Assembly (NCBI GenBank): GCA_018712805.1
Contig: DVGI01000042.1
Span: forward strand, 1-64,000
DNA: 64,000 bases
From: Candidatus Fimenecus excrementavium
GTDB taxonomy: Bacteria; Bacillota; Clostridia; Oscillospirales; Acutalibacteraceae
Direction: 5' to 3'
In this document: one piece after another, positions 1-64,000 of the stretch
Layout: the number at the start of each line of letters is the position of its first letter
Position numbering within the stretch: position 1 is the first letter of the stretch
Translations under genes and position numbers: made by a program
The notes under the pieces: model-generated
Seen by the model: the letters and a program-made list of their open reading frames with translations, nothing else
What the model was told of the DNA's origin: nothing
Database searches by the model: none

Positions 1-37
1 CTTTTTAGCGTGGTCGAACCTAAGCGGTGACCGCAGC

Positions 38-90
38 AAAAATCCTGTCAAGGGCAAGCGTTGTGCTTCGCACCCTTGACAGGATTTTTT
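38..90 (+). terminator. Strong hairpin terminator of a gene left of the window
   Basis: A 17-base arm (38-54) pairs perfectly with 73-89. The inner loop can form a second small stem, AAGC (56-59) with GCTT (65-68). The descending arm ends in a run of six T. It sits eight bases after a frame-1 TGA at 28-30, so it probably ends the last gene of the element to the left, perhaps its integrase. Confidence 0.65.
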
Positions 91-120
91 ACGCCCGCAG
101 GCAGTGACAGCAATAACAGG

Positions 121-142
121 TTTTCTAACACTTTTCTAACAT
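121..142. repeat. 11-bp tandem direct repeat, possible integrase arm sites
   Basis: TTTTCTAACAC (121-131) is followed directly by TTTTCTAACAT (132-142), ten of eleven bases identical. It lies about 140 bases from the tRNA-Leu fragment, inside the presumed element end. The role as integrase arm-type binding sites is inferred from position and repeat form. Confidence 0.5.
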
Positions 143-218
143 TTTGGTTTGATTTACGACAAATTGATGTGCAAGCAAATTCAAGCATTAACCGCGCCAA
201 CACGCTAAAAACGTAGAT

Positions 219-238
219 ATATCAAGGGATATCAAGGG
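219..238. repeat. 10-bp perfect tandem repeat near the att site
   Basis: ATATCAAGGG occurs twice without a gap (219-228, 229-238), 46 bases from the first tRNA-Leu base that is conserved. This is a second candidate pair of recombinase or excisionase sites. Confidence 0.45.
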
Positions 239-283
239 TTTGCGCAAAGCAAGATAACCTTGTATAAAACTTGCTCGAAAAAA

Positions 284-338
284 CTCAAAATCCAGTGGTA
301 GCGATACCGTACCGGTTCGACCCCGGTCACCGGCACCA
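284..338 (+). other. 3' part of tRNA-Leu(CAA), probable attachment site
   Basis: The segment folds as the 3' half of a class II tRNA. It has an anticodon loop CTCAAAA (284-290, anticodon CAA at 286-288), the 3' strand of the anticodon stem TCCAG (291-295), and a long variable arm GGTA/TACC (297-300/305-308). The T arm is ACCGG/CCGGT (311-315/323-327) around loop TTCGACC. The 3' acceptor strand CACCGGC (328-334), discriminator A and encoded CCA (336-338) complete it. The anticodon-stem 5' strand (CTGGA expected), D arm and 5' acceptor GCCGGTG are all absent upstream, where the sequence is GAAAAAA. A tRNA 3' fragment with its own terminator is the classic scar of integration into a tRNA gene; the complete copy would lie at the far end of the element. 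A tRNA intron is a much less likely alternative. Confidence 0.8.
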
Positions 339-378
339 AAAAGCCCCGACGCGTTAGCGCGTTCGGGGCTTTTCTTTT
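339..378 (+). terminator. Terminator of the tRNA-Leu gene
   Basis: Directly after the CCA, AAAAGCCCCGA (339-349) pairs with TCGGGGCTTTT (363-373), with an inner CGCG/CGCG stem, followed by CTTTTT. It would also serve the convergent corA gene that ends at 449. Confidence 0.85.
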
Positions 379-448
379 TGGAAGCAGGCTTTTCTTACTT
401 GTTTTTAATTGCTGTTTTTATATTTCTCGCACAATGGCGCAAGGCCGA

Positions 449-1366
449 TTATAAAAACTTTTTCTTTTTCATAATCACAAGGCACAAAACGACAATCACG
501 ACGCTGACAAGGATTACCGCCGGGTAGCCGTATTGCCAGTGGAGTTCCGGCATATTGCGAAAGTTCATACCGTACCAGCCGGCGACCAAAGAAAGCGGCA
601 GGCAAAGCGTTGTCACCACGGTTAAAATCTGCATAATCCGGTTTTGGCGAATATCCACTTCCGCCTGGAACAGTTCGCGGATTTGCAGGCAATATTCCCG
701 CAAAGACTGCGCGCCGTCCTGCAGGCGGCTGATGCGCTTTTCGAGCAGGCGCAGTTGTTGATGTTCGCTGACGGAAAAGAAATCGTATTCATCCTCTTCG
801 AGCTCACAAACCATGTCGTTGAGCTGGGCGTAATAGTGAAACCACTTCATCGTTTCCTTGCGTTTTTCGGTAAGCTGCGGTCCGAATTTGTCCAAAGAAC
901 CCGCAAGCACCTGATCTTCGAGCTTGCCGAGTTGGTCTTCGATTTCTTCAATGTGGTGGAAATCTTTGAGGAGCAACTGTTCTAACAGCGTACAAAAAAG
1001 CCAGCCCGCGTTATTTTTCGGGTGCTGTTTTTCTTTGGCCAAACGTTTTAAATATGTGTGGGCAACGCCGCTGTCATCACACACCACCAAATGCTTGCCG
1101 GTCAGCAAATAGCCGAACGCAATCGGTTTGCCGTCTTTGGTTTTGCGGGGCGTGAACACCGTCCCGCAAAGGCAGTCTTTGCGCACCTCCGCTTTGCAGA
1201 CGCGCGCGTCCCGAGAAAGCGGCATGTGGTGCAGCTGCGCTTCCACGCCCGGAAACGGTTTTGCGTGCACCAGCTCGTCGCTTGAAAGCACGATAAGCGT
1301 CCACGCGTCGGACGAAAGCGGTTCTTCCAACAATTTCATTGTATTTTCCAACAAATAAGCTTCCAT
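449..1366 (-). CDS. corA: CorA-family magnesium/divalent cation transporter
   Basis: A 305-residue inner-membrane channel subunit of the CorA family, which conducts Mg2+ (some members Co2+ or Zn2+) as a pentamer. The large N-terminal cytoplasmic part is rich in charged helices. Two membrane segments lie at the C-terminus (about 247-266 and 281-299). The family signature GMN is at 266-268 in YGMNF, followed by an MPEL loop as in typical CorA. The start at 1366 is chosen because AGAGGTG lies just upstream; the frame is open further upstream but without a ribosome binding site. It is a single gene with its own promoter at 1403-1431. Substrate is not decidable from sequence. Confidence 0.9.
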   Translation of the reverse strand: MEAYLLENTMKLLEEPLSSDAWTLIVLSSDELVHAKPFPGVEAQLHHMPLSRDARVCKAEVRKDCLCGTVFTPRKTKDGKPIAFGYLLTGKHLVVCDDSGVAHTYLKRLAKEKQHPKNNAGWLFCTLLEQLLLKDFHHIEEIEDQLGKLEDQVLAGSLDKFGPQLTEKRKETMKWFHYYAQLNDMVCELEEDEYDFFSVSEHQQLRLLEKRISRLQDGAQSLREYCLQIRELFQAEVDIRQNRIMQILTVVTTLCLPLSLVAGWYGMNFRNMPELHWQYGYPAVILVSVVIVVLCLVIMKKKKFL

Positions 1367-1402
1367 TGCCGCACCTCTTTTTCCGTAACATTTTCTAAAG
1401 GC

Positions 1403-1431
1403 ATTGTAGCACAAAGGCAGTGAAAAGACAA
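1403..1431 (-). promoter_or_regulatory. Promoter of corA
   Basis: On the minus strand TTGTCT (1426-1431), a 17-base spacer and TACAAT (1403-1408), 37 bases before the corA start codon. A sigma-A type promoter. Confidence 0.65.
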
Positions 1432-1467
1432 GGCACGCTCACGAGCGCATATAATGAATTTTAAAGT

Positions 1468-1505
1468 TAAAAAAGACGCCGTGCGAAAAGCACGGCGTCT
1501 TTTTT
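1468..1505 (-). terminator. Terminator of the GH38 gene (bidirectional)
   Basis: AGACGCCGTGC (1474-1484) pairs with GCACGGCGTCT (1490-1500) around a GAAAA loop, flanked by six A on the left and five T on the right. It works in either direction; the gene that needs it is the minus-strand mannosidase ending at 1525. Confidence 0.85.
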
Positions 1506-1524
1506 CATTGGTTTTGTTAAGTCA

Positions 1525-4557
<3,033 letters not shown>

Positions 4558-4582
4558 TTTGGTCACTCCGTTTCTTTTCGGC

Positions 4583-4611
4583 ATTATAACACATGGTGTT
4601 TTTCGTTACAA
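4583..4611 (-). promoter_or_regulatory. Promoter of the GH38 gene
   Basis: Minus strand TTGTAA (4606-4611), 17-base spacer, TATAAT (4583-4588). It lies between the end of folC and the mannosidase start. Confidence 0.7.
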
Positions 4612-4618
4612 TCTTTTT

Positions 4619-5878
4619 TTAATTCTCGATTGACAATCCGAGGTCGGAAAGCAGATAAAACGACCCGCAGACAAGCACCAAGCCGTCATTCGGCGTTGTG
4701 CGTTTGGCGTTTTCAAACGCGGCGGGGACATTTGGCTCCAAGAAAATTTCGCCGGGAAAATCGCCGATTTGCGCCTTTAAATCCTCCGGCGCGGCGGCAC
4801 GGGGATTTTTTGGCTTTGTAAACCAAATGGTTTTTACATATGGCGTGACGGCTTTTAAATAGTGCGCTGTGTCTTTATCTTCCATCATGCCGATGACCGC
4901 CGTCACATTTTCGGGGGCGAAGTCGCGAAGGACTCTTGCCAGCGCGGCGCCGCATTCGGGGTTGTGCCCGCCGTCTAACAGCACGGGCGGGGGCCCCGGC
5001 AAAATTTCCATTCTGCCGTGCATGACTGTTTTGTGAATGCCGTTTACAATATTTTCTTGTGTAACGCCCGGAAGGCAGCGCGCCGCTTCAATAGCGCCGA
5101 CGGCGTTTTCCACCTGATGAAGCCCGGTAAGCGGCATTGTATATTCTCTGCCGCCATAAGAAAATACCGTTTCGCCGAGCGTTTGGCTTTGCACCTTAGC
5201 GCTGTTTACGTCGGCGACGACCAAACGGTTATGTTTTTCGGCGGCGGTGTTTTGAATCACCTGCAAAGCGTCCGGTTCTTGCCGGTTGGTGGTGACGGTG
5301 ACGCCGCCCTCTTTGATAATCCCCGCCTTTTCAAACGCGATTTTCGCAATCGTGTCGCCCAACACTTTCGTGTGGTCAAGGGAAATCGAAGTAATCACGC
5401 ACACTTCGGAACAGGGAATAATGTTGGTCGAATCAAAACGACCGCCGAGCCCCACTTCCATAACGGCGATGTCACAGCCGGCGTTTTTAAAATACAACAG
5501 CGCGGCGGCGGTAATCGCCTCAAATTCCGTGGGGACAATCCCACGCCGGTTCAAACGCTCTATCGCGTCGCGGACGATGGTGACGGTTTCGGCAAGTGCA
5601 GACTCGGAAATGTTTTGGTGATTTACCTGAATCCGCTCGCAAAACGAAAACACATAAGGTGACGTGAACAGGCCGGTTTTGTAACCCGCTTCCACCAAAA
5701 TGCGGCTGAGCATATTGGAGGTTGTCCCCTTGCCATTTGTACCGGCGACATGGACGAATTTCAAATTATTTTGCGGATTTCCGAGTTCCGCGAGTAAGGC
5801 GGAAATCCGCGACAGCCCCGGCTTCATTCCGAACACCAAAAGCGAATGGATATAAGCGACAGCTTCGCTGTAAGTCAT
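4619..5878 (-). CDS. folC: Folylpolyglutamate synthase / dihydrofolate synthase
   Basis: A 419-residue Mur-ligase-type enzyme that adds glutamate to dihydropteroate and to reduced folates with ATP. The P-loop is GTNGKGTT at 46-53, with a further Mur-ligase nucleotide signature around 310 (LLDGGHNPE). Length is normal for FolC. The start at 5878 lies 13 bases after the exonuclease III stop codon, and its ribosome binding site GAGGTG overlaps that stop, so translation is probably coupled. Whether it has both DHFS and FPGS activity cannot be read from sequence. No clear hairpin terminator is seen after it. Confidence 0.92.
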   Translation of the reverse strand: MTYSEAVAYIHSLLVFGMKPGLSRISALLAELGNPQNNLKFVHVAGTNGKGTTSNMLSRILVEAGYKTGLFTSPYVFSFCERIQVNHQNISESALAETVTIVRDAIERLNRRGIVPTEFEAITAAALLYFKNAGCDIAVMEVGLGGRFDSTNIIPCSEVCVITSISLDHTKVLGDTIAKIAFEKAGIIKEGGVTVTTNRQEPDALQVIQNTAAEKHNRLVVADVNSAKVQSQTLGETVFSYGGREYTMPLTGLHQVENAVGAIEAARCLPGVTQENIVNGIHKTVMHGRMEILPGPPPVLLDGGHNPECGAALARVLRDFAPENVTAVIGMMEDKDTAHYLKAVTPYVKTIWFTKPKNPRAAAPEDLKAQIGDFPGEIFLEPNVPAAFENAKRTTPNDGLVLVCGSFYLLSDLGLSIEN

Positions 5879-5891
5879 TTACAAAAACACC

Positions 5892-6650
5892 TCAGATATC
5901 GACAAGCAGTTCCACCGGGCAATGGTCGGAACCGTAAATTTCATTATGAATGGACGCGCCCACAAGCTTTTCGCAAAGACGCTTCGAGACGACAAAATAG
6001 TCAATGCGCCACCCCGCGTTATTGGCGCGGGCGTTGAAGCGGTAAGACCACCAGGAATACGCCCCCGTAAGGTCCGGGTAAAACCAGCGGAAGCTGTCGA
6101 CAAAGCCGCTTTCCAAAAGCGTTGTGAACTTTTCGCGTTCTTCCGGAGAAAAGCCCGGGTTTTTCACGTTGGTTTTCGGGTTTTTCAAGTCGATTTCTTG
6201 GTGCGCGACGTTTAAGTCGCCGCAATAAATAACCGGCTTCGTTTTATCGAGCGCGACAAGATAAGCGCGCAACTTATTCTCCCACGACATACGGTATTCA
6301 AGCCGCTTTAAGCCGTCCTGGGAATTGGGCGTATAGCAGTTGACCAAATAAAATTCGGGGTATTCGAGCGTAATGACGCGGCCCTCGCTGTCATAATAGG
6401 CATCGCCGAGGCCGTAGGCAACCGACAACGGTTCTTCTTTGGCGAAAATCGCCGTGCCGGAATAGCCTTTCTTTTCGGCATAATTCCAATAGGAAAAATA
6501 CCCGTCAAACGAAAGGTCTAACTGCCCTTCCTGGAGTTTGGTTTCCTGTAAGCAAAAGAAATCGGCGTTTAATTCTAAAAAGGTTTCTTCAAAGTTTTTC
6601 CCGACGCACGCGCGCAGGCCGTTCACATTCCACGAAATCAGTTTTTTCAT
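5892..6650 (-). CDS. exoA: Exodeoxyribonuclease III (AP endonuclease)
   Basis: A 252-residue Xth/ExoA-type enzyme of the endonuclease/exonuclease/phosphatase fold, which cleaves DNA at abasic sites and degrades 3' ends in base excision repair. Seen motifs: SWNVNGLRA near the N-terminus, LQETK at 34-38 with metal-binding Glu36, CGDLNVAH in the middle, and the C-terminal GSDHCPVEL with the catalytic Asp-His. The start at 6650 follows GGGGAGGCG; a longer reading from 6740 has no ribosome binding site. First gene of a pair with folC. Confidence 0.95.
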   Translation of the reverse strand: MKKLISWNVNGLRACVGKNFEETFLELNADFFCLQETKLQEGQLDLSFDGYFSYWNYAEKKGYSGTAIFAKEEPLSVAYGLGDAYYDSEGRVITLEYPEFYLVNCYTPNSQDGLKRLEYRMSWENKLRAYLVALDKTKPVIYCGDLNVAHQEIDLKNPKTNVKNPGFSPEEREKFTTLLESGFVDSFRWFYPDLTGAYSWWSYRFNARANNAGWRIDYFVVSKRLCEKLVGASIHNEIYGSDHCPVELLVDI

Positions 6651-6727
6651 TGGATTCGCCTCCCCGTTTTTTATAAAAATGACGACGATATTGTAACACT
6701 CCGCGGCGGAAAAATCCACAGTTTTCA

Positions 6728-6756
6728 TTGACTTTTTCAATTTTGTGCGGTATCAT
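6728..6756 (+). promoter_or_regulatory. Promoter of the orphan gene at 6795
   Basis: TTGACT (6728-6733), 17-base spacer, TATCAT (6751-6756), 38 bases before the start codon. Confidence 0.65.
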
Positions 6757-6794
6757 ACTTTTGTTAAATTTTTAACGCTTTTGGAGGCGTTTCC

Positions 6795-7688
6795 ATGCAA
6801 AACCCTTATACGAATCAAACCACAACCGAAAAAGGCTTTTGGCACCTCTTTTTCAGCACTTTTGAAAAAGCCGGGCTTTTGTGCCTGTTTTTCGCGCTTG
6901 TTTATTTTTCGCTGTATTTGGCATTGACGCAAGGGCGCATGCGCTTGGTCGGCAATTTTGCTTCTTCGCCGAATTCTCAAATTACAAGCGGCATACAAAA
7001 CGCGCTGCCCGCAGGTTCAGGCAATGTGTCGGGAACCACGCTGCCTTTGGAAAATGCCGTGACGGCGGACCTGACCAAAATGCCGCAGGGCAACGAAGAA
7101 ATCGCCGCTTATTTTTCGTCAGCGATCAATAAAGCGAAGGCGGAGGCCTCTTCGGTTACGCTTTTGCAGAAAAAAGGCACGAATTATAACGGCGTGGTGG
7201 ACGCAGGCAACAACTTTTTGCTTTCCTCTCTCGCAAAATCGCTGATGGGGTCGTTTTTAAAAGACGAATCTCCGAACACCGTTTACAGCACGCGCAGTGA
7301 AATTGCCGACAACTTTATCCCCCGCGGCACACAAAGCGTTTTGACGGCTAACGACATTGCCGAAGCGAACTGCACGGAAGAAAACGGCTATTATATTTTA
7401 AAGGTTAAAGTTAAGCCGGACAATAATCCGGCGGCGGGGCACGGCTCCGGCGCGGTCGGTTCGGTCATTACGACGGACGAAATCACAAGCGCGGTCAACG
7501 GGCGCATCAATTTTGATAACCTGCTTTGTCAATACGACGGTGCGTCGGCGCAAATCAAGGTGGAAAAGGCCACCGGTCATCTTACGGAAATTTCGTCGAG
7601 CCTGCCGATGTATTTACATTTGACGGCTTTGGGGCTTGAGTGCCGCATCGGTTTACAGTTTGACGAGAACTGGACCGTGGCGTGGTAA
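6795..7688 (+). CDS. Uncharacterised single-pass membrane protein
   Basis: A 297-residue protein that I do not recognise. Residues 1-18 are polar, 19-45 form one hydrophobic segment (around LLCLFFALVYFSLYLAL), and the rest is soluble, with a Ser/Gly/Thr-rich linker after the membrane segment. The topology suggests an N-terminal anchor with the bulk outside the cell. The mature part has no Cys pair and no enzyme motif that I can name. GGAGGCG lies 8 bases before the ATG. It has its own promoter and a strong terminator, so it is a single-gene unit between divergent DNA-repair genes and the HAD/RNase HI pair. Possible role at the envelope is inference only. Confidence 0.8.
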   Translation: MQNPYTNQTTTEKGFWHLFFSTFEKAGLLCLFFALVYFSLYLALTQGRMRLVGNFASSPNSQITSGIQNALPAGSGNVSGTTLPLENAVTADLTKMPQGNEEIAAYFSSAINKAKAEASSVTLLQKKGTNYNGVVDAGNNFLLSSLAKSLMGSFLKDESPNTVYSTRSEIADNFIPRGTQSVLTANDIAEANCTEENGYYILKVKVKPDNNPAAGHGSGAVGSVITTDEITSAVNGRINFDNLLCQYDGASAQIKVEKATGHLTEISSSLPMYLHLTALGLECRIGLQFDENWTVAW

Positions 7689-7703
7689 ATGATTGGATTT
7701 CTC

Positions 7704-7737
7704 GGTGCAATTCTTCGGAATTGCACCTTTTCTTTTT
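7704..7737 (+). terminator. Terminator of the orphan gene
   Basis: GGTGCAATTC (7704-7713), TTCG tetraloop, GAATTGCACC (7718-7727), then TTTTCTTTTT. Confidence 0.9.
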
Positions 7738-7804
7738 AGACGCGGTATGCTAAAATAAATAAAACTGCCGGCGGGGTCGGCATTGTGTTTTTAAGGAGAT
7801 TTGC

Positions 7805-8617
7805 ATGGCGGATTACAGTTGTTTTTCTAAAACCAAATATTTTATTATTGATATGGACGGCACCTTTTATTTGGACGGTGAACTCATTGACGGCGCGCTG
7901 GATTTTTTAAAGGAAGCAAAGACGCTGGGCAAAGATTTTTGTTTTTTCACCAACAATTCCTCAAACAACGCGGCGTTTTGCCAAGAAAAGCTTCGGAAAA
8001 TGGGCTGTTCTGTGCCGACGGAGAAAATCATTCTTTCCACCGACGTGACGACCGATTATTTAAACCGGAACTGCAAAGGCAAACGCGTTTTTCTTTTGGG
8101 CAACGAACGGCTGACCGCGGATTTTCAGAAAGCCGGCATCAAGCTTGTCGAAAAAGACCCGGATATTGTGGTTTTGGGTTTTGACACGACGCTGACCTAT
8201 CAGAAATTGTGGGACGCCTGCCGCTATATTGCGAACGGCGCCGACTATATCGCCACCCACCCCGACCGCAACTGCCCGACGGCAGACGGCTTTATGCCCG
8301 ACACGGGGTCTATGATGGCGCTTATCCACGCTTCCACCGGGCGCGACCCGCTTGTTATGGGCAAACCGAATCAATTTACCGTTGATTACTTAACCCACCG
8401 GCTAAACTGCACGCGCGACGAGCTTTGCTTTATCGGTGACCGGCTCGAGACCGATATTTTAATCGGACAAGCCGCGGGGATTTCGACCGTGCTTGTATTG
8501 ACCGGCGTAACGACGAAAGAAGATTATGAAAAAAGCGACATTCGCGCAAGCGTCGTGGAAGCGTCACTCAAAGATTTTGCAAAGCATTTGAAAGAACGGA
8601 GCGAAACATGGAACTGA
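7805..8617 (+). CDS. HAD-IIA family sugar-phosphate/nucleotide phosphatase
   Basis: A 270-residue haloacid-dehalogenase hydrolase of subfamily IIA (NagD/PGP-like). Motif I is DMDGT at 16-20 with nucleophile Asp16. Motif II is in TNNSS (about 57-61). The conserved Lys is in GKPN (about 187-190) and motif III is GDRLETDI (about 208-215). Such enzymes dephosphorylate small phosphorylated sugars or nucleotides in the cytoplasm; the substrate is open. AAGGAG precedes the ATG. Its last 10 bases overlap the rnhA start, so the two are one unit. Confidence 0.88.
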   Translation: MADYSCFSKTKYFIIDMDGTFYLDGELIDGALDFLKEAKTLGKDFCFFTNNSSNNAAFCQEKLRKMGCSVPTEKIILSTDVTTDYLNRNCKGKRVFLLGNERLTADFQKAGIKLVEKDPDIVVLGFDTTLTYQKLWDACRYIANGADYIATHPDRNCPTADGFMPDTGSMMALIHASTGRDPLVMGKPNQFTVDYLTHRLNCTRDELCFIGDRLETDILIGQAAGISTVLVLTGVTTKEDYEKSDIRASVVEASLKDFAKHLKERSETWN

Positions 8618-9060
8618 CAAAAGTGGATTTGTTTACCGACGGCGCTTGCTCCGGCAACCCCGGCGCGGGCGGCTGGGGCGCGATTTTGCGCTGTAAAGGC
8701 ACGGAAAAAGAGCTTTCCGGCGGCAGCGAAATGACGACCAACAACAAAATGGAACTGACCGCAGTCATTGAAGGGTTAAAAGCGCTCAACCGCCCCTGTC
8801 ACGTTACGCTTTACACGGACTCCAAATATGTCGCGGACGGCATTTCCAAAGGCTGGGCGGCTTCTTGGAAAGCGCGCGGCTGGCGCAAAAAAGACGGAAA
8901 ACCCGCTTTAAACCCGGAACTTTGGGACGAGCTTTTAAATCTTTGCAAACGCCACCAGTTGGAAATCATTTGGCTCAAAGGCCACGCCGGGCACCCGGAA
9001 AACGAACGCTGTGACGCAATGGCGGTGGCGCAGTCAAAAAAATATACAAAAATCAACTAA
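8608..9060 (+). CDS. rnhA: Ribonuclease HI
   Basis: A 150-residue RNase HI, which cuts the RNA strand of RNA-DNA hybrids. The four carboxylates are visible: Asp11 in FTDGACSGNPG, Glu in NKMELTAV, Asp in YTDSKYV and Asp in NERCDAMA. The His-bearing loop GHAGHPENE is also present. The length is that of E. coli RNase HI, without the N-terminal hybrid-binding domain of some firmicute enzymes. The ATG at 8608 lies inside the end of the HAD gene, and GGAG upstream falls within that gene. Confidence 0.95.
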   Translation: MELTKVDLFTDGACSGNPGAGGWGAILRCKGTEKELSGGSEMTTNNKMELTAVIEGLKALNRPCHVTLYTDSKYVADGISKGWAASWKARGWRKKDGKPALNPELWDELLNLCKRHQLEIIWLKGHAGHPENERCDAMAVAQSKKYTKIN

Positions 9061-9114
9061 ACAATTTTGTGCATTTTTTAACCTTGTTTTTTTCGTTATT
9101 TTTCGATTTTGTTA

Positions 9115-9143
9115 TTGAACACCCGAAAAGAATATGTTAAGAT
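9115..9143 (+). promoter_or_regulatory. Promoter of the GPH symporter gene
   Basis: TTGAAC (9115-9120), 17-base spacer, TAAGAT (9138-9143), about 40 bases before the start. Confidence 0.6.
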
Positions 9144-9183
9144 TTAGATTGATATTTTCGGTACATAAAAGGATGTGATTTTT

Positions 9184-10755
9184 TTGGCGGAATCTACTGT
9201 TGCTGTCGAACAGGAAGAGCAGCTGGAAAATGAAGTCGACAAAGAAATTGAAAAGGCTTCTGCGCAAAATCGGCGCTATTTGCGCCCGCGGGAAATTTTT
9301 GCTTTTCTGCTCACTGCTTTCGGTCAAAAAAACTTAACGCAATTTGTGAACGCCACACGGCAGTTCTTCATGATCAGCTTTTTGGGGCTTTCCGGCTCGG
9401 CTTACGGCACCATTATTTTCATTGAAACGTTGTATGACGCGCTCGACGACTCGCTTTCGGGGTTGATTATCGACCGGACCCGCACCCGTTGGGGCAAAAT
9501 GCGGCCGTATCTTTTGCTTTCCACCCCGGTTTGGGCAATCGCCATTATGATGCTTTTCACGACGCCCTCTTTTTTGGAAAGCAACACGCAAAAAATCATT
9601 TGGGCGGTCATCGCCATTTTTGCGCACAACCTCGGCATGTCCTATTTCGGCGTGTTCAACATTCTTTTGTATGACGTAACGCCGAACATCAACGAGCGAA
9701 ACAACCTGATTGCTTCGCAGAAGTTCATGGAGCTGTTCGGCGTGTGGATTCCCTCGCTTTTGCCGTTCTTTGTTGACCTTCTGCCGCAGATGACGGACAA
9801 CTCCGTCGGCATGCAGGACGTTTACACCGGCTTTGCCGCCATCATGGTTGTGATTTCCGCCGCAACGGCAATTTACGGCTTCTTTGTTATCCGTGAGCGC
9901 GTGCCGCTTGCTTCGCGCGAACAAATGAAAGAAGTCAGCATTTGGCAGTCGATTAAAATTGCATTTAAAAACCGCCCGATGCTCGTCTTACAGCTCAACT
10001 ATTTCTTCAACGGCTTTAAGAGCGTTGGTTCTTCGAGTGAAAGCTTTTTCTGGCAGCACAACGCCGGCAAACTTTCTTACGGCACAATCGCCGGTATTTT
10101 CACCGGCATTCCGAACTACTTTATGGTTCCCCTCGCGCCCAAACTCATCCGCAAGTTCGGCGCACGAAACACCGGCATTATGGCGGGTATTTTCGGCGGC
10201 GTTGCCTATACGATTCTTTTCTTTATAGGCTACAAACCTTTCGGCGAATGGGATTCCGGGGAACACATCGTTTTGAACTTGGTCGCCATCACCCTAATGC
10301 TGACCATTTGCGGTCTTCCGAACCAGATTATCAACGTTGTCAGCGCGGTTTTACAGGGCGACGTTTACGACTACGGAGAGTGGAAATACGGCGTGCGTAA
10401 CGAAGCGCTGATCGCCACGGTTTCCGGCTATTTCCAAAAGCTTGCAAATGCTGTAACCGGTCTTCTTTCCGGCTTGGTGATTACTTGGGTTGGTTATACC
10501 GCGCACAAAGATGTATTCGGCAACGTTGTTCGCGAAACCGACAGCGACGTTTTGCGCGGGTTCTGGATTCTCTTCTGCCTGCTTCCGGCATTTGCCCGGT
10601 TTATGTATGGCGTTTCGTTAATCTTCTTCAACGTCCACGGCAAATTCAAAGCGCAGATGCTCGAAGACCTCGAACAGCGCCGCCGCGAAAAGGTGGAAAG
10701 CATGAACGAAGAAAGCGCACAACCGTCGGAAAACAGCGGCAGCGCAGACGAATAA
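9184..10755 (+). CDS. GPH-family sugar:cation symporter (MelB-like MFS transporter)
   Basis: A 523-residue membrane transporter of the glycoside-pentoside-hexuronide family (MFS_2). The segment DRTRTRWGKMRPYLL after the second helix and DVYDYGEWKYG after the tenth are family signatures seen in MelB, GusB and XynB-type transporters. About 12 membrane helices are visible. The charged N-terminal tail of roughly 35 residues and the Ser/Glu-rich C-terminus are cytoplasmic. The start is taken as TTG at 9184, spaced properly from GGATGTGA; the in-frame GTG at 9175 overlaps that ribosome binding site. The sugar is unknown; glycosidase genes on either side make an oligosaccharide or glycoside plausible. 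Confidence 0.9.
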   Translation: MAESTVAVEQEEQLENEVDKEIEKASAQNRRYLRPREIFAFLLTAFGQKNLTQFVNATRQFFMISFLGLSGSAYGTIIFIETLYDALDDSLSGLIIDRTRTRWGKMRPYLLLSTPVWAIAIMMLFTTPSFLESNTQKIIWAVIAIFAHNLGMSYFGVFNILLYDVTPNINERNNLIASQKFMELFGVWIPSLLPFFVDLLPQMTDNSVGMQDVYTGFAAIMVVISAATAIYGFFVIRERVPLASREQMKEVSIWQSIKIAFKNRPMLVLQLNYFFNGFKSVGSSSESFFWQHNAGKLSYGTIAGIFTGIPNYFMVPLAPKLIRKFGARNTGIMAGIFGGVAYTILFFIGYKPFGEWDSGEHIVLNLVAITLMLTICGLPNQIINVVSAVLQGDVYDYGEWKYGVRNEALIATVSGYFQKLANAVTGLLSGLVITWVGYTAHKDVFGNVVRETDSDVLRGFWILFCLLPAFARFMYGVSLIFFNVHGKFKAQMLEDLEQRRREKVESMNEESAQPSENSGSADE

Positions 10756-10771
10756 AAATCACAAAACATAG

Positions 10772-10806
10772 AAAAAGAAGCAACCCCGATGGGTTGCTTC
10801 TTTTTT
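10772..10806. terminator. Shared convergent terminator
   Basis: GAAGCAACCC (10777-10786), CGAT, GGGTTGCTTC (10791-10800), flanked by five A and six T. Serves the symporter gene on the plus strand and the DUF5131 gene on the minus strand. Confidence 0.88.
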
Positions 10807-10817
10807 GTTTTTTTGTT

Positions 10818-11540
10818 TTATTCCGGTATGTTGATGCCCGCTTTGCGCGCCTGTTCGTGCTGACGGTTGCGCGGGATTTTATAAAGCCTGCCGTTTTTAC
10901 GGAAATTTGCGCCGGTTTGCTGAAAATGGAACGGAACACCTGCCCGCACACACTGTTCGCGGATATGAAGCACCCAGTCAAAATCGCACACACGCGCGCC
11001 GTCTCCTGACTCCCCGCCGACCGTGACGCACGCAATTTCGGGCGTGAGGTAAGGCGAAAGCGTAATATCCTCCAAAAGCGGAGAACAGACAATTTCCTTT
11101 CGGTTTGCCGGGATTTTCAGAAAATACGGCAGCCGGTAATCGGTGCGGTCCTGATTTTCCACCGTGCAGCAGACAATCACATTGTCGTAGCCGTCGCCCC
11201 AATCGGGCGGTGCACACTCTAAAAAGCGGTCAATGCGCTTGGTGATAAATAAAAAGGTGCAGTCACTGCGCTCGCGCATCATCGCCCACGCTTCGGCCCG
11301 CCAGGCGTCCGCCTCTTCTAACAGGAAGTCGGACGTAAAGCAGGTGTAAATCAGCGTGCCGCTTTCGACTTTATAGCGCCCCTGCCTGTCCTTTTTGACC
11401 GGCAGGCGGAAATTCTGCGTTTTGCGCACTTCGGCGCTGTCGCGCTCATATTTCGCGTCGATGCGGTACACATAGCAATGTTTGCATCCGGCGCTGAGTT
11501 TTCGGCAACCGTGCCAGGGGTTCCACGTCACGGAGCGCAT
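10818..11540 (-). CDS. DUF5131 family protein (phage Gp37/Gp68-like)
   Basis: A 240-residue protein of the DUF5131 (Gp37Gp68-like) family. It opens with TWNPWHGCRKLSAGCKHCY, the cysteine cluster typical of the family, which resembles a radical-SAM iron-sulphur site and whose biochemical role is not established. Other family blocks are FITKR and GGESG. AGGAGGC lies before the ATG. Only 24 bases separate it from the pyruvate kinase stop, with no terminator between, so the two are probably cotranscribed. The family is common in phages and mobile elements, so the placement behind a glycolytic gene is unusual. Confidence 0.85.
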   Translation of the reverse strand: MRSVTWNPWHGCRKLSAGCKHCYVYRIDAKYERDSAEVRKTQNFRLPVKKDRQGRYKVESGTLIYTCFTSDFLLEEADAWRAEAWAMMRERSDCTFLFITKRIDRFLECAPPDWGDGYDNVIVCCTVENQDRTDYRLPYFLKIPANRKEIVCSPLLEDITLSPYLTPEIACVTVGGESGDGARVCDFDWVLHIREQCVRAGVPFHFQQTGANFRKNGRLYKIPRNRQHEQARKAGINIPE

Positions 11541-11564
11541 AAAAAAGCCTCCTGAAACAAAAGG

Positions 11565-12983
11565 TTACAGTTTTTCGACCTTTAACATATTGGTGGTGCC
11601 GGAAATGCCGAGCGGGATTCCCGCCGTAATGACCACCGTGTCGCCTTTGTGAACCAAATCGTGTTGTTTGGCAACGTCGACCGCGTGTGAGAACAGTTCG
11701 TCGGTGTTTTTCTTTTCGTCGCACATCAGCGGCACAACGCCCCACGACATGCTCATTTGGCGGCAGACGGTTTCACTGGTCGTGCAGCCGACAATCATCG
11801 CCTGCGGGCGGTGCTTGGAAATCATGCGCGCGGTGGAACCGCTTTTGGTAACGGTGATAATCGCTTTTGCGCCGAGGTCGTGCGCCGTGGTGACGGTCGC
11901 GTGGGAAATGGCGCTTGTAATATCTTTGTCGGTATCTTTCGCGAAGACCTTAAACTGGGTGACATAGTCAATTTGCTCTTCGGTCGTTTCGGCAATCAGC
12001 GCCATCGTGCGGACAACTTCCACCGGGTGCGCACCCGCCGCCGTTTCGCCGGACAGCATAATGGCCGAAGTACCGTCATAAATCGCGTTTGCGACGTCGG
12101 TAATTTCCGCACGCGTCGGGCGGGGGTTGGTAATCATTGACTCGAGCATTTGCGTCGCGGTAATCACCTGTTTGCCGGCGCGGTAAGCCTTGGTAATGAT
12201 TCTTTTCTGAATGGACGGAATTTTTTCAAACGGAATTTCAACGCCCATATCGCCGCGGGCAACCATCACGCCGTCCGCCGCTTCGATAATTTCATCAATG
12301 TTGTTGACGCCGTCCATATTTTCAATTTTCGCAATAATGCGCACCGACCGCCAACCGAGAGAGTTCGTGAATTTGCGCAGATACGCCACATCCGCCGCCG
12401 AACGGACGAACGACGCAGCGATAAAATCAAAGCCCAGCTTTGCGCCGAATTCCAAATCGGACATATCGCGTTCGGAAAGATAGGGCATGGAAAGCTCGAC
12501 GCCGGGGACGTTGACGCCTTTGTTGTTCGAAAGCGTGCCGCCGTCGGTCACTTCGCAAACGATGTCGGTATCGGTAATCTTTTTGACGACCATGGCGACA
12601 AGACCATCGTTGATTAAAATCGTTGTGCCGACAGACACGTCGCCGGGCAGGTCTTTAAAGGAAATGGACGCGATTTGATTGTCGCACTCCACGTCGCGGG
12701 TCGTTAAGGTGTAAGTGTCGCCTTCATAAATTTCGACCGGCTTGTTATCTTTAAAAAGCCCCAGTCGAATTTCAGGGCCCTTGGTGTCAAGCATGGTTGC
12801 GACGGGAAGCCCCAGTTTTTCACGCACGCGCACAACCTCTTGAAAGCGCTTTTGGTGCACATCATAGGTCGCGTGGGAAAAATTGAAGCGCGCCACGTTC
12901 ATGCCGGCGAGCATCATATTTTCGAGGACACCGGCTTTGTCTGTTGCCGGCCCCACCGTACAAATAATTTTTGTTTTTCGCAT
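11565..12983 (-). CDS. pyk: Pyruvate kinase
   Basis: A 472-residue pyruvate kinase, converting phosphoenolpyruvate and ADP to pyruvate and ATP. Seen: N-terminal RKTKIICTVGPA, the barrel motif ARFNFSHA, the catalytic region FIAASFVRS with IAKIEN, MVARGDMGVE, and TATQMLESM. The C-terminal PEP-utiliser-like extra domain of Bacillus and many Clostridia (which gives about 585 residues) is absent; this is the short form. The start at 12983 follows GGAAGGTGA with normal spacing, while an in-frame GTG at 12992 sits on the ribosome binding site. First gene of a probable pair with DUF5131. Confidence 0.96.
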   Translation of the reverse strand: MRKTKIICTVGPATDKAGVLENMMLAGMNVARFNFSHATYDVHQKRFQEVVRVREKLGLPVATMLDTKGPEIRLGLFKDNKPVEIYEGDTYTLTTRDVECDNQIASISFKDLPGDVSVGTTILINDGLVAMVVKKITDTDIVCEVTDGGTLSNNKGVNVPGVELSMPYLSERDMSDLEFGAKLGFDFIAASFVRSAADVAYLRKFTNSLGWRSVRIIAKIENMDGVNNIDEIIEAADGVMVARGDMGVEIPFEKIPSIQKRIITKAYRAGKQVITATQMLESMITNPRPTRAEITDVANAIYDGTSAIMLSGETAAGAHPVEVVRTMALIAETTEEQIDYVTQFKVFAKDTDKDITSAISHATVTTAHDLGAKAIITVTKSGSTARMISKHRPQAMIVGCTTSETVCRQMSMSWGVVPLMCDEKKNTDELFSHAVDVAKQHDLVHKGDTVVITAGIPLGISGTTNMLKVEKL

Positions 12984-13034
12984 ATCAATCACCTTCCGGG
13001 GAAACAGAAAATTTAAGCAATTTCAAATCTTCCT

Positions 13035-13063
13035 CATATATAGGATATAGCAAAATTTGTCAA
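13035..13063 (-). promoter_or_regulatory. Promoter of pyk
   Basis: Minus strand TTGACA (13058-13063), 17-base spacer, TATATG (13035-13040), about 50 bases before the start. The -10 box is imperfect; a second TTGACG lies a few bases upstream. Confidence 0.5.
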
Positions 13064-13178
13064 TCGTCAATGTGAAAACTGCAAATTCAAACGCCCTTTT
13101 CCCATATTATCCCTAATGCACAGCATTTTAGCCGTTCGGCGTTGATTTTTGTGCGTTTTTCGCCTTAAAAACCACACT

Positions 13179-14417
13179 TTATTTATACATAGCGCCCGGT
13201 AAAACCGCGTGGTCGGGCTTATAATCCGGCATGGTGTTTTCCAAAAGCAGGCAGGCGTTAAAAATCCCCTTTTTACCGTATTTTTGACGGATGCGCAAAA
13301 CCGTTTCATCGATTTTCTGCTGCCGTTCGTGTCGGGCAAAATCCGAAAACAAATCGGTTTGCACCGGCGCTGACGACGGCACAAGATTGATAGCGCGCAC
13401 GGTCACCGAGCGCACCTTTCGCTCCCAGCGGTAGGCGTTATGAAACAACGTCAGCGCGCCGGAGGCGATTTCAAACGCGCTTTGCGTCGGCAGCGGCAGC
13501 GGCGTTTGAAACTGGCGGACAAATAAATCGCTGTTTTTAATGCCAATCTGCACCGCGGTCGCCGCCAGCTTTTCGCCGTAAAGCCGCCGGCCGATTTCCT
13601 GGGTGAGCGCGAGCATCACAAGCCACACCTCGTGCTCATTTTCAAGGTCGCGCACACAGGTTGTGCCGTGGCCGATGCTTTTGGAAACCGGCGTGAATCC
13701 GTCAGGTTTGACGCGCGCATCATCAAGCCCGTTGGCATATTTCCAAAGCTCCAGCCCCATTTTGCCGAACACAGCCTGTAAGAAGTCACGGTCGCACGCC
13801 GCAAGCTGGCCTATGGTATGCACGCCGAAGTTCGAGAGTTTTCGAACGGTGGCGCGCCCGCACCCGAGCATGGCGCTCGCCGGCAGATTCCAGATTTTTT
13901 CGCGGAAACCCGACTGCGGAATGACGGTGACGGCGTCCGGCTTTTTGAGGTCGGAACCGAGTTTTGCAAACACCTTATTAAACGAAACACCAACCGAAAC
14001 CGTTATTCCGAGTTCTTTGCGCACGCGGTTTCGGATTTCTTCGGCAATCGTTTTGCCGGAACCGAACAGCTGCCCGGAGCCGGTCACGTCCAGCCAGCAT
14101 TCGTCCAGCCCGAACGGCTCGATTTCGTCGGTGTAGCGGCGGTAAATATCCTGCACGTAGCCGGAATACAGCGTGTAGCGGTCAAAATGCGGCGGGACAA
14201 CGATTAAATCCCGGCACTTTTGCCGCGCCTGCCAAATGGCTTCGCCGGTCGTCACCCCGCAGCGTTTCGCCTGTTCGGATTTTGCCAAAATGATGCCGTG
14301 CCGCATTTCCACACTCCCGCCCACCGCGACAGGTTTGCCGCGCAAAGACGGGTCGTAAAGGCACTCAATGGAAGCGTAGCAGTTGTTAATATCGCTGTGG
14401 AGAATTGCCCGTTCCAC
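13179..14417 (-). CDS. dinB: DNA polymerase IV, Y-family translesion polymerase
   Basis: A 412-residue Y-family DNA polymerase. Catalytic carboxylates are in HSDINNCYASIE (near residue 8) and LDECWLDVT (near 104). Further family blocks are SVGVSFNKVFAKLGSDLKKPD and the helix-hairpin-helix region around LGCGRATVRKLSNFGV. It lacks the steric-gate pair DMDAFYA of classic DinB, reading DINNCYA, a form seen in a subgroup of firmicute polymerases. No beta-clamp motif is obvious at the C-terminus. The GTG at 14417 is chosen for the AAGGAAGGG upstream; longer readings run through the promoter and LexA boxes. Strongly predicted to be SOS-induced. Confidence 0.92.
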   Translation of the reverse strand: MERAILHSDINNCYASIECLYDPSLRGKPVAVGGSVEMRHGIILAKSEQAKRCGVTTGEAIWQARQKCRDLIVVPPHFDRYTLYSGYVQDIYRRYTDEIEPFGLDECWLDVTGSGQLFGSGKTIAEEIRNRVRKELGITVSVGVSFNKVFAKLGSDLKKPDAVTVIPQSGFREKIWNLPASAMLGCGRATVRKLSNFGVHTIGQLAACDRDFLQAVFGKMGLELWKYANGLDDARVKPDGFTPVSKSIGHGTTCVRDLENEHEVWLVMLALTQEIGRRLYGEKLAATAVQIGIKNSDLFVRQFQTPLPLPTQSAFEIASGALTLFHNAYRWERKVRSVTVRAINLVPSSAPVQTDLFSDFARHERQQKIDETVLRIRQKYGKKGIFNACLLLENTMPDYKPDHAVLPGAMYK

Positions 14418-14448
14418 GAAAATCCCTTCCTTGTTGTTTGATAAAATA

Positions 14449-14460
14449 GAACAAATGTTC
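14449..14460. promoter_or_regulatory. LexA (SOS) box 2
   Basis: GAAC-AAAT-GTTC, a perfect palindrome of the gram-positive LexA form GAAC-N4-GTTC, positioned at the predicted start of transcription of dinB. Confidence 0.85.
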
Positions 14461-14466
14461 GTATTT

Positions 14467-14495
14467 AGTATATAGAACATTTGTTCTGTTGTCAA
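14467..14495 (-). promoter_or_regulatory. Promoter of dinB
   Basis: Minus strand TTGACA (14490-14495), 17-base spacer, TATACT (14467-14472). One LexA box fills the spacer and the other lies just downstream of the -10 box. Confidence 0.85.
14475..14486. promoter_or_regulatory. LexA (SOS) box 1
   Basis: GAAC-ATTT-GTTC, the gram-positive LexA palindrome, lying between the -35 and -10 boxes of the dinB promoter, 26 bases from box 2. Confidence 0.88.
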
Positions 14496-14544
14496 CAGGA
14501 AGTTTGTGGAAAGCACACTTTGTGTCCACCTTTTCGGACTTTGC

Positions 14545-14585
14545 AAAAGAAAAACACGGGCACGCAAAACGCGCACCCGTGCGAA
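14545..14585 (-). terminator. Terminator of the GH27 gene
   Basis: CACGGG (14555-14560) pairs with CCCGTG (14576-14581), extended by CACGC/GCGCA with one mismatch. The A-rich run at 14545-14554 gives a U tract in the minus-strand transcript. Confidence 0.7.
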
Positions 14586-14600
14586 AATACAGATAGAAAA

Positions 14601-16319
14601 TTATTCGGCTTTCACGCGATAGACCTTAACGCCGTGCGCCGGAACGGTCGCCGAAACAACGTCCGCGGTCTGCAGGGTGGTTTCGTCCCAAAGCTCCGTG
14701 CAGGTATAGTTCTTAGACGTGGGCAGCCCCGCAAAGGTCATGCCGGCAATTTTGGAAAGCGACGCTTCCATGTGCATCGGCTTCGGCGCTTTGTTGAACA
14801 GGCACAGCGCGATTTCGCCGTTTTCCAACGGCTTTACAAGCACGTCGGAAAGCCCGTTGGTTTTCACGCGGCGGCAGGGCATACATTTTCTGTCCTGGTC
14901 GACGGCTATGAGCGCTTTGTTGGTCAAAATCTGCAAAACCGGATTGCTTGTGTCCGCCGAGCCGTCAGGCTTTAAGAACGTCCGCAGGTCATTGCCCAAA
15001 ATCAAGGGTGATGCCATCATGCACCAAAGGGTGAAATGCGCCTTATTTTCGTCGAGCGTCAAGTTGCCGTTGCCGACTTCGAGCATATCGGGGTCGTTGT
15101 AAGCCCCGACGCCGGCGAATTTATAAAGCCGGACGTTGGCTTCGTAAATCCCGACAATTGACGCCCATTTCGGCATAATATCGGGTGTTGTTCGCCAAAG
15201 GTTGCCCGCTTCGGCGCCCCAGCGCCACGGCTTGTTGCGGCCCCACTCGCAAATGGAGAACACAATCGGCTTTTCGGGCGTGCCGGTGCGCTCCGCCTGC
15301 AATTTGGTGGCACGTTTTAACTCTTTGCCCATATTGATATACTGTGTGGCGGCGCTGTCCATTGTAGACGCAATCGGATTGCGGATTTCAATCGTATTGT
15401 CGCCGGCCTGCAGGCGGATTTTCACCTGCAATCTGCCCGAACGGCTCCACGCGCGTGTGGGCGGGAAAATAATCGGATACTTATCCTTGCCGTTTACGGT
15501 AATCTCGGCATATTTTTCGGTTTTGCCGTTTTTGCGAAGGACGATGGTCAGCACATATTCCGCGGTTTCCGGCACGGAAACGAAGCTGAATTTCACCGCG
15601 CCGAGGTTGCTGTCGAGGCGGGTGATATAGCTGCCGTATTTGTCCTCCACAATTTTCGCGTCGCCGTAAAGCTCGCCGTTTTCGGCTTCTAAGACAATTT
15701 CTTCCTGTAAGCCGGCGCCGTCAATGCAAAGCTTATCAATATAGGGCGCTTTGCTCGGAATCGGCACGTTGTGGCAGAAGTCGTATTTGAAATATTCAAT
15801 CCCCCACTCGGCAAAGGTCTCGGCGTCGGTGCGCTCGTGGCCGAGCGACGCCGGCAAATCTTCGCAGGTCAGCGTGCCGTTAGAAGAGTAAATACCCGCT
15901 TTAAAGCCCTTTTCGTTGAGCTGACGCACAAGCGCGGGAATCCCGTTGGGGAAAGTTGTCAAATCCCCTTGCAGGCGGCCGTTTTCGTCGCGCAGGGAAC
16001 TGTGCCAGCAGTCGTCCAGATTGACATAGCCGTAGCCGGCTTCCAAAAGTCCGCTTTTGCGCATCGCGTCGGCCATTTCCAAAATCAGCTTTTCGTTGAT
16101 GTCGCCGTGAAACGCATTCCAGCTTGACCAGCCCATCGGCGGGGTCAGCGCAACGCCGTTGTCATACATCGAGCCGGAACGGATATGGACGTCGGTTTTG
16201 GCGATTGCCTTTTTTACTTCGCAAACCGGGCAGATATTTCTTTTTTTCATTGCCGCCACGGATGCGGCAACGGCACCGGCGGTCGCCACAAGCGCCACGG
16301 AAAAGAGTTTGTCTAACAT
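14601..16319 (-). CDS. Alpha-galactosidase, GH27, with inserted carbohydrate-binding domain
   Basis: A 572-residue GH27 enzyme, expected to release terminal alpha-galactose. A hydrophobic segment at residues 4-24 is a signal anchor, followed by a short KKRNICPVCEVKK patch with a CPVC pair. The catalytic barrel starts at TPPMGWSSWN (59-68). The nucleophile is Asp180 in YFKYDFC, and the acid/base by homology with human alpha-galactosidase A is Asp380 in WRTTPDI. Between them, residues about 205-316 form a beta-rich domain of CBM35/CBM6 character (VLEAENGELYG, then GDNTIEI), inserted into the barrel. AGGAGGC precedes the ATG at 16319; a longer reading from 16358 lacks one. It follows the ispH terminator and has no clear promoter of its own. 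Confidence 0.9.
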   Translation of the reverse strand: MLDKLFSVALVATAGAVAASVAAMKKRNICPVCEVKKAIAKTDVHIRSGSMYDNGVALTPPMGWSSWNAFHGDINEKLILEMADAMRKSGLLEAGYGYVNLDDCWHSSLRDENGRLQGDLTTFPNGIPALVRQLNEKGFKAGIYSSNGTLTCEDLPASLGHERTDAETFAEWGIEYFKYDFCHNVPIPSKAPYIDKLCIDGAGLQEEIVLEAENGELYGDAKIVEDKYGSYITRLDSNLGAVKFSFVSVPETAEYVLTIVLRKNGKTEKYAEITVNGKDKYPIIFPPTRAWSRSGRLQVKIRLQAGDNTIEIRNPIASTMDSAATQYINMGKELKRATKLQAERTGTPEKPIVFSICEWGRNKPWRWGAEAGNLWRTTPDIMPKWASIVGIYEANVRLYKFAGVGAYNDPDMLEVGNGNLTLDENKAHFTLWCMMASPLILGNDLRTFLKPDGSADTSNPVLQILTNKALIAVDQDRKCMPCRRVKTNGLSDVLVKPLENGEIALCLFNKAPKPMHMEASLSKIAGMTFAGLPTSKNYTCTELWDETTLQTADVVSATVPAHGVKVYRVKAE

Positions 16320-16340
16320 AAAAACGCCTCCTGTCTTTCT

Positions 16341-16376
16341 AAAAAAGGGGACAAGCACGAACCTGTCCCCTTTTGG
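16341..16376 (-). terminator. Terminator of the cmk-plsC-ispH operon
   Basis: AAAAGGGGACA (16343-16353) pairs with TGTCCCCTTTT (16364-16374). It stands between ispH-S1 and the GH27 gene on the same strand. Confidence 0.85.
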
Positions 16377-16400
16377 ATCTGTATTTGGTTTTTCAGCAGA

Positions 16401-18509
16401 TTATTCTGCGGTTTCTTCCGCGGGCGCTGCTTCTTCAGCAGGCGCAGCTTCTTCGGCGGGAGCAGCTTCTTCAGCGGTTTCTTCCGCCTTTGCCTGCGCT
16501 GCAAGCTCGTCAATGGAGACCGGCTCACCGTCTTTGGTTTCGACAGCCGGCGGATCCAAAAGCGCTTTCATAGAAAGGCTGACGCGCTTTTTGTCGAAGT
16601 CGATGTCCAAAATCTTGACCTGCACTTCGTCACCGATTTTCAGCACTTCTGCCGGGTTGCCGATGTGGCTGTGAGAGATTTCGGAAATGTGGATAAGACC
16701 GTCAATGCCCGGAATGACGGAAGCGAACGCGCCGAACGTCGTAAGGCCGACGATTTTTGCAGTCACTACGGAGCCGACCGGATAATCGCGTTTGAGAATT
16801 TCCCACGGATTGTCTTCAGCTTTCTTGTAGCCGAGCGAAATTTTCTTGTTTTCACGGTCAAGCGCCTTTATGTAGACCTGCACCGTGTCACCGACGGAAA
16901 CCACGTCAGACGGATGTTTGATGCGGCTCCAGGATAGCTCGGAAATGTGAATCATACCGTCCACGCCGCCGATGTCGACGAATGCGCCGTAGCTCGTGAG
17001 CGAACGCACCGTGCCGGTATAAGTCTGGCCTTCTTCAGCCTGTGCCCAGAAAGCCTCTTCCGCAGCTGCGCGGGCTTCTTTGTAAGCGGCACGGACAGAG
17101 CCGACAACTCTTTTTCTTCTTCTGTCGACTTCAATGATTTTGAACTGGACGGTCTTGCCGACCATATCTTCCAGCGAATCGCTGCGGCTGATTTTTGCAA
17201 GCGACGCGGGGATAAACACGCGAATGCCGTTGTACTGGACAAACAGGCCTTTGCCGTCGCCGACAACGCCGGTCACTTTGCCTTCCACAGTCGCATCGTT
17301 GTCTTCGGAAAGCTCGTCCCAAGCTTTAATTGCATCGTAACGCTTTTTGGAAAGCACAACCGTGCCTTCGACGTCGTTGGTCTTCATGATAATCAGGTTC
17401 AGTTCGTCGCCGACCTTGACTTCTTTGGTCATATCCACAGTGGGGTCATTGCTGTACTCCGCGGCGGAGACATAGCCGGTGTGTTTTCTGCCGGCGATTT
17501 CGACCTGAATTTCGGTCGGTGTGACCGCAACAACATGGCCAACTACTTTTTGGTCGGAACTTGTATCTATATATTCCTCAAGCATATCGGCAAAGCTGGT
17601 TGCTTCAGAAGATGCTGCAGTTTCCTCCTTTTCAACTAATTCTGCCTTCGTTTGTTCAAGATTCTCGGACATTGTGTTTAGTACCTCCTTAATTATACTG
17701 TCGGGCGTTGACGCACCCGCAGTAACACCGACTGCTGCGAACGGCGACAGGTCAATGTCATGTAACTCCTGTGCAGTTTCTATCAGAAAAGTCGGGCAAT
17801 TTTCAGCGCAGACGGCTTTGAGCTTGGCGGTGTTGGAACTTTGCCGGCCGCCGATAATAATCATGGCGTCGTTTGCCATGGAAAGCGCCTGTGCTTCAGA
17901 CTGCCTTTCTTCAGTCGCACTACATATTGTATCAAAAATTACGGCATTTGTATATACCATTTTTATTTTTTTTACACATTTTTCAAAAGATTTTATGCTG
18001 AAAGTGGTCTGTGCAACCAAAATGATTCCGTTTTTATCTAAATCCGGGTGAGATTTTATAAGTTCCTCAAGTTCCTCGTAAGTATTAAAGACAAAAGAAC
18101 GGCCGTTGCAGTAGCTGCGAATGCCGATCACTTCCGGGTGCGCCTTATCCCCCGCTATCAGCGTAACGTTTTCGGGCGTGGAATTTTCGCGCACGATTTT
18201 GTGGATTTTCGTCACAAACGGGCAGGTCGCGTTGCAGATGCGAACGGACATCGCCTCAATTTCCTGCAAAATCTTTTTCGGGACACCGTGGGTGCGCACA
18301 ACCAAGGTTTCGTCCGGCGCACACTCCGACGGGTGTTCAATGACGCGGACGCCGTGGCTTTCAAAATAGGAAATGACCTGCGGATTATGGATAATCGGCC
18401 CTAAAGTGCAGGCTTTTTCGCCTTTTTCAACCATTTCTTTTAACAGGTTGACGGCGCGGTTGACACCGAAGCAAAAACCCGCGGTTTTGGCAAGCGTTAT
18501 TTTTTGCAA
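16401..18509 (-). CDS. ispH: IspH (HMBPP reductase) fused to four S1 RNA-binding domains
   Basis: A 702-residue fusion. Residues 1-285 are 4-hydroxy-3-methylbut-2-enyl diphosphate reductase, the last step of the MEP isoprenoid pathway. Visible are AGFCFGVNRAV with the first cluster Cys, GPIIHNPQV, THG, CNATCPFV with the second Cys, and the third Cys in DTICSATEERQ. After a linker, four S1 domains run from about 310 to 650. The last two are the best (YGAFVDIGGVDGMIHISELSW; FGAFASVIPGIDGLIHISEISH), as in ribosomal protein S1. The C-terminus is a Glu/Ala/Pro repeat. The fusion is known in Clostridia. The start is TTG at 18509, preceded by GGAGGAAGG and overlapping the end of plsC by 13 bases. 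Confidence 0.94.
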   Translation of the reverse strand: MQKITLAKTAGFCFGVNRAVNLLKEMVEKGEKACTLGPIIHNPQVISYFESHGVRVIEHPSECAPDETLVVRTHGVPKKILQEIEAMSVRICNATCPFVTKIHKIVRENSTPENVTLIAGDKAHPEVIGIRSYCNGRSFVFNTYEELEELIKSHPDLDKNGIILVAQTTFSIKSFEKCVKKIKMVYTNAVIFDTICSATEERQSEAQALSMANDAMIIIGGRQSSNTAKLKAVCAENCPTFLIETAQELHDIDLSPFAAVGVTAGASTPDSIIKEVLNTMSENLEQTKAELVEKEETAASSEATSFADMLEEYIDTSSDQKVVGHVVAVTPTEIQVEIAGRKHTGYVSAAEYSNDPTVDMTKEVKVGDELNLIIMKTNDVEGTVVLSKKRYDAIKAWDELSEDNDATVEGKVTGVVGDGKGLFVQYNGIRVFIPASLAKISRSDSLEDMVGKTVQFKIIEVDRRRKRVVGSVRAAYKEARAAAEEAFWAQAEEGQTYTGTVRSLTSYGAFVDIGGVDGMIHISELSWSRIKHPSDVVSVGDTVQVYIKALDRENKKISLGYKKAEDNPWEILKRDYPVGSVVTAKIVGLTTFGAFASVIPGIDGLIHISEISHSHIGNPAEVLKIGDEVQVKILDIDFDKKRVSLSMKALLDPPAVETKDGEPVSIDELAAQAKAEETAEEAAPAEEAAPAEEAAPAEETAE
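16424..16477. repeat. Three 18-bp repeats encoding an EEAAPA tail
   Basis: Three diverged copies of an 18-base unit (16424-16441, 16442-16459, 16460-16477) encode the EEAAPA repeats that end the IspH-S1 protein. Such a tract is prone to copy-number change. Confidence 0.8.
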
Positions 18510-19141
18510 TGTCCTTCCTCCCAAAGGGCGGTGATTTCGCCCATAATGCGGCGCGCGGCATTTTTCAGCTCGGCGGAATGCCCCTCTTCGGTGAAGCCGA
18601 ATTCCTCGTTTTTAATGAGTTTGCCGAAGCGAATCGTCACCTTAGTGCCGCGTTTATATTGTGTATCCGTATAAATCGAAACCGGCAAAACGTCGGCGCC
18701 GGTCTGTTTGGCAATGAGCGCCACGCCGGATTTTGCGCGGCCGGGTTTATAATCTTTCGAGCGCGTGCCCTCTGGAAAAATGCCGAGCACATAGCCTTTT
18801 TTGATGAGATTTTCGGCGAAATGAATCGACGCCATATCCCCTTTTCCGCGTTCGACCGGGAAAGCGTTTAAATGCGTCAAGAATTTGCCGAGCGCCTTGT
18901 TTTCAAACAACTCCTCTTTCGCCATGAAATGAATGACCCGCACGCCGGCACCGCCGAGCGCGATGGGGTCAAATATGTTGACGTGGTTGCACGCAAGAAT
19001 AAAGCCGCCCTCTTTCGGGATATTTTCCCGCCCGATATAATCGCAGCGCTGCACGGTTTTGCAGACGATTGCCGCCGCCGGGCGGAACAGGGAATACAGC
19101 TTATATTCTTTTACTTTTGAAAAATCATATCCGGAACTCAT
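18497..19141 (-). CDS. plsC: 1-acyl-sn-glycerol-3-phosphate acyltransferase
   Basis: A 214-residue membrane-associated acyltransferase that makes phosphatidic acid from lysophosphatidic acid. Motif I is NHVNIFDP (the NHX4D block, near 52-57) and motif III is FPEGTRS. Length matches firmicute PlsC. It starts 2 bases after the cmk stop and overlaps the ispH start, so cmk-plsC-ispH-S1 is one transcription unit, an order repeatedly seen in Clostridia. Confidence 0.93.
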   Translation of the reverse strand: MSSGYDFSKVKEYKLYSLFRPAAAIVCKTVQRCDYIGRENIPKEGGFILACNHVNIFDPIALGGAGVRVIHFMAKEELFENKALGKFLTHLNAFPVERGKGDMASIHFAENLIKKGYVLGIFPEGTRSKDYKPGRAKSGVALIAKQTGADVLPVSIYTDTQYKRGTKVTIRFGKLIKNEEFGFTEEGHSAELKNAARRIMGEITALWEEGHCKK

Positions 19142-19143
19142 GG

Positions 19144-19806
19144 TTACAGTTTCTCCTTAATCACTTCAATCACTTTTTCGACGGACGCTTCGAGCGTCAG
19201 CGCGGTGGTATCCACAAGCACGCTGTCGTCCGCAGGTTTTAGCGGCGCGACTTCTCTGTGAGAGTCGTTATAGTCACGCTGTTTTAAATCGGCGAGCACC
19301 TGTTCGAAAGCGTCTTTTGCGCCTTTCGCCTGTAATTCAATAAACCGACGCTTGGCGCGCGCTTCCGGCGAGGCGGTCAGGAAAATTTTGACCTGCGCAT
19401 GTGGCAGCACGACCGTTCCGATGTCGCGGCCGTCCATGATGCAGTTGTTTTTCGCGGCGATGTCGCGCTGCAAATCAAACAAGAACTGCCGCACGGCGGG
19501 CACCGCCGAAACGTGGGATGCCGCCATGGAGGCTTTGGGCGTGCGAATCTCTTCGGAAACGTCTTCGCCGTTTAAATATACATGCTGCACGCCGTCTTGG
19601 AATTTCAGCTCGACCGAAACGGACGGTAGTGTTTTAGCGACCGCTTCGCCGTCAGTGGTGTCCACGCCGTTTCGCAAAGAATAGACGCCGACCGCGCGGT
19701 ACAGCGCGCCCGTATCGACATAAATATAGCCCATTTTTTTCGCAGCAGCTTTGGCGATGGTGCTTTTGCCCGCACCGGCGGGGCCGTCTATGGCAACGTT
19801 AATCAT
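19144..19806 (-). CDS. cmk: Cytidylate kinase
   Basis: A 220-residue (d)CMP kinase. The P-loop is GPAGAGKST at 8-16. DTGALYRA follows at about 31-38, and DGRDIGTVV lies near 124-132, as in the family. It phosphorylates CMP and dCMP for nucleic-acid and phospholipid synthesis. It stands 12 bases after the HI0933-type flavoprotein gene on the same strand. Confidence 0.95.
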   Translation of the reverse strand: MINVAIDGPAGAGKSTIAKAAAKKMGYIYVDTGALYRAVGVYSLRNGVDTTDGEAVAKTLPSVSVELKFQDGVQHVYLNGEDVSEEIRTPKASMAASHVSAVPAVRQFLFDLQRDIAAKNNCIMDGRDIGTVVLPHAQVKIFLTASPEARAKRRFIELQAKGAKDAFEQVLADLKQRDYNDSHREVAPLKPADDSVLVDTTALTLEASVEKVIEVIKEKL

Positions 19807-19818
19807 AGTTTTGCTCCT

Positions 19819-21081
19819 TTATGGTTCCGATTCTATTGTTTCGGTCGCGGCGCTAAGCCCTGCCAACCGACCGGTAGAAAACGCGATTTGCAAATTAAAG
19901 CCGCCGGTATAAGCGTCCACATCTAACACCTCGCCGGCAAAATACAGCCCTTTTACGAGCTTGCTTTCCATGGTTTTCGGATTCACTTCTTTGGTGGAAA
20001 CCCCGCCGGCGGTCACAATCGCCTGGCGAATGTCGTAAAAATCCAACACAGTAAGCGGTAAGCCCTTGACGGTTTCCAGCAAGCGGGTACGCATTTCCCG
20101 CGTAATCTGATTGACTTTTTCAGACGGTTTTATCCCGGAAAGCCGCAGCACCACGGGGATTAACGCGTGCGGCAGCAAAAGCGGGAGCGTGTTGGAAATT
20201 GCTTTATTGTGATTTTCGTTGAAATCCCGTAAGATCCGCGCGTCTAATTGCTCCGCGGAAAGCGCAGGCTTTAAGTCAATCGTTATCGTATAGCGGGCGG
20301 GTTCCATTTGGCGCATATGGGCGCTTGCGGAAAGAATCATCGGGCCGGAAACGCCGAAATGCGTAAACAGCATTTCCCCGAAGTCGCGGTAAATCTCTTT
20401 TTTGGTTTTGGTGTCTTTCACGTGAATGGCGACATTACGAAGCGAAAGCCCGGCGCAGTCGCTGCAGAAGCCCTCGCGGCAGCAAAGCGCCGAAAGAGAC
20501 GGGCGCAATGGCGTGACGGTGTGCCCCGCCGCTTTGGCGAACGCATAGCCGTCGCCGGTGGAGCCGGTTTGCGGATAAGAAAGCCCGCCGGTCGTGACAA
20601 TGACGCAGTCCGCTTTTAAGGTTTTGCCGCTCGCGGTTTTTACCCCGACGGCGCGGCCGTCTTTTATCAAAACTTCGGTGACGCGCTCGTGTGCACGGTG
20701 CACGCCGGTATCGTCTAAAAAGCGCACCAATGCGTCGGCGATATCCGCCGCGCGGTCGCTTTGCGGAAACACACGATTGCCGCGTTCGACTTTTAACGGC
20801 ACGCCGTAATCGGTGAAGAAATCCATGGTATCCTGCGGCAAAAAAGCGGAAAAGGCGCTGTAAAGGAAACGCCCGTTTCCCGGCACATGGGAAATGAGCG
20901 TTTGCACATCTTCCACAGCGTTGGTGACGTTGCACCTGCCTTTGCCGGTAATCATCACCTTGCGGCAAAGCTTTTCATTCTTTTCGAGCAACAGCACCTC
21001 GGCGCAGTTTTCCGCCGCCGTGCCGGCCGCCATACAGCCCGCCGCGCCGCCGCCGACCACAATAACCCGATTACTCTGCAT
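19819..21081 (-). CDS. HI0933-family FAD-dependent flavoprotein (YhiN-like)
   Basis: A 420-residue member of the HI0933/YhiN family of FAD-binding proteins, whose substrate is unknown. Seen: the dinucleotide fold VVGGGAAGCMAAG near the N-terminus, KVMITGKGRCNVTN, TGGLSYPQTGSTGDGY in the middle, and the C-terminal AGEVLDVDAYTGGFNLQIAFSTG. The ATG at 21081 overlaps the stop of the RpiR gene by 11 bases; a longer start at 21108 is possible. Probably the second gene of an RpiR-led operon ending with ispH-S1. Confidence 0.88.
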   Translation of the reverse strand: MQSNRVIVVGGGAAGCMAAGTAAENCAEVLLLEKNEKLCRKVMITGKGRCNVTNAVEDVQTLISHVPGNGRFLYSAFSAFLPQDTMDFFTDYGVPLKVERGNRVFPQSDRAADIADALVRFLDDTGVHRAHERVTEVLIKDGRAVGVKTASGKTLKADCVIVTTGGLSYPQTGSTGDGYAFAKAAGHTVTPLRPSLSALCCREGFCSDCAGLSLRNVAIHVKDTKTKKEIYRDFGEMLFTHFGVSGPMILSASAHMRQMEPARYTITIDLKPALSAEQLDARILRDFNENHNKAISNTLPLLLPHALIPVVLRLSGIKPSEKVNQITREMRTRLLETVKGLPLTVLDFYDIRQAIVTAGGVSTKEVNPKTMESKLVKGLYFAGEVLDVDAYTGGFNLQIAFSTGRLAGLSAATETIESEP

Positions 21082-21952
21082 GTTCCGGGAAATCCTCCGC
21101 TTTTTCATAGACCTGGTACACGTCCCAAATGTGCTCTAACTTATTGAAGTTTTCATAAACTTCGTTGCGGCGGGAAAGCGTTACGCCGGCAATTAAGGCG
21201 TTTATAAGGCTCAAAGGTGCGGTCAGCGAATCCACGACGGACGCCATATCGCTGCGCGCGACCAAAAGGTGGTTCGCGAACGACGCAATCGGTGATTTTT
21301 CGGTATCGGTAATCGCGATGATTTTCGCCCCGCGGTCCGCAATGAAGCGAAGGGCGTTTACCGTCTGTTTGGAATAGCGCGGGAAGCTTATCGCGATACA
21401 GACATCTTTTTCGTCGATACGGAACATCTGTTCAAACATTTCCGACGCGCTGGCGGTGTCAATCAGCGTCACGGCGTCGAACACCAAATTGAAGTAAAAT
21501 GCAAGAAAAGACGCAAGCGCCGCCGAAGAGCGCACGCCGAGAATGTAAATTCTTTTGGCGCGGTTGATTTCGGAAACGGCGTTTTTGAACGCCTCGCGCG
21601 AGGTCTTTTCCGCGGTGGCGCGGATAAGCTCAATGTCGCCGTTTAAGACGCTTGTGATAATATCGCTGTCGCCGATGAGGTTTTCGGAAACCTCCATACG
21701 TTGAACGGCGGTCAGTTTGGATTTAATCAGCTGCTGCAGCTCTTTTTGCAGCTCGGGATAGCCTTTAAAGCCCAGTTCCGTAGCGAAACGCACAACGGTG
21801 GATTCGCTCACGCCGACCTTTTGACCGAGCGCCGCGGCGGTCATAAACGCGGCCTTATCGTAATTTTCTTCGATATAGGCGGCGATTTTTTTATGGCCTT
21901 TCGAAAGGCGTTTTAAATTTTCATCAATGGTTGCAAGCAACGGGTCGCTCAT
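21071..21952 (-). CDS. RpiR-family transcriptional regulator
   Basis: A 293-residue regulator with an N-terminal HTH_6 domain (about 1-77, with LGQKVGVSESTVVRFATELGFKGYPEL) and a C-terminal SIS sugar-phosphate-binding domain (about 120-255, with ILGVRSSAALA and SFPRYSKQTV). RpiR proteins sense phosphosugars. It heads a housekeeping operon (flavoprotein, cmk, plsC, ispH-S1), so its target is not evident. The ATG at 21952 is preferred over a GTG at 21961 that sits too near the AAGGG. Confidence 0.9.
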   Translation of the reverse strand: MSDPLLATIDENLKRLSKGHKKIAAYIEENYDKAAFMTAAALGQKVGVSESTVVRFATELGFKGYPELQKELQQLIKSKLTAVQRMEVSENLIGDSDIITSVLNGDIELIRATAEKTSREAFKNAVSEINRAKRIYILGVRSSAALASFLAFYFNLVFDAVTLIDTASASEMFEQMFRIDEKDVCIAISFPRYSKQTVNALRFIADRGAKIIAITDTEKSPIASFANHLLVARSDMASVVDSLTAPLSLINALIAGVTLSRRNEVYENFNKLEHIWDVYQVYEKAEDFPEHAE

Positions 21953-21993
21953 GGTTTTCACTGCCCTTGTGATAAAATGGTTTTTCTCTTCCT

Positions 21994-22021
21994 ATTATAA
22001 TGTTTTGCGCGGCAAAATCAA
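21994..22021 (-). promoter_or_regulatory. Promoter of the RpiR-cmk-ispH operon
   Basis: Minus strand TTGATT (22016-22021), 16-base spacer, TATAAT (21994-21999), about 42 bases before the start. Confidence 0.65.
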
Positions 22022-22050
22022 GAAATTTGCAAGATTTCCCGCAAAAAAAT

Positions 22051-23241
22051 TCATGGAAAACAAATCGGGTCGGTCATTTCCGTGCCGCAGGGGCGCGTTT
22101 CGGGCAAAGCTAAGTTGTAAAGGTTAGTCGCCTTACAGGTGAGATTGAACACCGCCTGTCCCGCCTCCGAGAGAGAGCGCGCGTCGGACGCACGCAATAA
22201 AATCGGCTTTTTTGCCGTTTCTTCGGCGCGTTTTAAAAGCTTTAATCCGCGTTCGTTCGCGCCGAGCACGCGCAGGTAAGGCACGCCTTCTTCCTGCATT
22301 TTTTTGGTCACGCCTAAGAAGGCGCAAAGCACAATCCGGCGGATTCGCGCGTGGGTATAGCGCTTGGTTTTGGCGTTATCGAACACCGCCTGCAAGCTGT
22401 CAGCGGCACGCACCGCGTCCAAAATCCGGTTTTCTATCCCCTCGGACACATCCGGCACACCGGCAAAATCCGCAGGCGACGCTTTGCGCAAAAACGCGAG
22501 CACCGCAGTTTCGAGTTTCTGAAAATCCGCGGGGCACTCCCCTTTTTCGGTCGCTTCGCGCAAAAGTTCCAAAGCGGACGCGGGCACATAGCGGTCGACG
22601 GAAAATCCCTTTTTAATTTGCGTGCGCAAAAAGCTTGCCGACGCGAAATCGTCCTGCGGGGTTTGCGCGTCGTGCGCCGTTCCGACGCGCGGCACAGAAT
22701 AAAAGGCCAACGGCGCGCCCAATTTTTTTGAAGCGAGGATATATTCGACGCCGAGCACGTTATTCGGCGCTTTGAGTACATCGGCGATTGCATCGGAAAA
22801 ACAGGCCCTTACGGCACGCTCGCGCGCAGACGGGAAAGAAAGCCCCTGCCGCATAAACGCCTGTGTAGCACGGTCGGTTTCCGAGGATAAAAGCGTGTCT
22901 GCCGTTTGCAAAAGCAAATCGGTGTCGCCGCATTCACTGCCGAAAACGAGTGTATCGACAAGGCCGAGCGAAGCGAGCGTTTCCACCCCGCCGCGGGCAA
23001 AAAAGCCGGCGGAGCCGACCGCGAACGGCAGCGGCAGTTCGAGCACCAAATCCGCCCCCGAAGAAAGCGCCATTTTGGTGCGCCAGCGCGAGGAAAGCAA
23101 TGCCAAATCGGCGCGCTGGGTGAAGTTACCGCTCATAACGACAACAACGCCGTCGCCTGCAAACTGCTTTGCCTGCGACAGCAAGTGTGCGTGTCCGTTA
23201 TGAAGCGGGTTAAATTCAGCAATAACGCCGGCTACGGGCAT
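22051..23241 (-). CDS. tmcAL: tRNA(Met) cytidine acetate ligase
   Basis: A 396-residue TmcAL (YlbM) enzyme, which uses acetate and ATP to acetylate the wobble cytidine of elongator tRNA-Met. The nucleotidyltransferase signature is EFNPLHNGH with the HxGH motif at 14-17, followed by MSGNFTQRA and ELPLPFAVGSA, as in the family. GGAGGAAG lies before the ATG at 23241. It is divergent from ackA; acetate is a substrate of one and a product of the other. Their promoters overlap. Confidence 0.93.
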   Translation of the reverse strand: MPVAGVIAEFNPLHNGHAHLLSQAKQFAGDGVVVVMSGNFTQRADLALLSSRWRTKMALSSGADLVLELPLPFAVGSAGFFARGGVETLASLGLVDTLVFGSECGDTDLLLQTADTLLSSETDRATQAFMRQGLSFPSARERAVRACFSDAIADVLKAPNNVLGVEYILASKKLGAPLAFYSVPRVGTAHDAQTPQDDFASASFLRTQIKKGFSVDRYVPASALELLREATEKGECPADFQKLETAVLAFLRKASPADFAGVPDVSEGIENRILDAVRAADSLQAVFDNAKTKRYTHARIRRIVLCAFLGVTKKMQEEGVPYLRVLGANERGLKLLKRAEETAKKPILLRASDARSLSEAGQAVFNLTCKATNLYNLALPETRPCGTEMTDPICFP

Positions 23242-23261
23242 ATCTTTTCTTCCTCCGGCTC

Positions 23262-23290
23262 TTGAATTTTTTATGAAACCAGTATATAAT
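23262..23290 (+). promoter_or_regulatory. Promoter of ackA
   Basis: TTGAAT (23262-23267), 17-base spacer, perfect TATAAT (23285-23290), about 48 bases before the TTG start. Confidence 0.75.
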
Positions 23291-23309
23291 GTTTTAGACA
23301 AACTTGCAA
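23281..23309 (-). promoter_or_regulatory. Promoter of tmcAL
   Basis: Minus strand TTGCAA (23304-23309), 17-base spacer, TATACT (23281-23286). Its -10 box shares two bases with that of the ackA promoter. Confidence 0.65.
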
Positions 23310-23337
23310 CTATTAAGTTGGATATGGAGGAGTTTTT

Positions 23338-24576
23338 TTGAAGGTTCTTGTTATTAACGCAGGCAGTTCTTCACTGAAATACCAGTTGATTGACATGAAG
23401 GACGAATCCGTCATTGCAAAAGGTATTTGCGAACGCGTAAAAGACCCGGAAAACAGCTGTATTTCCGGCAAACATTACATCGACGGCAAAGAGGTTCGTT
23501 TTGACGATGTGAAAGTCCCGATGAAAAATCACACGGACGCTTTCAACGAGGTCAAAAAGGTTCTGACCACCGGTGACACAAAGGTCATCAACGACATTTC
23601 CGAAATCGACGCCGTCGGTCACCGCATCGTGCAGGGCGGTTCTCTTTTCAACAAGAGCACGCTCATTGACCAAAGCGTCATTGACGGCATTGAAAGCCTT
23701 TGCGATTTGGCACCGCTTCACAACCCGGCGCACATTGAAGGCATTAAGGCAAGTATTGCGCTGTTCGGCCCGAACGTGCCGCAGGTCGCGGTGTTCGACA
23801 ACGCGTTCCACTCGACCATGCCGCCGGAAGCGTATATGTTCGCGCTCCCCTATGAATACTATGAAAAATACAAAATCCGTAAATACGGCTTCCACGGCAC
23901 TTCCCACCGCTTTGTAAGCAACCGCTGCGCAGAAGTTATGGGCCGCCCGCTGGAGGAACTGAAACTCGTCACCTGCCACTTGGGCAACGGTTCTTCGATT
24001 ACCGCTGTGAAAAACGGCAAGGTTTTGGACACCTCCATGGGTCTTACCCCGTTGGACGGCGAAATCATGGGCACACGTACCGGCGCCATTGACCCGTCGG
24101 CGGTGCTCTATATTATGAAGAAAGAAAACAAAACGCCCGACGAAATGGACGAACTGCTCAACAAAAAGTCCGGTATTCTCGGTGTTTCGGGTCTTTCCTC
24201 CGACGACCGTGACGTTAAGGCCGCTGCGGCGCAGGGCAACGAGCGCGCGAAGCTCGCAAGAGGTATGCAGATTTACCGCATTGTTCGCTACATAGGCGGT
24301 TACATGGCGGTTATGGGCGGCTTGGACGCGATTGTTTTCACCGGCGGCATCGGTGAAAACGCAGACGATATGCGCGCGACCATTTGCGACCACCTTGCGT
24401 TCCTCGGCATCAAAATTGACAAGGCTTACAACGCGACGCTGGTTAAAGGCAAAGAGGGCGAAATTTCCACTAAGGATTCCAAGATTCGCGTATTTGTCCT
24501 CCCGACCAACGAGGAACTTTTGATTGCAAGAGACACCCGCGACATTGTTAACGCGCTGAAAGAGAAAAAAGCTTAA
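23338..24576 (+). CDS. ackA: Acetate kinase
   Basis: A 412-residue acetate kinase, making acetate and ATP from acetyl phosphate, the main energy-yielding step of acetate fermentation. Seen: NAGSSSLKYQL at the N-terminus, the signature GFHGTSH near 178-184, HLGNGSSI, and FTGGIGENA with the C-terminal VLPTNEE. The start codon is TTG behind GGAGGAG. There is no phosphotransacetylase gene next to it; it is a single-gene unit ended by a shared terminator. Confidence 0.97.
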   Translation: MKVLVINAGSSSLKYQLIDMKDESVIAKGICERVKDPENSCISGKHYIDGKEVRFDDVKVPMKNHTDAFNEVKKVLTTGDTKVINDISEIDAVGHRIVQGGSLFNKSTLIDQSVIDGIESLCDLAPLHNPAHIEGIKASIALFGPNVPQVAVFDNAFHSTMPPEAYMFALPYEYYEKYKIRKYGFHGTSHRFVSNRCAEVMGRPLEELKLVTCHLGNGSSITAVKNGKVLDTSMGLTPLDGEIMGTRTGAIDPSAVLYIMKKENKTPDEMDELLNKKSGILGVSGLSSDDRDVKAAAAQGNERAKLARGMQIYRIVRYIGGYMAVMGGLDAIVFTGGIGENADDMRATICDHLAFLGIKIDKAYNATLVKGKEGEISTKDSKIRVFVLPTNEELLIARDTRDIVNALKEKKA

Positions 24577-24595
24577 TTAAGATTGAACTTTTAAA

Positions 24596-24632
24596 AAGGG
24601 AGATGCTTTAAAGCATCTCCCTTTCTTTTTTT
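24596..24632. terminator. Shared terminator of ackA and the ABC permease
   Basis: GGGAGATGCTT (24598-24608) pairs with AAGCATCTCCC (24611-24621), flanked by A and T runs, between two convergent genes. Confidence 0.88.
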
Positions 24633-24637
24633 GCTTG

Positions 24638-27115
24638 TTACCAAACATTCAAGTGGTTTTGTTCCACTTCGGTTTTGATATTGTCGGGCATATCGTCCGC
24701 GCAAACATAAGCGCTCGAATACACCCCGTCGGGATAAGCGAAAATCACGATATAATCTTCGGGATTTACAACATACCGCGTTTTGGCAACACGGAAAATC
24801 GATGCAATCGTTTTTGCGTCAGTGGTTTGGAAAATGGTGGTGCCGTTGCTTGTGCCCGAAGTCGCCGGCCAGCGGCCATCGTAGTCACCTGTCATATCGG
24901 TAAACGCTTCGGTTCTGCGCTCGCCTATATATTCACAGGCGAATGCTTCGCCTGTGCGCAGCGCACTGGCAAGATAGGAGTATTCAAACAGTTGGGAAAC
25001 TTTGATAACGCGAATCGCCTGCACCGTAGGCGTTGCCGTAAGCGCGTCATAATAGCCGGCGGATTTTAAGAAGTTGACCGTATTGGTCATCGCTTCGGTG
25101 ACGAAGAACTGCGGCAGAGAGCCGTCGGGAGACAAGGTGGTCACTTCATCTTCCGAAGCCGACTCCACAGACTGCATCACCATACCGTTTATAATCGTCG
25201 TTTCCATGCCGTCGTCCGTTCCGTCAGGCAGAAGCGTGAACGAAATCAGACCGAGCGGGTTTTCGGGGGTGTAGTGGTCTTTGACCGACTGCGCGCGCAA
25301 ATCTTTATAGAGCGCTTCCCGCAAGGTCTGGCGCTGGGCGTCGGTCAGCTCCATTTTGATTTCCGTGCCCAAAGCCCGGTCGTAAAGACGGATGTCTTTG
25401 CTTTCACGTACCGCAAGAATGCTTCTGTAACGGGAATAAGCTGCCCATTGCTGCGCGGAAATATTGCCGTTTTCGTTTTTCGGCTCTTCCACCTTTTCAA
25501 GCGGTTCGTTGAAAATCCGGTTAAGCTGCGTTTGATAGTAATCGCTCTTATCGAGATTTTGCAGTTCGGAAAGGAGCGCATCGCTGACGCCGTAATAATT
25601 GCGCTTGACTTCCTTACCGTCTTTCAGCACATACACAATGCGGACGGACACGGGGCGGACGCTGTTATACCCTTCGTTGAGCATTGTCGGTTCCGTGCGG
25701 CCGATTCGAACCAGTTTTTCGTGGAAATCGCGGATAAAGTTGATGTCCTTTTCGGTCTCGTATTTCCCGTCCGGCACAACGTCCGGCGATTTTAAGTTGC
25801 CGGCGACATACATGTTTTGCGTACCCGAGGTTAAAAGGTCGTTTTCATACAGCGTGCTGATTTTCGCGTAAGCAATCTCCGACGTTTCGGGAATACGGTT
25901 TGCCGCGCCGAAATAGCCGGTGGCAAAGATTGTGAAGATAATCGCGGTAAGAACGAGTTGAACGGGCAGCGTATAAAGGTTTTTGGCAAACTGGCGAAGA
26001 TTGCGAAGCAAAAGCAGGGTGAGCGCCGCATAAATCACGACGAACACGAGAACGCCCGCGAGCACCGCCAAAGCCTTGCTGTTGAATTCCAGCGCATTAT
26101 ACGTCTGGACGAAGCCATAGAACGCGACCAAGAACACAATTAAGAAATTCAAGACACGGTTTTTGCCGATAAAACCGCCGATTTCCGCTTTCCGGCGTTT
26201 GTAGACGACCATGCCGAGCACGAACAGCGCGCCGGCGACGGCCACCCAAAGCGCGGGGGTCAGGAAGTTTGGCAAAGCCCAGGCCACGGGCTCGCCGGTG
26301 TCATAGTCAGTAATTTTGCCGGCTGCGGTCGCCTGGGAATAGGCGCAAAGCCCGGCCGCGGCGTAACGCAAGGGATTTAAAGCGGCAAACTGAGACGTTA
26401 AGTGCGCAGCCGTGCCGAACCAAATATCGCCCGAAAAAACACTGCCGAGCGGTGTGCCGAACACAAGCTTTTTAATGAGAATTTCCATGCTGGAAAACAG
26501 AATTTCCGGAGTGAGCAGAACGACACCGGAAAAGAGGATTCCCTCAAACACCGTGCCGACGGCGGAGAAAACCAGCGCGGTCAGCGTGTAAGATACGGCG
26601 ACCAAAGAAAACATTGTCAAAAGCAGATAGAAGAACGCCGGGAGCATAAATTTGTTAAACCCGAGCACGGCGATATTCGCAATTAAGGAAACGACCATCG
26701 GCACGAGTACGGACCCGGCAATCAAGGTAAGGCCCGACAGGTATTTTGCCGCAAACAGCTTTTGGCGTTTGATGCCGAGGCTGTAATAGACGTTGACCGT
26801 CTTTTTGCCGGTGATGAACCGGAACGCGGCAATCCCCATCAAAATGCCGACGCCCAAAAGCACGGCGATGATGAAATAACGGAAATATTGCAGCTGAGGC
26901 GCAAACAGGAACGCATATACTTTGGAATATTCGATTATGCTGACCTTGCCGGTTTCAAAATCCGTTTGGTTCGTCGACATAAAGGTTTGAATCGGCATTA
27001 CGCAGAAGAACAGCGCGAGGAACACCGCGTTGAGCACGGCGAACAGGGCATTTTCGCGAAGCCCGGTGTAGAAAGCATAGCCGAAATTATTTTTGAAAGA
27101 TTTCTGCGAAGTCAT
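24638..27115 (-). CDS. ABC transporter permease, large multi-helix type
   Basis: An 825-residue membrane protein, partner of the ATPase just upstream. The first 400 residues hold about ten hydrophobic segments (with VVSLIANIAVLGF and similar). A further helix near 395-415 is followed by a soluble C-terminal half without further membrane segments. Substrate unknown; such two-gene ABC systems in Clostridia are often tied to antimicrobial peptide response or lipid-linked export, but no sequence proof exists here. The ATG at 27115 has GGAGGG upstream and overlaps the ATPase stop by 29 bases. Confidence 0.85.
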   Translation of the reverse strand: MTSQKSFKNNFGYAFYTGLRENALFAVLNAVFLALFFCVMPIQTFMSTNQTDFETGKVSIIEYSKVYAFLFAPQLQYFRYFIIAVLLGVGILMGIAAFRFITGKKTVNVYYSLGIKRQKLFAAKYLSGLTLIAGSVLVPMVVSLIANIAVLGFNKFMLPAFFYLLLTMFSLVAVSYTLTALVFSAVGTVFEGILFSGVVLLTPEILFSSMEILIKKLVFGTPLGSVFSGDIWFGTAAHLTSQFAALNPLRYAAAGLCAYSQATAAGKITDYDTGEPVAWALPNFLTPALWVAVAGALFVLGMVVYKRRKAEIGGFIGKNRVLNFLIVFLVAFYGFVQTYNALEFNSKALAVLAGVLVFVVIYAALTLLLLRNLRQFAKNLYTLPVQLVLTAIIFTIFATGYFGAANRIPETSEIAYAKISTLYENDLLTSGTQNMYVAGNLKSPDVVPDGKYETEKDINFIRDFHEKLVRIGRTEPTMLNEGYNSVRPVSVRIVYVLKDGKEVKRNYYGVSDALLSELQNLDKSDYYQTQLNRIFNEPLEKVEEPKNENGNISAQQWAAYSRYRSILAVRESKDIRLYDRALGTEIKMELTDAQRQTLREALYKDLRAQSVKDHYTPENPLGLISFTLLPDGTDDGMETTIINGMVMQSVESASEDEVTTLSPDGSLPQFFVTEAMTNTVNFLKSAGYYDALTATPTVQAIRVIKVSQLFEYSYLASALRTGEAFACEYIGERRTEAFTDMTGDYDGRWPATSGTSNGTTIFQTTDAKTIASIFRVAKTRYVVNPEDYIVIFAYPDGVYSSAYVCADDMPDNIKTEVEQNHLNVW

Positions 27116-27995
27116 AATCCGTTCCCTCCATTTCATCTAAAAATACTTCCTCTAACGTAAGCGGCATAGATTCTACCACGGCGGGCGCGAGTTCTTCCAA
27201 TTTTCTGGCGGTTTCTTTCTCGTCGCCTTTTGTGGTGATAATAAGCATTTTGCCGTCGCGTTTAAAGGATTTTACGTCAATGCCGTGGCGTTTCAAATCG
27301 TCTTCGGTCACGTCGTTTTGGAAAACGAGCCGGAATTTGGCGCGGTTTTCGGAAAGCTCGGAAATGGAAGAATCCATCACGAGTTTTTTGCCGTTGATAA
27401 GGCCGAAGTGGTCGCAAAGCCCCTCGAGTTCATGCAAATCGTGGGATGAAACGATAATCGACGCCTGTTTTTCCTGCATATATTCATGAATCAGGTCTTT
27501 TATCAGCGCGCGCTTGGCGGGGTCGAGCCCGTCGAAGGTTTCGTCAAACAGCATGAAATCCGGCTGGGTTGCGAAGCCCAACACGATTTCCGCCTGCCGC
27601 TGCATGCCTTTGGAAAAGCCGTTTAAGCGCGCTTTGGTGTCGAGTGAAAACACCTCTGCGAGTTTATGGAATGTGTCAAAGCTGAAATCCGGGTAATAGC
27701 CGTTATAAAACTTTGCCATTTTTTCCATGTTGGCGTAAGGCTGAAAATAAATTTCGTCCGGCACATAAAACATGTGCTGTTTCATTTTTTCGTTGTCAAA
27801 GGCATCTTCTCCGTCGAGCAGCACCTTGCCGCTTTCCGCTTTATAAACGCCCGTGATGGTTTTGAGCAACGTGGTTTTGCCGGCGCCGTTGTAGCCGATT
27901 AACCCGTAAAGCGAGCCGTCGCCCACGGTGAAGCGAATGTCGCTTATCGCGGTGAAATCACCGAATTTTTTGGTGACGCCCTGAACTTCAATCAT
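27087..27995 (-). CDS. ABC transporter ATP-binding protein
   Basis: A 302-residue ATPase. Walker A is GYNGAGKTT (about 34-42). The signature motif is degenerate, reading FSKGMQ instead of LSGGQ. Walker B and catalytic Glu are in FMLFDETFDGLDP, and the switch His is in SSHDLHE. The C-terminal 80 residues form an extra domain. GGGGAGG precedes the ATG. It drives the 825-residue permease encoded behind it. Promoter at 28028-28056. No GntR regulator accompanies this pair, unlike many YtrB-type systems. Confidence 0.92.
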   Translation of the reverse strand: MIEVQGVTKKFGDFTAISDIRFTVGDGSLYGLIGYNGAGKTTLLKTITGVYKAESGKVLLDGEDAFDNEKMKQHMFYVPDEIYFQPYANMEKMAKFYNGYYPDFSFDTFHKLAEVFSLDTKARLNGFSKGMQRQAEIVLGFATQPDFMLFDETFDGLDPAKRALIKDLIHEYMQEKQASIIVSSHDLHELEGLCDHFGLINGKKLVMDSSISELSENRAKFRLVFQNDVTEDDLKRHGIDVKSFKRDGKMLIITTKGDEKETARKLEELAPAVVESMPLTLEEVFLDEMEGTDYDFAEIFQK

Positions 27996-28027
27996 AGGAA
28001 AACCTCCCCTTGTTGGATTACGGTTTC

Positions 28028-28056
28028 ACTATAACATGCCCGATTTTCGCCGTCAA
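28028..28056 (-). promoter_or_regulatory. Promoter of the ABC transporter pair
   Basis: Minus strand TTGACG (28051-28056), 17-base spacer, TATAGT (28028-28033). Confidence 0.7.
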
Positions 28057-28063
28057 CAAAATG

Positions 28064-28098
28064 CGCCGCTTTGTTATTTTTACTTAACAAAGCGACGC
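28064..28098 (-). terminator. Hairpin after mtaB, possible terminator
   Basis: GCTTTGTTA (28068-28076) pairs with TAACAAAGC (28085-28093), extended by GCG/CGC. The following T run on the minus strand is short, so termination is uncertain. Confidence 0.4.
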
Positions 28099-28133
28099 TT
28101 TTTATTGTTTTTTCGTAATTCTTTTGTAACATT

Positions 28134-29423
28134 TTACACGGGTTCGCCGCGTACGAAGTCCCCTTCGACGCCGACAAGGCGCACGCGAAGCATTTGCCCG
28201 GAACAAGCCGACGACGAATGGACGCAAACCGGCGTGTAATTGGCGGTGTAACCGTGGAACGAGCCGTCCGGGCGACGGCTTTCCAAAAGCACGTCATCGG
28301 TTTTTCCGACCTGGGACTGTAAAAAGCTTTGGCGCAGGCGGTCGGCGGTTTTCAAAAGGACCGCGGCGCGCCGTTCTTTTTCACGGCGTTCGATTTGGTC
28401 GGGCATTTCCGCCGCGCGCGTCCCCGAGCGCACGGAATAGGGAAACACATGGATTTTCTGAAAGCCGATTTTTTCGGCAAAAGCGACGGTTTCTAAAAAA
28501 TCCGCTTCGCTCTCGCCGGGGAAACCTATCATAATATCGGTGGTTAAGGAACAATCCGCAAAGCGCGCCCGCAATTTCGCACAAAGTTCTGCATATTCGT
28601 CGGCGGTGTAGTGGCGGTTCATGCGCCGCAGCACCCGGTCACAGCCGCTTTGCAGGGAAATGTGAAACTGGGGGCAAAGCTTCGGTATAGCGGAAAGCCT
28701 GTCGAGCACTTCATCGGTTAAGTGGTCGGGTTCCAACGAACCTAAGCGCACACGCAAAATGCCCTCCGGCTCCCCTGCCGCCGCAACCGCTTCGTAAAAC
28801 TTCGCGCCGGTGTCTTTTCCGTAAGCGGAAAGGTTAATCCCGACGAGCACAATCTCACGAAAGTGCGCGCCGGCAAGACCCGCGGCTTCTTCCCGGATTT
28901 CTTCGAGCGGCTTCGAGCGCACCCGCCCGCGTGCGGTGGGAATAATACAATAGGAGCAAAACCGGTCACAGCCGTCTTCAATTTTCATATTGGCGCGTGT
29001 GCGTTCGGTAAAACCGGTAATCGGCGCGCCGCAAAAGCGTTCGCCGGTGACGTGCGGCTGAATGAGCGTTTGCCGCTCGCCTGTTTTTAAAAATTGCTCC
29101 AAAAGGTCCGGGAGTTTCATGTTGCTATTGTTGCCGAGCACGACGTTCGCTTCAGAAAGCGCCTCGCCGGCTTGCGGGAACGCCTGGGTCATGCAGCCGG
29201 TCAGAACGATGATGCTATTTGGATAGCGGTGACGAAGCCGACGCACAAGCTGACGCGTTTTGCGGTCGCTTTCAGCAGTCACCGTGCAGGAATTCACAAC
29301 AAAAATGTCTGCGTTTTCCTCCGACGGCGTCACCGTAAAGTCTCGTTTTTCGAGCGCTTCGGCAATTTCTTCGGTTTCATATTGATTGACTTTACAGCCA
29401 AGGGTATGGAAATGTACCTGCAT
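28134..29423 (-). CDS. mtaB: tRNA t6A37 methylthiotransferase
   Basis: A 429-residue radical-SAM methylthiotransferase of the MtaB (YqeV) type, which makes ms2t6A at position 37 of tRNAs reading ANN codons. The N-terminal MTTase domain has Cys10 in HTLGCKVNQYE, Cys46 in NSCTVT and Cys in TGCMTQ. The radical-SAM triad is in CDRFCSYCIIP. A TRAM domain ends the protein. GCKVNQYE is the MtaB form; MiaB and RimO differ here. AGAGGAAG lies before the ATG at 29423; a reading from 29501 lacks a ribosome binding site. Confidence 0.94.
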   Translation of the reverse strand: MQVHFHTLGCKVNQYETEEIAEALEKRDFTVTPSEENADIFVVNSCTVTAESDRKTRQLVRRLRHRYPNSIIVLTGCMTQAFPQAGEALSEANVVLGNNSNMKLPDLLEQFLKTGERQTLIQPHVTGERFCGAPITGFTERTRANMKIEDGCDRFCSYCIIPTARGRVRSKPLEEIREEAAGLAGAHFREIVLVGINLSAYGKDTGAKFYEAVAAAGEPEGILRVRLGSLEPDHLTDEVLDRLSAIPKLCPQFHISLQSGCDRVLRRMNRHYTADEYAELCAKLRARFADCSLTTDIMIGFPGESEADFLETVAFAEKIGFQKIHVFPYSVRSGTRAAEMPDQIERREKERRAAVLLKTADRLRQSFLQSQVGKTDDVLLESRRPDGSFHGYTANYTPVCVHSSSACSGQMLRVRLVGVEGDFVRGEPV

Positions 29424-29520
29424 AATCTTCCTCTTTATTCTGTGTAAATATTCTCCGCAAAGTCTCTTTCTTCCAAGCATAATTGCGCGCCGTTTCGGCA
29501 AGCTAAAATCGGGTGATCCT

Positions 29521-29931
29521 ATGAAACGAATCGGAGAATATTATTGTGTTTTTTCGCTCGGCGGGCTTCTTTACAGCTTCATTGAAATCCTTTGGCGCGG
29601 CCACACCCACTGGACCATGGTGCTCACGGGCGGCGCGGCGCTTTTGGGGATTTATGCGGTCAATGAAAAACACAAGCGGCTGCCGCTTTTTTTACGCTGC
29701 CTTTGCGGCTGCGGCATTATCACGGCGTTGGAGTTTTTCGTCGGGCTTCTTGTCAACAAGATTTTTCGCCTGCACGTTTGGGATTACAGCCATCTGCCGT
29801 TTAATATTTTCGGGCAAATCTGCCCGTTGTTTTCGTTTGCCTGGTTTCTTTTATCGTTCCCCGCCTGTCACCTTTGCGACGGGGTTCAAATGCTTCTTTT
29901 TCGCGCGGCGTTACGCAAAAACACCTTGTAA
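29521..29931 (+). CDS. CmpB-type putative ABC transporter permease / small membrane protein
   Basis: A 136-residue membrane protein resembling family PF06541 (ABC_trans_CmpB), whose function is unknown. Four hydrophobic segments are visible. The block ALEFFVGLLVNKIFRLHVWDYS followed by LPFNIFGQICPLFSFAWF is characteristic of the family. The ATG at 29521 has GGGTGAT upstream; longer readings run into the mtaB promoter region. Its last 21 bases overlap the end of the convergent esterase gene. Confidence 0.8.
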   Translation: MKRIGEYYCVFSLGGLLYSFIEILWRGHTHWTMVLTGGAALLGIYAVNEKHKRLPLFLRCLCGCGIITALEFFVGLLVNKIFRLHVWDYSHLPFNIFGQICPLFSFAWFLLSFPACHLCDGVQMLLFRAALRKNTL

Positions 29932-30687
29932 AAACGCCGCCGCTTTCTCGAACCAGCCCTCTGCGTCTTTGCCTTCGGCAAGGCCTATCCCGTGGCCGCC
30001 GGTTTCATAAAGATGCTTTTCAAACCGCACGCCGTTTTTCTCGAGCGCGTCGCAAAGCAGTTCGGTGTTGTGATAATCGACGGATCCGTCGTCTTTATTA
30101 TGCCAGACAAAAACCGGCGGATAGTCGGCTGTGACGAGCCGTTCGACCGACGCCGCTTCGCGGTCGGCTTTGCCGGTTAAAATGCCCAAAAGGCGTTTGC
30201 GCGAAACTTTGTGGGTAAGCTCGCCCATGGTAATCACAGGGTAGCAAAGCACAAGCGCAGACGGTTTTAAGCTGTATTCCGCACCGTTATAGGACTTTTC
30301 AAAACGAGAATAGACCGCGGCGAAAAACGCGGCGAGATGACCGCCCGCGGAACTGCCGACCAGGGCGATTTTTTCTTTTAAAAGGCCGAACTGCTCGGCG
30401 CGGCTTTTCACAAACTGCAAGGCTCTTGCCACGTCCTGTAAGGGCGCGGGATACCGTGCGGCAAAGCCGACGCGGTAATGCAGCACAAACGCGTGGTACC
30501 CGAGCGCCTGAAAGCGTTCGGCGAAGGGTTTGCCCTCATTAAAATCCGAAATCATCGAATAGGCGCCGCCGGGGAGAATCAGCACCGCCGGTGCATTTTT
30601 TTCGCCGGGGTAATAATCGAGCTTTACGTGCTTTCTCGCCGGCTCGACTTTGATTTCACGTTCGGTATATAACGAAAATGTTTGCAT
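29911..30687 (-). CDS. Alpha/beta hydrolase, acetyl-esterase-like
   Basis: A 258-residue alpha/beta hydrolase of the BD-FAE/acetyl-esterase type. An oxyanion-hole motif LPGGAY lies near 38-43 and the nucleophile elbow is GSSAGG with Ser113. The catalytic Asp is probably in KDDGSVD and the His in GGHGIGL. No signal peptide, so it should act inside the cell, possibly removing acetyl groups from imported xylan- or mannan-derived sugars. The ribosome binding site is AAGGAAG. The gene is flanked by its own promoter and a tail-to-tail overlap with the CmpB-like gene. Confidence 0.87.
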   Translation of the reverse strand: MQTFSLYTEREIKVEPARKHVKLDYYPGEKNAPAVLILPGGAYSMISDFNEGKPFAERFQALGYHAFVLHYRVGFAARYPAPLQDVARALQFVKSRAEQFGLLKEKIALVGSSAGGHLAAFFAAVYSRFEKSYNGAEYSLKPSALVLCYPVITMGELTHKVSRKRLLGILTGKADREAASVERLVTADYPPVFVWHNKDDGSVDYHNTELLCDALEKNGVRFEKHLYETGGHGIGLAEGKDAEGWFEKAAAFLQGVFA

Positions 30688-30714
30688 ACATATAACTTCC
30701 TTTCCGCGCCTTTC

Positions 30715-30744
30715 ATCTTACCACAACGCGCCTTTTTGCGTCAA
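30715..30744 (-). promoter_or_regulatory. Promoter of the esterase gene
   Basis: Minus strand TTGACG (30739-30744), 18-base spacer, TAAGAT (30715-30720). Confidence 0.55.
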
Positions 30745-30757
30745 GGCAAAAGGTTTT

Positions 30758-30793
30758 CAAAAACCGCCTCGGCTTTTGCCGGGGCGGTTTTGC
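30758..30793 (-). terminator. Terminator of the acyl-CoA synthetase fusion gene
   Basis: AAAACCGCC (30760-30768) pairs with GGCGGTTTT (30783-30791), with an inner GGC/GCC stem and TTTT loop. Confidence 0.85.
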
Positions 30794-30797
30794 TTGA

Positions 30798-33356
30798 TTA
30801 TTTCTTGCTTTTTTCCTGCAAGGCGGCAATCGCGTCCTGCACCTCTTTGGTCAATTCCGAAATTTCCTTATTTTCGGGGAAAATCGGCTTTCCGAAAGTC
30901 ACGTCAATTTGGAATTTTTTCATGTGTTTCCAGTCAAAGACTTTCATCGTCTTTCTGCCCTTCGGGAACACTTCATAAGCGCCGCTGATAAAGGCGGGCA
31001 CAATCGGCACGCCGGCGTTAATCGCAAGCACGGACGCGCCGCTTTTAATCTCGCGGAAAACACCGTCTTCGCTGCGCGTGCCCTCCGGGTGAATGATGAC
31101 GCCCCAGTTTTGACGCAGTTTGTCGCACAGGCTGTTCATCGTCTGCATATTGATGCCGCTTCGGTCCACGGGCACCATGCCGGCGGTTTTAATCAGCTTG
31201 CGGCTGAACGCATCGTTGCGGAACAGTTCTTTTTTCGCCATGCAGCAAAGCTTTTTAAAGCGCTCTTTCGGGAACGCGGCGGCAAGATAGAGATAATCAA
31301 TTTTAGAAACGTGGTTTGCGCAAATGATAAACCCTTGGTCAGTCGGGATATTGTCAGCGTCGTGGATATCGACATGATAGCAAAACTGCGCCATATTGCG
31401 GAAAAACGCATAGGTGTGATAGTCGCTGTCGGACTTTTTCAGCGGATACACGACATTGGATTTGCCGATTTGCTTTTTCTTCGCAGCCTTATTTTGCAGC
31501 GCCAGCACAATATCGCCCACGGTCATATCGTCTGAATAATAGTCTTCAATATTAACGTGATAAATGTCTTCCAGCTCGAGCGCGAGATTAATTGCGCTTA
31601 AAGAGTCAATTGAAAGTTCGGAGAAAATCCGCGTTTTGGGGGTGATATCCTTCGCTTCCGCGTTCGCAACTTTCGCGACAACAGAAATCACGCGCGCGGT
31701 CATATTGTCCTCTTCGGACGCCGTCGACGCTTCTTCGGTTACACCCGTTTCGCGCTCTTTTAACGCCTGCTGCTTTAACAGGTAGCGTTTGGGTTTTTGC
31801 AAAGACGTGCGCGGAATCTCGCTGACAAAGTGCGTGGTGGAAATACGCATATTTTGAATGAGCTTCGAGCCTTTTTCCAAAATTTGCGCTTTAATCGCAT
31901 CGCGGTCTTCCTGGGTGATGCCCTCGGGCACGACGAACGCATGGATTTCATCATAATCGGTATTTTCCTGCGGTACGCCGCAGATGACAAATTCTTTAAC
32001 GCCGCGCAGGTCGGCATATTTTTCTTCCAAATCGTCCGGCGCAATTTTCTTGCCGGAGGCAAGCACAATATTTTCTTTAGAACGGCCGGTGACGCGGATA
32101 TAGCCGTTCGCGTCGCGCTCGCCGAGGTCGCCGGTCATAAAATAACCGTCTTCGGTAAACGCGGCTTTGGTCGCCGCTTCGTCGCGGAAATAGCCTTTCA
32201 TCATATAAGGCGATTTGATGAGAATTTCGCCGCTGTCGCTGAAGCGCACCGACACCGCGGGATAAGGCTTGCCGCAGGAATCGGTTTGAATGTCGTCCGG
32301 CACGTTGCCGATGGTCGGAATATTGGTTTCGGACGCGCCGTAAGTCATTAAGATATTGAAGCCTGTCCCGTAGTAAAACTCCGCGACGTCTTTGTTCATC
32401 GGCGCGCCGGCGGAGCAAAGGAAATTGAGACTGCCGCCGAAGCCTTCGTGAATGCTTTTAAACACCTTTTTGCCGAGTAAACTGCCGGTTTTGCGGCGTT
32501 TTTCAAGACAAATCGGGAACAGCGCTTTAAACATCGCGGTGGTTATGGGGCTGCTTTTGATTTTGCGCATGATCTGCGTCATAAACAGCTCGTAAACTTT
32601 CGGCACGGCGGGGAGCACGGTCGGGTGATATTCGTTGAATGCGCCGAGCACCGCGTCCGCGCTCAAAGACTCGATATAATGCGCGTCCGCACCGCTGAGC
32701 GCGGGGCCGAGCACCAAGCAGATTACGCCGTAAATGTGGCTGTTCGGAATAATCGCAAGATAGCGGTCATTTTCGGTGAGTTTCTGCACGTCGAGCGTCA
32801 TGCGCGTGGTATCAATCAGGTTGTCGTGCGTGTGCATAATGCCGGCGGCACGGCGGGTTGTGCCGGAGGAAAAAATGATTGCGGCGACGGTTTCGTCCGG
32901 GTCGGGCGTGGCGGGCAAATCGGGCGAAACGCTCGCGCGGTAACCCTCTAAAACGCTGCAATCCAAAATATTAAACACCGGAAACCCATAATCGGGCACG
33001 GTTTTGAATTTTTCTTCGGTTTTCGGCGAAAAGAACGCCGCACGCACATCGGACTGGCGGATAAATCCGTCGAGCTCCTGTGCGGTCAGGGAAGCGTCAA
33101 TGAGCGCCGCGGTACAGCGCAGCTTGCAGACGGCGAAAAAGGCAATCGTCCACTCGGGGCTGCCCTCCGCCACAAACGCGACACGGTCGCCCGCGCGCAC
33201 GCCGGCGTCGGTCAAATGCCGCGCATAAGTTTCCACCAGCTGAAACACCTCGCCGTACGTGTACATCCGCCGTGTGCCGTCATTCATCGTAATCGACAAA
33301 GCACACTTCCCGGGGTGTTTGGCGTTTTGCTGATAAACTGATTCGTAAATGTTCAT
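30798..33356 (-). CDS. Three-domain fusion: acyl-CoA/acyl-ACP synthetase, acyl carrier protein, PlsC acyltransferase
   Basis: An 852-residue protein. Residues 1-520 are an ANL-type AMP-forming acyl-activating enzyme; its ATP loop reads SSGTTRRAAG instead of the common SGTTGxPKG. It continues with MTYGASE, TGDLGERD and the catalytic Lys region KPKR near 525. Residues about 560-630 are an acyl carrier domain with the phosphopantetheine Ser in SIDSLSA. Residues about 655-850 are a PlsC-type acyltransferase with NHVSKIDY and HPEGTRS. The order suggests activation of a fatty acid, transfer to the built-in carrier and esterification to a lysophospholipid or glycerol phosphate. It resembles E. coli Aas in logic but has a different order and its own carrier. 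GGAGGACG precedes the ATG. Confidence 0.9.
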   Translation of the reverse strand: MNIYESVYQQNAKHPGKCALSITMNDGTRRMYTYGEVFQLVETYARHLTDAGVRAGDRVAFVAEGSPEWTIAFFAVCKLRCTAALIDASLTAQELDGFIRQSDVRAAFFSPKTEEKFKTVPDYGFPVFNILDCSVLEGYRASVSPDLPATPDPDETVAAIIFSSGTTRRAAGIMHTHDNLIDTTRMTLDVQKLTENDRYLAIIPNSHIYGVICLVLGPALSGADAHYIESLSADAVLGAFNEYHPTVLPAVPKVYELFMTQIMRKIKSSPITTAMFKALFPICLEKRRKTGSLLGKKVFKSIHEGFGGSLNFLCSAGAPMNKDVAEFYYGTGFNILMTYGASETNIPTIGNVPDDIQTDSCGKPYPAVSVRFSDSGEILIKSPYMMKGYFRDEAATKAAFTEDGYFMTGDLGERDANGYIRVTGRSKENIVLASGKKIAPDDLEEKYADLRGVKEFVICGVPQENTDYDEIHAFVVPEGITQEDRDAIKAQILEKGSKLIQNMRISTTHFVSEIPRTSLQKPKRYLLKQQALKERETGVTEEASTASEEDNMTARVISVVAKVANAEAKDITPKTRIFSELSIDSLSAINLALELEDIYHVNIEDYYSDDMTVGDIVLALQNKAAKKKQIGKSNVVYPLKKSDSDYHTYAFFRNMAQFCYHVDIHDADNIPTDQGFIICANHVSKIDYLYLAAAFPKERFKKLCCMAKKELFRNDAFSRKLIKTAGMVPVDRSGINMQTMNSLCDKLRQNWGVIIHPEGTRSEDGVFREIKSGASVLAINAGVPIVPAFISGAYEVFPKGRKTMKVFDWKHMKKFQIDVTFGKPIFPENKEISELTKEVQDAIAALQEKSKK

Positions 33357-33396
33357 AGCGTCCTCCGCGGAAATAAACTGAAATACACCAGTTTTA

Positions 33397-33426
33397 ATAT
33401 TAGCACAATCGCGCGACTCCTGTCAA
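33397..33426 (-). promoter_or_regulatory. Promoter of the synthetase-ACP-acyltransferase gene
   Basis: Minus strand TTGACA (33421-33426), 18-base spacer, TAATAT (33397-33402). Confidence 0.65.
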
Positions 33427-33477
33427 AGCAATTTGCGTCAATTCAAAAATTATTTACAATCGAGAGAAGTTTGCCGA

Positions 33478-33506
33478 TTGCTTTTTTATATCGTTTCCGT
33501 TACAAT
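33478..33506 (+). promoter_or_regulatory. Promoter of the GH13 gene
   Basis: TTGCTT (33478-33483), 17-base spacer, TACAAT (33501-33506), 34 bases before the ATG. Confidence 0.6.
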
Positions 33507-33539
33507 GAAATCACAAACATCAAAAGTGAGGTGCATTTT

Positions 33540-35531
33540 ATGGCAAACTGGTTCAAAGACGCGGTCATCTATCAGATTTATCCGCAAAGCTATTATGACA
33601 CAAACGCCGACGGCATCGGGGATTTAAACGGTATCCGCGAGAAGCTCGGCTATATTCAGTCGCTCGGCTGCAACACCGTTTGGCTTTCGCCTTGTTTTGT
33701 CTCACCTTTTGAGGATGCAGGCTATGACGTGGCGGATTATTATAAAATCGCTCCGCGCTACGGCACAAACGACGACATGAAAGCGCTTGTGGACGCCTGC
33801 CACCAAAAGGATATGCACATTCTTTTGGACCTCGTCATCGGGCACACCTCGATTTCGCACCCGTGGTTTAAAGAATCCGCGGAAAATCCCGAAAGCGAGC
33901 ACGCGGACTTTTACATTTGGACCGACGAAGCGGCGCACTGCGACAACAAGGAAGTCGCCGAAAAGTTAGTCCCCTGCCCTGCCGGAAAACGCAAAGGCAA
34001 ATATATGTATAATTTCTTCGACATTCAGCCCGCGATTAACTTCGGCTTCGGCACGGTGACAGAACCCTGGCAAATGCCGACCGACCATCCGGCGGTGAAA
34101 AAGAACATCGAAGAAGTCAAAAACATTATGCGTTTCTGGCTTTCCATGGGCGTGGACGGGTTCCGCGTCGACATGGCGGCGTCGCTTGTAAAAAATGACA
34201 CGCCGGAAAAGACCTATACCCGCCGCATTTGGGCGGATATTCGGAAAATGCTTGACACGGAATTCCCCGAAGCTGTCATTGTCTCCGAATGGTTCAACGC
34301 GCCGCAGGCGATTAACGGCGGCGAAGGCTTTGACGCCGACTTTTATTTGCAGGGCAACCCCGGGTTTATGTCGCTGATGATGGTCGGGGAAAACAGCTTC
34401 TTTAATTCCTTAGGTGAGGGCAACTGCACCTTTTTTGCGGAAGAATACAAAGGCTATATTGACGCGCTAAAAGGCACCGGACGCTTTATGTGCACGCCGA
34501 CGGGCAACCACGACGTTGTGCGTATGTCCAGCGGCAGAAGCGACACCCAGCGCAAACTCGACATTGCGTTTACGATGCTTTTGCCCGGCATCCCCGCCGT
34601 GTATTACGGCGACGAAATCGGTATGCGCTACATAGACCTGCCGACCAAAGAAGGCGGCGGCTACCGCACCGGCTCGCGCACGCCTATGCAGTGGAAAGCG
34701 GGCAAAAACCTCGGTTTCTCCGAAGCGGACAGCGCGCTTTTGTATCTGCCCGTAGACATGAGCGCGGACGCACCGACCGTGGAAAGCGAAGAGGCGGACA
34801 AAAATTCCCTTTTGAACTTCACCCGCGAAATGCTTGCGTTCCGCAAGGCGCACCCCGCCCTTTGCGCGAATATGGATTTTGAAAATGTCTATGCCAAGGA
34901 AAACCGCTATCCGTATATCTTCCTGCGCACCGACGGGAAAGCGAAATTCCTGTGCGCCTTTAACCCCGCCGCGCGCACCGAGCAAGCGACCGTTGCCCGC
35001 CTTTCGGACGCCGAAGTGGTCAAAAACCTCGGCGACTGCACGCTGACTTCGGAAGGGCACGCCACCACCGTGACCATGGCGCCGGAAAGCTTTGCGGTCA
35101 TTGCGTTTACGAGCGCGGACGAAGCATTTTGCGACACCGAAACAGACGACATGCCGGCAGAAACCGAATCCCCCGCGGCGACGGGCGCAGTCGGCGCACT
35201 TTCACCGGACGAAGAACCGATTGGGCTCGGCAGCTGGGAAGGGCGCGTGAGCACCTTATTCTTCAAAGGCACGGTGCATTGCAACGTTGCTTATGAAAAC
35301 GGCGCGTATCAGTTCTCGTTGGAAATCCCGGACGTGCCGGTGCCCGCGTACACGATTACAAGCGTGCAAAAGGTTTCTTCAGACACGCTGGAAGTCCACG
35401 CCGAAATTAAGGACCTGCAAAACCGCGAAGCGGTGCTTACGGCGACGTTCCACGGCGACAGCTTTGACTGCACGGTCAAAATTCCGTTCTTCGGCAAAGT
35501 GAAAATCAAAGACGGACGCCGCGCCAAGTAA
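33540..35531 (+). CDS. GH13 alpha-glucosidase-type enzyme with extra C-terminal domain
   Basis: A 663-residue GH13 enzyme of the oligo-1,6-glucosidase/trehalose-6-phosphate hydrolase group. YQIYPQSYYDTNADGIGD opens the barrel. The nucleophile is Asp211 in DGFRVDM, the acid/base Glu250 in VSEWF, and the stabilising Asp325 is in GNHD. There is no signal peptide, so it works on imported alpha-glucosides. Related enzymes end near residue 550; here an acidic linker (about 545-570, rich in Thr, Glu and Ala) leads to a beta-rich domain of about 90 residues that I do not recognise. The ATG at 33540 follows GTGAGGTG. Exact substrate undecided. Confidence 0.9.
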   Translation: MANWFKDAVIYQIYPQSYYDTNADGIGDLNGIREKLGYIQSLGCNTVWLSPCFVSPFEDAGYDVADYYKIAPRYGTNDDMKALVDACHQKDMHILLDLVIGHTSISHPWFKESAENPESEHADFYIWTDEAAHCDNKEVAEKLVPCPAGKRKGKYMYNFFDIQPAINFGFGTVTEPWQMPTDHPAVKKNIEEVKNIMRFWLSMGVDGFRVDMAASLVKNDTPEKTYTRRIWADIRKMLDTEFPEAVIVSEWFNAPQAINGGEGFDADFYLQGNPGFMSLMMVGENSFFNSLGEGNCTFFAEEYKGYIDALKGTGRFMCTPTGNHDVVRMSSGRSDTQRKLDIAFTMLLPGIPAVYYGDEIGMRYIDLPTKEGGGYRTGSRTPMQWKAGKNLGFSEADSALLYLPVDMSADAPTVESEEADKNSLLNFTREMLAFRKAHPALCANMDFENVYAKENRYPYIFLRTDGKAKFLCAFNPAARTEQATVARLSDAEVVKNLGDCTLTSEGHATTVTMAPESFAVIAFTSADEAFCDTETDDMPAETESPAATGAVGALSPDEEPIGLGSWEGRVSTLFFKGTVHCNVAYENGAYQFSLEIPDVPVPAYTITSVQKVSSDTLEVHAEIKDLQNREAVLTATFHGDSFDCTVKIPFFGKVKIKDGRRAK

Positions 35532-35552
35532 TTTTTTAAAAATTCAAAAGTT

Positions 35553-35589
35553 CAGCCGCACAGCTTTTTTCGCTGTGCGGCTGTTTTTT
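35553..35589. terminator. Terminator between the GH13 gene and rpiB
   Basis: CAGCCGCACAGC (35553-35564) pairs with GCTGTGCGGCTG (35572-35583), then TTTTTT. An A-rich stretch to the left lets it serve the convergent allose operon as well. Confidence 0.88.
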
Positions 35590-35605
35590 AATTATCTTAT
35601 AAAAA

Positions 35606-36049
35606 TTACTGTTCGTTTTCAATGTCTGCGAGCATCTGCACACGTCTTGCGTGACGGCCGCCTTCATAAACACCCGAAAGCCAGGCGTCCACAATCATCA
35701 GCGCCAAATCTTCGCCGACCACACGCGCACCGAACGCCAAAACGTTGGTGTCATTGTGTTGGCGGGAGAGCAGCGCCGAATAGGGCTCGCTGCACACGAC
35801 CGCGCGGATGCCTTTCACCTTATTGGCGGCAAGGGAAATGCCGACGCCGGTGCCGCAGATAACAATCCCTTTGTCACATGCGCCGCTGACAACGGCTTTT
35901 GCCACCGCTTTGCCGAAAATCGGATAATCGGTGCGCTCGGTACTGTTTGTGCCGAAGTCCTCGACTTCATAGCCTTTTTCACGAAGGTGCTCTATCACGC
36001 GGCCTTTTAAGATAAAACCGACGTGGTCACAGCCTATGGCGATTTTCAT
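35606..36049 (-). CDS. rpiB: Ribose-5-phosphate / allose-6-phosphate isomerase B
   Basis: A 147-residue RpiB-type isomerase with CDHVGF at the N-terminus, the catalytic Cys in VICGTGVGIS, and CSEPYSALLSRQHND. In E. coli RpiB also isomerises D-allose 6-phosphate to D-allulose 6-phosphate. As the last gene behind alsA-alsC-alsE-alsK-alsB it supplies exactly the missing step of allose catabolism, while it may also serve ribose metabolism. GAGGTGAATT lies upstream of the ATG. A 101-base gap with a hairpin separates it from alsB. Confidence 0.93.
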   Translation of the reverse strand: MKIAIGCDHVGFILKGRVIEHLREKGYEVEDFGTNSTERTDYPIFGKAVAKAVVSGACDKGIVICGTGVGISLAANKVKGIRAVVCSEPYSALLSRQHNDTNVLAFGARVVGEDLALMIVDAWLSGVYEGGRHARRVQMLADIENEQ

Positions 36050-36081
36050 TGGAATTCACCTCGTTGGAGTTTTAAGGAACA

Positions 36082-36112
36082 GCACCGGCAAACTGAGGTG
36101 GTATGCCGGTGC
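36082..36112 (-). promoter_or_regulatory. Intercistronic hairpin between alsB and rpiB
   Basis: GCACCGGCA (36082-36090) pairs with TGCCGGTGC (36104-36112). No U tract follows, so it looks like an mRNA-stabilising 3' hairpin after the binding-protein gene rather than a terminator. Confidence 0.5.
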
Positions 36113-36150
36113 CGCCTTTGAGGAAGAAAAGTGGGATATTAAAAGCGCAG

Positions 36151-37152
36151 TTACGCGGCTTTTTTCTCAACGATATAGGAGTCAACCGGAATGGTTTCCG
36201 GCGTTGCGTTCGGGTCAATCGCGGCGCCTGCTTTGACAGCTTCGACCATTTGACGTAAGGAGACTGCGCCGATTTCAGCGGAGTCCTGCGCAACCGTCGC
36301 GGAAAGTTCGCCGGCTTCTACGCTCTTGAGCGCTTCTGCCGCGCCGTCTGTACCGACAACCATGATTTCACCGAGTTTGCCCGCGTTTTTAACCGCCTGC
36401 AAAGCGCCGAGCGCCATGGTGTCGTTGCAGCAGTAAATCGCTTTCAGATTGGGGTTCTGCTGAATCATGCTCGCCGCGGTGTCGAGAGCTTTCTGTCTGT
36501 CCCAATCCGCCGGCTGGGAACCGACCAGGTTAATCCCGGTTGCGGCTTTGAAAGCATCAGTCGCACCCTGTTTGCGCGCTTCACCGGAAGCGTTGCCTGC
36601 CTTACCTTCGATAATCGCGACGTCGCCGCCGGAGGTCAATTTGCTGATGATATAGTTCGCGCCTTTTTCGCCGACTTTGACGTTATCGGTCGTTGCGAAA
36701 GCGATGACGCTGCCGCCGGCATTTTTCAAGGTATCCATATCGACTTTTTCATCGATATTCATTACATAAATGCCCTTTTGATTGGCGGCGACAATGCCGT
36801 TAATCAGGTTCGTGGGAGAAAGCGGCGCAACGCCGATTGCCTTATAGCCTTTGGCGACGCAGTTTTCCAAAATACGAAGCTGCCCTTCGGTGTCTTCTTC
36901 GCTGTTGGCGGCGAACACATCAACCGTGACGCCCAGTTTCTTGGCCTCTTCTTCAATGCCGGTTTTCATTGTCGCCCAGAAGTCGTTGGAAAGGGTCTTG
37001 AGAATAACCGCGTATTCCGCCTGGGTGCCGCCTGTGCCGCCGGTTTGGTCATCTGTGGTCTTGTTGTTGCCGCAACCCGCAAAAATGAGGGTCAGAAGCA
37101 GAACGGATGCTAACAGAACGCTGAGGATTCTTTTTCTTGTCGTTTTCTTCAT
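36151..37152 (-). CDS. alsB: D-allose ABC transporter substrate-binding lipoprotein
   Basis: A 333-residue lipoprotein. The signal peptide ends in the lipobox IFAGC with lipidated Cys27, followed by a Gly/Thr-rich linker. The mature part is a periplasmic-binding-protein-like sugar binder. It matches E. coli AlsB in many blocks known to me, for example AVILKTLSNDFWATMKTGIE, AIIEGKAGNASGEARKQGA, SQPADWDRQKALD and AIYCCNDTMALG, well beyond general ribose-binding-protein likeness. It delivers allose to the AlsA-AlsC transporter. GAGAGGTAA lies before the ATG. Confidence 0.92.
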   Translation of the reverse strand: MKKTTRKRILSVLLASVLLLTLIFAGCGNNKTTDDQTGGTGGTQAEYAVILKTLSNDFWATMKTGIEEEAKKLGVTVDVFAANSEEDTEGQLRILENCVAKGYKAIGVAPLSPTNLINGIVAANQKGIYVMNIDEKVDMDTLKNAGGSVIAFATTDNVKVGEKGANYIISKLTSGGDVAIIEGKAGNASGEARKQGATDAFKAATGINLVGSQPADWDRQKALDTAASMIQQNPNLKAIYCCNDTMALGALQAVKNAGKLGEIMVVGTDGAAEALKSVEAGELSATVAQDSAEIGAVSLRQMVEAVKAGAAIDPNATPETIPVDSYIVEKKAA

Positions 37153-37194
37153 GGTGTTACCTCTCTTTTAAAAATGTAGTGGGTTTTTGGGTAT

Positions 37195-38115
37195 TTATTT
37201 TGAAACGGCCTTGGCCGCTGAGAACTGCATACGGGCGAATTCGCCGCTGCCGTATACGCCGCTTTGCTGGTCGTGCTCGGAAAAGCGAAGGTCCAAATTG
37301 CTTTCGGGGTAGGGTTTGCGCGTTTTTTCGTGAATTGCTTTTACAAGCACATCTTTCGGGAAGCCCGCCATATAAAGCACCCCGCCCGCGAGCACAGCGT
37401 AATCCGGGTCTAAAATATTGATTTCGGTAGCAATCGGCACCGCCAAATCTTCTACATACTTTAAAAGTATTGGATGGTTCGGGTGCTCTTTAAACACATT
37501 TCTTATAGCGGTTTCGGGGAAATATTTTGCCGCCAACACTTCCAAGTATTTTCCGGAACAGCGCACCTCGCTGCAGCCGATGTTGCCGCAGGTGCATTTT
37601 TCCTCGACATCGAGAAGCGGAATATGCCCGAGTTCCCCCGCCGCGCCGTTTTTGCCGGCGTAAAACTTGCCGTCAATATATAAGGCATTGCCGAAGCCTG
37701 TGCCGACGTAAAAGCCTAAAATCGTTTTGCTTCGGTCGAGCTTTAGGCGGCTGATGTCGTTTTGCAAAAGGAAATTGACGTCGCGGTCCAAATAAACCGG
37801 CAGGGAAAGCTTTTCTTCAAGTGCATCTGCAAAGCGGAGGTTGTCAAAGCCCTTTAAATTGGGGGTGGAAATAATTGTCCGCTTGTCTTTGCTGACCATG
37901 GACGGAATCCCCACGCCGACCGCGCACACGTTTTCGGTCACGCCGTAGCGCGCCATATAGCTTTTTATCGCGTCCGCCATGGTTTCCACAACATTGCCGT
38001 TGTCAAAAATGCGGCTGGAATTTTTTTCAAAATTCTGGATTTCGTCGTTTTCGTCCACGGTGCCGATGCGGAAATTGGTTCCGCCGATGTCAATTCCAAT
38101 GGTTAAAATGCTCAA
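37195..38115 (-). CDS. alsK: D-allose kinase (ROK family)
   Basis: A 306-residue ROK kinase. ATP-binding GIDIGGTNFRIG stands at the N-terminus and GELGHIP precedes a zinc-type cysteine cluster CTCGNIGCSEVRCSG. The string SKDKRTIISTPNL is shared with E. coli AlsK, supporting allose as substrate (allose to allose 6-phosphate). The start is TTG at 38115 behind GGAGGTGA; an upstream in-frame TTG at 38130 lies on that site. It follows alsE by 32 bases. Confidence 0.9.
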   Translation of the reverse strand: MSILTIGIDIGGTNFRIGTVDENDEIQNFEKNSSRIFDNGNVVETMADAIKSYMARYGVTENVCAVGVGIPSMVSKDKRTIISTPNLKGFDNLRFADALEEKLSLPVYLDRDVNFLLQNDISRLKLDRSKTILGFYVGTGFGNALYIDGKFYAGKNGAAGELGHIPLLDVEEKCTCGNIGCSEVRCSGKYLEVLAAKYFPETAIRNVFKEHPNHPILLKYVEDLAVPIATEINILDPDYAVLAGGVLYMAGFPKDVLVKAIHEKTRKPYPESNLDLRFSEHDQQSGVYGSGEFARMQFSAAKAVSK

Positions 38116-38147
38116 ACCTATCACCTCCAAATCTGATTTTTATCTTT

Positions 38148-38825
38148 TCACGCGCCGGTCTGTTCGTGGAATTCACGCTGCATAATGTCCCACGCTTTTG
38201 TAAGGTCGGGGTCTTTGGAGAACAGCCCGGACGAGCCGACAATAAACACTTCGGTGCCCGCTTCGTACAAATCCTTAAACGTGCGCTCGTTGCAGGAGCC
38301 GTCCACCTCGATTAAATACTTGTAGCCGTATTTTTCTTTGAGCGCCTTTGCCTCGCGGATTTTATCAAGCATTTCGCGGATAAACGGCTGACCCGCAAAG
38401 CCGGGGTCCACGCTCATAATCGTCAGTTTGTCGATGCGGTGGATATAATGCTGAATGTAAGAAAGCGGCGTTGCGGGGTTGAGTACCACGCCGGTCTTAC
38501 AGCCGAGCGATTCAATCTTGTTGAGAATGCGGAACGCGTCGCGGTTAATGGTTTCGGCGTGGGGGCAGATATAGCCCGCGCCTGCCTTTGCGAGCGTTTC
38601 AATAAAATCGTCGGGGTCGGTCACCATTAAGTGACAGTCAATCGGTTTTTTCGCAATCGTCGAAAACACCTTGACGAAATCCGGGGAAAGCGTAATATTT
38701 TTGACATAGTGTCCGTCCATAATGTCCACGTGGTAAAGGTCGCAGCGCTCGTTTAAAATCTCGGTTTGGCTGCGGATATCCAAAAGGTCCATACACATTA
38801 AGGACGGGTTAAACATTGGTTTCAT
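38148..38825 (-). CDS. alsE: D-allulose-6-phosphate 3-epimerase
   Basis: A 225-residue TIM-barrel epimerase of the ribulose-phosphate-epimerase family. The AlsE-specific blocks are present: SLMCMDLL, DIMDGHYVKN with NITLSP, DCHLMVT, ETINRDAFR, MSVDPGFAGQPFI, EVDGSCN and IVGSSGLF. It converts D-allulose 6-phosphate to D-fructose 6-phosphate, feeding glycolysis. AAGGAGCG precedes the ATG at 38825. A reading from 38858 lacks a ribosome binding site. Confidence 0.93.
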   Translation of the reverse strand: MKPMFNPSLMCMDLLDIRSQTEILNERCDLYHVDIMDGHYVKNITLSPDFVKVFSTIAKKPIDCHLMVTDPDDFIETLAKAGAGYICPHAETINRDAFRILNKIESLGCKTGVVLNPATPLSYIQHYIHRIDKLTIMSVDPGFAGQPFIREMLDKIREAKALKEKYGYKYLIEVDGSCNERTFKDLYEAGTEVFIVGSSGLFSKDPDLTKAWDIMQREFHEQTGA

Positions 38826-38876
38826 AATGCCGCTCCTTTCTTGTTTAATATCGGGCATTTGCTTTTTGAATTTGGC

Positions 38877-39845
38877 TTATTTTTTGCGGGCAACAAAGCG
38901 GTCGAGCGCAACGGAGCCGATAATCAGCGCGCCCATGACGACCTGCTGAAGCGTGCTCGACAGCGACAGAATGTTCATGCCGAAGTTGATGACGCCGATG
39001 ATAAGGCCGCCCATGACAACGCCGAAAATTTTACCTTTGCCGCCGAAGAAACTTGTGCCGCCGATAATGGAAGCCGCAATTGCGTAGGTTTCAAAGCCGG
39101 TTGCCGCCGCCGGTTCCGCAGAACCGACACGACCGAGCAGCACGACGCCCGCGATTCCGGCGCAGATGCCGGAAATGATAAACACGATAAGGGTATGAAG
39201 ATTGACGTTAATGCCGGAATACCAGGCGGAATCTTTATTGCCGCCGAGGGCGTAAATATTGCGGCCGAGCTTGGTTTTGCGCGTTAAGAACGAAAGAATC
39301 AGCGCAACGACAATCGCAATCAGCGCCACAATCGGGATAATGCCGAAAATGTTGGTGGAAATGACTTTCGTAAACGAAGCCGGGAAGCCGAACACGGCGC
39401 TCGAATCGGAAATAATCAGCGTCACACCGCGGAAAATTGCCTGCGTACCGAGGGTGATGATAAACGGGTGCAGGCCGGTCACGTTGATAAGAAGTCCGTT
39501 GATAAAGCCAAGGAACGCGCCGAGCAAAACGCCGAGCAGGACAGCTAAAATAGGGTTTACCCCGGCGACCATAAGCTGGGCGGTAATCATACCGGTGAGC
39601 GCCACAACCGAGCCGACCGAAAGGTCGATACCGGCAATCAAAATGGCGAAGAACTCGCCCATCGCGATTAAGATATTGACGGAGCTTTGCGCCAGAATTT
39701 GTGTGACGGTGGAAGTCGAGAAGAAATGCTGCGGGCGCGCGATCGCAAGCGCGGCAAGCAAAATAATCAAAATACCGAATGTACCGTATTTTTGCCAAAT
39801 GATATTAAAGGTCGGTTTTTCTTTTTTCAGTTGTTTGGTTGCCAT
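38877..39845 (-). CDS. alsC: D-allose ABC transporter permease
   Basis: A 322-residue membrane permease of the RbsC/AraH type with about nine hydrophobic helices. GEFFAILIAGIDLSVGSVVAL and the block GGNKDSAWYSGINV are family signatures. It forms the channel with AlsA and takes sugar from AlsB. AAGGAGC lies upstream of the ATG. 16 bases follow the alsA stop. Confidence 0.9.
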   Translation of the reverse strand: MATKQLKKEKPTFNIIWQKYGTFGILIILLAALAIARPQHFFSTSTVTQILAQSSVNILIAMGEFFAILIAGIDLSVGSVVALTGMITAQLMVAGVNPILAVLLGVLLGAFLGFINGLLINVTGLHPFIITLGTQAIFRGVTLIISDSSAVFGFPASFTKVISTNIFGIIPIVALIAIVVALILSFLTRKTKLGRNIYALGGNKDSAWYSGINVNLHTLIVFIISGICAGIAGVVLLGRVGSAEPAAATGFETYAIAASIIGGTSFFGGKGKIFGVVMGGLIIGVINFGMNILSLSSTLQQVVMGALIIGSVALDRFVARKK

Positions 39846-39861
39846 ATAAAAAGCTCCTTTC

Positions 39862-41391
39862 TTACTGCACGATGTCGGCGGTCGACGCCAAGATGATTTT
39901 TTCTTCGGTCGCGTCGCGGTGCGGGAAGGTTTTTACGATTTTGCCCTCCCGGAACACGGCGATGGTGTCGCAGACCGCCAAAAGTTCGGGAAGCTCGGAG
40001 GATACAACCAAAACGCCCTTCCCCTCGTCTGCAAGCCGGCGCATCAGCGCGTAAATCTCGCTCTTGCTGCCGATGTCAATCCCCTTGGTCGGTTCATCGA
40101 AAATGATAATCTGTGAATCCGCGGCAAGCCATTTTGCCAAAATGACCTTCTGCTGGTTACCGCCGGAAAGCTCGGTGATGTTTTGGTCCACGGAAGCACA
40201 TTTGATGTTCAAATTTTTCTTTTGTTCTTCGGCACATTGCTTTTCAAACTTACCGCTGACAAGACCTATCGTGCCGGACGCTTTGGAGGTTTTGATAAAC
40301 GGCAGAACGGAAATATTCTGTTTGATGTCGAAGTTGTGGAAGAAGCCGGTTTCACGACGGTTTTCCGTCACCATGGCAAGCCCGTTTTTAATCGCGCTGT
40401 AAGGATTGCGGATTTTGACTTCCTTGCCTTTTATCAAAATCCTGCCTTTGGATTTGGGCTCGGCACCGAAAATGGAATTCATCATTTCACTTCTGCCCGA
40501 CCCCACAAGGCCGGAGAATCCGAGGATTTCGCCCTTGTGCAGTTTAAAGGAGACGTCGCGTACCTTGCCGTCTTTTCGTGACAGATTCTGCACTTCAAAA
40601 AGCACTTCTTCGTTTTCGTAAGAGTCCAGCGCGTCCTCGTGCTGGTAGTTATTCTGCACCTTGCGGCCGACCATCATCGTGACGAGGTCGTCGGCGGTCA
40701 CTTCGCTTACAAGCCGCGTGCCGACATAAGCGCCGTCTTTGAGGACAGAAACGCGGTCGCCGATTTCCATAATCTCGCCGAGCTTGTGGGAAATAAAGAC
40801 AATCCCTTTTCCCTCTGCTTTCAGCGCGCGGACAACTGCGAACAGGTGATTGACTTCTTCCGAAGTTAAGGAAGCGGTCGGTTCGTCCATGATAATGACC
40901 CGGCTGTCAGCCGCGAGCGCTTTTGCGATTTCGACCTGTTGTTTTTCGGAAATGCTGATGTCTTCCACCAGCGTTTTCGGGTCGCGGTGAAGCCCGACTT
41001 TTTCAAGCAGTTCTTCCGCGCGGCGGTGCATCTCGCTGTAATCCACAACGGAAATCGGGCCGTATTTTTTCATCGGGAGCTTGCCGACAAACAGGTTTTC
41101 CTGAATGGAAAGCTCGTTGATGACGCTTAACTCCTGATAGATAACACTGATGCCGTTTTCCGTGGAATCCTTGGGGCTTAATTTGGAAAACGATTTGCCG
41201 CCGATGACAATCGTGCCTTCCGTGGGTTGGTAAACGCCGCTTAAAATCTTCATCAAGGTTGATTTTCCCGCGCCGTTTTCCCCTAACAGCACATGCACTT
41301 CGCCGGCGCGGATGTCAAACGAAATATCCTTGAGCGCCGTAACGCCGGGAAATTTCTTGACCACGCCTTTCATTTCAACCAAAGTTCCCAT
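39862..41391 (-). CDS. alsA: D-allose ABC transporter, duplicated ATP-binding protein
   Basis: A 509-residue protein with two ABC domains, as in RbsA and AlsA. The first has Walker A GENGAGKST (about 37-45), signature SISEKQQVEIAKAL and Walker B VIIMDEPTASL. The second has a degenerate Walker A (GLVGSGRSEMM), signature LSGGNQQKVILAKWL and Walker B IIIFDEPTKGIDIG. It powers allose import. First structural gene of the operon. GGAGGAACAT precedes the ATG. Confidence 0.92.
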   Translation of the reverse strand: MGTLVEMKGVVKKFPGVTALKDISFDIRAGEVHVLLGENGAGKSTLMKILSGVYQPTEGTIVIGGKSFSKLSPKDSTENGISVIYQELSVINELSIQENLFVGKLPMKKYGPISVVDYSEMHRRAEELLEKVGLHRDPKTLVEDISISEKQQVEIAKALAADSRVIIMDEPTASLTSEEVNHLFAVVRALKAEGKGIVFISHKLGEIMEIGDRVSVLKDGAYVGTRLVSEVTADDLVTMMVGRKVQNNYQHEDALDSYENEEVLFEVQNLSRKDGKVRDVSFKLHKGEILGFSGLVGSGRSEMMNSIFGAEPKSKGRILIKGKEVKIRNPYSAIKNGLAMVTENRRETGFFHNFDIKQNISVLPFIKTSKASGTIGLVSGKFEKQCAEEQKKNLNIKCASVDQNITELSGGNQQKVILAKWLAADSQIIIFDEPTKGIDIGSKSEIYALMRRLADEGKGVLVVSSELPELLAVCDTIAVFREGKIVKTFPHRDATEEKIILASTADIVQ

Positions 41392-41432
41392 ATGTTCCTC
41401 CTTTTCTTCCGATTCGGTTCGTGAATTGTTCT

Positions 41433-41438
41433 ATAATA
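41433..41438 (-). promoter_or_regulatory. Possible -10 box of the als operon
   Basis: TATTAT on the minus strand about 42 bases before alsA. No good -35 partner is seen; TTTGGC lies 15 bases upstream. A weak, regulated promoter would fit. Confidence 0.35.
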
Positions 41439-41472
41439 GAATGTATCTGAATCGCCAAATTATGCTGTTTTG

Positions 41473-41492
41473 TTGAGTAAAGGTTTACTCAA
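41473..41492. promoter_or_regulatory. LacI-type operator O1 of the als operon
   Basis: TTGAGTAAA-GG-TTTACTCAA, perfect 9-base arms, 82 bases upstream of alsA. The same palindrome recurs near the regulator gene start, which ties it to the LacI-family protein encoded next to it. Confidence 0.8.
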
Positions 41493-41592
41493 ACAGCCAA
41501 AAGATTGGGGCTTTCGGCCCCCTGTTGTTTTTTTAGTCTCCCTTTTTTCGCGGTGTACGCATTCCAAAATCGTTGGTTTTTCGGTTTATCGT

Positions 41593-41612
41593 TCGAGTAA
41601 AGGTTTACGCAA
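41593..41612. promoter_or_regulatory. LacI-type operator O2 (imperfect)
   Basis: TCGAGTAAA-GG-TTTACGCAA, centred exactly 120 bases from O1. Arms differ at two positions. It lies between the regulator stop codon and O1. Confidence 0.6.
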
Positions 41613-41668
41613 ACGACCGAAAGAACGGGGCAAAGCCCCTTTGCTTTCTTTTCTGTTCTTCTTTTCGT

Positions 41669-42670
41669 TTAAGTGGTTTTTCGCCGAACCAGTTCTACCG
41701 GAATCACCACGACCTCGTCGTGGAATTTGGCATCTTGTTTTTTGTGAATCCGGCGCAGGAGAATCTCGACTGATTTTTTGCCGAGTTCGTCGGTGTTCTG
41801 CCGGACGGTGGTCATCGGCGGGTCGCAAATTTCGGTAAGCGAGATGCCGTCAAACCCGACAAGCTTCACATCGCGCGGCACTTTTCGCTTTGCTTCCCGC
41901 AACGCGTGCAGAGCGCCGAGCGCCATCATATCGTTGTTGCAGAAAATACCGTCCATTTCAGGGTGCGCAAGAAGTGCTTCTTTTGTAGCCTTTCTTGCCG
42001 CCGCGTAAGAAACCTCGGTTTCCACAACCAACTCCGGGTCGAATGGGATTTTGTATTTTTCCAACGCACCGACATAGCCTTTGTAGCGGTGGACTACGGT
42101 AGAAAACGGCTTTGTGTCTTTCAGCATTAAAATGTGACGGCAGCCTTTTTCAATAAGTTCCTGTGTCGCCAAAAAGCCGCCCATTTCGTTGTCGGAAATC
42201 ACGAGCGTGCCGGCGTTTTGCGGCCGGCGGTCGATATAAACGACCGGAATTTTATAGCTTTCATAGATCTTTTTCACGTCGCCGCGGGTGCTGATATAAA
42301 TAATGCCGTCCACACCTTTTGCGGCGAGCGAGGAAATGTGAATATCTTCCGCCTCTTCCTTTTCGTTGGAGTCGCAAACAAAAACCGTGTAGCCTTTCGG
42401 GACGATATAGCGTTCAATCGCGCGGACGATTTGCGAGAAAAACTCGTTGGTGATGTCCGGCACGATAACACCTATCGTTTGCGTGCGCTTGGTGCGCAGC
42501 CCCTTGGCGTTGACGTTGACCTTGTAATTGTGCTCTTGAATCACTTTGAGCACCCGGTCTTCGGTCTCTTTGGAATAGCGGCCGTTTTTGTTGAGCACGC
42601 GGGAAACCGTGGCAATCGACACGCCGGAAAGCTTGGCGATGTCGACCATAGAAATCTTTTTGTCTTCCAC
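41669..42670 (-). CDS. LacI-family regulator of the allose operon
   Basis: A 333-residue LacI/GalR regulator. The helix-turn-helix is VDIAKLSGVSIATVSRVLN near the N-terminus, followed by the hinge region and a periplasmic-binding-like sugar domain (TIGVIVPDITNEFFSQIVRA; CNNDMMALGA). In E. coli the als operon is controlled by an RpiR-type AlsR, so this is a different control solution. The GTG at 42670 is used because GGGAG is properly spaced from it; the GTG at 42679 is not. Three palindromes around it fit as its operators. Ligand (allose or a phosphosugar) is inferred. Confidence 0.9.
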   Translation of the reverse strand: MEDKKISMVDIAKLSGVSIATVSRVLNKNGRYSKETEDRVLKVIQEHNYKVNVNAKGLRTKRTQTIGVIVPDITNEFFSQIVRAIERYIVPKGYTVFVCDSNEKEEAEDIHISSLAAKGVDGIIYISTRGDVKKIYESYKIPVVYIDRRPQNAGTLVISDNEMGGFLATQELIEKGCRHILMLKDTKPFSTVVHRYKGYVGALEKYKIPFDPELVVETEVSYAAARKATKEALLAHPEMDGIFCNNDMMALGALHALREAKRKVPRDVKLVGFDGISLTEICDPPMTTVRQNTDELGKKSVEILLRRIHKKQDAKFHDEVVVIPVELVRRKTT

Positions 42671-42713
42671 GTTTTTCACTCCCGCCGAAAAGTTTTGAAA
42701 AATCCTGTAAAAT

Positions 42714-42731
42714 TGAGTAATCGTTTACTCA
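42714..42731. promoter_or_regulatory. LacI-type operator O3 at the regulator promoter
   Basis: TGAGTAA-TCGT-TTACTCA, the same arms as O1, lying directly after the predicted start of transcription of the regulator gene. Suggests autorepression. Confidence 0.78.
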
Positions 42732-42738
42732 CAATGCC

Positions 42739-42767
42739 AGTTTACAGCGAAAATTCTCAAAAGTCAA
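42739..42767 (-). promoter_or_regulatory. Promoter of the LacI-type regulator
   Basis: Minus strand TTGACT (42762-42767), 17-base spacer, TAAACT (42739-42744). Confidence 0.65.
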
Positions 42768-42830
42768 TTTGTTTTTGAAAACTTATCCAAGATTTGTAGT
42801 AACGCATAAAAAGACGAGCTTTGCTTTGGT

Positions 42831-42867
42831 GAGAACGCACAAACCGGCAAGGTGAACCGTGGTTCTC
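42831..42867. other. Hairpin in the divergent intergenic region
   Basis: GAGAACgCAC (42831-42840) can pair with GTGGTTCTC (42859-42867) with one bulged base. The 384-base gap between the regulator and the transaminase gene otherwise holds the two promoters, operator O3 and an inverted repeat. No gene is seen in it. Confidence 0.35.
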
Positions 42868-42889
42868 TCTAAAAAATACAATTTTTTCT

Positions 42890-42919
42890 GAAAATTATTG
42901 GAATTTTCTCCAAATTTTC
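42890..42919. promoter_or_regulatory. Inverted repeat upstream of the D-amino-acid operon promoter
   Basis: GAAAATTaTTGGA and TCCAAATTTTC flank ATTTTC, ending two bases before the -35 box. It may be an operator or an UP-like A/T element. Confidence 0.4.
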
Positions 42920-42921
42920 AA

Positions 42922-42950
42922 TTGACAGCCATTTTTTATAATACTATAAT
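42922..42950 (+). promoter_or_regulatory. Consensus promoter of the D-amino-acid/5-oxoproline operon
   Basis: Perfect TTGACA (42922-42927), 17-base spacer, perfect TATAAT (42945-42950). The leader before the first start codon is about 95 bases. Confidence 0.85.
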
Positions 42951-43053
42951 AGCCTGGTGAGTTAGGTTGTTTTGATTTCTGTGCAATGGCGGACAAAAAT
43001 GGAAACGGCTTAGCTTCTTTTATTTTAAAATTATATCCTTGGGGGAAAGAGCA

Positions 43054-43899
43054 ATGGAAAACATTGGTTACTACAATGGCAAAACCGATTTGATTGAAAA
43101 CATGATGATTCCGATGGGCGACCGCAGCGTCTATTTCGGCGATGGTGTCTATGACGCTACCTATTCGGTCAACCACATCATCTTTGCGTTAGAGGATCAC
43201 TTAGATCGCTTCTATAACAGCTGCCGGCTTTTGGAAATCCCCGCTCCGATGAGCCGCGAAGAACTCACCGAAGCGCTTTACAGCTGTGTGAAACAGGTCG
43301 ACGACCCCAACCAGTTCGTTTACTGGCAGTGCACCCGCGGCACCGGGATTCGCAACCACGCGTTCCCCGAGGGCAAATCCAATTTGCTGATTTACTGCCT
43401 GCCCTGCCCGATGAAAGACCTTTCGCAGAAATACAAACTGATTTCTATGGAAGACACGCGTTTCTTCCACTGCAATATTAAAACGCTGAACTTGATTCCG
43501 AGCGTTATGGCAAGCCAGCGCGCAGCGGAAAAAGGCTGTCAGGAAACGGTGTTCCACCGCGGCGATTTGGTTACGGAATGCGCGCACTCGAACGTTTCCA
43601 TTATCAAAGACGGCAAATTCATCACGCATCAGCTTGACAACCTTGTTTTGCCGGGCATCACGAGAAAGCACTTGATTCAGATTTGCAAAGAAAAAGGCAT
43701 TCCCGTCGAAGAACGCGACTACACCATGGACGAACTGCGTGCGGCGGACGAAGTGATTGTTTCCTCCTCCGGCGCGCTGTGCATGGCGGCGTGTGAATTA
43801 GACGGCAAGCCCATCGGCGGCAAGGCTCCGGAAATCATTAAGACCTTGCAGGACGCCTATCTCGAACGTCTCCACAAGGAAACCGACCCGAAGGCCTAA
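43054..43899 (+). CDS. dat: D-amino-acid aminotransferase (class IV)
   Basis: A 281-residue PLP enzyme of aminotransferase class IV. The PLP Lys is Lys143 in CNIKTLN; the C-terminal cofactor-binding block is VTECAHSNVSI. DRSVYFGDGVYDATYS at the N-terminus is typical of D-amino-acid transaminases, which exchange amino groups between D-Ala, D-Glu and 2-oxo acids. Branched-chain or 4-amino-4-deoxychorismate activity cannot be fully excluded, but the neighbours (D-glutamate cyclase-like proteins, alanine racemase) favour D-amino acids. GGGGGAAAGAGC lies before the ATG. First gene of an eight-gene unit. Confidence 0.88.
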   Translation: MENIGYYNGKTDLIENMMIPMGDRSVYFGDGVYDATYSVNHIIFALEDHLDRFYNSCRLLEIPAPMSREELTEALYSCVKQVDDPNQFVYWQCTRGTGIRNHAFPEGKSNLLIYCLPCPMKDLSQKYKLISMEDTRFFHCNIKTLNLIPSVMASQRAAEKGCQETVFHRGDLVTECAHSNVSIIKDGKFITHQLDNLVLPGITRKHLIQICKEKGIPVEERDYTMDELRAADEVIVSSSGALCMAACELDGKPIGGKAPEIIKTLQDAYLERLHKETDPKA

Positions 43900-43910
43900 A
43901 GGAGCTACAT

Positions 43911-44984
43911 ATGACACAAAAAGAACTGACGGACCTTAACATCGGTCAAAATTTGGATAATCTCGCGAACTTGGACCCGCGCGGCTACGGCGTTTGCCGG
44001 ATTTTATATAAGGCAGCGCGCGAATACACCGGCGAACCGATGACGATGCACGCGGCAAAGCTGTTGTGCGACACGCTTAAAGAAGGTGACTTGGTGTATT
44101 TGATGACAGGCTTTGTGCTCATCGACAACAAATCCGCCGAAACCGACGGCATTGTCAGCACTATGCTTTTGGCGCGCGCGCTGGTTATGGCGTTCGGCGT
44201 TAAACCCGTCATTATCTGCCAGGAAGCGAACATGGAAGCCGTAAAAAATCTCTCGCGGGTTGTCGGGCTTCACCTGTATTCTACGTTTGACGAGTTGTTC
44301 GCAAACCCCGTTTCCATAGCGGCATTTGCGTTCACCAAAGATAAGGAAAAGGCGGAAAGCCAAGCTGATGAGCTGTTGTCGCACGGCATGCCCAAAGCGC
44401 TGATTGCCAACGAATTCCCCGGCGAAAACCGCGTCGGCGAATTTCACAACGCAGTCGGCAAAAACACGACGCCGCTCGAAGCCAAAGCCGACATTTTGTT
44501 TGAAAAAATCCAGGCTGCCGGCGTTTTGAATATCGCCATCGGCGACCTCGGCAACGAAATCGGCATGGGCGCTATCGGCGCGCATTTGGACAAATATATC
44601 CCCTACGCCGCGAAAGGCGCTTGTTCGTGCGGCTGCGGCGGCGGACTTGCCACGCGCGTGGCGGCGGACAATATTATCACCGCGACGGTGTCGGACTGGG
44701 GCTGTTACGGCATGATCGCCGCGATTGCCTATCTTTTGGGCGATATGGACATTATGCACGACGCGGAATTGGAAAAAGAAGCGCTTTGCACGGCGGCGAA
44801 AAGCGGCATGGTCGACATGTACGGTTGGACGATTCCCGCCATTGACGGGTTTGATTTACAGACCAACATGGCGATTGTCACCATGATGCGCGAATGTATC
44901 CGCTATGCACCGAAACTCAAAATCAAGTGCAAAACCTGGTTCGACAAGACACTCGAGCTAAAATTCTTCGAAGAAAACAAATAA
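43911..44984 (+). CDS. DUF4392 protein, resembles C-terminal half of D-glutamate cyclase
   Basis: A 357-residue protein of the DUF4392 family (PF14336, called D-glutamate-cyclase-like C-terminal). Family blocks: LMTGFVLIDNKSAETDGIVS near 66-85, NIAIGDLGNEIGMGAIG near 205-221, and ACSCGCGGGLATRVAADNIITATVSDWG near 237-264, with a CSCGCGG cluster. In mammals the related domain forms the C-terminal half of mitochondrial D-glutamate cyclase (DGLUCY), which makes 5-oxo-D-proline. A stand-alone gene, 11 bases after dat. Function is inferred from family and neighbours. No membrane segment or signal. Confidence 0.82.
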   Translation: MTQKELTDLNIGQNLDNLANLDPRGYGVCRILYKAAREYTGEPMTMHAAKLLCDTLKEGDLVYLMTGFVLIDNKSAETDGIVSTMLLARALVMAFGVKPVIICQEANMEAVKNLSRVVGLHLYSTFDELFANPVSIAAFAFTKDKEKAESQADELLSHGMPKALIANEFPGENRVGEFHNAVGKNTTPLEAKADILFEKIQAAGVLNIAIGDLGNEIGMGAIGAHLDKYIPYAAKGACSCGCGGGLATRVAADNIITATVSDWGCYGMIAAIAYLLGDMDIMHDAELEKEALCTAAKSGMVDMYGWTIPAIDGFDLQTNMAIVTMMRECIRYAPKLKIKCKTWFDKTLELKFFEENK

Positions 44985-44990
44985 GACAGT

Positions 44991-45018
44991 GGGCGGCCAC
45001 AGCCGCCCTTTCTGCTTT
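44991..45018 (+). terminator. Internal hairpin, probable partial terminator in the operon
   Basis: GGGCGGC (44991-44997) pairs with GCCGCCC (45002-45008) around CACA, followed by TTTCTGCTTTT. It stands between DUF4392 and pxpB with only 46 bases between the genes. Confidence 0.6.
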
Positions 45019-45030
45019 TGAGGTGGTATT

Positions 45031-45759
45031 ATGCGCGAGCCTTTGATTTTATGCGGCGGCGACAGTGCGCTGGTGGTGGAATTCGGTCGGGAAATCGACG
45101 AAACTGTCAACCGGCAGGTGCACGCGTTAAACCGCGCCGTTTCAGATAAGCACATCATCGGCGTGACGGAGACCGTTCCGACGTTCCGTTCGCTGACGGT
45201 GTTTTTTGACCCGTCCGTGATTTCCGGCGAGAAACTGACCAAAAAGATTCGCAAATGCTGCCGGCATTTGACCCTCGGCGGGACGGGAGTGGAAAAGACA
45301 ACCGAAATCCCGGTGCTCTACGGCGGGAAATACGGCGAAGACCTCGAAAACGTTGCAAAACACACCGGGCTTTCGCCGGAAGAAGTGATTCGACTGCACA
45401 GTTCGGCGGATTACCGCATTTATATGCTCGGCTTTTTGCCGGGGTTTGTTTACCTAGGCGGGATGGACAAACGGCTGTTTTGCCCGCGGCTTCCCACGCC
45501 GCGCACCAAAATTCACGCCGGCGCGGTCGGCATCGGCGGCGAGCAGACCGGCATTTACCCGCTTTCCTCGCCCGGCGGCTGGCAGTTAATCGGCACAACG
45601 CCCGTGCACCCCTACGACCCGCAACGCACCCCGCCCGTTCTGTTTTCGGCAGGCGAGCACATTCGGTTCGTGCCGGTCACAGAGGACGAATATTTGGAAA
45701 TTGAAGAGCAGGTTCGCCGCGGCGAATATGTTTGTAAAACCACAGGGGGTGCAAAATGA
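45031..45759 (+). CDS. pxpB: 5-oxoprolinase subunit B (KipI-like)
   Basis: A 242-residue protein of the KipI/PxpB family (carboxyltransferase-domain, subdomain C/D). Blocks seen: GDSALVVEFG, TVPTFRSLTVFFDP, IPVLYGGKYGEDLENVA, YMLGFLPGFVYLGGMD, PRTKIHAGAVGIGGEQTGIYP and PGGWQLIGTTP. With PxpA and PxpC it forms the ATP-dependent 5-oxoprolinase that opens 5-oxoproline to glutamate. It ends in an ATGA overlap with pxpC. GAGGTGG precedes the ATG. Confidence 0.93.
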   Translation: MREPLILCGGDSALVVEFGREIDETVNRQVHALNRAVSDKHIIGVTETVPTFRSLTVFFDPSVISGEKLTKKIRKCCRHLTLGGTGVEKTTEIPVLYGGKYGEDLENVAKHTGLSPEEVIRLHSSADYRIYMLGFLPGFVYLGGMDKRLFCPRLPTPRTKIHAGAVGIGGEQTGIYPLSSPGGWQLIGTTPVHPYDPQRTPPVLFSAGEHIRFVPVTEDEYLEIEEQVRRGEYVCKTTGGAK

Positions 45760-46712
45760 GCATCCGTGTTATAAAACCGGGTTTATTAACCACGGTGCAG
45801 GACTGGGGCCGCATCGGCAGCCAGTCCATCGGCTTTAATGTTTCCGGCGTGATGGACCGCCGGTCTTATCGGCTTGCGAACTTCTTGGTCGGCAACTACA
45901 CCGACGAAGCCGTTTTGGAAATGACCGCTTTGGGCGGCAGTTTTGTCTTTTTGGAATCCAATTATATTGCCATTACCGGTGCGGACATGGGCGCAACCAT
46001 TGAGGGCGTTCCGGCGCCGATGTATCAAACGATTTTCGTGCGCGAGGGCGACACACTTTCATTTTCCGCCGCGAAAAGCGGAATGTATACGTATGTCGCG
46101 TTCGCCGGCGGGCTTGACGTGCCGCAGGTGCTCGGCAGCCGTTCGACCAATTTGAAATGCGCTGTCGGCGGCTTTGAGGGCAGGAAACTGAAAAGCGGCG
46201 ACATTTTGCCGTTTCGAAACACATTAGACCACCTGGGTGATTTACACATTCACAAGCTTACGCCCGAGGATTTCTCGCAAAGCGAAGTGACGCTTCGGGT
46301 AATCATGGGCCCGCAGGACGATTATTTCACCCATGAGGGCATTCACACCTTTTTGCACGCGCCTTACAAAGTCACGCAAAACGCCGACCGCATGGGCTAT
46401 AAGCTCGAAGGCGAGCCGATTGCTTACAAAGACAGTGTGGATATTATTTCCGACGGCATTGTGTTCGGCAGCATTCAGGTGCCCCCGGCGGGGCAGCCGA
46501 TTGTGATGCTCGCCGACCGCCAAACGACCGGCGGCTACGCTAAAATCGCGACGGTGGCAAGCGTCGATTTGCCGCTCCTTGTCCAGCGAAAGCCGGGCGA
46601 CACGGTGCGCTTTCACAAAGTCTCGGCGAAAGAGGCCGAGAAGCTTTATAAAAAAGAACAAAAGCACTTTGAAGAACTGCTTTTGCATTACGGGGAGGAC
46701 TTAATATGCTGA
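45756..46712 (+). CDS. pxpC: 5-oxoprolinase subunit C (KipA-like)
   Basis: A 318-residue biotin-dependent-carboxyltransferase-like protein of the KipA/PxpC family. Seen: [18 protein letters not shown] near the N-terminus, [29 protein letters not shown] and the C-terminal [12 protein letters not shown]. It partners PxpB. Start overlaps the pxpB stop by 4 bases; the end overlaps the DUF1445 gene by 7, so translation is coupled across all three. Confidence 0.94.
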
Positions 46713-47497
46713 ATCCTTACGAAAACGCCGCGCCGCTTGCGGTGCGTCAGAAAATACGCGCCGGGGAAATCACCGGCCAGACTTCCGGCATGTGCTTAGG
46801 CTACGCGCAGGCGAATCTTGCAGTTTTGCCGAAAGACCTGGCCTACGACTTTTTGCTGTTTACCCAGCGCAACCCGAAGCCCTGCCCGATTTTGGAGGTT
46901 TCGGACGTCGGCGACCCTTGCTTGCACAAAATTGCAAAAGACTGCAACATTGCGACAGATATTCCGAAATACCGCGTCTATGAAAAAGGCGTTATGGTCG
47001 GGGAATACACTGACGTCACAAAGTTTTGGCGCGACGATTTGGTCGCCTTTTTAATTGGCTGCTCTTTCTCGTTTGAAGCGGAACTGCTCGAATCGGGCGT
47101 TACAGTCCGCCACATTGAAGAGGGCAAAAACGTGCCGATGTATTTGACCAACATTCCCTGTGAGCCCGCCGGGGTGTTTTCCGGCAACATGGTGGTCAGC
47201 ATGCGCCCCCTGCCCAACGACCAAATCGTAAAAGCGATTAACATTACCGCATCGATGCCGCGCGTGCACGGCACGCCGGTGCATATCGGCGACCCGGAAG
47301 CGATCGGCATTCACGACCTTAGCCACCCCGACTTCGGCGAGGCGGTCACGATTCGCCCCGGCGAAACGCCCGTGTTCTGGGCTTGCGGTGTCACGCCGCA
47401 GTCTATCGTGATGAATTCCAAGCCGGATTTCTGCATCACGCACGCGCCGGGGCACATGCTCATTACCGACGTGAAAAATGCGGATTTGAAATTTTAA
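46706..47497 (+). CDS. DUF1445 protein (YcsI-like), D-glutamate cyclase family
   Basis: A 263-residue protein of the UPF0317/DUF1445 family, annotated in databases as putative hydro-lyase and grouped with D-glutamate cyclase. Blocks: [20 protein letters not shown] near 21-40, [41 protein letters not shown] and the C-terminal [10 protein letters not shown] with [14 protein letters not shown]. It matches the N-terminal half of mammalian DGLUCY, so with the DUF4392 gene the animal enzyme is present here as two separate proteins. In Bacillus ycsI also sits with the pxp genes. GGGGAGGAC lies before the ATG. Confidence 0.88.
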
Positions 47498-47510
47498 GGG
47501 AGGGTTTTTT

Positions 47511-48278
47511 ATGGCAAAGGTGGACTTAAACTGCGACATGGGCGAAAGCTTCGGCGTTTATACGCTCGGACTTGACGCACAGGTTGCCCGCTATATTTCT
47601 TCCGCCAACGTCGCCTGCGGCTTTCACGCCTCAGACCCTGTGACAATGGCGAAAACGGTTAAAATTTTAAAAGAAAACGGTGTTGCCGCCGGCGCGCACC
47701 CGGGCTTTCCCGACCTTTTGGGCTTCGGGCGGCGCAATATGAACGTAAGCCCCGCGGACGCGAAAGCCTATGTGCAATATCAAATCGGCGCCCTGCAAGC
47801 CTTTTGCATGGCAAGCGGATTAACTTTACAGCACGTCAAACCCCACGGCGCGCTTTATAATATGGCGGGCAAGGATTACGCCTTAAGCCGCGCCATTTGC
47901 GAGGGCATTGCCGAAGTGGACGACAGCCTGATTTTGTTAGGACTTTCCGGCAGTGAAATGCTGAAAGCCGCCAAAGACGTAGGGCTTCGCGCGGCAAAGG
48001 AAGTATTTGCCGACCGCGCTTATGAAGAGGACGGCTCACTGGTCGCCCGCACAAAACCGGGCGCCATGATTACCGACGAGGACGAGGCGATTGAGCGCGT
48101 CATCGGCATGGTGAAATATGGCAAGGTGAAAGCCTTGACAGGCAAAGAAATCGAAATAGAAGCAAATTCCGTCTGCGTGCACGGTGACGGCGAAAAAGCG
48201 CTTGCATTCGTCGAGAAAATCCGCGCCGCGCTGGAACGGGAAAACATTACCATTGCACCGCTTCACGAAATCGTATAA
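47511..48278 (+). CDS. pxpA: 5-oxoprolinase subunit A (LamB/YcsF family)
   Basis: A 255-residue LamB/YcsF-type protein, opening with VDLNCDMGESFGVY and continuing with SANVACGFHASDP, GAHPGFPDLLGFGRR and HVKPHGALYN, all family signatures. It completes the PxpABC set. GGGAGGG precedes the ATG, 13 bases after the DUF1445 stop. Confidence 0.95.
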   Translation: MAKVDLNCDMGESFGVYTLGLDAQVARYISSANVACGFHASDPVTMAKTVKILKENGVAAGAHPGFPDLLGFGRRNMNVSPADAKAYVQYQIGALQAFCMASGLTLQHVKPHGALYNMAGKDYALSRAICEGIAEVDDSLILLGLSGSEMLKAAKDVGLRAAKEVFADRAYEEDGSLVARTKPGAMITDEDEAIERVIGMVKYGKVKALTGKEIEIEANSVCVHGDGEKALAFVEKIRAALERENITIAPLHEIV

Positions 48279-48294
48279 AGGGGACGAACAAAAA

Positions 48295-49455
48295 ATGCTG
48301 CCGCAAAGGGTATATGCCGAGGTCAACCTCGACGCAATTTGTCAGAACATTCAAAACGCTATGAAAAAAGTCGGTCCAGACACCAAAATCATGGCGATTA
48401 TCAAAACCGACGCCTACGGACACGGCGCCGTGCCGATTGCGCGCGCGCTTTCGGAAATCGGCTGTTATGCGTTCGGCGTGGCGACTATTCCTGAAGCCGT
48501 TCAGCTTCGGAAAGCGGGCATCGAAAACCCGATTTTGATTTTGGGCTATGTTTTTCCGGCGGATTACGACGCGCTGATTGAAAACAACATTATGCACGCG
48601 GTTTTCCAATATGAGACCGCGAAAGCGCTTTCCGACAAAGCGGTTTCTCTCGGGAAAACAGTAACGATTCACATTAAACTCGACACCGGCATGGGCCGCA
48701 TCGGCATGCAGCCGACCGAAGAAAGCGTTCAGGAAATCCAGCGCATCGCGGCGCTGCCGAATCTTGAAATCAACGGGATTTTCACGCACTTTGCCTGTGC
48801 GGACGAGAAAGACAAGACTTCCTGCAACCTGCAAAAGAAGAAATATTTGGACTTCATCCGTCGGCTGGACGAAGTCGGTGTGAAAATTCCGATTAAGCAC
48901 ATGTGCAACAGCGCCGGCATTATTGAATTTGACGACAACTTTTTAAATATGGCACGCAGCGGCATTATGACCTACGGGCTGTATCCGTCAAACGAAGTGG
49001 ATAAATCGAAATTGGAACTCCGCCCTGCTTTGCAGTTAAAAAGCCATGTCGCGTTCGTCAAGACCGTTGACGCGGGCTTTACGGTAAGCTATGGTTCCAC
49101 CTACACAACCACCGGAAAGACCGTGATTGCGACCATACCCGTAGGCTACGGTGACGGCTATCCGCGGGCGCTTTCGAACAAAGGCAAAGTGCTCATTCAC
49201 GGGCAGTTTGCGCCGATTATCGGGCGCGTTTGCATGGACCAATTTATGGTGGACGTCACGAATATTCCGAACGTTAACCAAGGCGACGAGGTCACGATTA
49301 TCGGGCACGACGGCGACAACTGCATCACCGTCGAAGACGTTGCCGACAACGCTTACAGCTTCAATTATGAGTTCTGCTGCGGCATTAACAAGCGCGTACC
49401 GCGGGTTTATATCCGTAACGGTGAAGTGTCCGAAATTGTGGACATGTTGGATTGA
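48295..49455 (+). CDS. alr: Alanine racemase
   Basis: A 386-residue PLP-dependent alanine racemase. The PLP Lys is in MAIIKTDAYGHGA near residue 40; the catalytic Tyr is in VSYGSTYTT near 266; the C-terminal DQFMVDVT and GDEVTIIG are typical. It interconverts L- and D-alanine, feeding cell-wall synthesis, and here also could deliver D-Ala to the transaminase of the same unit. The ATG at 48295 follows AAAGGGGACG and stands 16 bases after pxpA; longer readings overlap pxpA by over 90 bases. Confidence 0.95.
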   Translation: MLPQRVYAEVNLDAICQNIQNAMKKVGPDTKIMAIIKTDAYGHGAVPIARALSEIGCYAFGVATIPEAVQLRKAGIENPILILGYVFPADYDALIENNIMHAVFQYETAKALSDKAVSLGKTVTIHIKLDTGMGRIGMQPTEESVQEIQRIAALPNLEINGIFTHFACADEKDKTSCNLQKKKYLDFIRRLDEVGVKIPIKHMCNSAGIIEFDDNFLNMARSGIMTYGLYPSNEVDKSKLELRPALQLKSHVAFVKTVDAGFTVSYGSTYTTTGKTVIATIPVGYGDGYPRALSNKGKVLIHGQFAPIIGRVCMDQFMVDVTNIPNVNQGDEVTIIGHDGDNCITVEDVADNAYSFNYEFCCGINKRVPRVYIRNGEVSEIVDMLD

Positions 49456-49515
49456 CAAAGCCGGGATTTTCCTCTAAAATGGATTTTAGAATCCAAGCAA
49501 TACGGAGCGAAATTT

Positions 49516-50079
49516 ATGGAATTTGATACTTTTGACGCCTTTGACGCCGGCATTGAAATGGGCGGGCTTCGCAACCGCAACGAAATTCGGCTTTTGGTGT
49601 GTTATTTACTCAAAGCGATTGACAAACCTGTGCCGAAATCCCTGCTTTTAGACGCGCTCGTCGGCGAAGGGCTTGCGAATTATTTTGAACTCAACGAAGC
49701 GGTTGCCGAGCTTTTGAAAAACGGCAACATTGACCGGGATATTTTAGATGACGAAGAAGTTTTGACCGTTACTCCGCGCGGGAAAGAGTCGGCGGAGCTT
49801 TTGGAAACTACGCTTCCGAAAACCGTGCGCGAAAAGGCAGTCAACTCCGGCATTAAGCTGATGACGCTCGCCAAGAACAAGCGTGAAAACAAGATTTTGA
49901 CCGAGAAGTTAGAAAACGGCGGCTATAACGTCACCTTTATTCTCGGCGACGAGGGCAACGAACTGATGCGCCTGACGGTGTTTGTCGCCGACAGCATGCA
50001 ATTAGAAGCGGTCAAAAACAACTTCCTTGCGGACCCCGTGAAGCTTTATTCGAGCATCATTACCGCGCTGACAATTTGA
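49516..50079 (+). CDS. DUF4364 family protein, probable winged-helix regulator
   Basis: A 187-residue protein of the DUF4364 family, common in Clostridia and thought to be a winged-helix DNA-binding protein. Residues about 22-90 show a helix-rich region with the wing-like VLTVTPRGKESAELL; the C-terminal half is beta-rich. No biochemical role is established. CGGAG precedes the ATG. It may be the last gene of the alr operon, 60 bases downstream, and could regulate it. A terminator follows. Confidence 0.85.
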   Translation: MEFDTFDAFDAGIEMGGLRNRNEIRLLVCYLLKAIDKPVPKSLLLDALVGEGLANYFELNEAVAELLKNGNIDRDILDDEEVLTVTPRGKESAELLETTLPKTVREKAVNSGIKLMTLAKNKRENKILTEKLENGGYNVTFILGDEGNELMRLTVFVADSMQLEAVKNNFLADPVKLYSSIITALTI

Positions 50080-50090
50080 CAAAAAAATAA

Positions 50091-50125
50091 AAACAGCCGT
50101 TTGAGAAAATCAAACGGCTGTTTTT
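50091..50125 (+). terminator. Terminator of the D-amino-acid operon
   Basis: AAACAGCCGTTTGA (50091-50104), GAAAA loop, TCAAACGGCTGTTT (50110-50123), with the T run TTTTT. Confidence 0.9.
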
Positions 50126-50164
50126 GTATTGTTACAAGCAAAGCTTAGAAAAAGGCAAAAAAAT

Positions 50165-50180
50165 AGCCCCCCTATTGGGG
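50165..50180 (-). terminator. Terminator of the 5S rRNA gene
   Basis: On the minus strand CCCC (50177-50180) pairs with GGGG (50169-50172), and TATTTTTTT follows. The stem is short but the T run is strong. Confidence 0.55.
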
Positions 50181-50194
50181 AACTACTTTCAAAG

Positions 50195-50312
<118 letters not shown>

Positions 50313-50357
50313 TTGAGAAACCGTTGCGTTTACCGCACATCTCTCAAGTGCGAGAGT

Positions 50358-50386
50358 AGTATAGCACAGCTGTTTTCAAAATGCAA
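50358..50386 (-). promoter_or_regulatory. Promoter of the lone 5S rRNA
   Basis: Minus strand TTGCAT (50381-50386), 17-base spacer, TATACT (50358-50363). The A/T-rich stretch just upstream (TTTTTTT and A runs) could act as an UP element. Confidence 0.8.
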
Positions 50387-50433
50387 GTCTTTTTTTCAAA
50401 AAAATTCAAATTTTTTAAAAACTTTTTAAAATG

Positions 50434-50463
50434 AAAAACCCGGCGCGGCGGCGGGCGGTTTTT
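50434..50463 (-). terminator. Terminator of the flavin reductase gene
   Basis: AAAAACC (50434-50440) pairs with GGTTTTT (50457-50463) around a GC-rich middle that pairs imperfectly. Confidence 0.6.
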
Positions 50464-50517
50464 AACGTGAAAAATGTACCCGTTCGCCGCGCTTTAGAAA
50501 TATGAATATTTTGAAAA

Positions 50518-51018
50518 TTATTCGGCGACAAGTACTTTTTCGATTGCCCCGACATACATTCTGTGGTAATCTTTAAGTGCGTAAGTGTCCATAATCGATG
50601 GGTCTAAAAAACCTTTGGGGTCAATGTCCTGGAACGCCATTTTGCGGCAGACAAACACCGTTTTGGCCTGTTCGAAGGTCACGCCCTCCCCTGCTTTTAT
50701 CGGCTTAAAACCGGTGAGCGCGATTTTGTCGGTGTCCCGGCCGGATTTTGAGCCGCAAATGCCGAGTTCTTTTTTATAATCCCCACCGAAAAAGCTCAGG
50801 GTGAAATAGTCGTTTTCTTCCATAAAGCCGTAGGTATAGCGCTGGGGGCGCACAAAGACGAATGCAACGTCTTTTCCCCAAAGTTCGCCGACGCCGCCCC
50901 AGCTTATGGTCATGGTGTTGAATTTGTCCAACGTGCCGGCCGTGAGCAGTGCCCAATCGTCGGAAATCATTTTAATCGGCGAAGTCTGTAAAGCTTTTAT
51001 ATTGGTTTCTTGAAACAT
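50518..51018 (-). CDS. Flavin reductase family protein
   Basis: A 166-residue protein of the flavin-reductase-like, FMN-binding split-barrel family. WALLTAGTLDKFNTMTISWGGVGELW near 23-48 is the FMN-binding block. VFVRPQRYTYGFMEENDYFTLSFFG and a late SGRDTDK follow, as in the family. It probably binds FMN and works with an unknown oxidoreductase partner in the cytoplasm. The ribosome binding site is weak (AAAGAAAGCG); an in-frame GTG 9 bases upstream is possible. Divergent from the TIM-barrel gene. Confidence 0.88.
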   Translation of the reverse strand: MFQETNIKALQTSPIKMISDDWALLTAGTLDKFNTMTISWGGVGELWGKDVAFVFVRPQRYTYGFMEENDYFTLSFFGGDYKKELGICGSKSGRDTDKIALTGFKPIKAGEGVTFEQAKTVFVCRKMAFQDIDPKGFLDPSIMDTYALKDYHRMYVGAIEKVLVAE

Positions 51019-51082
51019 AATTTTCACGCTTTCTTTAAAGATTTGTTCTTTATTATCATAATACGAAATGAGGTTAAAATCA

Positions 51083-51745
51083 ATGACGGAATTAAAAGGT
51101 TATTTGCGCGATTTTCGTCTGCACGTGCCGAAAGTCATTTCCGAATGCCCCGGAATCGGCATTTTCGGGCGGACCATTCGCTCGGTTTTGTTTTCGACGG
51201 ACGTAAGCATTATCCGCAATTCCAACGCGGACGCGATTATTGCGGTTTATCCGTTTACCCCGCAGCCGGTGATTACGCAAGCCGTCATGCTCGCGGCGGA
51301 CGCGCCGGTTTTTGTCGGCATCGGGGGCGGTCTTACAAAAGGCGAACGGGTGATAGGCCTCGGCAAGCACGCGGAATATCAGGGCGCAAGCGGCGTCGTG
51401 GTCAACGCCCCGACGGCGGACGAAACGATTTCGGCGCTGAAAACGCAATTAGACATTCCGGTGATTGTGACCGTAGTTTCCGAACGCGACGACATTGCCA
51501 AGCGTCTTGCTGCCGGCGCGGAAATTCTGAACGTATCCGCCGCCGCCAAAACGCCGGAGCTTGTGCGCAAAATCCGGGCAGACTTCCCGCAGGTACCCAT
51601 TATCGCCACCGGCGGACCGACGGAAGAGAGCATGCGCGAAACGATTGCGGCGGGCGCAGACGCGATTACCTGGACCCCGCCGTCAAACGGCGAGGTGTTC
51701 CGCGACGTGATGGAAGCCTACCGGCAAAACAAGGCGCACCCGTAA
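51083..51745 (+). CDS. TIM-barrel protein of unknown substrate
   Basis: A 220-residue protein with alternating beta/alpha pattern. The C-terminal IATGGPTEESMRETIAAGADAITWTPP resembles the phosphate-binding end of KDPG aldolase-, NanE- or thiamine-phosphate-synthase-like barrels. Another conserved-looking block is FVGIGGGLTKGERVIGLGKHAEYQGASGVVVNAPT. I cannot assign a reaction. The ATG at 51083 follows GAGG; a terminator follows the gene. Confidence 0.75.
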   Translation: MTELKGYLRDFRLHVPKVISECPGIGIFGRTIRSVLFSTDVSIIRNSNADAIIAVYPFTPQPVITQAVMLAADAPVFVGIGGGLTKGERVIGLGKHAEYQGASGVVVNAPTADETISALKTQLDIPVIVTVVSERDDIAKRLAAGAEILNVSAAAKTPELVRKIRADFPQVPIIATGGPTEESMRETIAAGADAITWTPPSNGEVFRDVMEAYRQNKAHP

Positions 51746-51776
51746 GATTAGAAAAAACTGCATATAAAATTGACGA

Positions 51777-51807
51777 AGCACCGGCAAAACTGTCGGTGCT
51801 CCACTTT
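51777..51807 (+). terminator. Terminator of the TIM-barrel gene
   Basis: AGCACCG (51777-51783) pairs with CGGTGCT (51794-51800), then CCACTTTTT. Confidence 0.7.
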
Positions 51808-51866
51808 TTGTATAATAAACCGTGATGCAAGGAGAAAGGCCTTATCTCCGGGCGCATGGAAGCTTA

Positions 51867-53426
51867 TTAGTTTCCATAGCCGTATGCACCGAACGGATTG
51901 TAATAGCTGCTGGAGGTTGTGGGTTCCGCGGTCGCGGTGGTGGTGCCCTTATCTTCAACGAGCGTGACTTTCACATCAAACTGGCTTAAAGTGTAGTTGT
52001 TCTGCATATCCACCCGCGCAATCGTCAGCGTCATTTCGTCGCCGACGTTGGCATTTTCAATCAAATCCGGCAGCGTGTCGGCGGATTCCAATTCTTTGCC
52101 GTTGGCTTTGATAATCATATCGCCCTGCTGCACATCGGTATCGGCAAGCGGGCTGTCGCTGGAAATCGACTGAATGATAATCGTACCGGCGGGCAGTTTA
52201 TTGACACCCGCAATCATGCTGTACATTTGATTGGAGGAAACCGGGAAATAGGTAATTCCGAGCTTCGGGCGGTTGGTCACATAGCCGTTGGCAACAATTT
52301 CGTCAAACACTTCTTTGACGGTGACACTCGGCACGGCGAAGCCCATGCCTTCGTAATCGGTGCTGGCGATTTTCGAAGAGTTAATCCCAATCACCTGGCC
52401 GTAAGCGTTGACCAGCGCGCCGCCGGAGTTGCCGGGGTTAATTGCTGCGGTGTGCTGAATGCAAAGCATTTCATAACCGATTTCACTGTCAACCGGGCGG
52501 GAAATCGCCGAAACAATGCCGTTTGTAAAGGAACCGGCAAACGCGACGCCGCCGGGATTACCGATTGCATAAACCGTTTCACCGACCGAAAGGCTGTCAG
52601 AGTCGCCGAGTTCAGCGGCTTTAAGCCCTGTGGCGGTGATACGCAGAACGCCGATGTCGGTTCTTGAATCATACCCGACCACGGTTGCGTCATATTGGGT
52701 TTCGTCGTAAAGCTGCACCTTAATTGTGCCGCCGTCGCTGATGACGTGCGCGCAGGTCACAATATAGGTATATTTGCCGGTGGTATCTTCCCCGACAATC
52801 ACGCCGGAGCCTTCGCCCGCAAGCGCGGTGTTGCTGAAGCCGTTGCCGGAATACACCAAAACACCGACGGAGCTTTCTTTGACTTTTTCATAAACACCCT
52901 TGGCGGTCAGTTCGCCGTCTGTGCCGGTGCTGGACGCGGTCGGAGACTCTGCGATATTGACAGAAGCGGAGTCGCCGCTCGTTGTCGTTTTCTGGACGTT
53001 GTTCCCTTTGACAAGCGCCACGGAAAGCCCGATGACCGCAAGAACCAAGCAAGCGGCAACCGCACCGAAGAAAATGCGAAGTCCGTTCTTTTTGTGCTTG
53101 GAATTCTTTTCAATTTGCTTTTTCGGCTTTTGCGGTGCGCCGTAATACACATAATTGGGATTTGCACCGTAATAGCCGTTTTGCTGGGCGTAAGGCGGCT
53201 GCTGTGGCGGTGCACCCGCCGGATTGCCGGAGCCGTAAGGATAGCCGTAATTTTGTTGGACGTTCGGCTGCTCAACAGGTGAAGCCTGCGGTTCAGGCTG
53301 TTTTACGTCCGCGGAAGACACCGAATCGGTCTCCGCCGCGCCGGATGCCGCCGGTTCTTTGACAGGTTCGGATTTATCCTGCAGCGGTTCTGCCGGCTGT
53401 TGTTCTTTATTCAAATCATCTTGCAT
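51867..53426 (-). CDS. htrA: HtrA/DegP-type membrane-anchored serine protease
   Basis: A 519-residue trypsin-like protease of quality control at the cell surface. A long cytoplasmic N-terminus (1-115) rich in Pro, Gln, Tyr and Gly carries repeated YGYPYG/NGYYGANPNY-like blocks. One membrane helix lies at about 118-139. The catalytic triad is His227 (TCAHV), Asp257 (SRTDIGVL) and Ser334 (NPGNSGG), and one PDZ domain runs about 380-490. The C-terminus ends in a Thr/Ser/Tyr-rich tail. AAGGAGG precedes the ATG. It lies directly downstream of a two-component system on the same strand. Confidence 0.94.
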   Translation of the reverse strand: MQDDLNKEQQPAEPLQDKSEPVKEPAASGAAETDSVSSADVKQPEPQASPVEQPNVQQNYGYPYGSGNPAGAPPQQPPYAQQNGYYGANPNYVYYGAPQKPKKQIEKNSKHKKNGLRIFFGAVAACLVLAVIGLSVALVKGNNVQKTTTSGDSASVNIAESPTASSTGTDGELTAKGVYEKVKESSVGVLVYSGNGFSNTALAGEGSGVIVGEDTTGKYTYIVTCAHVISDGGTIKVQLYDETQYDATVVGYDSRTDIGVLRITATGLKAAELGDSDSLSVGETVYAIGNPGGVAFAGSFTNGIVSAISRPVDSEIGYEMLCIQHTAAINPGNSGGALVNAYGQVIGINSSKIASTDYEGMGFAVPSVTVKEVFDEIVANGYVTNRPKLGITYFPVSSNQMYSMIAGVNKLPAGTIIIQSISSDSPLADTDVQQGDMIIKANGKELESADTLPDLIENANVGDEMTLTIARVDMQNNYTLSQFDVKVTLVEDKGTTTATAEPTTSSSYYNPFGAYGYGN

Positions 53427-53473
53427 AAAGATGCCTCCTTGTGTTTTGTTCTGCCCTAATGGTACTTTCCGGT

Positions 53474-53500
53474 TATTAACTGGATATTAACAGCCTTTAA
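53474..53500. promoter_or_regulatory. 11-bp-period direct repeats upstream of htrA
   Basis: TATTAAC occurs at 53474 and 53485, with a third degenerate copy TTTAAAG near 53495. Repeats of about TTAAC at 11-base spacing are what OmpR/PhoP-type response regulators bind. The site lies about 50 bases before htrA and 38 bases after the histidine kinase stop codon. Confidence 0.55.
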
Positions 53501-53538
53501 AGTTTTTTTCGTAGTTTGTGAACAACCAGTAAAGGCAA

Positions 53539-55062
53539 TTATTGGTTTTTGGGCTGGCGGTTCGGGATTGTAAACGAGAACTCCGCAAACTCATTTTCCG
53601 CGCTGCGTGCCTGAATGGTGCCGCCGTGCATTTCAATAATGGTTTTGCAGATATAAAGCCCCAGGCCCGCGCCTTTTACGTCGTAGCTTCTGGATTTATC
53701 GACCTTATAGAACCGCTCAAACACGCGGGAAAGTTCTTCTGAAGAAATGCCCGTGCCGGTGTTGCGAATCGTGACGGTCGTATCCAGTGCATTTTGCGAA
53801 ACGGTGACGCGGATAATCCCGTTTTCCGTAAATTTGACCGCGTTGTCAATCAGGTTATAAATCACCTGGTGAAGCATATCTTTGTCCGCTTGAATAGTGG
53901 TCGGCTGTAAAGCATCTAAGCCTTGCACCTCAATATGCTTTTTGTCAATGAGCTGCTCAAAATTGAGCATGGTATTGAAGATTTCCTGGCAGAGGTCAAA
54001 CTCCTTGGGCTGCAACTGCAGCTCGCCCGCTTCGATTTTGGACATATTGAGCATCGCGGTTACAAGTCGGGACAGGCGCTTGGTTTCGGTGGAGACAATT
54101 TCTAAATAATGGTCTTGTTTTTCGGGCGGAATGGTGCCGTCCAAAATGCCGTCAATGAACCCGCCGATGGTCGTCATCGGTGTTTTCAGCTCGTGGGACA
54201 CATTGGCAACAAAACTTCGCCGCGAAGATTCCTGCAGCGCCAAAGACGCCGCCATTTTATTAAACGCGGTCGTCAGTTCCGCGAGTTCGTCGGTACCGTT
54301 GACGTGCACACGTGGGCTGAAATCACCGGTCGCGTAGGATTTAGCGGCGCGCGACATTTCGTTGAGCGGACGGACCAAATTGACGGTGAACAGATAAATC
54401 ACGACAAACCCGACCGCCAACGCCAAAAGCGACGCGAACACAAACATGCGCAGCACGTTGAAGATATATTCTTTAAAGCTCAAACTCACGGGTTCGGTGG
54501 CAAAAACAAACCCCAAAATCTGACCGTTGACCACGACCGGCTGCGCCGCCACAAGGTGTTGGGTGCTCAGCGTTCCGTCGAGCGTGCTTTTGACAAAATA
54601 GTTGCCCTTAGAAGCTTCGTCCAACACGCTTTGCGGAATTTGATAAGTATCGTGCAAAGAGCAGCCGCCGTTTGCCTTCACTTCCAGTGAGGAGGAAATC
54701 AACTCCTTGCAAAGAATCACATGCCCGTTCATGTCGCACATAAACACGTCGGCGTCAATCGCTTCGGAAACCGTGGTTAAGTTGTTGCAAATGAACACAA
54801 TCGAGCCGCGCGGTTCGTCCTGTAACCAGGAAGAAAGCACCTGAGACGTGGACGAAGCAACGGTTTTGGCATTTTCTTTGAGCAGCGCCGCTTTCTGATT
54901 GGACCAGTAGTTGGTGACGAACAGCGCGAGCATCAGCCCGAGTATTAAAAAGCAGATAAACACGATGATAAAAAACACCGTGAAGTATTTGACAAACATC
55001 GACTGATTGCGGAATTTGTGCATCAGTTTTTGTGAGAACTGTTTGATTTGCCCCTTCTGCAT
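53539..55062 (-). CDS. Sensor histidine kinase, OmpR-class partner
   Basis: A 507-residue membrane kinase. Helix 1 at about 26-50, an extracellular sensor of about 150 residues, helix 2 at about 205-228, HAMP at about 228-282, phosphoacceptor His290 in VSHELKTPMT. The ATPase domain shows N box HQVIYNLIDNAVKFT and G boxes around GTGISSEEL and GAGLGLYICK. It should phosphorylate the response regulator encoded 3 bases upstream. The signal is unknown; proximity to htrA suggests envelope or secretion stress. Confidence 0.94.
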   Translation of the reverse strand: MQKGQIKQFSQKLMHKFRNQSMFVKYFTVFFIIVFICFLILGLMLALFVTNYWSNQKAALLKENAKTVASSTSQVLSSWLQDEPRGSIVFICNNLTTVSEAIDADVFMCDMNGHVILCKELISSSLEVKANGGCSLHDTYQIPQSVLDEASKGNYFVKSTLDGTLSTQHLVAAQPVVVNGQILGFVFATEPVSLSFKEYIFNVLRMFVFASLLALAVGFVVIYLFTVNLVRPLNEMSRAAKSYATGDFSPRVHVNGTDELAELTTAFNKMAASLALQESSRRSFVANVSHELKTPMTTIGGFIDGILDGTIPPEKQDHYLEIVSTETKRLSRLVTAMLNMSKIEAGELQLQPKEFDLCQEIFNTMLNFEQLIDKKHIEVQGLDALQPTTIQADKDMLHQVIYNLIDNAVKFTENGIIRVTVSQNALDTTVTIRNTGTGISSEELSRVFERFYKVDKSRSYDVKGAGLGLYICKTIIEMHGGTIQARSAENEFAEFSFTIPNRQPKNQ

Positions 55063-55065
55063 AAA

Positions 55066-55761
55066 TCAGGCGTCCTTTGTTTCAAATTTATAGCCGACGC
55101 CCCAAACGGTTTTCAGCTCCCATTTGTCGGAAACGCCTTCGAGCTTTTCACGCAGACGTTTGACGTGGACGTCAACGGTGCGGGAATCGCCGTAATAATC
55201 AAAGCCCCACACTTCATCAAGCAGTTGGTCGCGCGTAAACACGCGGTTGGGGTTCGAGGCGAGGTGGTAAATCAGCTCCAGCTCTTTGGGCGGGGTGTCC
55301 ACCGGCGTGCCGTTGACCTTCATTTCATAATTGGTGAGGTTGATGGAAAGGTTTTCGTAATTAACTTCTTTCGGCGCGTCGGCGTTGTTCGAGCTGCCGG
55401 CGCGGCGCAGAACCGCCTTAATGCGCGCCACCATTTCTTTGGTGTCAAAAGGCTTGGTCATATAATCGTCGGCACCGAGCTCCAGCCCGAGGACTTTGTC
55501 GAACGTCTCGCCTTTCGCGGTCAGCATGATAATCGGTTTGTCGGAGAATTTGCGGATTTCCCGGCAGACCTGCCAGCCGTCGAGTTTGGGCAGCATGATG
55601 TCAAGCAGCATCAAATCGGGGTTTTCCTGTTTGAACGCATTGACCGCGGAAACGCCGTCGTTGACGATTTTAACGGTGTAGCCCTCTTTTTCGAGATACA
55701 GTCGAATCAACTCGCAGATGTTGGAGTCGTCGTCTACCACAAGAATTTTCTCATTTGGCAT
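55066..55761 (-). CDS. OmpR/PhoB-family response regulator
   Basis: A 231-residue regulator. The receiver domain has VVDDDSN at the N-terminus, phosphoacceptor Asp54 in MLLDIMLP and the conserved Lys in TAKGE. The C-terminal winged helix is typical of OmpR/PhoB (ELELIYHLASNPNRVFTRDQLL, YGDSRTVDVHVKRLREKL, VWGVGYKFE). AAGGGTGA precedes the ATG at 55761. Likely target: the direct repeats upstream of htrA. Confidence 0.95.
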   Translation of the reverse strand: MPNEKILVVDDDSNICELIRLYLEKEGYTVKIVNDGVSAVNAFKQENPDLMLLDIMLPKLDGWQVCREIRKFSDKPIIMLTAKGETFDKVLGLELGADDYMTKPFDTKEMVARIKAVLRRAGSSNNADAPKEVNYENLSINLTNYEMKVNGTPVDTPPKELELIYHLASNPNRVFTRDQLLDEVWGFDYYGDSRTVDVHVKRLREKLEGVSDKWELKTVWGVGYKFETKDA

Positions 55762-55799
55762 AATTTTCACCCTTTCCGGACAATTTAACAATCGTTTCT

Positions 55800-55805
55800 A
55801 TTATA
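55800..55805 (-). promoter_or_regulatory. -10 box upstream of the response regulator gene
   Basis: Perfect TATAAT on the minus strand, 38 bases before the start; no good -35 at 17 bases, so activation is possible. Confidence 0.45.
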
Positions 55806-55872
55806 TTGGGTATTTAAAAATAAGATATGAACAAAAATGGAAGCATTTGTTAAAGTCGGCTTCCCTTTTAGC

Positions 55873-55907
55873 AAAATACCACCCAAAGGCGCTTTGGATG
55901 GTATTTT
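55873..55907 (-). terminator. Terminator of the galM-ilvN-leuCD operon
   Basis: AAAATACCA plus CCAAAG (55873-55888) pairs with CTTTGG plus TGGTATTTT (55892-55907) with one mismatch; a TTTTGCTAAAA run follows on the minus strand. Confidence 0.85.
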
Positions 55908-55925
55908 CGGGGTATTCAGTTGCGG

Positions 55926-56405
55926 TTATTTCAAAGAGGCCAAAAGCCCGCCTTTTTGAATAATATTCTGAATGAACGGCGGGAACGGTTCAGCCTTATA
56001 GGTCTTGTTTTTGGTGAGGTTCGTAATTACACCGCTGTCAAAATCGACCGCGACCTCGTCGCCGTCGTCGATGTCGTCCCCCGCTTCGGGGCACTCTAAA
56101 ATCGGCAAACCGATATTCAGCGCGTTGCGATAGAAAATGCGGGCGAAGTTCTTGGCGATAACGCAGGAAACGCCGGACGCCTTAATCGCAATCGGCGCAT
56201 GCTCACGCGAAGAACCGCAGCCGAAGTTTACGCCCGCGACCATAATATCGCCGGGCTTTACCTTTTCGACAAAGGTTTTGTCAATGTCTTCCATGCAGTG
56301 CGCCGCCAACTCTTTCGGGTCGCCGGTATTTAAGTAGCGCGCGGGAATGATGACGTCGGTGTCTACATGGTCACCGTATTTATGTACTTTTCCTTGAATT
56401 TTCAT
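55926..56405 (-). CDS. leuD: 3-isopropylmalate dehydratase small subunit
   Basis: A 159-residue LeuD of the short archaeal/clostridial type. [16 protein letters not shown] near 18-33 and [14 protein letters not shown] near 60-73 are the family signatures. With LeuC it isomerises 2- to 3-isopropylmalate in leucine synthesis. It begins 19 bases after leuC and ends at a strong terminator, so leuB is not in this unit. Confidence 0.95.
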
Positions 56406-56424
56406 TGCAATCCGTCCTTTCCAG

Positions 56425-57687
56425 TCAGTCTAAATCTGCGGGCGAAGCGATACAGCCTTTTACCGCGCTTGCCGCCGCCACATAGGGGCTTGCAAGATAC
56501 ACTTCGCTTTCCGGGTGACCCATTCGGCCGACAAAGTTGCGGTTGGTTGTGGAAACCGCGCGTTCGCCCGCCGCGAGAATGCCCATATGCCCGCCGAGGC
56601 ACGGGCCGCAGGTCGGGGTGGAAACAATCGCGCCCGCCTTGACGAAGGCTTCGGTAAGTCCTTCTTTGATGCACTGCAAATACACGGTTTGCGTAGCGGG
56701 AATAACAATCACGCGCACGCCGTCCGCAACGGTTCTGCCGCGCAGGACTTCCGCCGCGGCACGCATATCTTCGATTCTGCCGTTGGTGCAGGAACCGATA
56801 ACGACCTGGTCAATCGGGATTTTTTCGATTTCGTCGACGGTGTGGGTGTTTTCCGGCAAATGCGGGAAAGCGACCGTGGGTTTGAGGGTATTCAAATCAA
56901 TTTCCACGACCTCGTCATATTCTGCATCTGCGTACGCTTCAAAAATGACGGGCTTACGGCTGGTTCTGCCTTTCATATAAGCGAGCGTTTTTTCATCGAC
57001 CGGGAAAATGCCGTTTTTCGCGCCGCATTCAATCGCCATATTGGCAATACAGAAGCGGTCGTCCATCGACAGGTTTTTCAGCCCGTCGCCGGCGAATTCC
57101 AGAGAACGGTAACGCGCGCCGTCGACGCCGATTTTGCCGATTAAATGCAAAATGACATCTTTGCCGCTGACGTATTTTTGGAAATTGCCGGTGATTTTCA
57201 CCTGGATTGCCGACGGGACTTTGAACCAGGCTCTGCCGGAAATCATGCCCGCCGCCATGTCGGTGGAACCGACGCCGGTGGAAAACGCGCCGAGCGCGCC
57301 GTAGGTGCAGGTGTGAGAGTCGGCGCCGATGACGGTGTCGCCGGAAATCACGAGGCCCTGTTCGGGGAGCAGCGCGTGCTCGATGCCCATTTTGCCGACA
57401 TCGAAGAAGTTTTTAATGCCGTATTCTTTCGCAAAGGTCCGCACCTTTTTGCAGTTTTCGGCGGATTTAATATCTTTGTTCGGGGTGAAGTGGTCCATCA
57501 CGAGCGCAATGCGGTCTTTGTCAAAGACTTTCGAGAAGCCTTTGTCCTGCATTTCGTGAATCGCCACGGGCGAAGTTACGTCGTTGCCCATGACGAGGTC
57601 CAAATTGACCTCAATCAACTGCCCTGCCGTGACGGAATCAAGACCTGCGTGCGCGGCAAGAATTTTTTGTGTCATTGTCATGCCCAT
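56425..57687 (-). CDS. leuC: 3-isopropylmalate dehydratase large subunit
   Basis: A 420-residue aconitase-type subunit. The cluster ligands are in GSCTNGR and [33 protein letters not shown] is another signature block. Length matches the short LeuC/HacA class that pairs with the small LeuD seen next. GGAGC lies upstream of the ATG. 15 bases after ilvN. Confidence 0.95.
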
Positions 57688-57702
57688 TGAAATTTGCTCC
57701 TT

Positions 57703-58230
57703 TTACTCGGTAATGCCGTTGATATTGGTATCGCCCTTTTCGAGCGCCGTAAGACCGGAGCGCGACAGCTCGATGATGCCGTGCTTGGTCATTTTGTCGA
57801 TGAATTTGTCAATCAGCGACGGAAGGCCGGTGAGCTCCGCCGTGATGGTGGTGTGGCCGATGTCTTTGACACGCCCGCCGAAGCCGTTGATGGTCTTGAG
57901 CACCGCGGTGCGCTGGCTGTTGAGCGCGTGCACTTTTATAAGCAGCAGTTCGCTCGAAATCAACTTGCCTTCGTTGAGCTTGACAACTTTGATAACGTCT
58001 TCAAGCTTTGAGAGCTGCTTTTCCACCTGCATGAATTTATAAGGCTCAACGTCGGAAACAATCGTAATACGCGAATACAGCGGATTTTCGGTTTCGGCGA
58101 CCGTTAAGCTTATCACGTTATAGCCGCGGCGCGCAAACAAACTTGCCACACGCAGCAAAACGCCGGTACGGTTATAGACGAGTGCGGAAAGAAAAATTCT
58201 TTCTAAATTTTCTTGCTTAATTTCTTGCAT
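57703..58230 (-). CDS. ilvN: Acetolactate synthase small (regulatory) subunit
   Basis: A 175-residue IlvN/IlvH with an N-terminal ACT domain (about 12-85, NRTGVLLRVASLFARRGYNVISLTV) that binds valine in feedback control, and a C-terminal ALS_ss_C domain. The catalytic subunit IlvB is not encoded in the window. It is placed between galM and leuC, 12 bases after galM. AGAGGTAA precedes the ATG. Confidence 0.93.
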   Translation of the reverse strand: MQEIKQENLERIFLSALVYNRTGVLLRVASLFARRGYNVISLTVAETENPLYSRITIVSDVEPYKFMQVEKQLSKLEDVIKVVKLNEGKLISSELLLIKVHALNSQRTAVLKTINGFGGRVKDIGHTTITAELTGLPSLIDKFIDKMTKHGIIELSRSGLTALEKGDTNINGITE

Positions 58231-58242
58231 ATAAATTACCTC

Positions 58243-59292
58243 TTATTCTGCGGAGAATTGATAAATCGTGGTGGAAACAAACGGGTTTTCCGGCGTGAAC
58301 AAACACGGCGGAAATGCCGGGTGATTTAGGCAATCGGGATAGAACTGCGTTTCGAGGCAAAAGCCCTGCCGATATTGCAGCGGTTTTCCGGCTTTGCCGA
58401 CTTGCGAGCCGTCCAAAAAGTTGCCGATATAAAACTGCACGCCGGGAAGGTCTGTGTAAGCGCGCATCACGCGCCCGGACTTCGGTTCCCAAACGGCGGC
58501 AAATTCTTTGAATGTGCCGTCATAATTTTCAATACAGAAATTATGGTCATAGCCGCGGCCGATTTTCAGTTGTTCGTCATCGTGGTTTAAGTCACGCCCG
58601 ATTTTTTTCGGAAGTCTGAAATCAAACGGTGTGCCTTCAACGGGGCGGATTTCGCCGGTGGGAATGCAAATGGCATCGGTCGGCGTATAAGCGTCGCAAA
58701 ACAGCTGCAAAACGTGCTCGGTCACCGGGCCTTTGTCGAAGCCTTCCAAATTAAAATAGGAATGGTTTGTTACATTCAGCGCGGTTTTGCGGTCGGGCAC
58801 ACATTCGTAATGGATTTTCACCGCGTTGTTGTCATCGAACGAGAAGGTCACGGCATTTTTAACATTACCGGGGAAGCCTTCCGCGCCGTCGGGACTTTCA
58901 TAAGTAAAGCGAACCGCATTGTCACCGACAATTTTCGCCTGCCAAACGGCGGAAGAATATTCGTGGTTGCCGTGGAGGGTAATCTGCCCGTTTACATTTT
59001 TGGTAATCGGGTAATTTTTGCCGTCAATCGTAATTCCGCAGCCGGCAATGCGGTTGGCAACTCTGCCGACCGTGCGGCCTTGGGAGTCGGTGCATTTTTC
59101 TTGCTGTTCCATTGTGTCAAAGCCTACAAGAACGTCATAAAGCGCACCGTTTCGGTCGGGCACGACGATTTTGTTAAGCGTTGCGCCGTAAGAAACAAGT
59201 TCAATATAAGCGCCTTTCGCGTTTGTAACGGTAAACGCCGGGACCTCGCGGCCGTCTTTGGTTTTTCCGTATAAAAACTGTTCCACTTTCAC
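58243..59292 (-). CDS. galM: Aldose 1-epimerase (mutarotase)
   Basis: A 349-residue GalM, interconverting alpha and beta anomers of galactose and glucose. Seen: GATLNKIVVPDRNG, GRVANRIAG, LHGN with the catalytic His region, NVTNHSYFNLEG with the second His, and YDHNFCI and QFYPDC toward the C-terminus with the catalytic Glu in CLETQFY. The GTG at 59292 fits the GAGGTGG spacing; a GTG at 59301 overlaps that site. It leads a unit with branched-chain amino acid genes, an unusual partner set. Confidence 0.92.
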   Translation of the reverse strand: MKVEQFLYGKTKDGREVPAFTVTNAKGAYIELVSYGATLNKIVVPDRNGALYDVLVGFDTMEQQEKCTDSQGRTVGRVANRIAGCGITIDGKNYPITKNVNGQITLHGNHEYSSAVWQAKIVGDNAVRFTYESPDGAEGFPGNVKNAVTFSFDDNNAVKIHYECVPDRKTALNVTNHSYFNLEGFDKGPVTEHVLQLFCDAYTPTDAICIPTGEIRPVEGTPFDFRLPKKIGRDLNHDDEQLKIGRGYDHNFCIENYDGTFKEFAAVWEPKSGRVMRAYTDLPGVQFYIGNFLDGSQVGKAGKPLQYRQGFCLETQFYPDCLNHPAFPPCLFTPENPFVSTTIYQFSAE

Positions 59293-59332
59293 CGTTTCCA
59301 CCTCTTAGAAAACCGTTTTCCATATTTAGATA

Positions 59333-59361
59333 AGTATAGTATTTTCAAGGCGGCTTGTCAA
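59333..59361 (-). promoter_or_regulatory. Promoter of galM-ilvN-leuCD
   Basis: Minus strand TTGACA (59356-59361), 17-base spacer, TATACT (59333-59338). The leader is only about 35 bases, so there is no room for a T-box or leucine leader peptide. Confidence 0.8.
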
Positions 59362-59381
59362 GAAATCCAAGCGGAATTTGC

Positions 59382-59413
59382 AAAAGAAAAACCGGCATAT
59401 TGCAGCCGGTTTT
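59382..59413 (-). terminator. Terminator of the GntR-DUF5808 unit
   Basis: AAAAACCGGC (59387-59396) pairs with GCCGGTTTT (59405-59413). Confidence 0.8.
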
Positions 59414-59444
59414 CAAATCTGTCGGTATTGCTGTAAAAAGTGCG

Positions 59445-60824
59445 TTATTCCCCGGCCTGCCAAGCCAAAAGCGTTTTGTAAAGCGCCTCGGTTTTTTCCG
59501 TGGATTCTTCGTTGACAAACACATAGGAAACGCCGTCCGTGTCGGACACGGTCAGCACCACCGCACAAGGCACATCGTTGTAAACATACAGCATACAGTC
59601 GCCGTAGCCGTCCAAACAGAAATGGCCGAAGCTTTTCTCGAGTCCGCCGTAGCCGTTGGTGCGCACACCGGAGGGCAACCCCCCGGAAATCAGTTCGACG
59701 TTTTGCACTTCGTCTCGCGTTACGGTTTTGTCATACATCGCCGCGTCAAACACGGCCGCATCGGGGGTGACGTGTACCTCGTACCCCTTCAAGCCGCTGC
59801 CGAACGCGAACAGCAAAATTGCCGCAATCAATACCCAAATACCGGCGAAAATCGCTTTGCCCGCCGGGCGGCCTAAGTTGATCGTCCAGCCCATGCTCGC
59901 CACGCGCTTGGGTACAAAAATACGCGGGTCGGCGGGATCATAATAACAGCCCCATTTCCATTTTGAATCGCGCTCGGGTGCTGCTTCCGCGGTAACCTCC
60001 GCCACGGAATCCTCCAGCTTATGAAGCGTCTTTTGCTGCCAAAAAGCACAGCCTAAAAGTATGGCGAGCAGAACGACGACGCTCGCGATGCCTCCGGCAA
60101 CGCTTCTCAGCACACAGTTGGAAACGAAAAAGCCGAGCCAAAACAAAAGCCCTGCAAGCGCAATCACCGTTGCGGAAACGGACTGCACGCGCTCGGTGCG
60201 GCGGGCGAGCATTTGCGCAAGGGCGGTGTCATCGCTTGTCAGCCGCACGGGCAGGCGTTTCATTTGATAATACACGCCGGTAAACAAAAGCTGGCACAAA
60301 GGACCGATAAACGAAAACCCGAACGGCATATATTCTTGAAATTCCGGCTTCCAAAGCAGTACGCCGACCGGGATAAAGCTCAGAATGAAAAACACCCAGA
60401 CGAACACCGATGGAACCGCGCTTTTCCCCTTTTCACGGCTGACGGAAAGGTCAACCGTCACGTCCGTTTTAACGGGCGGCGTCCACCCTTTCTCTTTTCG
60501 CAACCGCAAAAGGGCTTTTTGGGAAGCCGAAAAGCAAAGCCAGCTGCCCGCAAGGTCCGCCACAACCAAAAGGAACATCAGAATTTCGCCGTAGGCGCGC
60601 ACGGCGGGTAACCGCAAAATTAAGCTAACCGCCGCGAGCACAACAAACACCGCCGCCATGCCGATTGCAAAGCGGCGCACGACTGCTTTGATTTCCGGCG
60701 CGTACCGGTGTTCCGGTAAAAAACGCACGCCGAGCACCTGGGTGCCCTGCCGCACGCTGAGAACGCCCACAAAAAACATCGTAAGGAACAAAATCCACAG
60801 GATAATTAAAAAGGTCCAAATCAT
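59445..60824 (-). CDS. DUF5808 membrane protein
   Basis: A 459-residue membrane protein with about eight hydrophobic segments. The block KWGCYYDPADPRIFVPKRVASMGWTINLGRP near 290-320 is the DUF5808 signature; the N-terminal part resembles DUF1648-type proteins, and the last 110 residues are a soluble extracellular or PH-like domain. Function unknown. It overlaps the GntR gene by ATGA and is therefore translationally coupled to it, a pairing often seen for this family. Confidence 0.85.
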   Translation of the reverse strand: MIWTFLIILWILFLTMFFVGVLSVRQGTQVLGVRFLPEHRYAPEIKAVVRRFAIGMAAVFVVLAAVSLILRLPAVRAYGEILMFLLVVADLAGSWLCFSASQKALLRLRKEKGWTPPVKTDVTVDLSVSREKGKSAVPSVFVWVFFILSFIPVGVLLWKPEFQEYMPFGFSFIGPLCQLLFTGVYYQMKRLPVRLTSDDTALAQMLARRTERVQSVSATVIALAGLLFWLGFFVSNCVLRSVAGGIASVVVLLAILLGCAFWQQKTLHKLEDSVAEVTAEAAPERDSKWKWGCYYDPADPRIFVPKRVASMGWTINLGRPAGKAIFAGIWVLIAAILLFAFGSGLKGYEVHVTPDAAVFDAAMYDKTVTRDEVQNVELISGGLPSGVRTNGYGGLEKSFGHFCLDGYGDCMLYVYNDVPCAVVLTVSDTDGVSYVFVNEESTEKTEALYKTLLAWQAGE

Positions 60825-61213
60825 TTTGACGCCTCCTTGTTTTCATAGACACCGGAAGTCAGTTCTAAAAGCCGTTTTTCAAGCTGTGCCTGCGGCACGC
60901 CGCCCGCTTTCGCTTCGGCAATCAGAAGTTTTGCACGGCGGTCAAAATCCGCCGAGGGCAGCAAATTCGCGCCGTCTTTTTCGCACACCTGCGCGCCGTG
61001 GCGGCGGTCAACCGCAATCACGCCCTCGGATTTTAACAGCGCATAAGCCTTGTTGACCGTCATCGGATTGACGCCGATGTCCGCGGCAAGCTGGCGCACC
61101 GCCGGGAGACGTTCGCCGGGGGACAGCGCCCCGGTCGCCGCGCCGTAAACAATCTGGTCACGGATTTGCTTATAAATCGGCACTTCGCTTGTCATATCAA
61201 TTTGCAGACGCAC
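60821..61213 (-). CDS. GntR-family regulator, YtrA subfamily
   Basis: A 130-residue short GntR regulator. The winged helix has PIYKQIRDQIVYGAATGAL, LPAVRQLAADIGVNPMTVNKAYALL and the wing DRRHGAQVC. Only a short C-terminal dimerisation helix follows, as in the YtrA subfamily, whose members usually control membrane-protein or ABC operons directly behind them. The GTG at 61213 follows GCGGTGA. A perfect inverted repeat on its promoter is the likely autoregulatory site. Confidence 0.92.
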   Translation of the reverse strand: MRLQIDMTSEVPIYKQIRDQIVYGAATGALSPGERLPAVRQLAADIGVNPMTVNKAYALLKSEGVIAVDRRHGAQVCEKDGANLLPSADFDRRAKLLIAEAKAGGVPQAQLEKRLLELTSGVYENKEASK

Positions 61214-61235
61214 AATAATCACCGCTTTCGCTTTC

Positions 61236-61260
61236 TTTGTATTAGTTATTATAATACAAA
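61236..61260. promoter_or_regulatory. GntR/YtrA operator over the -10 box
   Basis: TTTGTATTA (61236-61244) and TAATACAAA (61252-61260), perfect 9-base arms with 7 bases between, covering the -10 box and start point of the GntR promoter. Confidence 0.75.
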
Positions 61261-61276
61261 TAATTCATATTGTCAA
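61248..61276 (-). promoter_or_regulatory. Consensus promoter of the GntR-DUF5808 unit
   Basis: Minus strand perfect TTGACA (61271-61276), 17-base spacer, perfect TATAAT (61248-61253). Confidence 0.88.
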
Positions 61277-61309
61277 CATGCTTTCTCTCCCAAAAATCCC
61301 CAAATTCTA

Positions 61310-61338
61310 TTGCAAAGCTGTTTTATGCACGGTACAAT
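61310..61338 (+). promoter_or_regulatory. Promoter of the GH43 gene
   Basis: TTGCAA (61310-61315), 17-base spacer, TACAAT (61333-61338). Only 17 bases separate the -10 box from the start codon, so the leader is very short. Confidence 0.6.
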
Positions 61339-61355
61339 AGGCTTGAGGTGAGGAT

Positions 61356-62999
61356 ATGAAAAAGGCGGTAAAATATTTTTCTTTACTATTGGCGTTTCTG
61401 TTTACGGCGCTTTGCTTTACAAGCTGCGGCGCAGGCAGCACAGAAGCTGTGATGATGCCGCTTGCGGGCGACGCACTGCAGTTTGATGACAGCCGCGGCG
61501 TTTCGGTGCATGACCCGTCGATTTACAAGGCGAAAGACGGCACCTATTACATCACCGGCTCGCACATCGCGAGCGCCAAAAGCACCGATTTAATCCACTG
61601 GCAGACGATAAGCGCCGGCGTGTTTGACAGCAACCGCACGCTGGTAGCAGAGGGCTCAACGCTTCGCGAAAGCTTTCAAAAAGCGTTCGCTTGGTGTGAC
61701 GGCGCGCAGCGGCTTTGGGGCTATGAAGAAGACAAATGGGAAACCAACGTCTGGGCGTCGGACGTCATTTACAACGAAGCGATGGGGAAATACTGCTATT
61801 ACGCCTGCGCCTCGGTTTGGGGCACGACGGGGTCGGTCATTTGGCTTGCGGTGTCGGACAGCCCGGAGGGTACATTCCAATTTGTAGACACGTTGGTTTA
61901 CAGCGGGTTCAGCAACCGCACGACGCTCTTCGGCAAGCCGAAAAATCAACTGTACTATTCTTTCACCAACATCGGCGATTTGATTGAAGCCGGCGTATTC
62001 ACAAAAGAAGAGGTCGAGGCGAAAGACTGGTTTGACAAAGACGGCAACTATGACTGTTCTTACGGGAAGTACCCGAACGCCATTGACCCCGCGGTGTTTT
62101 ACGACAAAGACGGCAATTTGTGGATGGCTTACGGCTCTTACAGCGGCGGGATTTATATTATGCCTCTTATCGAAGAAACCGGTTTGCCGGATTATGACGC
62201 GATGCGCAACGCTGACGGCTATGACATTTATTTCGGAAAACAGCTTTCCTGCACCAACGAAGCAACGCGCGGCACGGGCGAAGGGCCGTTCATTGTTTAC
62301 GACAAGCAAAGCGGATACTATTATATGTTCCTTTCCTACGGCGGGCTCGGCGCGCTGGACGGATACAACATTCGCGAATACCGCAGCGAAAACCCCGACG
62401 GTCCCTATTTAGACCTTGCGGGCAATGACGCGAAAGACATGAAAAACACCGGCACAAAGCTTATCGGCAACTATCAGTTTTCCTTTGACGAACAGGCGGT
62501 ACTCTCCCCCGGGCACTCCTCCTGTCTTATCGATGATGACGGCAAAATTTATCAGGTTTATCACCAACGCTACAACGACGGCGAGGGCGCGTTCCACAAC
62601 GTACAGGTGCACCAAATGCTCCGCACCGAAAACGGGTGGCTTACGATGCTGCCGCTTGCCTTTAACGGTGAAACGGCTTCCGCCGTGACGAGCGCGGACT
62701 TAAACGACGAATATGAATTGGTCATTTTCTCCGCCGACACAAAATCCACCGACGACCGGGCAAAAATCGGCGACACGATTGAAAAGACCGTGACGGCGGT
62801 GATACAAGACGGCAAGCTCACGGTAAACGGCAAGACCTATCCCCTTTCGCTTACAAACGGCAAATACACCTTTACACTGGAAATGGACGGCGAGGTGTTT
62901 TACGGCGCGTGCTGTAAAGGCACGAAGAACGGCAAAACCGTGATGACCCTTTCCGCGGTATCCGACCGAAACCGCACGCTTTGGGCAGTCGGGAAGTAA
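61356..62999 (+). CDS. GH43 lipoprotein, arabinan-degrading type
   Basis: A 547-residue surface lipoprotein. The signal peptide ends in CFTSCG with the lipidated Cys near 25. The GH43 five-bladed propeller carries the base Asp in SVHDPSIY (near 53), the pKa modulator Asp in AIDPAVFY and the acid Glu in GEGPFI. A block PGHSSCLIDDDGKIYQVYHQR is typical of endo-1,5-alpha-L-arabinanases with a C-terminal extra domain; residues about 445-547 form such a beta-rich domain. It should cut arabinan outside the cell, though other GH43 activities cannot be excluded. GAGGTGAGG precedes the ATG. Confidence 0.88.
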   Translation: MKKAVKYFSLLLAFLFTALCFTSCGAGSTEAVMMPLAGDALQFDDSRGVSVHDPSIYKAKDGTYYITGSHIASAKSTDLIHWQTISAGVFDSNRTLVAEGSTLRESFQKAFAWCDGAQRLWGYEEDKWETNVWASDVIYNEAMGKYCYYACASVWGTTGSVIWLAVSDSPEGTFQFVDTLVYSGFSNRTTLFGKPKNQLYYSFTNIGDLIEAGVFTKEEVEAKDWFDKDGNYDCSYGKYPNAIDPAVFYDKDGNLWMAYGSYSGGIYIMPLIEETGLPDYDAMRNADGYDIYFGKQLSCTNEATRGTGEGPFIVYDKQSGYYYMFLSYGGLGALDGYNIREYRSENPDGPYLDLAGNDAKDMKNTGTKLIGNYQFSFDEQAVLSPGHSSCLIDDDGKIYQVYHQRYNDGEGAFHNVQVHQMLRTENGWLTMLPLAFNGETASAVTSADLNDEYELVIFSADTKSTDDRAKIGDTIEKTVTAVIQDGKLTVNGKTYPLSLTNGKYTFTLEMDGEVFYGACCKGTKNGKTVMTLSAVSDRNRTLWAVGK

Positions 63000-63030
63000 C
63001 CGCACAAAGCAACGAAAAAGTTCAGGAAGA

Positions 63031-63072
63031 AAACCGGACCTGCGACGAAAGCCGCGCACGCCCGGTTTTTCT
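63031..63072 (+). terminator. Terminator of the GH43 gene
   Basis: AAACCGG (63031-63037) pairs with CCGGTTT (63062-63068), with further partial pairing of CTGCG/CGCACG inside, then TTTCTTTTT. Confidence 0.7.
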
Positions 63073-63114
63073 TTTTCTCCGCTTCGGCGATTTACAAAAT
63101 CCGCCGATATTTTG

Positions 63115-63143
63115 TTGACTTTTCCTCTATTTAAAGGTATCCT
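63115..63143 (+). promoter_or_regulatory. Promoter of the FHA gene
   Basis: TTGACT (63115-63120), 17-base spacer, TATCCT (63138-63143). Confidence 0.5.
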
Positions 63144-63201
63144 TTATCATAGATATATTATGCGTATTTTTACCGGGCAAAAAACAAAGGAAGTGAACGC
63201 C

Positions 63202-63936
63202 TTGGATTTCTTCTTAACCCAATTTGAATATCTTTCGCGCTACCTTTTGGCCGCGATTGCGGTCTGTTTCATTTTGCGGTGCGTGCTTTCGCTGTTCCGC
63301 CTGCGCCCGCGCAAGGAGGTTATGGCGACGCTTACAAACCTCGCCGACGACAGCGAAATTGAAATTGAAAACTGGGAAACGTCGATAGGCCGCAGCCGGT
63401 CGTGTGACATTGCTTTGAAAAAATACGGCACGGTTTCGCGCTTTCACGCGGTTTTGGCGCTTCGAAAAGAAGGCTGGTTTATATTTGACACCGAATCGAA
63501 AACCGGCGTTTACGTCAACGGAAAGCAAATCCGCCGCGCCGCGGAAATTGAGGACGGCGACACGATTTCGTTCGGCAATGTGGTTATGCGCTTTTCCTCG
63601 AACGGCTACGGCGTAGACAGCACCGCCGAAGAAGGCGGCGAAGTTGCGGACTTCACAAACGCCACCCGCCTTGTCAACCTTGCCGACAACAGCGCGTTTT
63701 ACCTGCGCGGCAGCTGCCTTTTAGGGCGTGACCGCCACTGTAACATCTGTTTGCCGATGCGCGACATTTCCCCGGAACACGCGGAAATCTACCTCAGCCG
63801 CGACGGCTGGATGGTCGCAGACCTAAACTCCGAAAACGGAACGTATTTAAACGGAGAAATGGTGTTCGGTGCATATCCGCTGTATGACGGCGACATTGTG
63901 TCGCTCGGGGAATACAGCTTCCTGTTCAGAGAATAA
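63202..63936 (+). CDS. Membrane-anchored protein with two FHA domains
   Basis: A 244-residue protein. One membrane helix lies at about 12-30, followed by two forkhead-associated domains (about 45-130 and 155-240). The first has SIGRSRSCDIAL, VSRFHAVL and TGVYVNG; the second LLGRDRHCNICL, ISPEHAEI and NGTYLNG. FHA domains bind phosphothreonine and often bring Ser/Thr kinase control to cell-wall enzymes. The start is TTG at 63202 behind AAAGGAAGTGA; an ATG at 63160 has no ribosome binding site. The next gene starts 12 bases after the stop. Confidence 0.88.
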   Translation: MDFFLTQFEYLSRYLLAAIAVCFILRCVLSLFRLRPRKEVMATLTNLADDSEIEIENWETSIGRSRSCDIALKKYGTVSRFHAVLALRKEGWFIFDTESKTGVYVNGKQIRRAAEIEDGDTISFGNVVMRFSSNGYGVDSTAEEGGEVADFTNATRLVNLADNSAFYLRGSCLLGRDRHCNICLPMRDISPEHAEIYLSRDGWMVADLNSENGTYLNGEMVFGAYPLYDGDIVSLGEYSFLFRE

Positions 63937-63948
63937 GAGGTTGCCGCT

Positions 63949-64000
63949 ATGGATAAAAATAAGAAAACAAATAAAAAAAGAAAGCCGTTAAGAAAGCCTG
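63949..64000 (+). CDS. Start of a further gene, cut by the window end
   Basis: ATG at 63949 after AAGAGGTTG opens a reading frame MDKNKKTNKKRKPLRKP that runs off the window. The very basic start would fit a cytoplasmic tail before a membrane segment. In Clostridia a FtsW/RodA-type gene and a penicillin-binding protein often follow an FHA gene, but seventeen codons do not prove it. Confidence 0.7.
   Translation, partial: MDKNKKTNKKRKPLRKP

Follow-up and report, generated by a model that had tools for sequence, protein, structure and literature searches.

A conserved clostridial operon that may join the cell-wall D-alanine and D-glutamate pool to 5-oxoproline

What task could bring together a D-amino-acid transaminase, an alanine racemase, the two domains that make up animal D-glutamate cyclase, and a 5-oxoprolinase in a single operon? 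Peptidoglycan cannot be built without D-glutamate, which usually comes from MurI. We met this gene set in a window of 64,000 nucleotides of Candidatus Fimenecus excrementavium (contig DVGI01000042.1). Its stereochemistry is puzzling. The animal protein in which the two cyclase domains are fused is reported to convert D-Glu to 5-oxo-D-proline (PMC5339696), whereas the PxpABC work, in the part of the source that bears on it, concerns 5-oxo-L-proline (PMC13274462). The sequence-only reading concluded that either PxpABC accepts the D form or a racemising step is hidden in the cyclase pair. The dilemma is real; the choice is not forced, since two parallel branches could take D- and L-5-oxoproline.

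The operon runs through dat, the DUF4392 gene, pxpB, pxpC, the DUF1445 gene, pxpA and alr. All seven genes are on the plus strand with intergenic gaps of -7 to 46 bases, and all seven proteins score far above the Pfam gathering thresholds. Upstream of dat is a sigma-70-type promoter, TTGACA-17-TATAAT (42922..42950, plus strand), with 12 of 12 consensus bases and a 17-base spacer. The 12/12 sites also stand 5′ of dat in seven related loci (L028, L029, L030, L031, L033, L034 and L041). The gene list and coordinates of the sequence-only reading were correct, with dat to alr on one strand behind this perfect promoter.

Conserved linkage had been named beforehand as the point on which that reading would stand or fall. 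We compared 80 loci, the best-scoring of at least 481 stretches encoding a relative, so the window's own clade is over-represented. Enough flanking DNA was available for 54 of them, loci near contig ends having been dropped. All six core genes (the operon without alr) were together in 43 of these 54 loci, and alr was present too in 22. The same gene set was kept in two gene orders. Clostridium proper has the other arrangement, in which DUF4392 and DUF1445 are adjacent; they are also adjacent in Clostridium guangxiense (L052), which has dat-DUF4392-DUF1445-alr without pxp genes at the locus. The same set in 43 loci and in two orders excludes chance: the genes are clustered beyond it and form one conserved operon, as had been claimed.

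PF14336 was found in 10 of 245 genomes, window included, that were sampled without selection from the window's order. Seven carriers belong to the long DUF4392 clade. Three of these (the window, G009 and G188) have all seven genes, G140 has six and G153 five; in G033 and G123 the contig ends after dat-DUF4392. The operon is also present in the cultured species Clostridium tyrobutyricum, Lacrimispora algidixylanolytica and Caproicibacter fermentans, none of which we know to be a pathogen; proteins purified from such species could therefore resolve the stereochemistry. Among the matches listed in our literature search, which covered titles and the openings of abstracts, we found no description of this operon.

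Evolutionary distances were compared after partial or stop-containing sequences had been omitted from the alignments, which also served for the motif counts. The sequences kept, window included, were 64 for dat, 79 for DUF4392, 71 for pxpB, 69 for pxpC, 64 for DUF1445, 56 for pxpA and 31 for alr. Distances were correlated among dat, DUF4392, DUF1445, pxpA and alr (Spearman 0.29-0.63), and pxpB and pxpC evolve apart from these genes.

The dat gene (43054..43899) encodes a D-amino-acid transaminase-like protein of fold type IV (PF01063, E 1e-47), whose closest solved relative is D-amino acid aminotransferase 1daa. Y33, R100, H102 and K143, the last of which we take to be the PLP lysine, are kept in 63 or 64 of the 64 aligned sequences, the single exception being a gap. 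The D-selective motifs ascribed to this protein are thus in place. The first three residues correspond to Y31, R98 and H100, the alpha-carboxylate trap of canonical Bacillus Dat (PMC10003956). K35 of the Bacillus enzyme is proposed to hold the gamma-carboxylate. When that position was assigned by alignment to 1daa, the 63 sequences with a letter there had Y, V, C, S or A, and never K. The window Dat also scored below the TIGR01121 equivalog cut-off (225 versus 277.45 bits). With both results, D-Glu is not assured as a substrate.

The alr gene (ATG at 48295, end at 49455; PF00842) proved to encode an alanine racemase, as predicted. It scored 399.6 bits with TIGR00492, against a cut-off of 168. 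K39 and Y268, presumably the catalytic Lys and Tyr, are kept in 31 of 31 sequences. This numbering is that of the searched protein (48289-49452), which starts two codons before the ATG.

A PxpABC-like set was likewise recovered. PxpB (45031..45759; PF02682, CT_C_D, KipI-like) passed TIGR00370 with 224.5 bits against 145.55, and PxpC (45756..46712; PF02626, CT_A_B, KipA-like) was above the TIGR00724 cut-off. PxpA (47511..48278; PF03746, LamB/YcsF) passed the subfamily models NF003814 (375.5 versus 226) and NF003816 (274.3 versus 213); its PDB relatives are 1v6t and E. coli YbgL (1xw8). PxpA scored below the cut-offs of the equivalogs NF003813, NF003815 and NF003812, and PxpC reached 250.9 bits with NF045499, for which the cut-off is 500. 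The PxpC proteins of L044, L082 and L019 fall below it too. Because PxpC is outside this equivalog, a different substrate of PxpABC is possible.

The operon encodes the two domains of animal D-glutamate cyclase as separate proteins. The DUF4392 gene (43911..44984; PF14336, E 1.5e-89) encodes the C-terminal-type domain in a protein of 357 aa with a C-x-C-x-C insert. It belongs to a long clade that is only 27-31% identical to three other forms in our alignment. Its PDB relatives are 4fc5, 5gkx and 4dwz (TON_0340). It has all six metal-binding acids of TON_0340 (E77, D79, E168, D212, E216 and D312), which are invariant in 79 sequences apart from D312, found in 78 with one gap. We know of no measured activity for bacterial long-clade DUF4392 proteins. 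The DUF1445 gene (46706..47497; PF07286) encodes the N-terminal-type, YcsI-like domain, which scored 428 bits with NF003969 (cut-off 324) and has the PDB relatives 3db9 and 2pif. Models of anti-phage defence matched neither of these two proteins.

The two had been read as halves of one enzyme, and this did not hold in its strict form. They are encoded by separate genes, and each domain occurs without the other: PF07286 is found without PF14336 in the B. subtilis control genome, and a DUF1445 match was missing in 4 of the 12 DUF4392 carriers examined (G315, G341, G342 and G350). We therefore rejected an obligate two-protein enzyme. All four of these genomes are MAGs, which makes this half of the observation weaker than the B. 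subtilis half.

Several known systems resemble the operon in part. Mammalian DGLUCY (C14orf159 / 9030617O03Rik) likewise combines PF07286 with PF14336 and keeps the acids of the metal site. It differs in that the operon has two genes, separated by pxpB and pxpC (adjacent in Clostridium proper and L052), a longer DUF4392 with the cysteine insert, domains that also occur apart, and Pxp, Dat and Alr as company. Split D-glutamate cyclase homologs in gut bacteria have already been counted, with 0 full and 6 split (PMC11580864). TON_0340 is an archaeal stand-alone member of the DUF4392 family and, with a chain of 269 residues, is shorter than the window protein. The pxp operon of B. subtilis shares PxpABC and a DUF1445 gene, which we take to be ycsI; dat and alr are presumably absent from it. 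It comprises ycsF, ycsG, ycsI, kipI, kipA and kipR, and YcsG is an importer reported for Mn2+ (PMC10448178). The pxpTABC genes of Corynebacterium glutamicum also serve 5-oxoproline use by PxpABC, in work whose available text treats the L form (PMC13274462).

We then considered the supply of D-glutamate. MurI was above the cut-off in 193 of the 245 genomes of the order and seemingly missing from about one fifth; at least a weak match was found in 158 of the 185 most complete genomes. Of 14 control genomes, 8 gave a MurI match above the cut-off of this model. The operon sits preferentially in MurI-less genomes of this order. Of the 10 PF14336 carriers 2 passed for MurI and 8 lacked it; of the 235 genomes without PF14336, 191 passed and 44 lacked it (Fisher p 8e-5). 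In the wider collection, where 50 of the genomes of the 80 loci were searched, half of these carriers have MurI. Neither MurI nor DUF4392 was matched in G237, a congener of the window's genome, so the loss of MurI may simply run in this lineage.

A profile search found no MurI above the cut-off in the window's genome. A weak match on contig C18 was rejected as a glutamate racemase; the protein scores as an amino-acid racemase (TIGR00035), above the cut-off for the cysteate racemase CuyB and far below that for MurI. The operon alr is the sole PF00842 match in this genome and its dat the sole dat ortholog found there. Given these three results, Dat and Alr, at least, seem to supply the cell wall. 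The linkage of the core genes is supported; a purely catabolic role is not.

MurI and Dat were not simple alternatives. In a sample of 60 genomes of the window's family, MurI was above the cut-off in 40 and Dat orthologs were found in 7. After two genomes with fragmented MurI (G275 and G281) had been set aside from the 20 without MurI, 4 of the remaining 18 had a Dat ortholog and 14 had neither. With 14 of 60 genomes seemingly lacking both, another source of D-Glu is probable in the group. Three carriers of the operon's DUF4392 (L043, L091 and L093) also have neither MurI nor a Dat ortholog that we could find. Nor did alr appear to join the operon upon MurI loss. MurI was lacking in 19 of 26 loci with alr versus 6 of 24 without (p 0.0016, kinship ignored; L048 and L054 included, the latter reaching a contig end). 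Once kinship was counted on the DUF4392 tree, about 2 of 6 independent pairs agreed and 0.1 disagreed, and the association was not significant; here L082 was absent from the rows and L054 was omitted from the alr trait.

The operon's neighbours vary between lineages, both importers and regulators. A Liv-type ABC importer adjoins it in 17 of the 80 loci (the best 80 of at least 481), mostly in Lachnospiraceae, and an AsnC/Lrp-like regulator in 7 of the same 80, as judged from a scan of one representative per neighbour family. MurI was found in 14 of the 15 searched genomes with the importer beside the operon.

We favour, at about an even chance, a module that joins the cell-wall D-Ala/D-Glu pool to 5-oxoproline. 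Gene content, conservation, motifs and genome context are what the sequences show; all the reactions, the way the flow runs and which enantiomer PxpABC takes are inferred. Alr would interconvert L-Ala and D-Ala, and Dat would exchange amino groups between D-Ala/pyruvate and D-Glu/2-oxoglutarate. A presumably metal-dependent DUF4392 protein and DUF1445 would interconvert D-Glu and 5-oxo-D-proline, surplus or recycled D-Glu probably flowing to the ring form, and PxpABC would open 5-oxoproline to glutamate at the expense of ATP. In MurI-less hosts, the window's included, D-Glu is probably made through Alr and Dat, and the 5-oxoproline branch would lead back to glutamate. Where the Liv-type importer lies beside the genes, mostly in MurI-bearing hosts, the core probably salvages imported material. 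Such an operon, with Dat, Alr, both animal cyclase domains and a 5-oxoprolinase, offers a concrete system for the function of the bacterial relatives, and gut Clostridia would be a plausible source or sink of mammalian D-Glu and 5-oxo-D-proline. Against this module stand the lack of K at the Bacillus K35 position, the missed TIGR01121 and PxpC equivalog cut-offs, and TON_0340, a studied DUF4392 protein, which is reported as a weak Mn2+-dependent phosphatase whose physiological substrate is not known (PMC5132392). The low identity of the long clade to other forms, the congener G237, the MurI-bearing half of the wider carriers and the family genomes seemingly lacking both MurI and Dat also count against it.

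A linear catabolism, in which the pair makes 5-oxo-D-proline from D-Glu and a D-accepting PxpABC turns it into glutamate, is possible but unlikely. It would suit the six core genes in one operon, the importer beside it and the position of PxpC outside the curated equivalog. The L form treated in the PxpABC work (PMC13274462), the locus of C. guangxiense without pxp and the separate evolution of pxpB and pxpC argue against it.

The two domains might instead act in turn, one protein cyclising D-Glu and the other epimerising 5-oxoproline from D to L, with PxpABC returning L-Glu; its ATP-driven step would make the whole route run from D to L. This would resolve the stereochemistry, and DUF1445 and DUF4392 occur apart, as expected of separate steps. 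Sequentially linked functions have been suggested for the fused animal domains (PMC5132392). A published pathway that depends on dgcN racemizes acidic D-amino acids irreversibly (PMC12363236); compared from the literature alone, it shares a dedicated D-to-L direction with this scheme and differs in its enzymes. Yet the animal enzyme, which contains the two domains, is reported to yield 5-oxo-D-proline (PMC5339696), and we consider such an inversion distinctly unlikely. If true, it would replace the D-to-L direction of MurI in MurI-less Clostridia, with Alr and Dat replacing the L-to-D direction, and L043, L091 and L093 would be the places to seek a new D-Glu-related activity in the long DUF4392 clade.

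In a further, very doubtful reading, the substrates of the pair are gamma-D-glutamyl peptides that arise when peptidoglycan is turned over; 5-oxo-D-proline would be split off from the amino acid that follows it, and free D-Glu would be a side substrate. The chemistry has a parallel in gamma-glutamyl cyclotransferases, and the Liv-type importer would fit, as would dat and alr, which serve the cell wall. But the substrate of the animal enzyme is free D-Glu, and none of the 10 clusters of neighbouring genes that recur in four or more of the 80 loci reads like a peptidoglycan hydrolase or peptidase, as judged from their representatives, some of which were scanned. Co-location by chance or neutral clustering fits the sporadic occurrence of the operon in the order and its differing importers and regulators, but is highly improbable given a set kept in two gene orders and the correlated distances.

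The sequence-only reading had allowed the downstream DUF4364 gene as a possible member of the operon. This gene has its own promoter-like site (49452..49480, plus strand, 11/12 match) and follows alr in just 3 of the 54 loci, so it probably lies outside the unit. The terminator call for an inverted repeat at 50089-50125 applied to the minus strand alone; the repeat could stop plus-strand transcripts too. Between DUF4392 and pxpB is a strong G+C-rich hairpin with a short T-rich tail (44991..45008, plus strand), which is kept in L028 and missing from L029 and L030; partial attenuation is possible. The promoter match 5′ of dat averaged 10.4 in MurI-less carriers (21 loci) versus 8.7 in those with MurI (23 loci), with p 3e-5 from a statistic that ignores kinship.

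Seven genes run on the plus strand of the window: dat (43054-43899), DUF4392 (43911-44984), pxpB (45031-45759), pxpC (45756-46712), DUF1445 (46706-47497), pxpA (47511-48278) and alr (48295-49455). Each scored far above its Pfam gathering score, the gaps from dat to alr are at most 46 bases, and dat is preceded, at a distance of about 100 bases, by a perfect TTGACA-17-TATAAT site, as the sequence-only reading had claimed. Seven related loci also have 12/12 promoter sites upstream of dat. DUF4364, which that reading counted as a possible member, was left out of the unit because a separate 11/12 promoter-like site in front of it overlaps the alr end. A G+C-rich hairpin separates DUF4392 from pxpB; it is present in the nearest relative, L028, and absent in L029 and L030.

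GTDB species genomes were scanned with a DUF4392 alignment, which gave at least 481 stretches encoding a relative. The best 80 (L028-L107) come mostly from Clostridia; a few belong to MAGs named Spirochaetales, Paenibacillaceae or Schwartzia. Gene content was counted in the 54 of these loci whose flanks reach at least 1.2 kb upstream and at least 5.5 kb downstream. Alongside DUF4392, dat was found in 48/54, pxpB in 50/54, pxpC in 50/54, DUF1445 in 48/54, pxpA in 47/54 and alr in 28/54. The proposed linkage was borne out: the six-gene core (dat to pxpA) is complete in 43 of the 54 loci and all seven genes are present in 22, counts that describe one clade since the best 80 of at least 481 are the closest relatives. 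The order dat-DUF4392-DUF1445-pxpA(-alr)-pxpB-pxpC was seen in 7/54 loci, mostly named Clostridium. Reduced loci comprise dat-DUF4392-DUF1445-alr without pxp genes (L052), loci missing DUF1445 and pxpA (L051, L059, L084), DUF4392-alr alone (L091, L093), dat-DUF4392 alone (L048) and loci with no dat upstream (L043, L046, L062, L102).

In an unselected sample of 245 genomes of the window's order, PF14336 (DUF4392) was found in 10, seven of them with the long, window-type protein. Among these seven, all seven genes are present in three including the window, six in one and five in one; in two the contig ends after dat-DUF4392. Outside the long clade, a short DUF4392 adjoins DUF1445 in G097, and no other operon genes were found within the stretch examined in G150 and G058. 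A short contig of G058 carries three tandem DUF4392-like stretches (L023:173-3071); this genome has glutamate racemase (MurI). Pairwise distances correlate among dat, DUF4392, DUF1445, pxpA and alr (Spearman 0.29-0.63) and between pxpB and pxpC (0.66), whereas the correlation of pxpBC with the other five genes is weaker on the whole (0.06-0.35).

The window's genome is 97% complete. Its single alanine racemase match is the operon alr, and of its two class IV aminotransferases only the operon copy is a Dat ortholog. The second, whose match to Dat spans 62 residues and scores 24 bits, reads like a branched-chain enzyme by sequence. No glutamate racemase passed the cut-off in this genome; the one weak match was rejected as MurI, since it belongs with the TIGR00035/CuyB amino-acid racemases. 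On contig C18 (L002:1504-3464) this aspartate/cysteate-kind racemase directly follows a same-strand ORF that weakly matches an ATP-grasp-type model, and the two possibly form a D-aspartate or related ligase pair.

With a model whose cut-off was passed in 8 of 14 well-known control genomes, MurI was found in 193/245 genomes of the order sample and in 2/10 DUF4392 carriers, which come from ten different genera. MurI was thus missing from 8/10 carriers versus 44/235 non-carriers (Fisher p 8e-5). The congener G237 matched neither MurI nor DUF4392, which suggests that MurI loss may come first in this lineage. Among 50 named carriers of the wider collection, 25 have MurI and 47 have a Dat ortholog; G308, G341 and G342 have neither a MurI over the cut-off nor a Dat ortholog. 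MurI is missing from 19/26 of these genomes with alr at the locus versus 6/24 without, a difference not significant once kinship is counted. In the window's family, 14/60 genomes, several of them 97-99% complete, likewise have neither a MurI over the cut-off nor a Dat ortholog.

All protein families of the operon are already known. Among the papers listed from one literature library, we found no published account of the gene combination, its conservation or the tie to missing MurI.

We propose, with about even confidence, that the operon is a module joining the D-Ala/D-Glu pool to 5-oxoproline. Dat and Alr would supply or drain D-Glu, the cyclase domains would interconvert D-Glu and 5-oxo-D-proline, and PxpABC would open 5-oxoproline with ATP. 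In hosts lacking MurI, Dat and Alr probably also make wall D-Glu; this fits the better promoter matches upstream of dat there (mean 10.4 versus 8.7 in other carriers, kinship not corrected). Animal cyclase is reportedly Mn-stimulated, and the mouse enzyme is said to be reversible as well. PxpABC is known for L-5-oxoproline and the cyclase yields the D form, the mismatch raised by the sequence-only reading. It has three possible solutions: PxpABC may accept the D form; DUF4392 or DUF1445 may invert the ring; or D and L rings may follow parallel branches, with the cyclase in reverse opening the D ring and Dat draining the product.

In animals, PF07286 (DUF1445) and PF14336 are domains of one protein converting D-Glu to 5-oxo-D-proline (PMC5339696), and split homologs in gut bacteria are tabulated in PMC11580864. 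The reading of the two genes as a split animal cyclase stands in that both domains occur at the locus, but each also occurs without the other in bacteria. B. subtilis, a control genome, has PF07286 and lacks PF14336. We searched 12 DUF4392 carriers for PF07286, nine picked for a locus without DUF1445 or a run-out and three others; it was found in 8/12 and unmatched in G315, G341, G342 and G350, all MAGs in which absence is unproven. The two proteins are better explained as separate steps of one pathway than as halves of a single active site. The B. subtilis PxpABC and YcsI operon carries a Mn2+ importer (PMC10448178) and DUF4392 binds Mn, making Mn a possible thread common to these and the animal cyclase.

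The metal ligands of TON_0340, an archaeal DUF4392 protein of known structure, are Glu59, Asp61, Glu115, Asp157, Glu161 and Asp246 (PMC5132392). Their window counterparts, E77, D79, E168, D212, E216 and D312, do not vary across 79 sequences of the long clade except for one gap at D312. The C-x-C-x-C insert of this clade (codons 237-244, window 44619-44642) has Cys238 in 79/79 and Cys240 and Cys242 in 75/79, and is a possible extra metal site or lid. Dat retains the D-carboxylate trap Y33/R100/H102 and K143, lacks in alignment the lysine that in the Bacillus enzyme has been proposed to bind the gamma-carboxylate, and scores below the TIGR01121 cut-off. Alr clears TIGR00492 and PxpB its equivalog model; PxpA clears two subfamily models and no PxpA equivalog, and PxpC only a broad domain model.

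A Liv-type ABC importer adjoins the operon in 17 of the best 80 loci (one representative per neighbour family scanned), together with a Cytidylate_kin2 gene in 16 of the 17. MurI is present in 14 of the 15 importer loci tested, and in such hosts the core probably serves salvage. L062 is an eighteenth case, with the binding protein on the opposite strand; in L035 and L050 the importer-side genes are divergent, next to the other gene order. Cytidylate_kin2 (PF13189) is kept between importer and dat at L082:3736-9108, an arrangement recurring in L056, L061, L066, L074, L078, L081, L086, L087, L088, L096, L097, L098 and L103. An AsnC/Lrp-like regulator lies upstream of dat in 7 of the best 80. In the Clostridium loci L044 (15544-17333) and L042, genes for a biotin carrier protein and a biotin carboxylase come directly after pxpBC, which suggests a variant Pxp system that depends on biotin.
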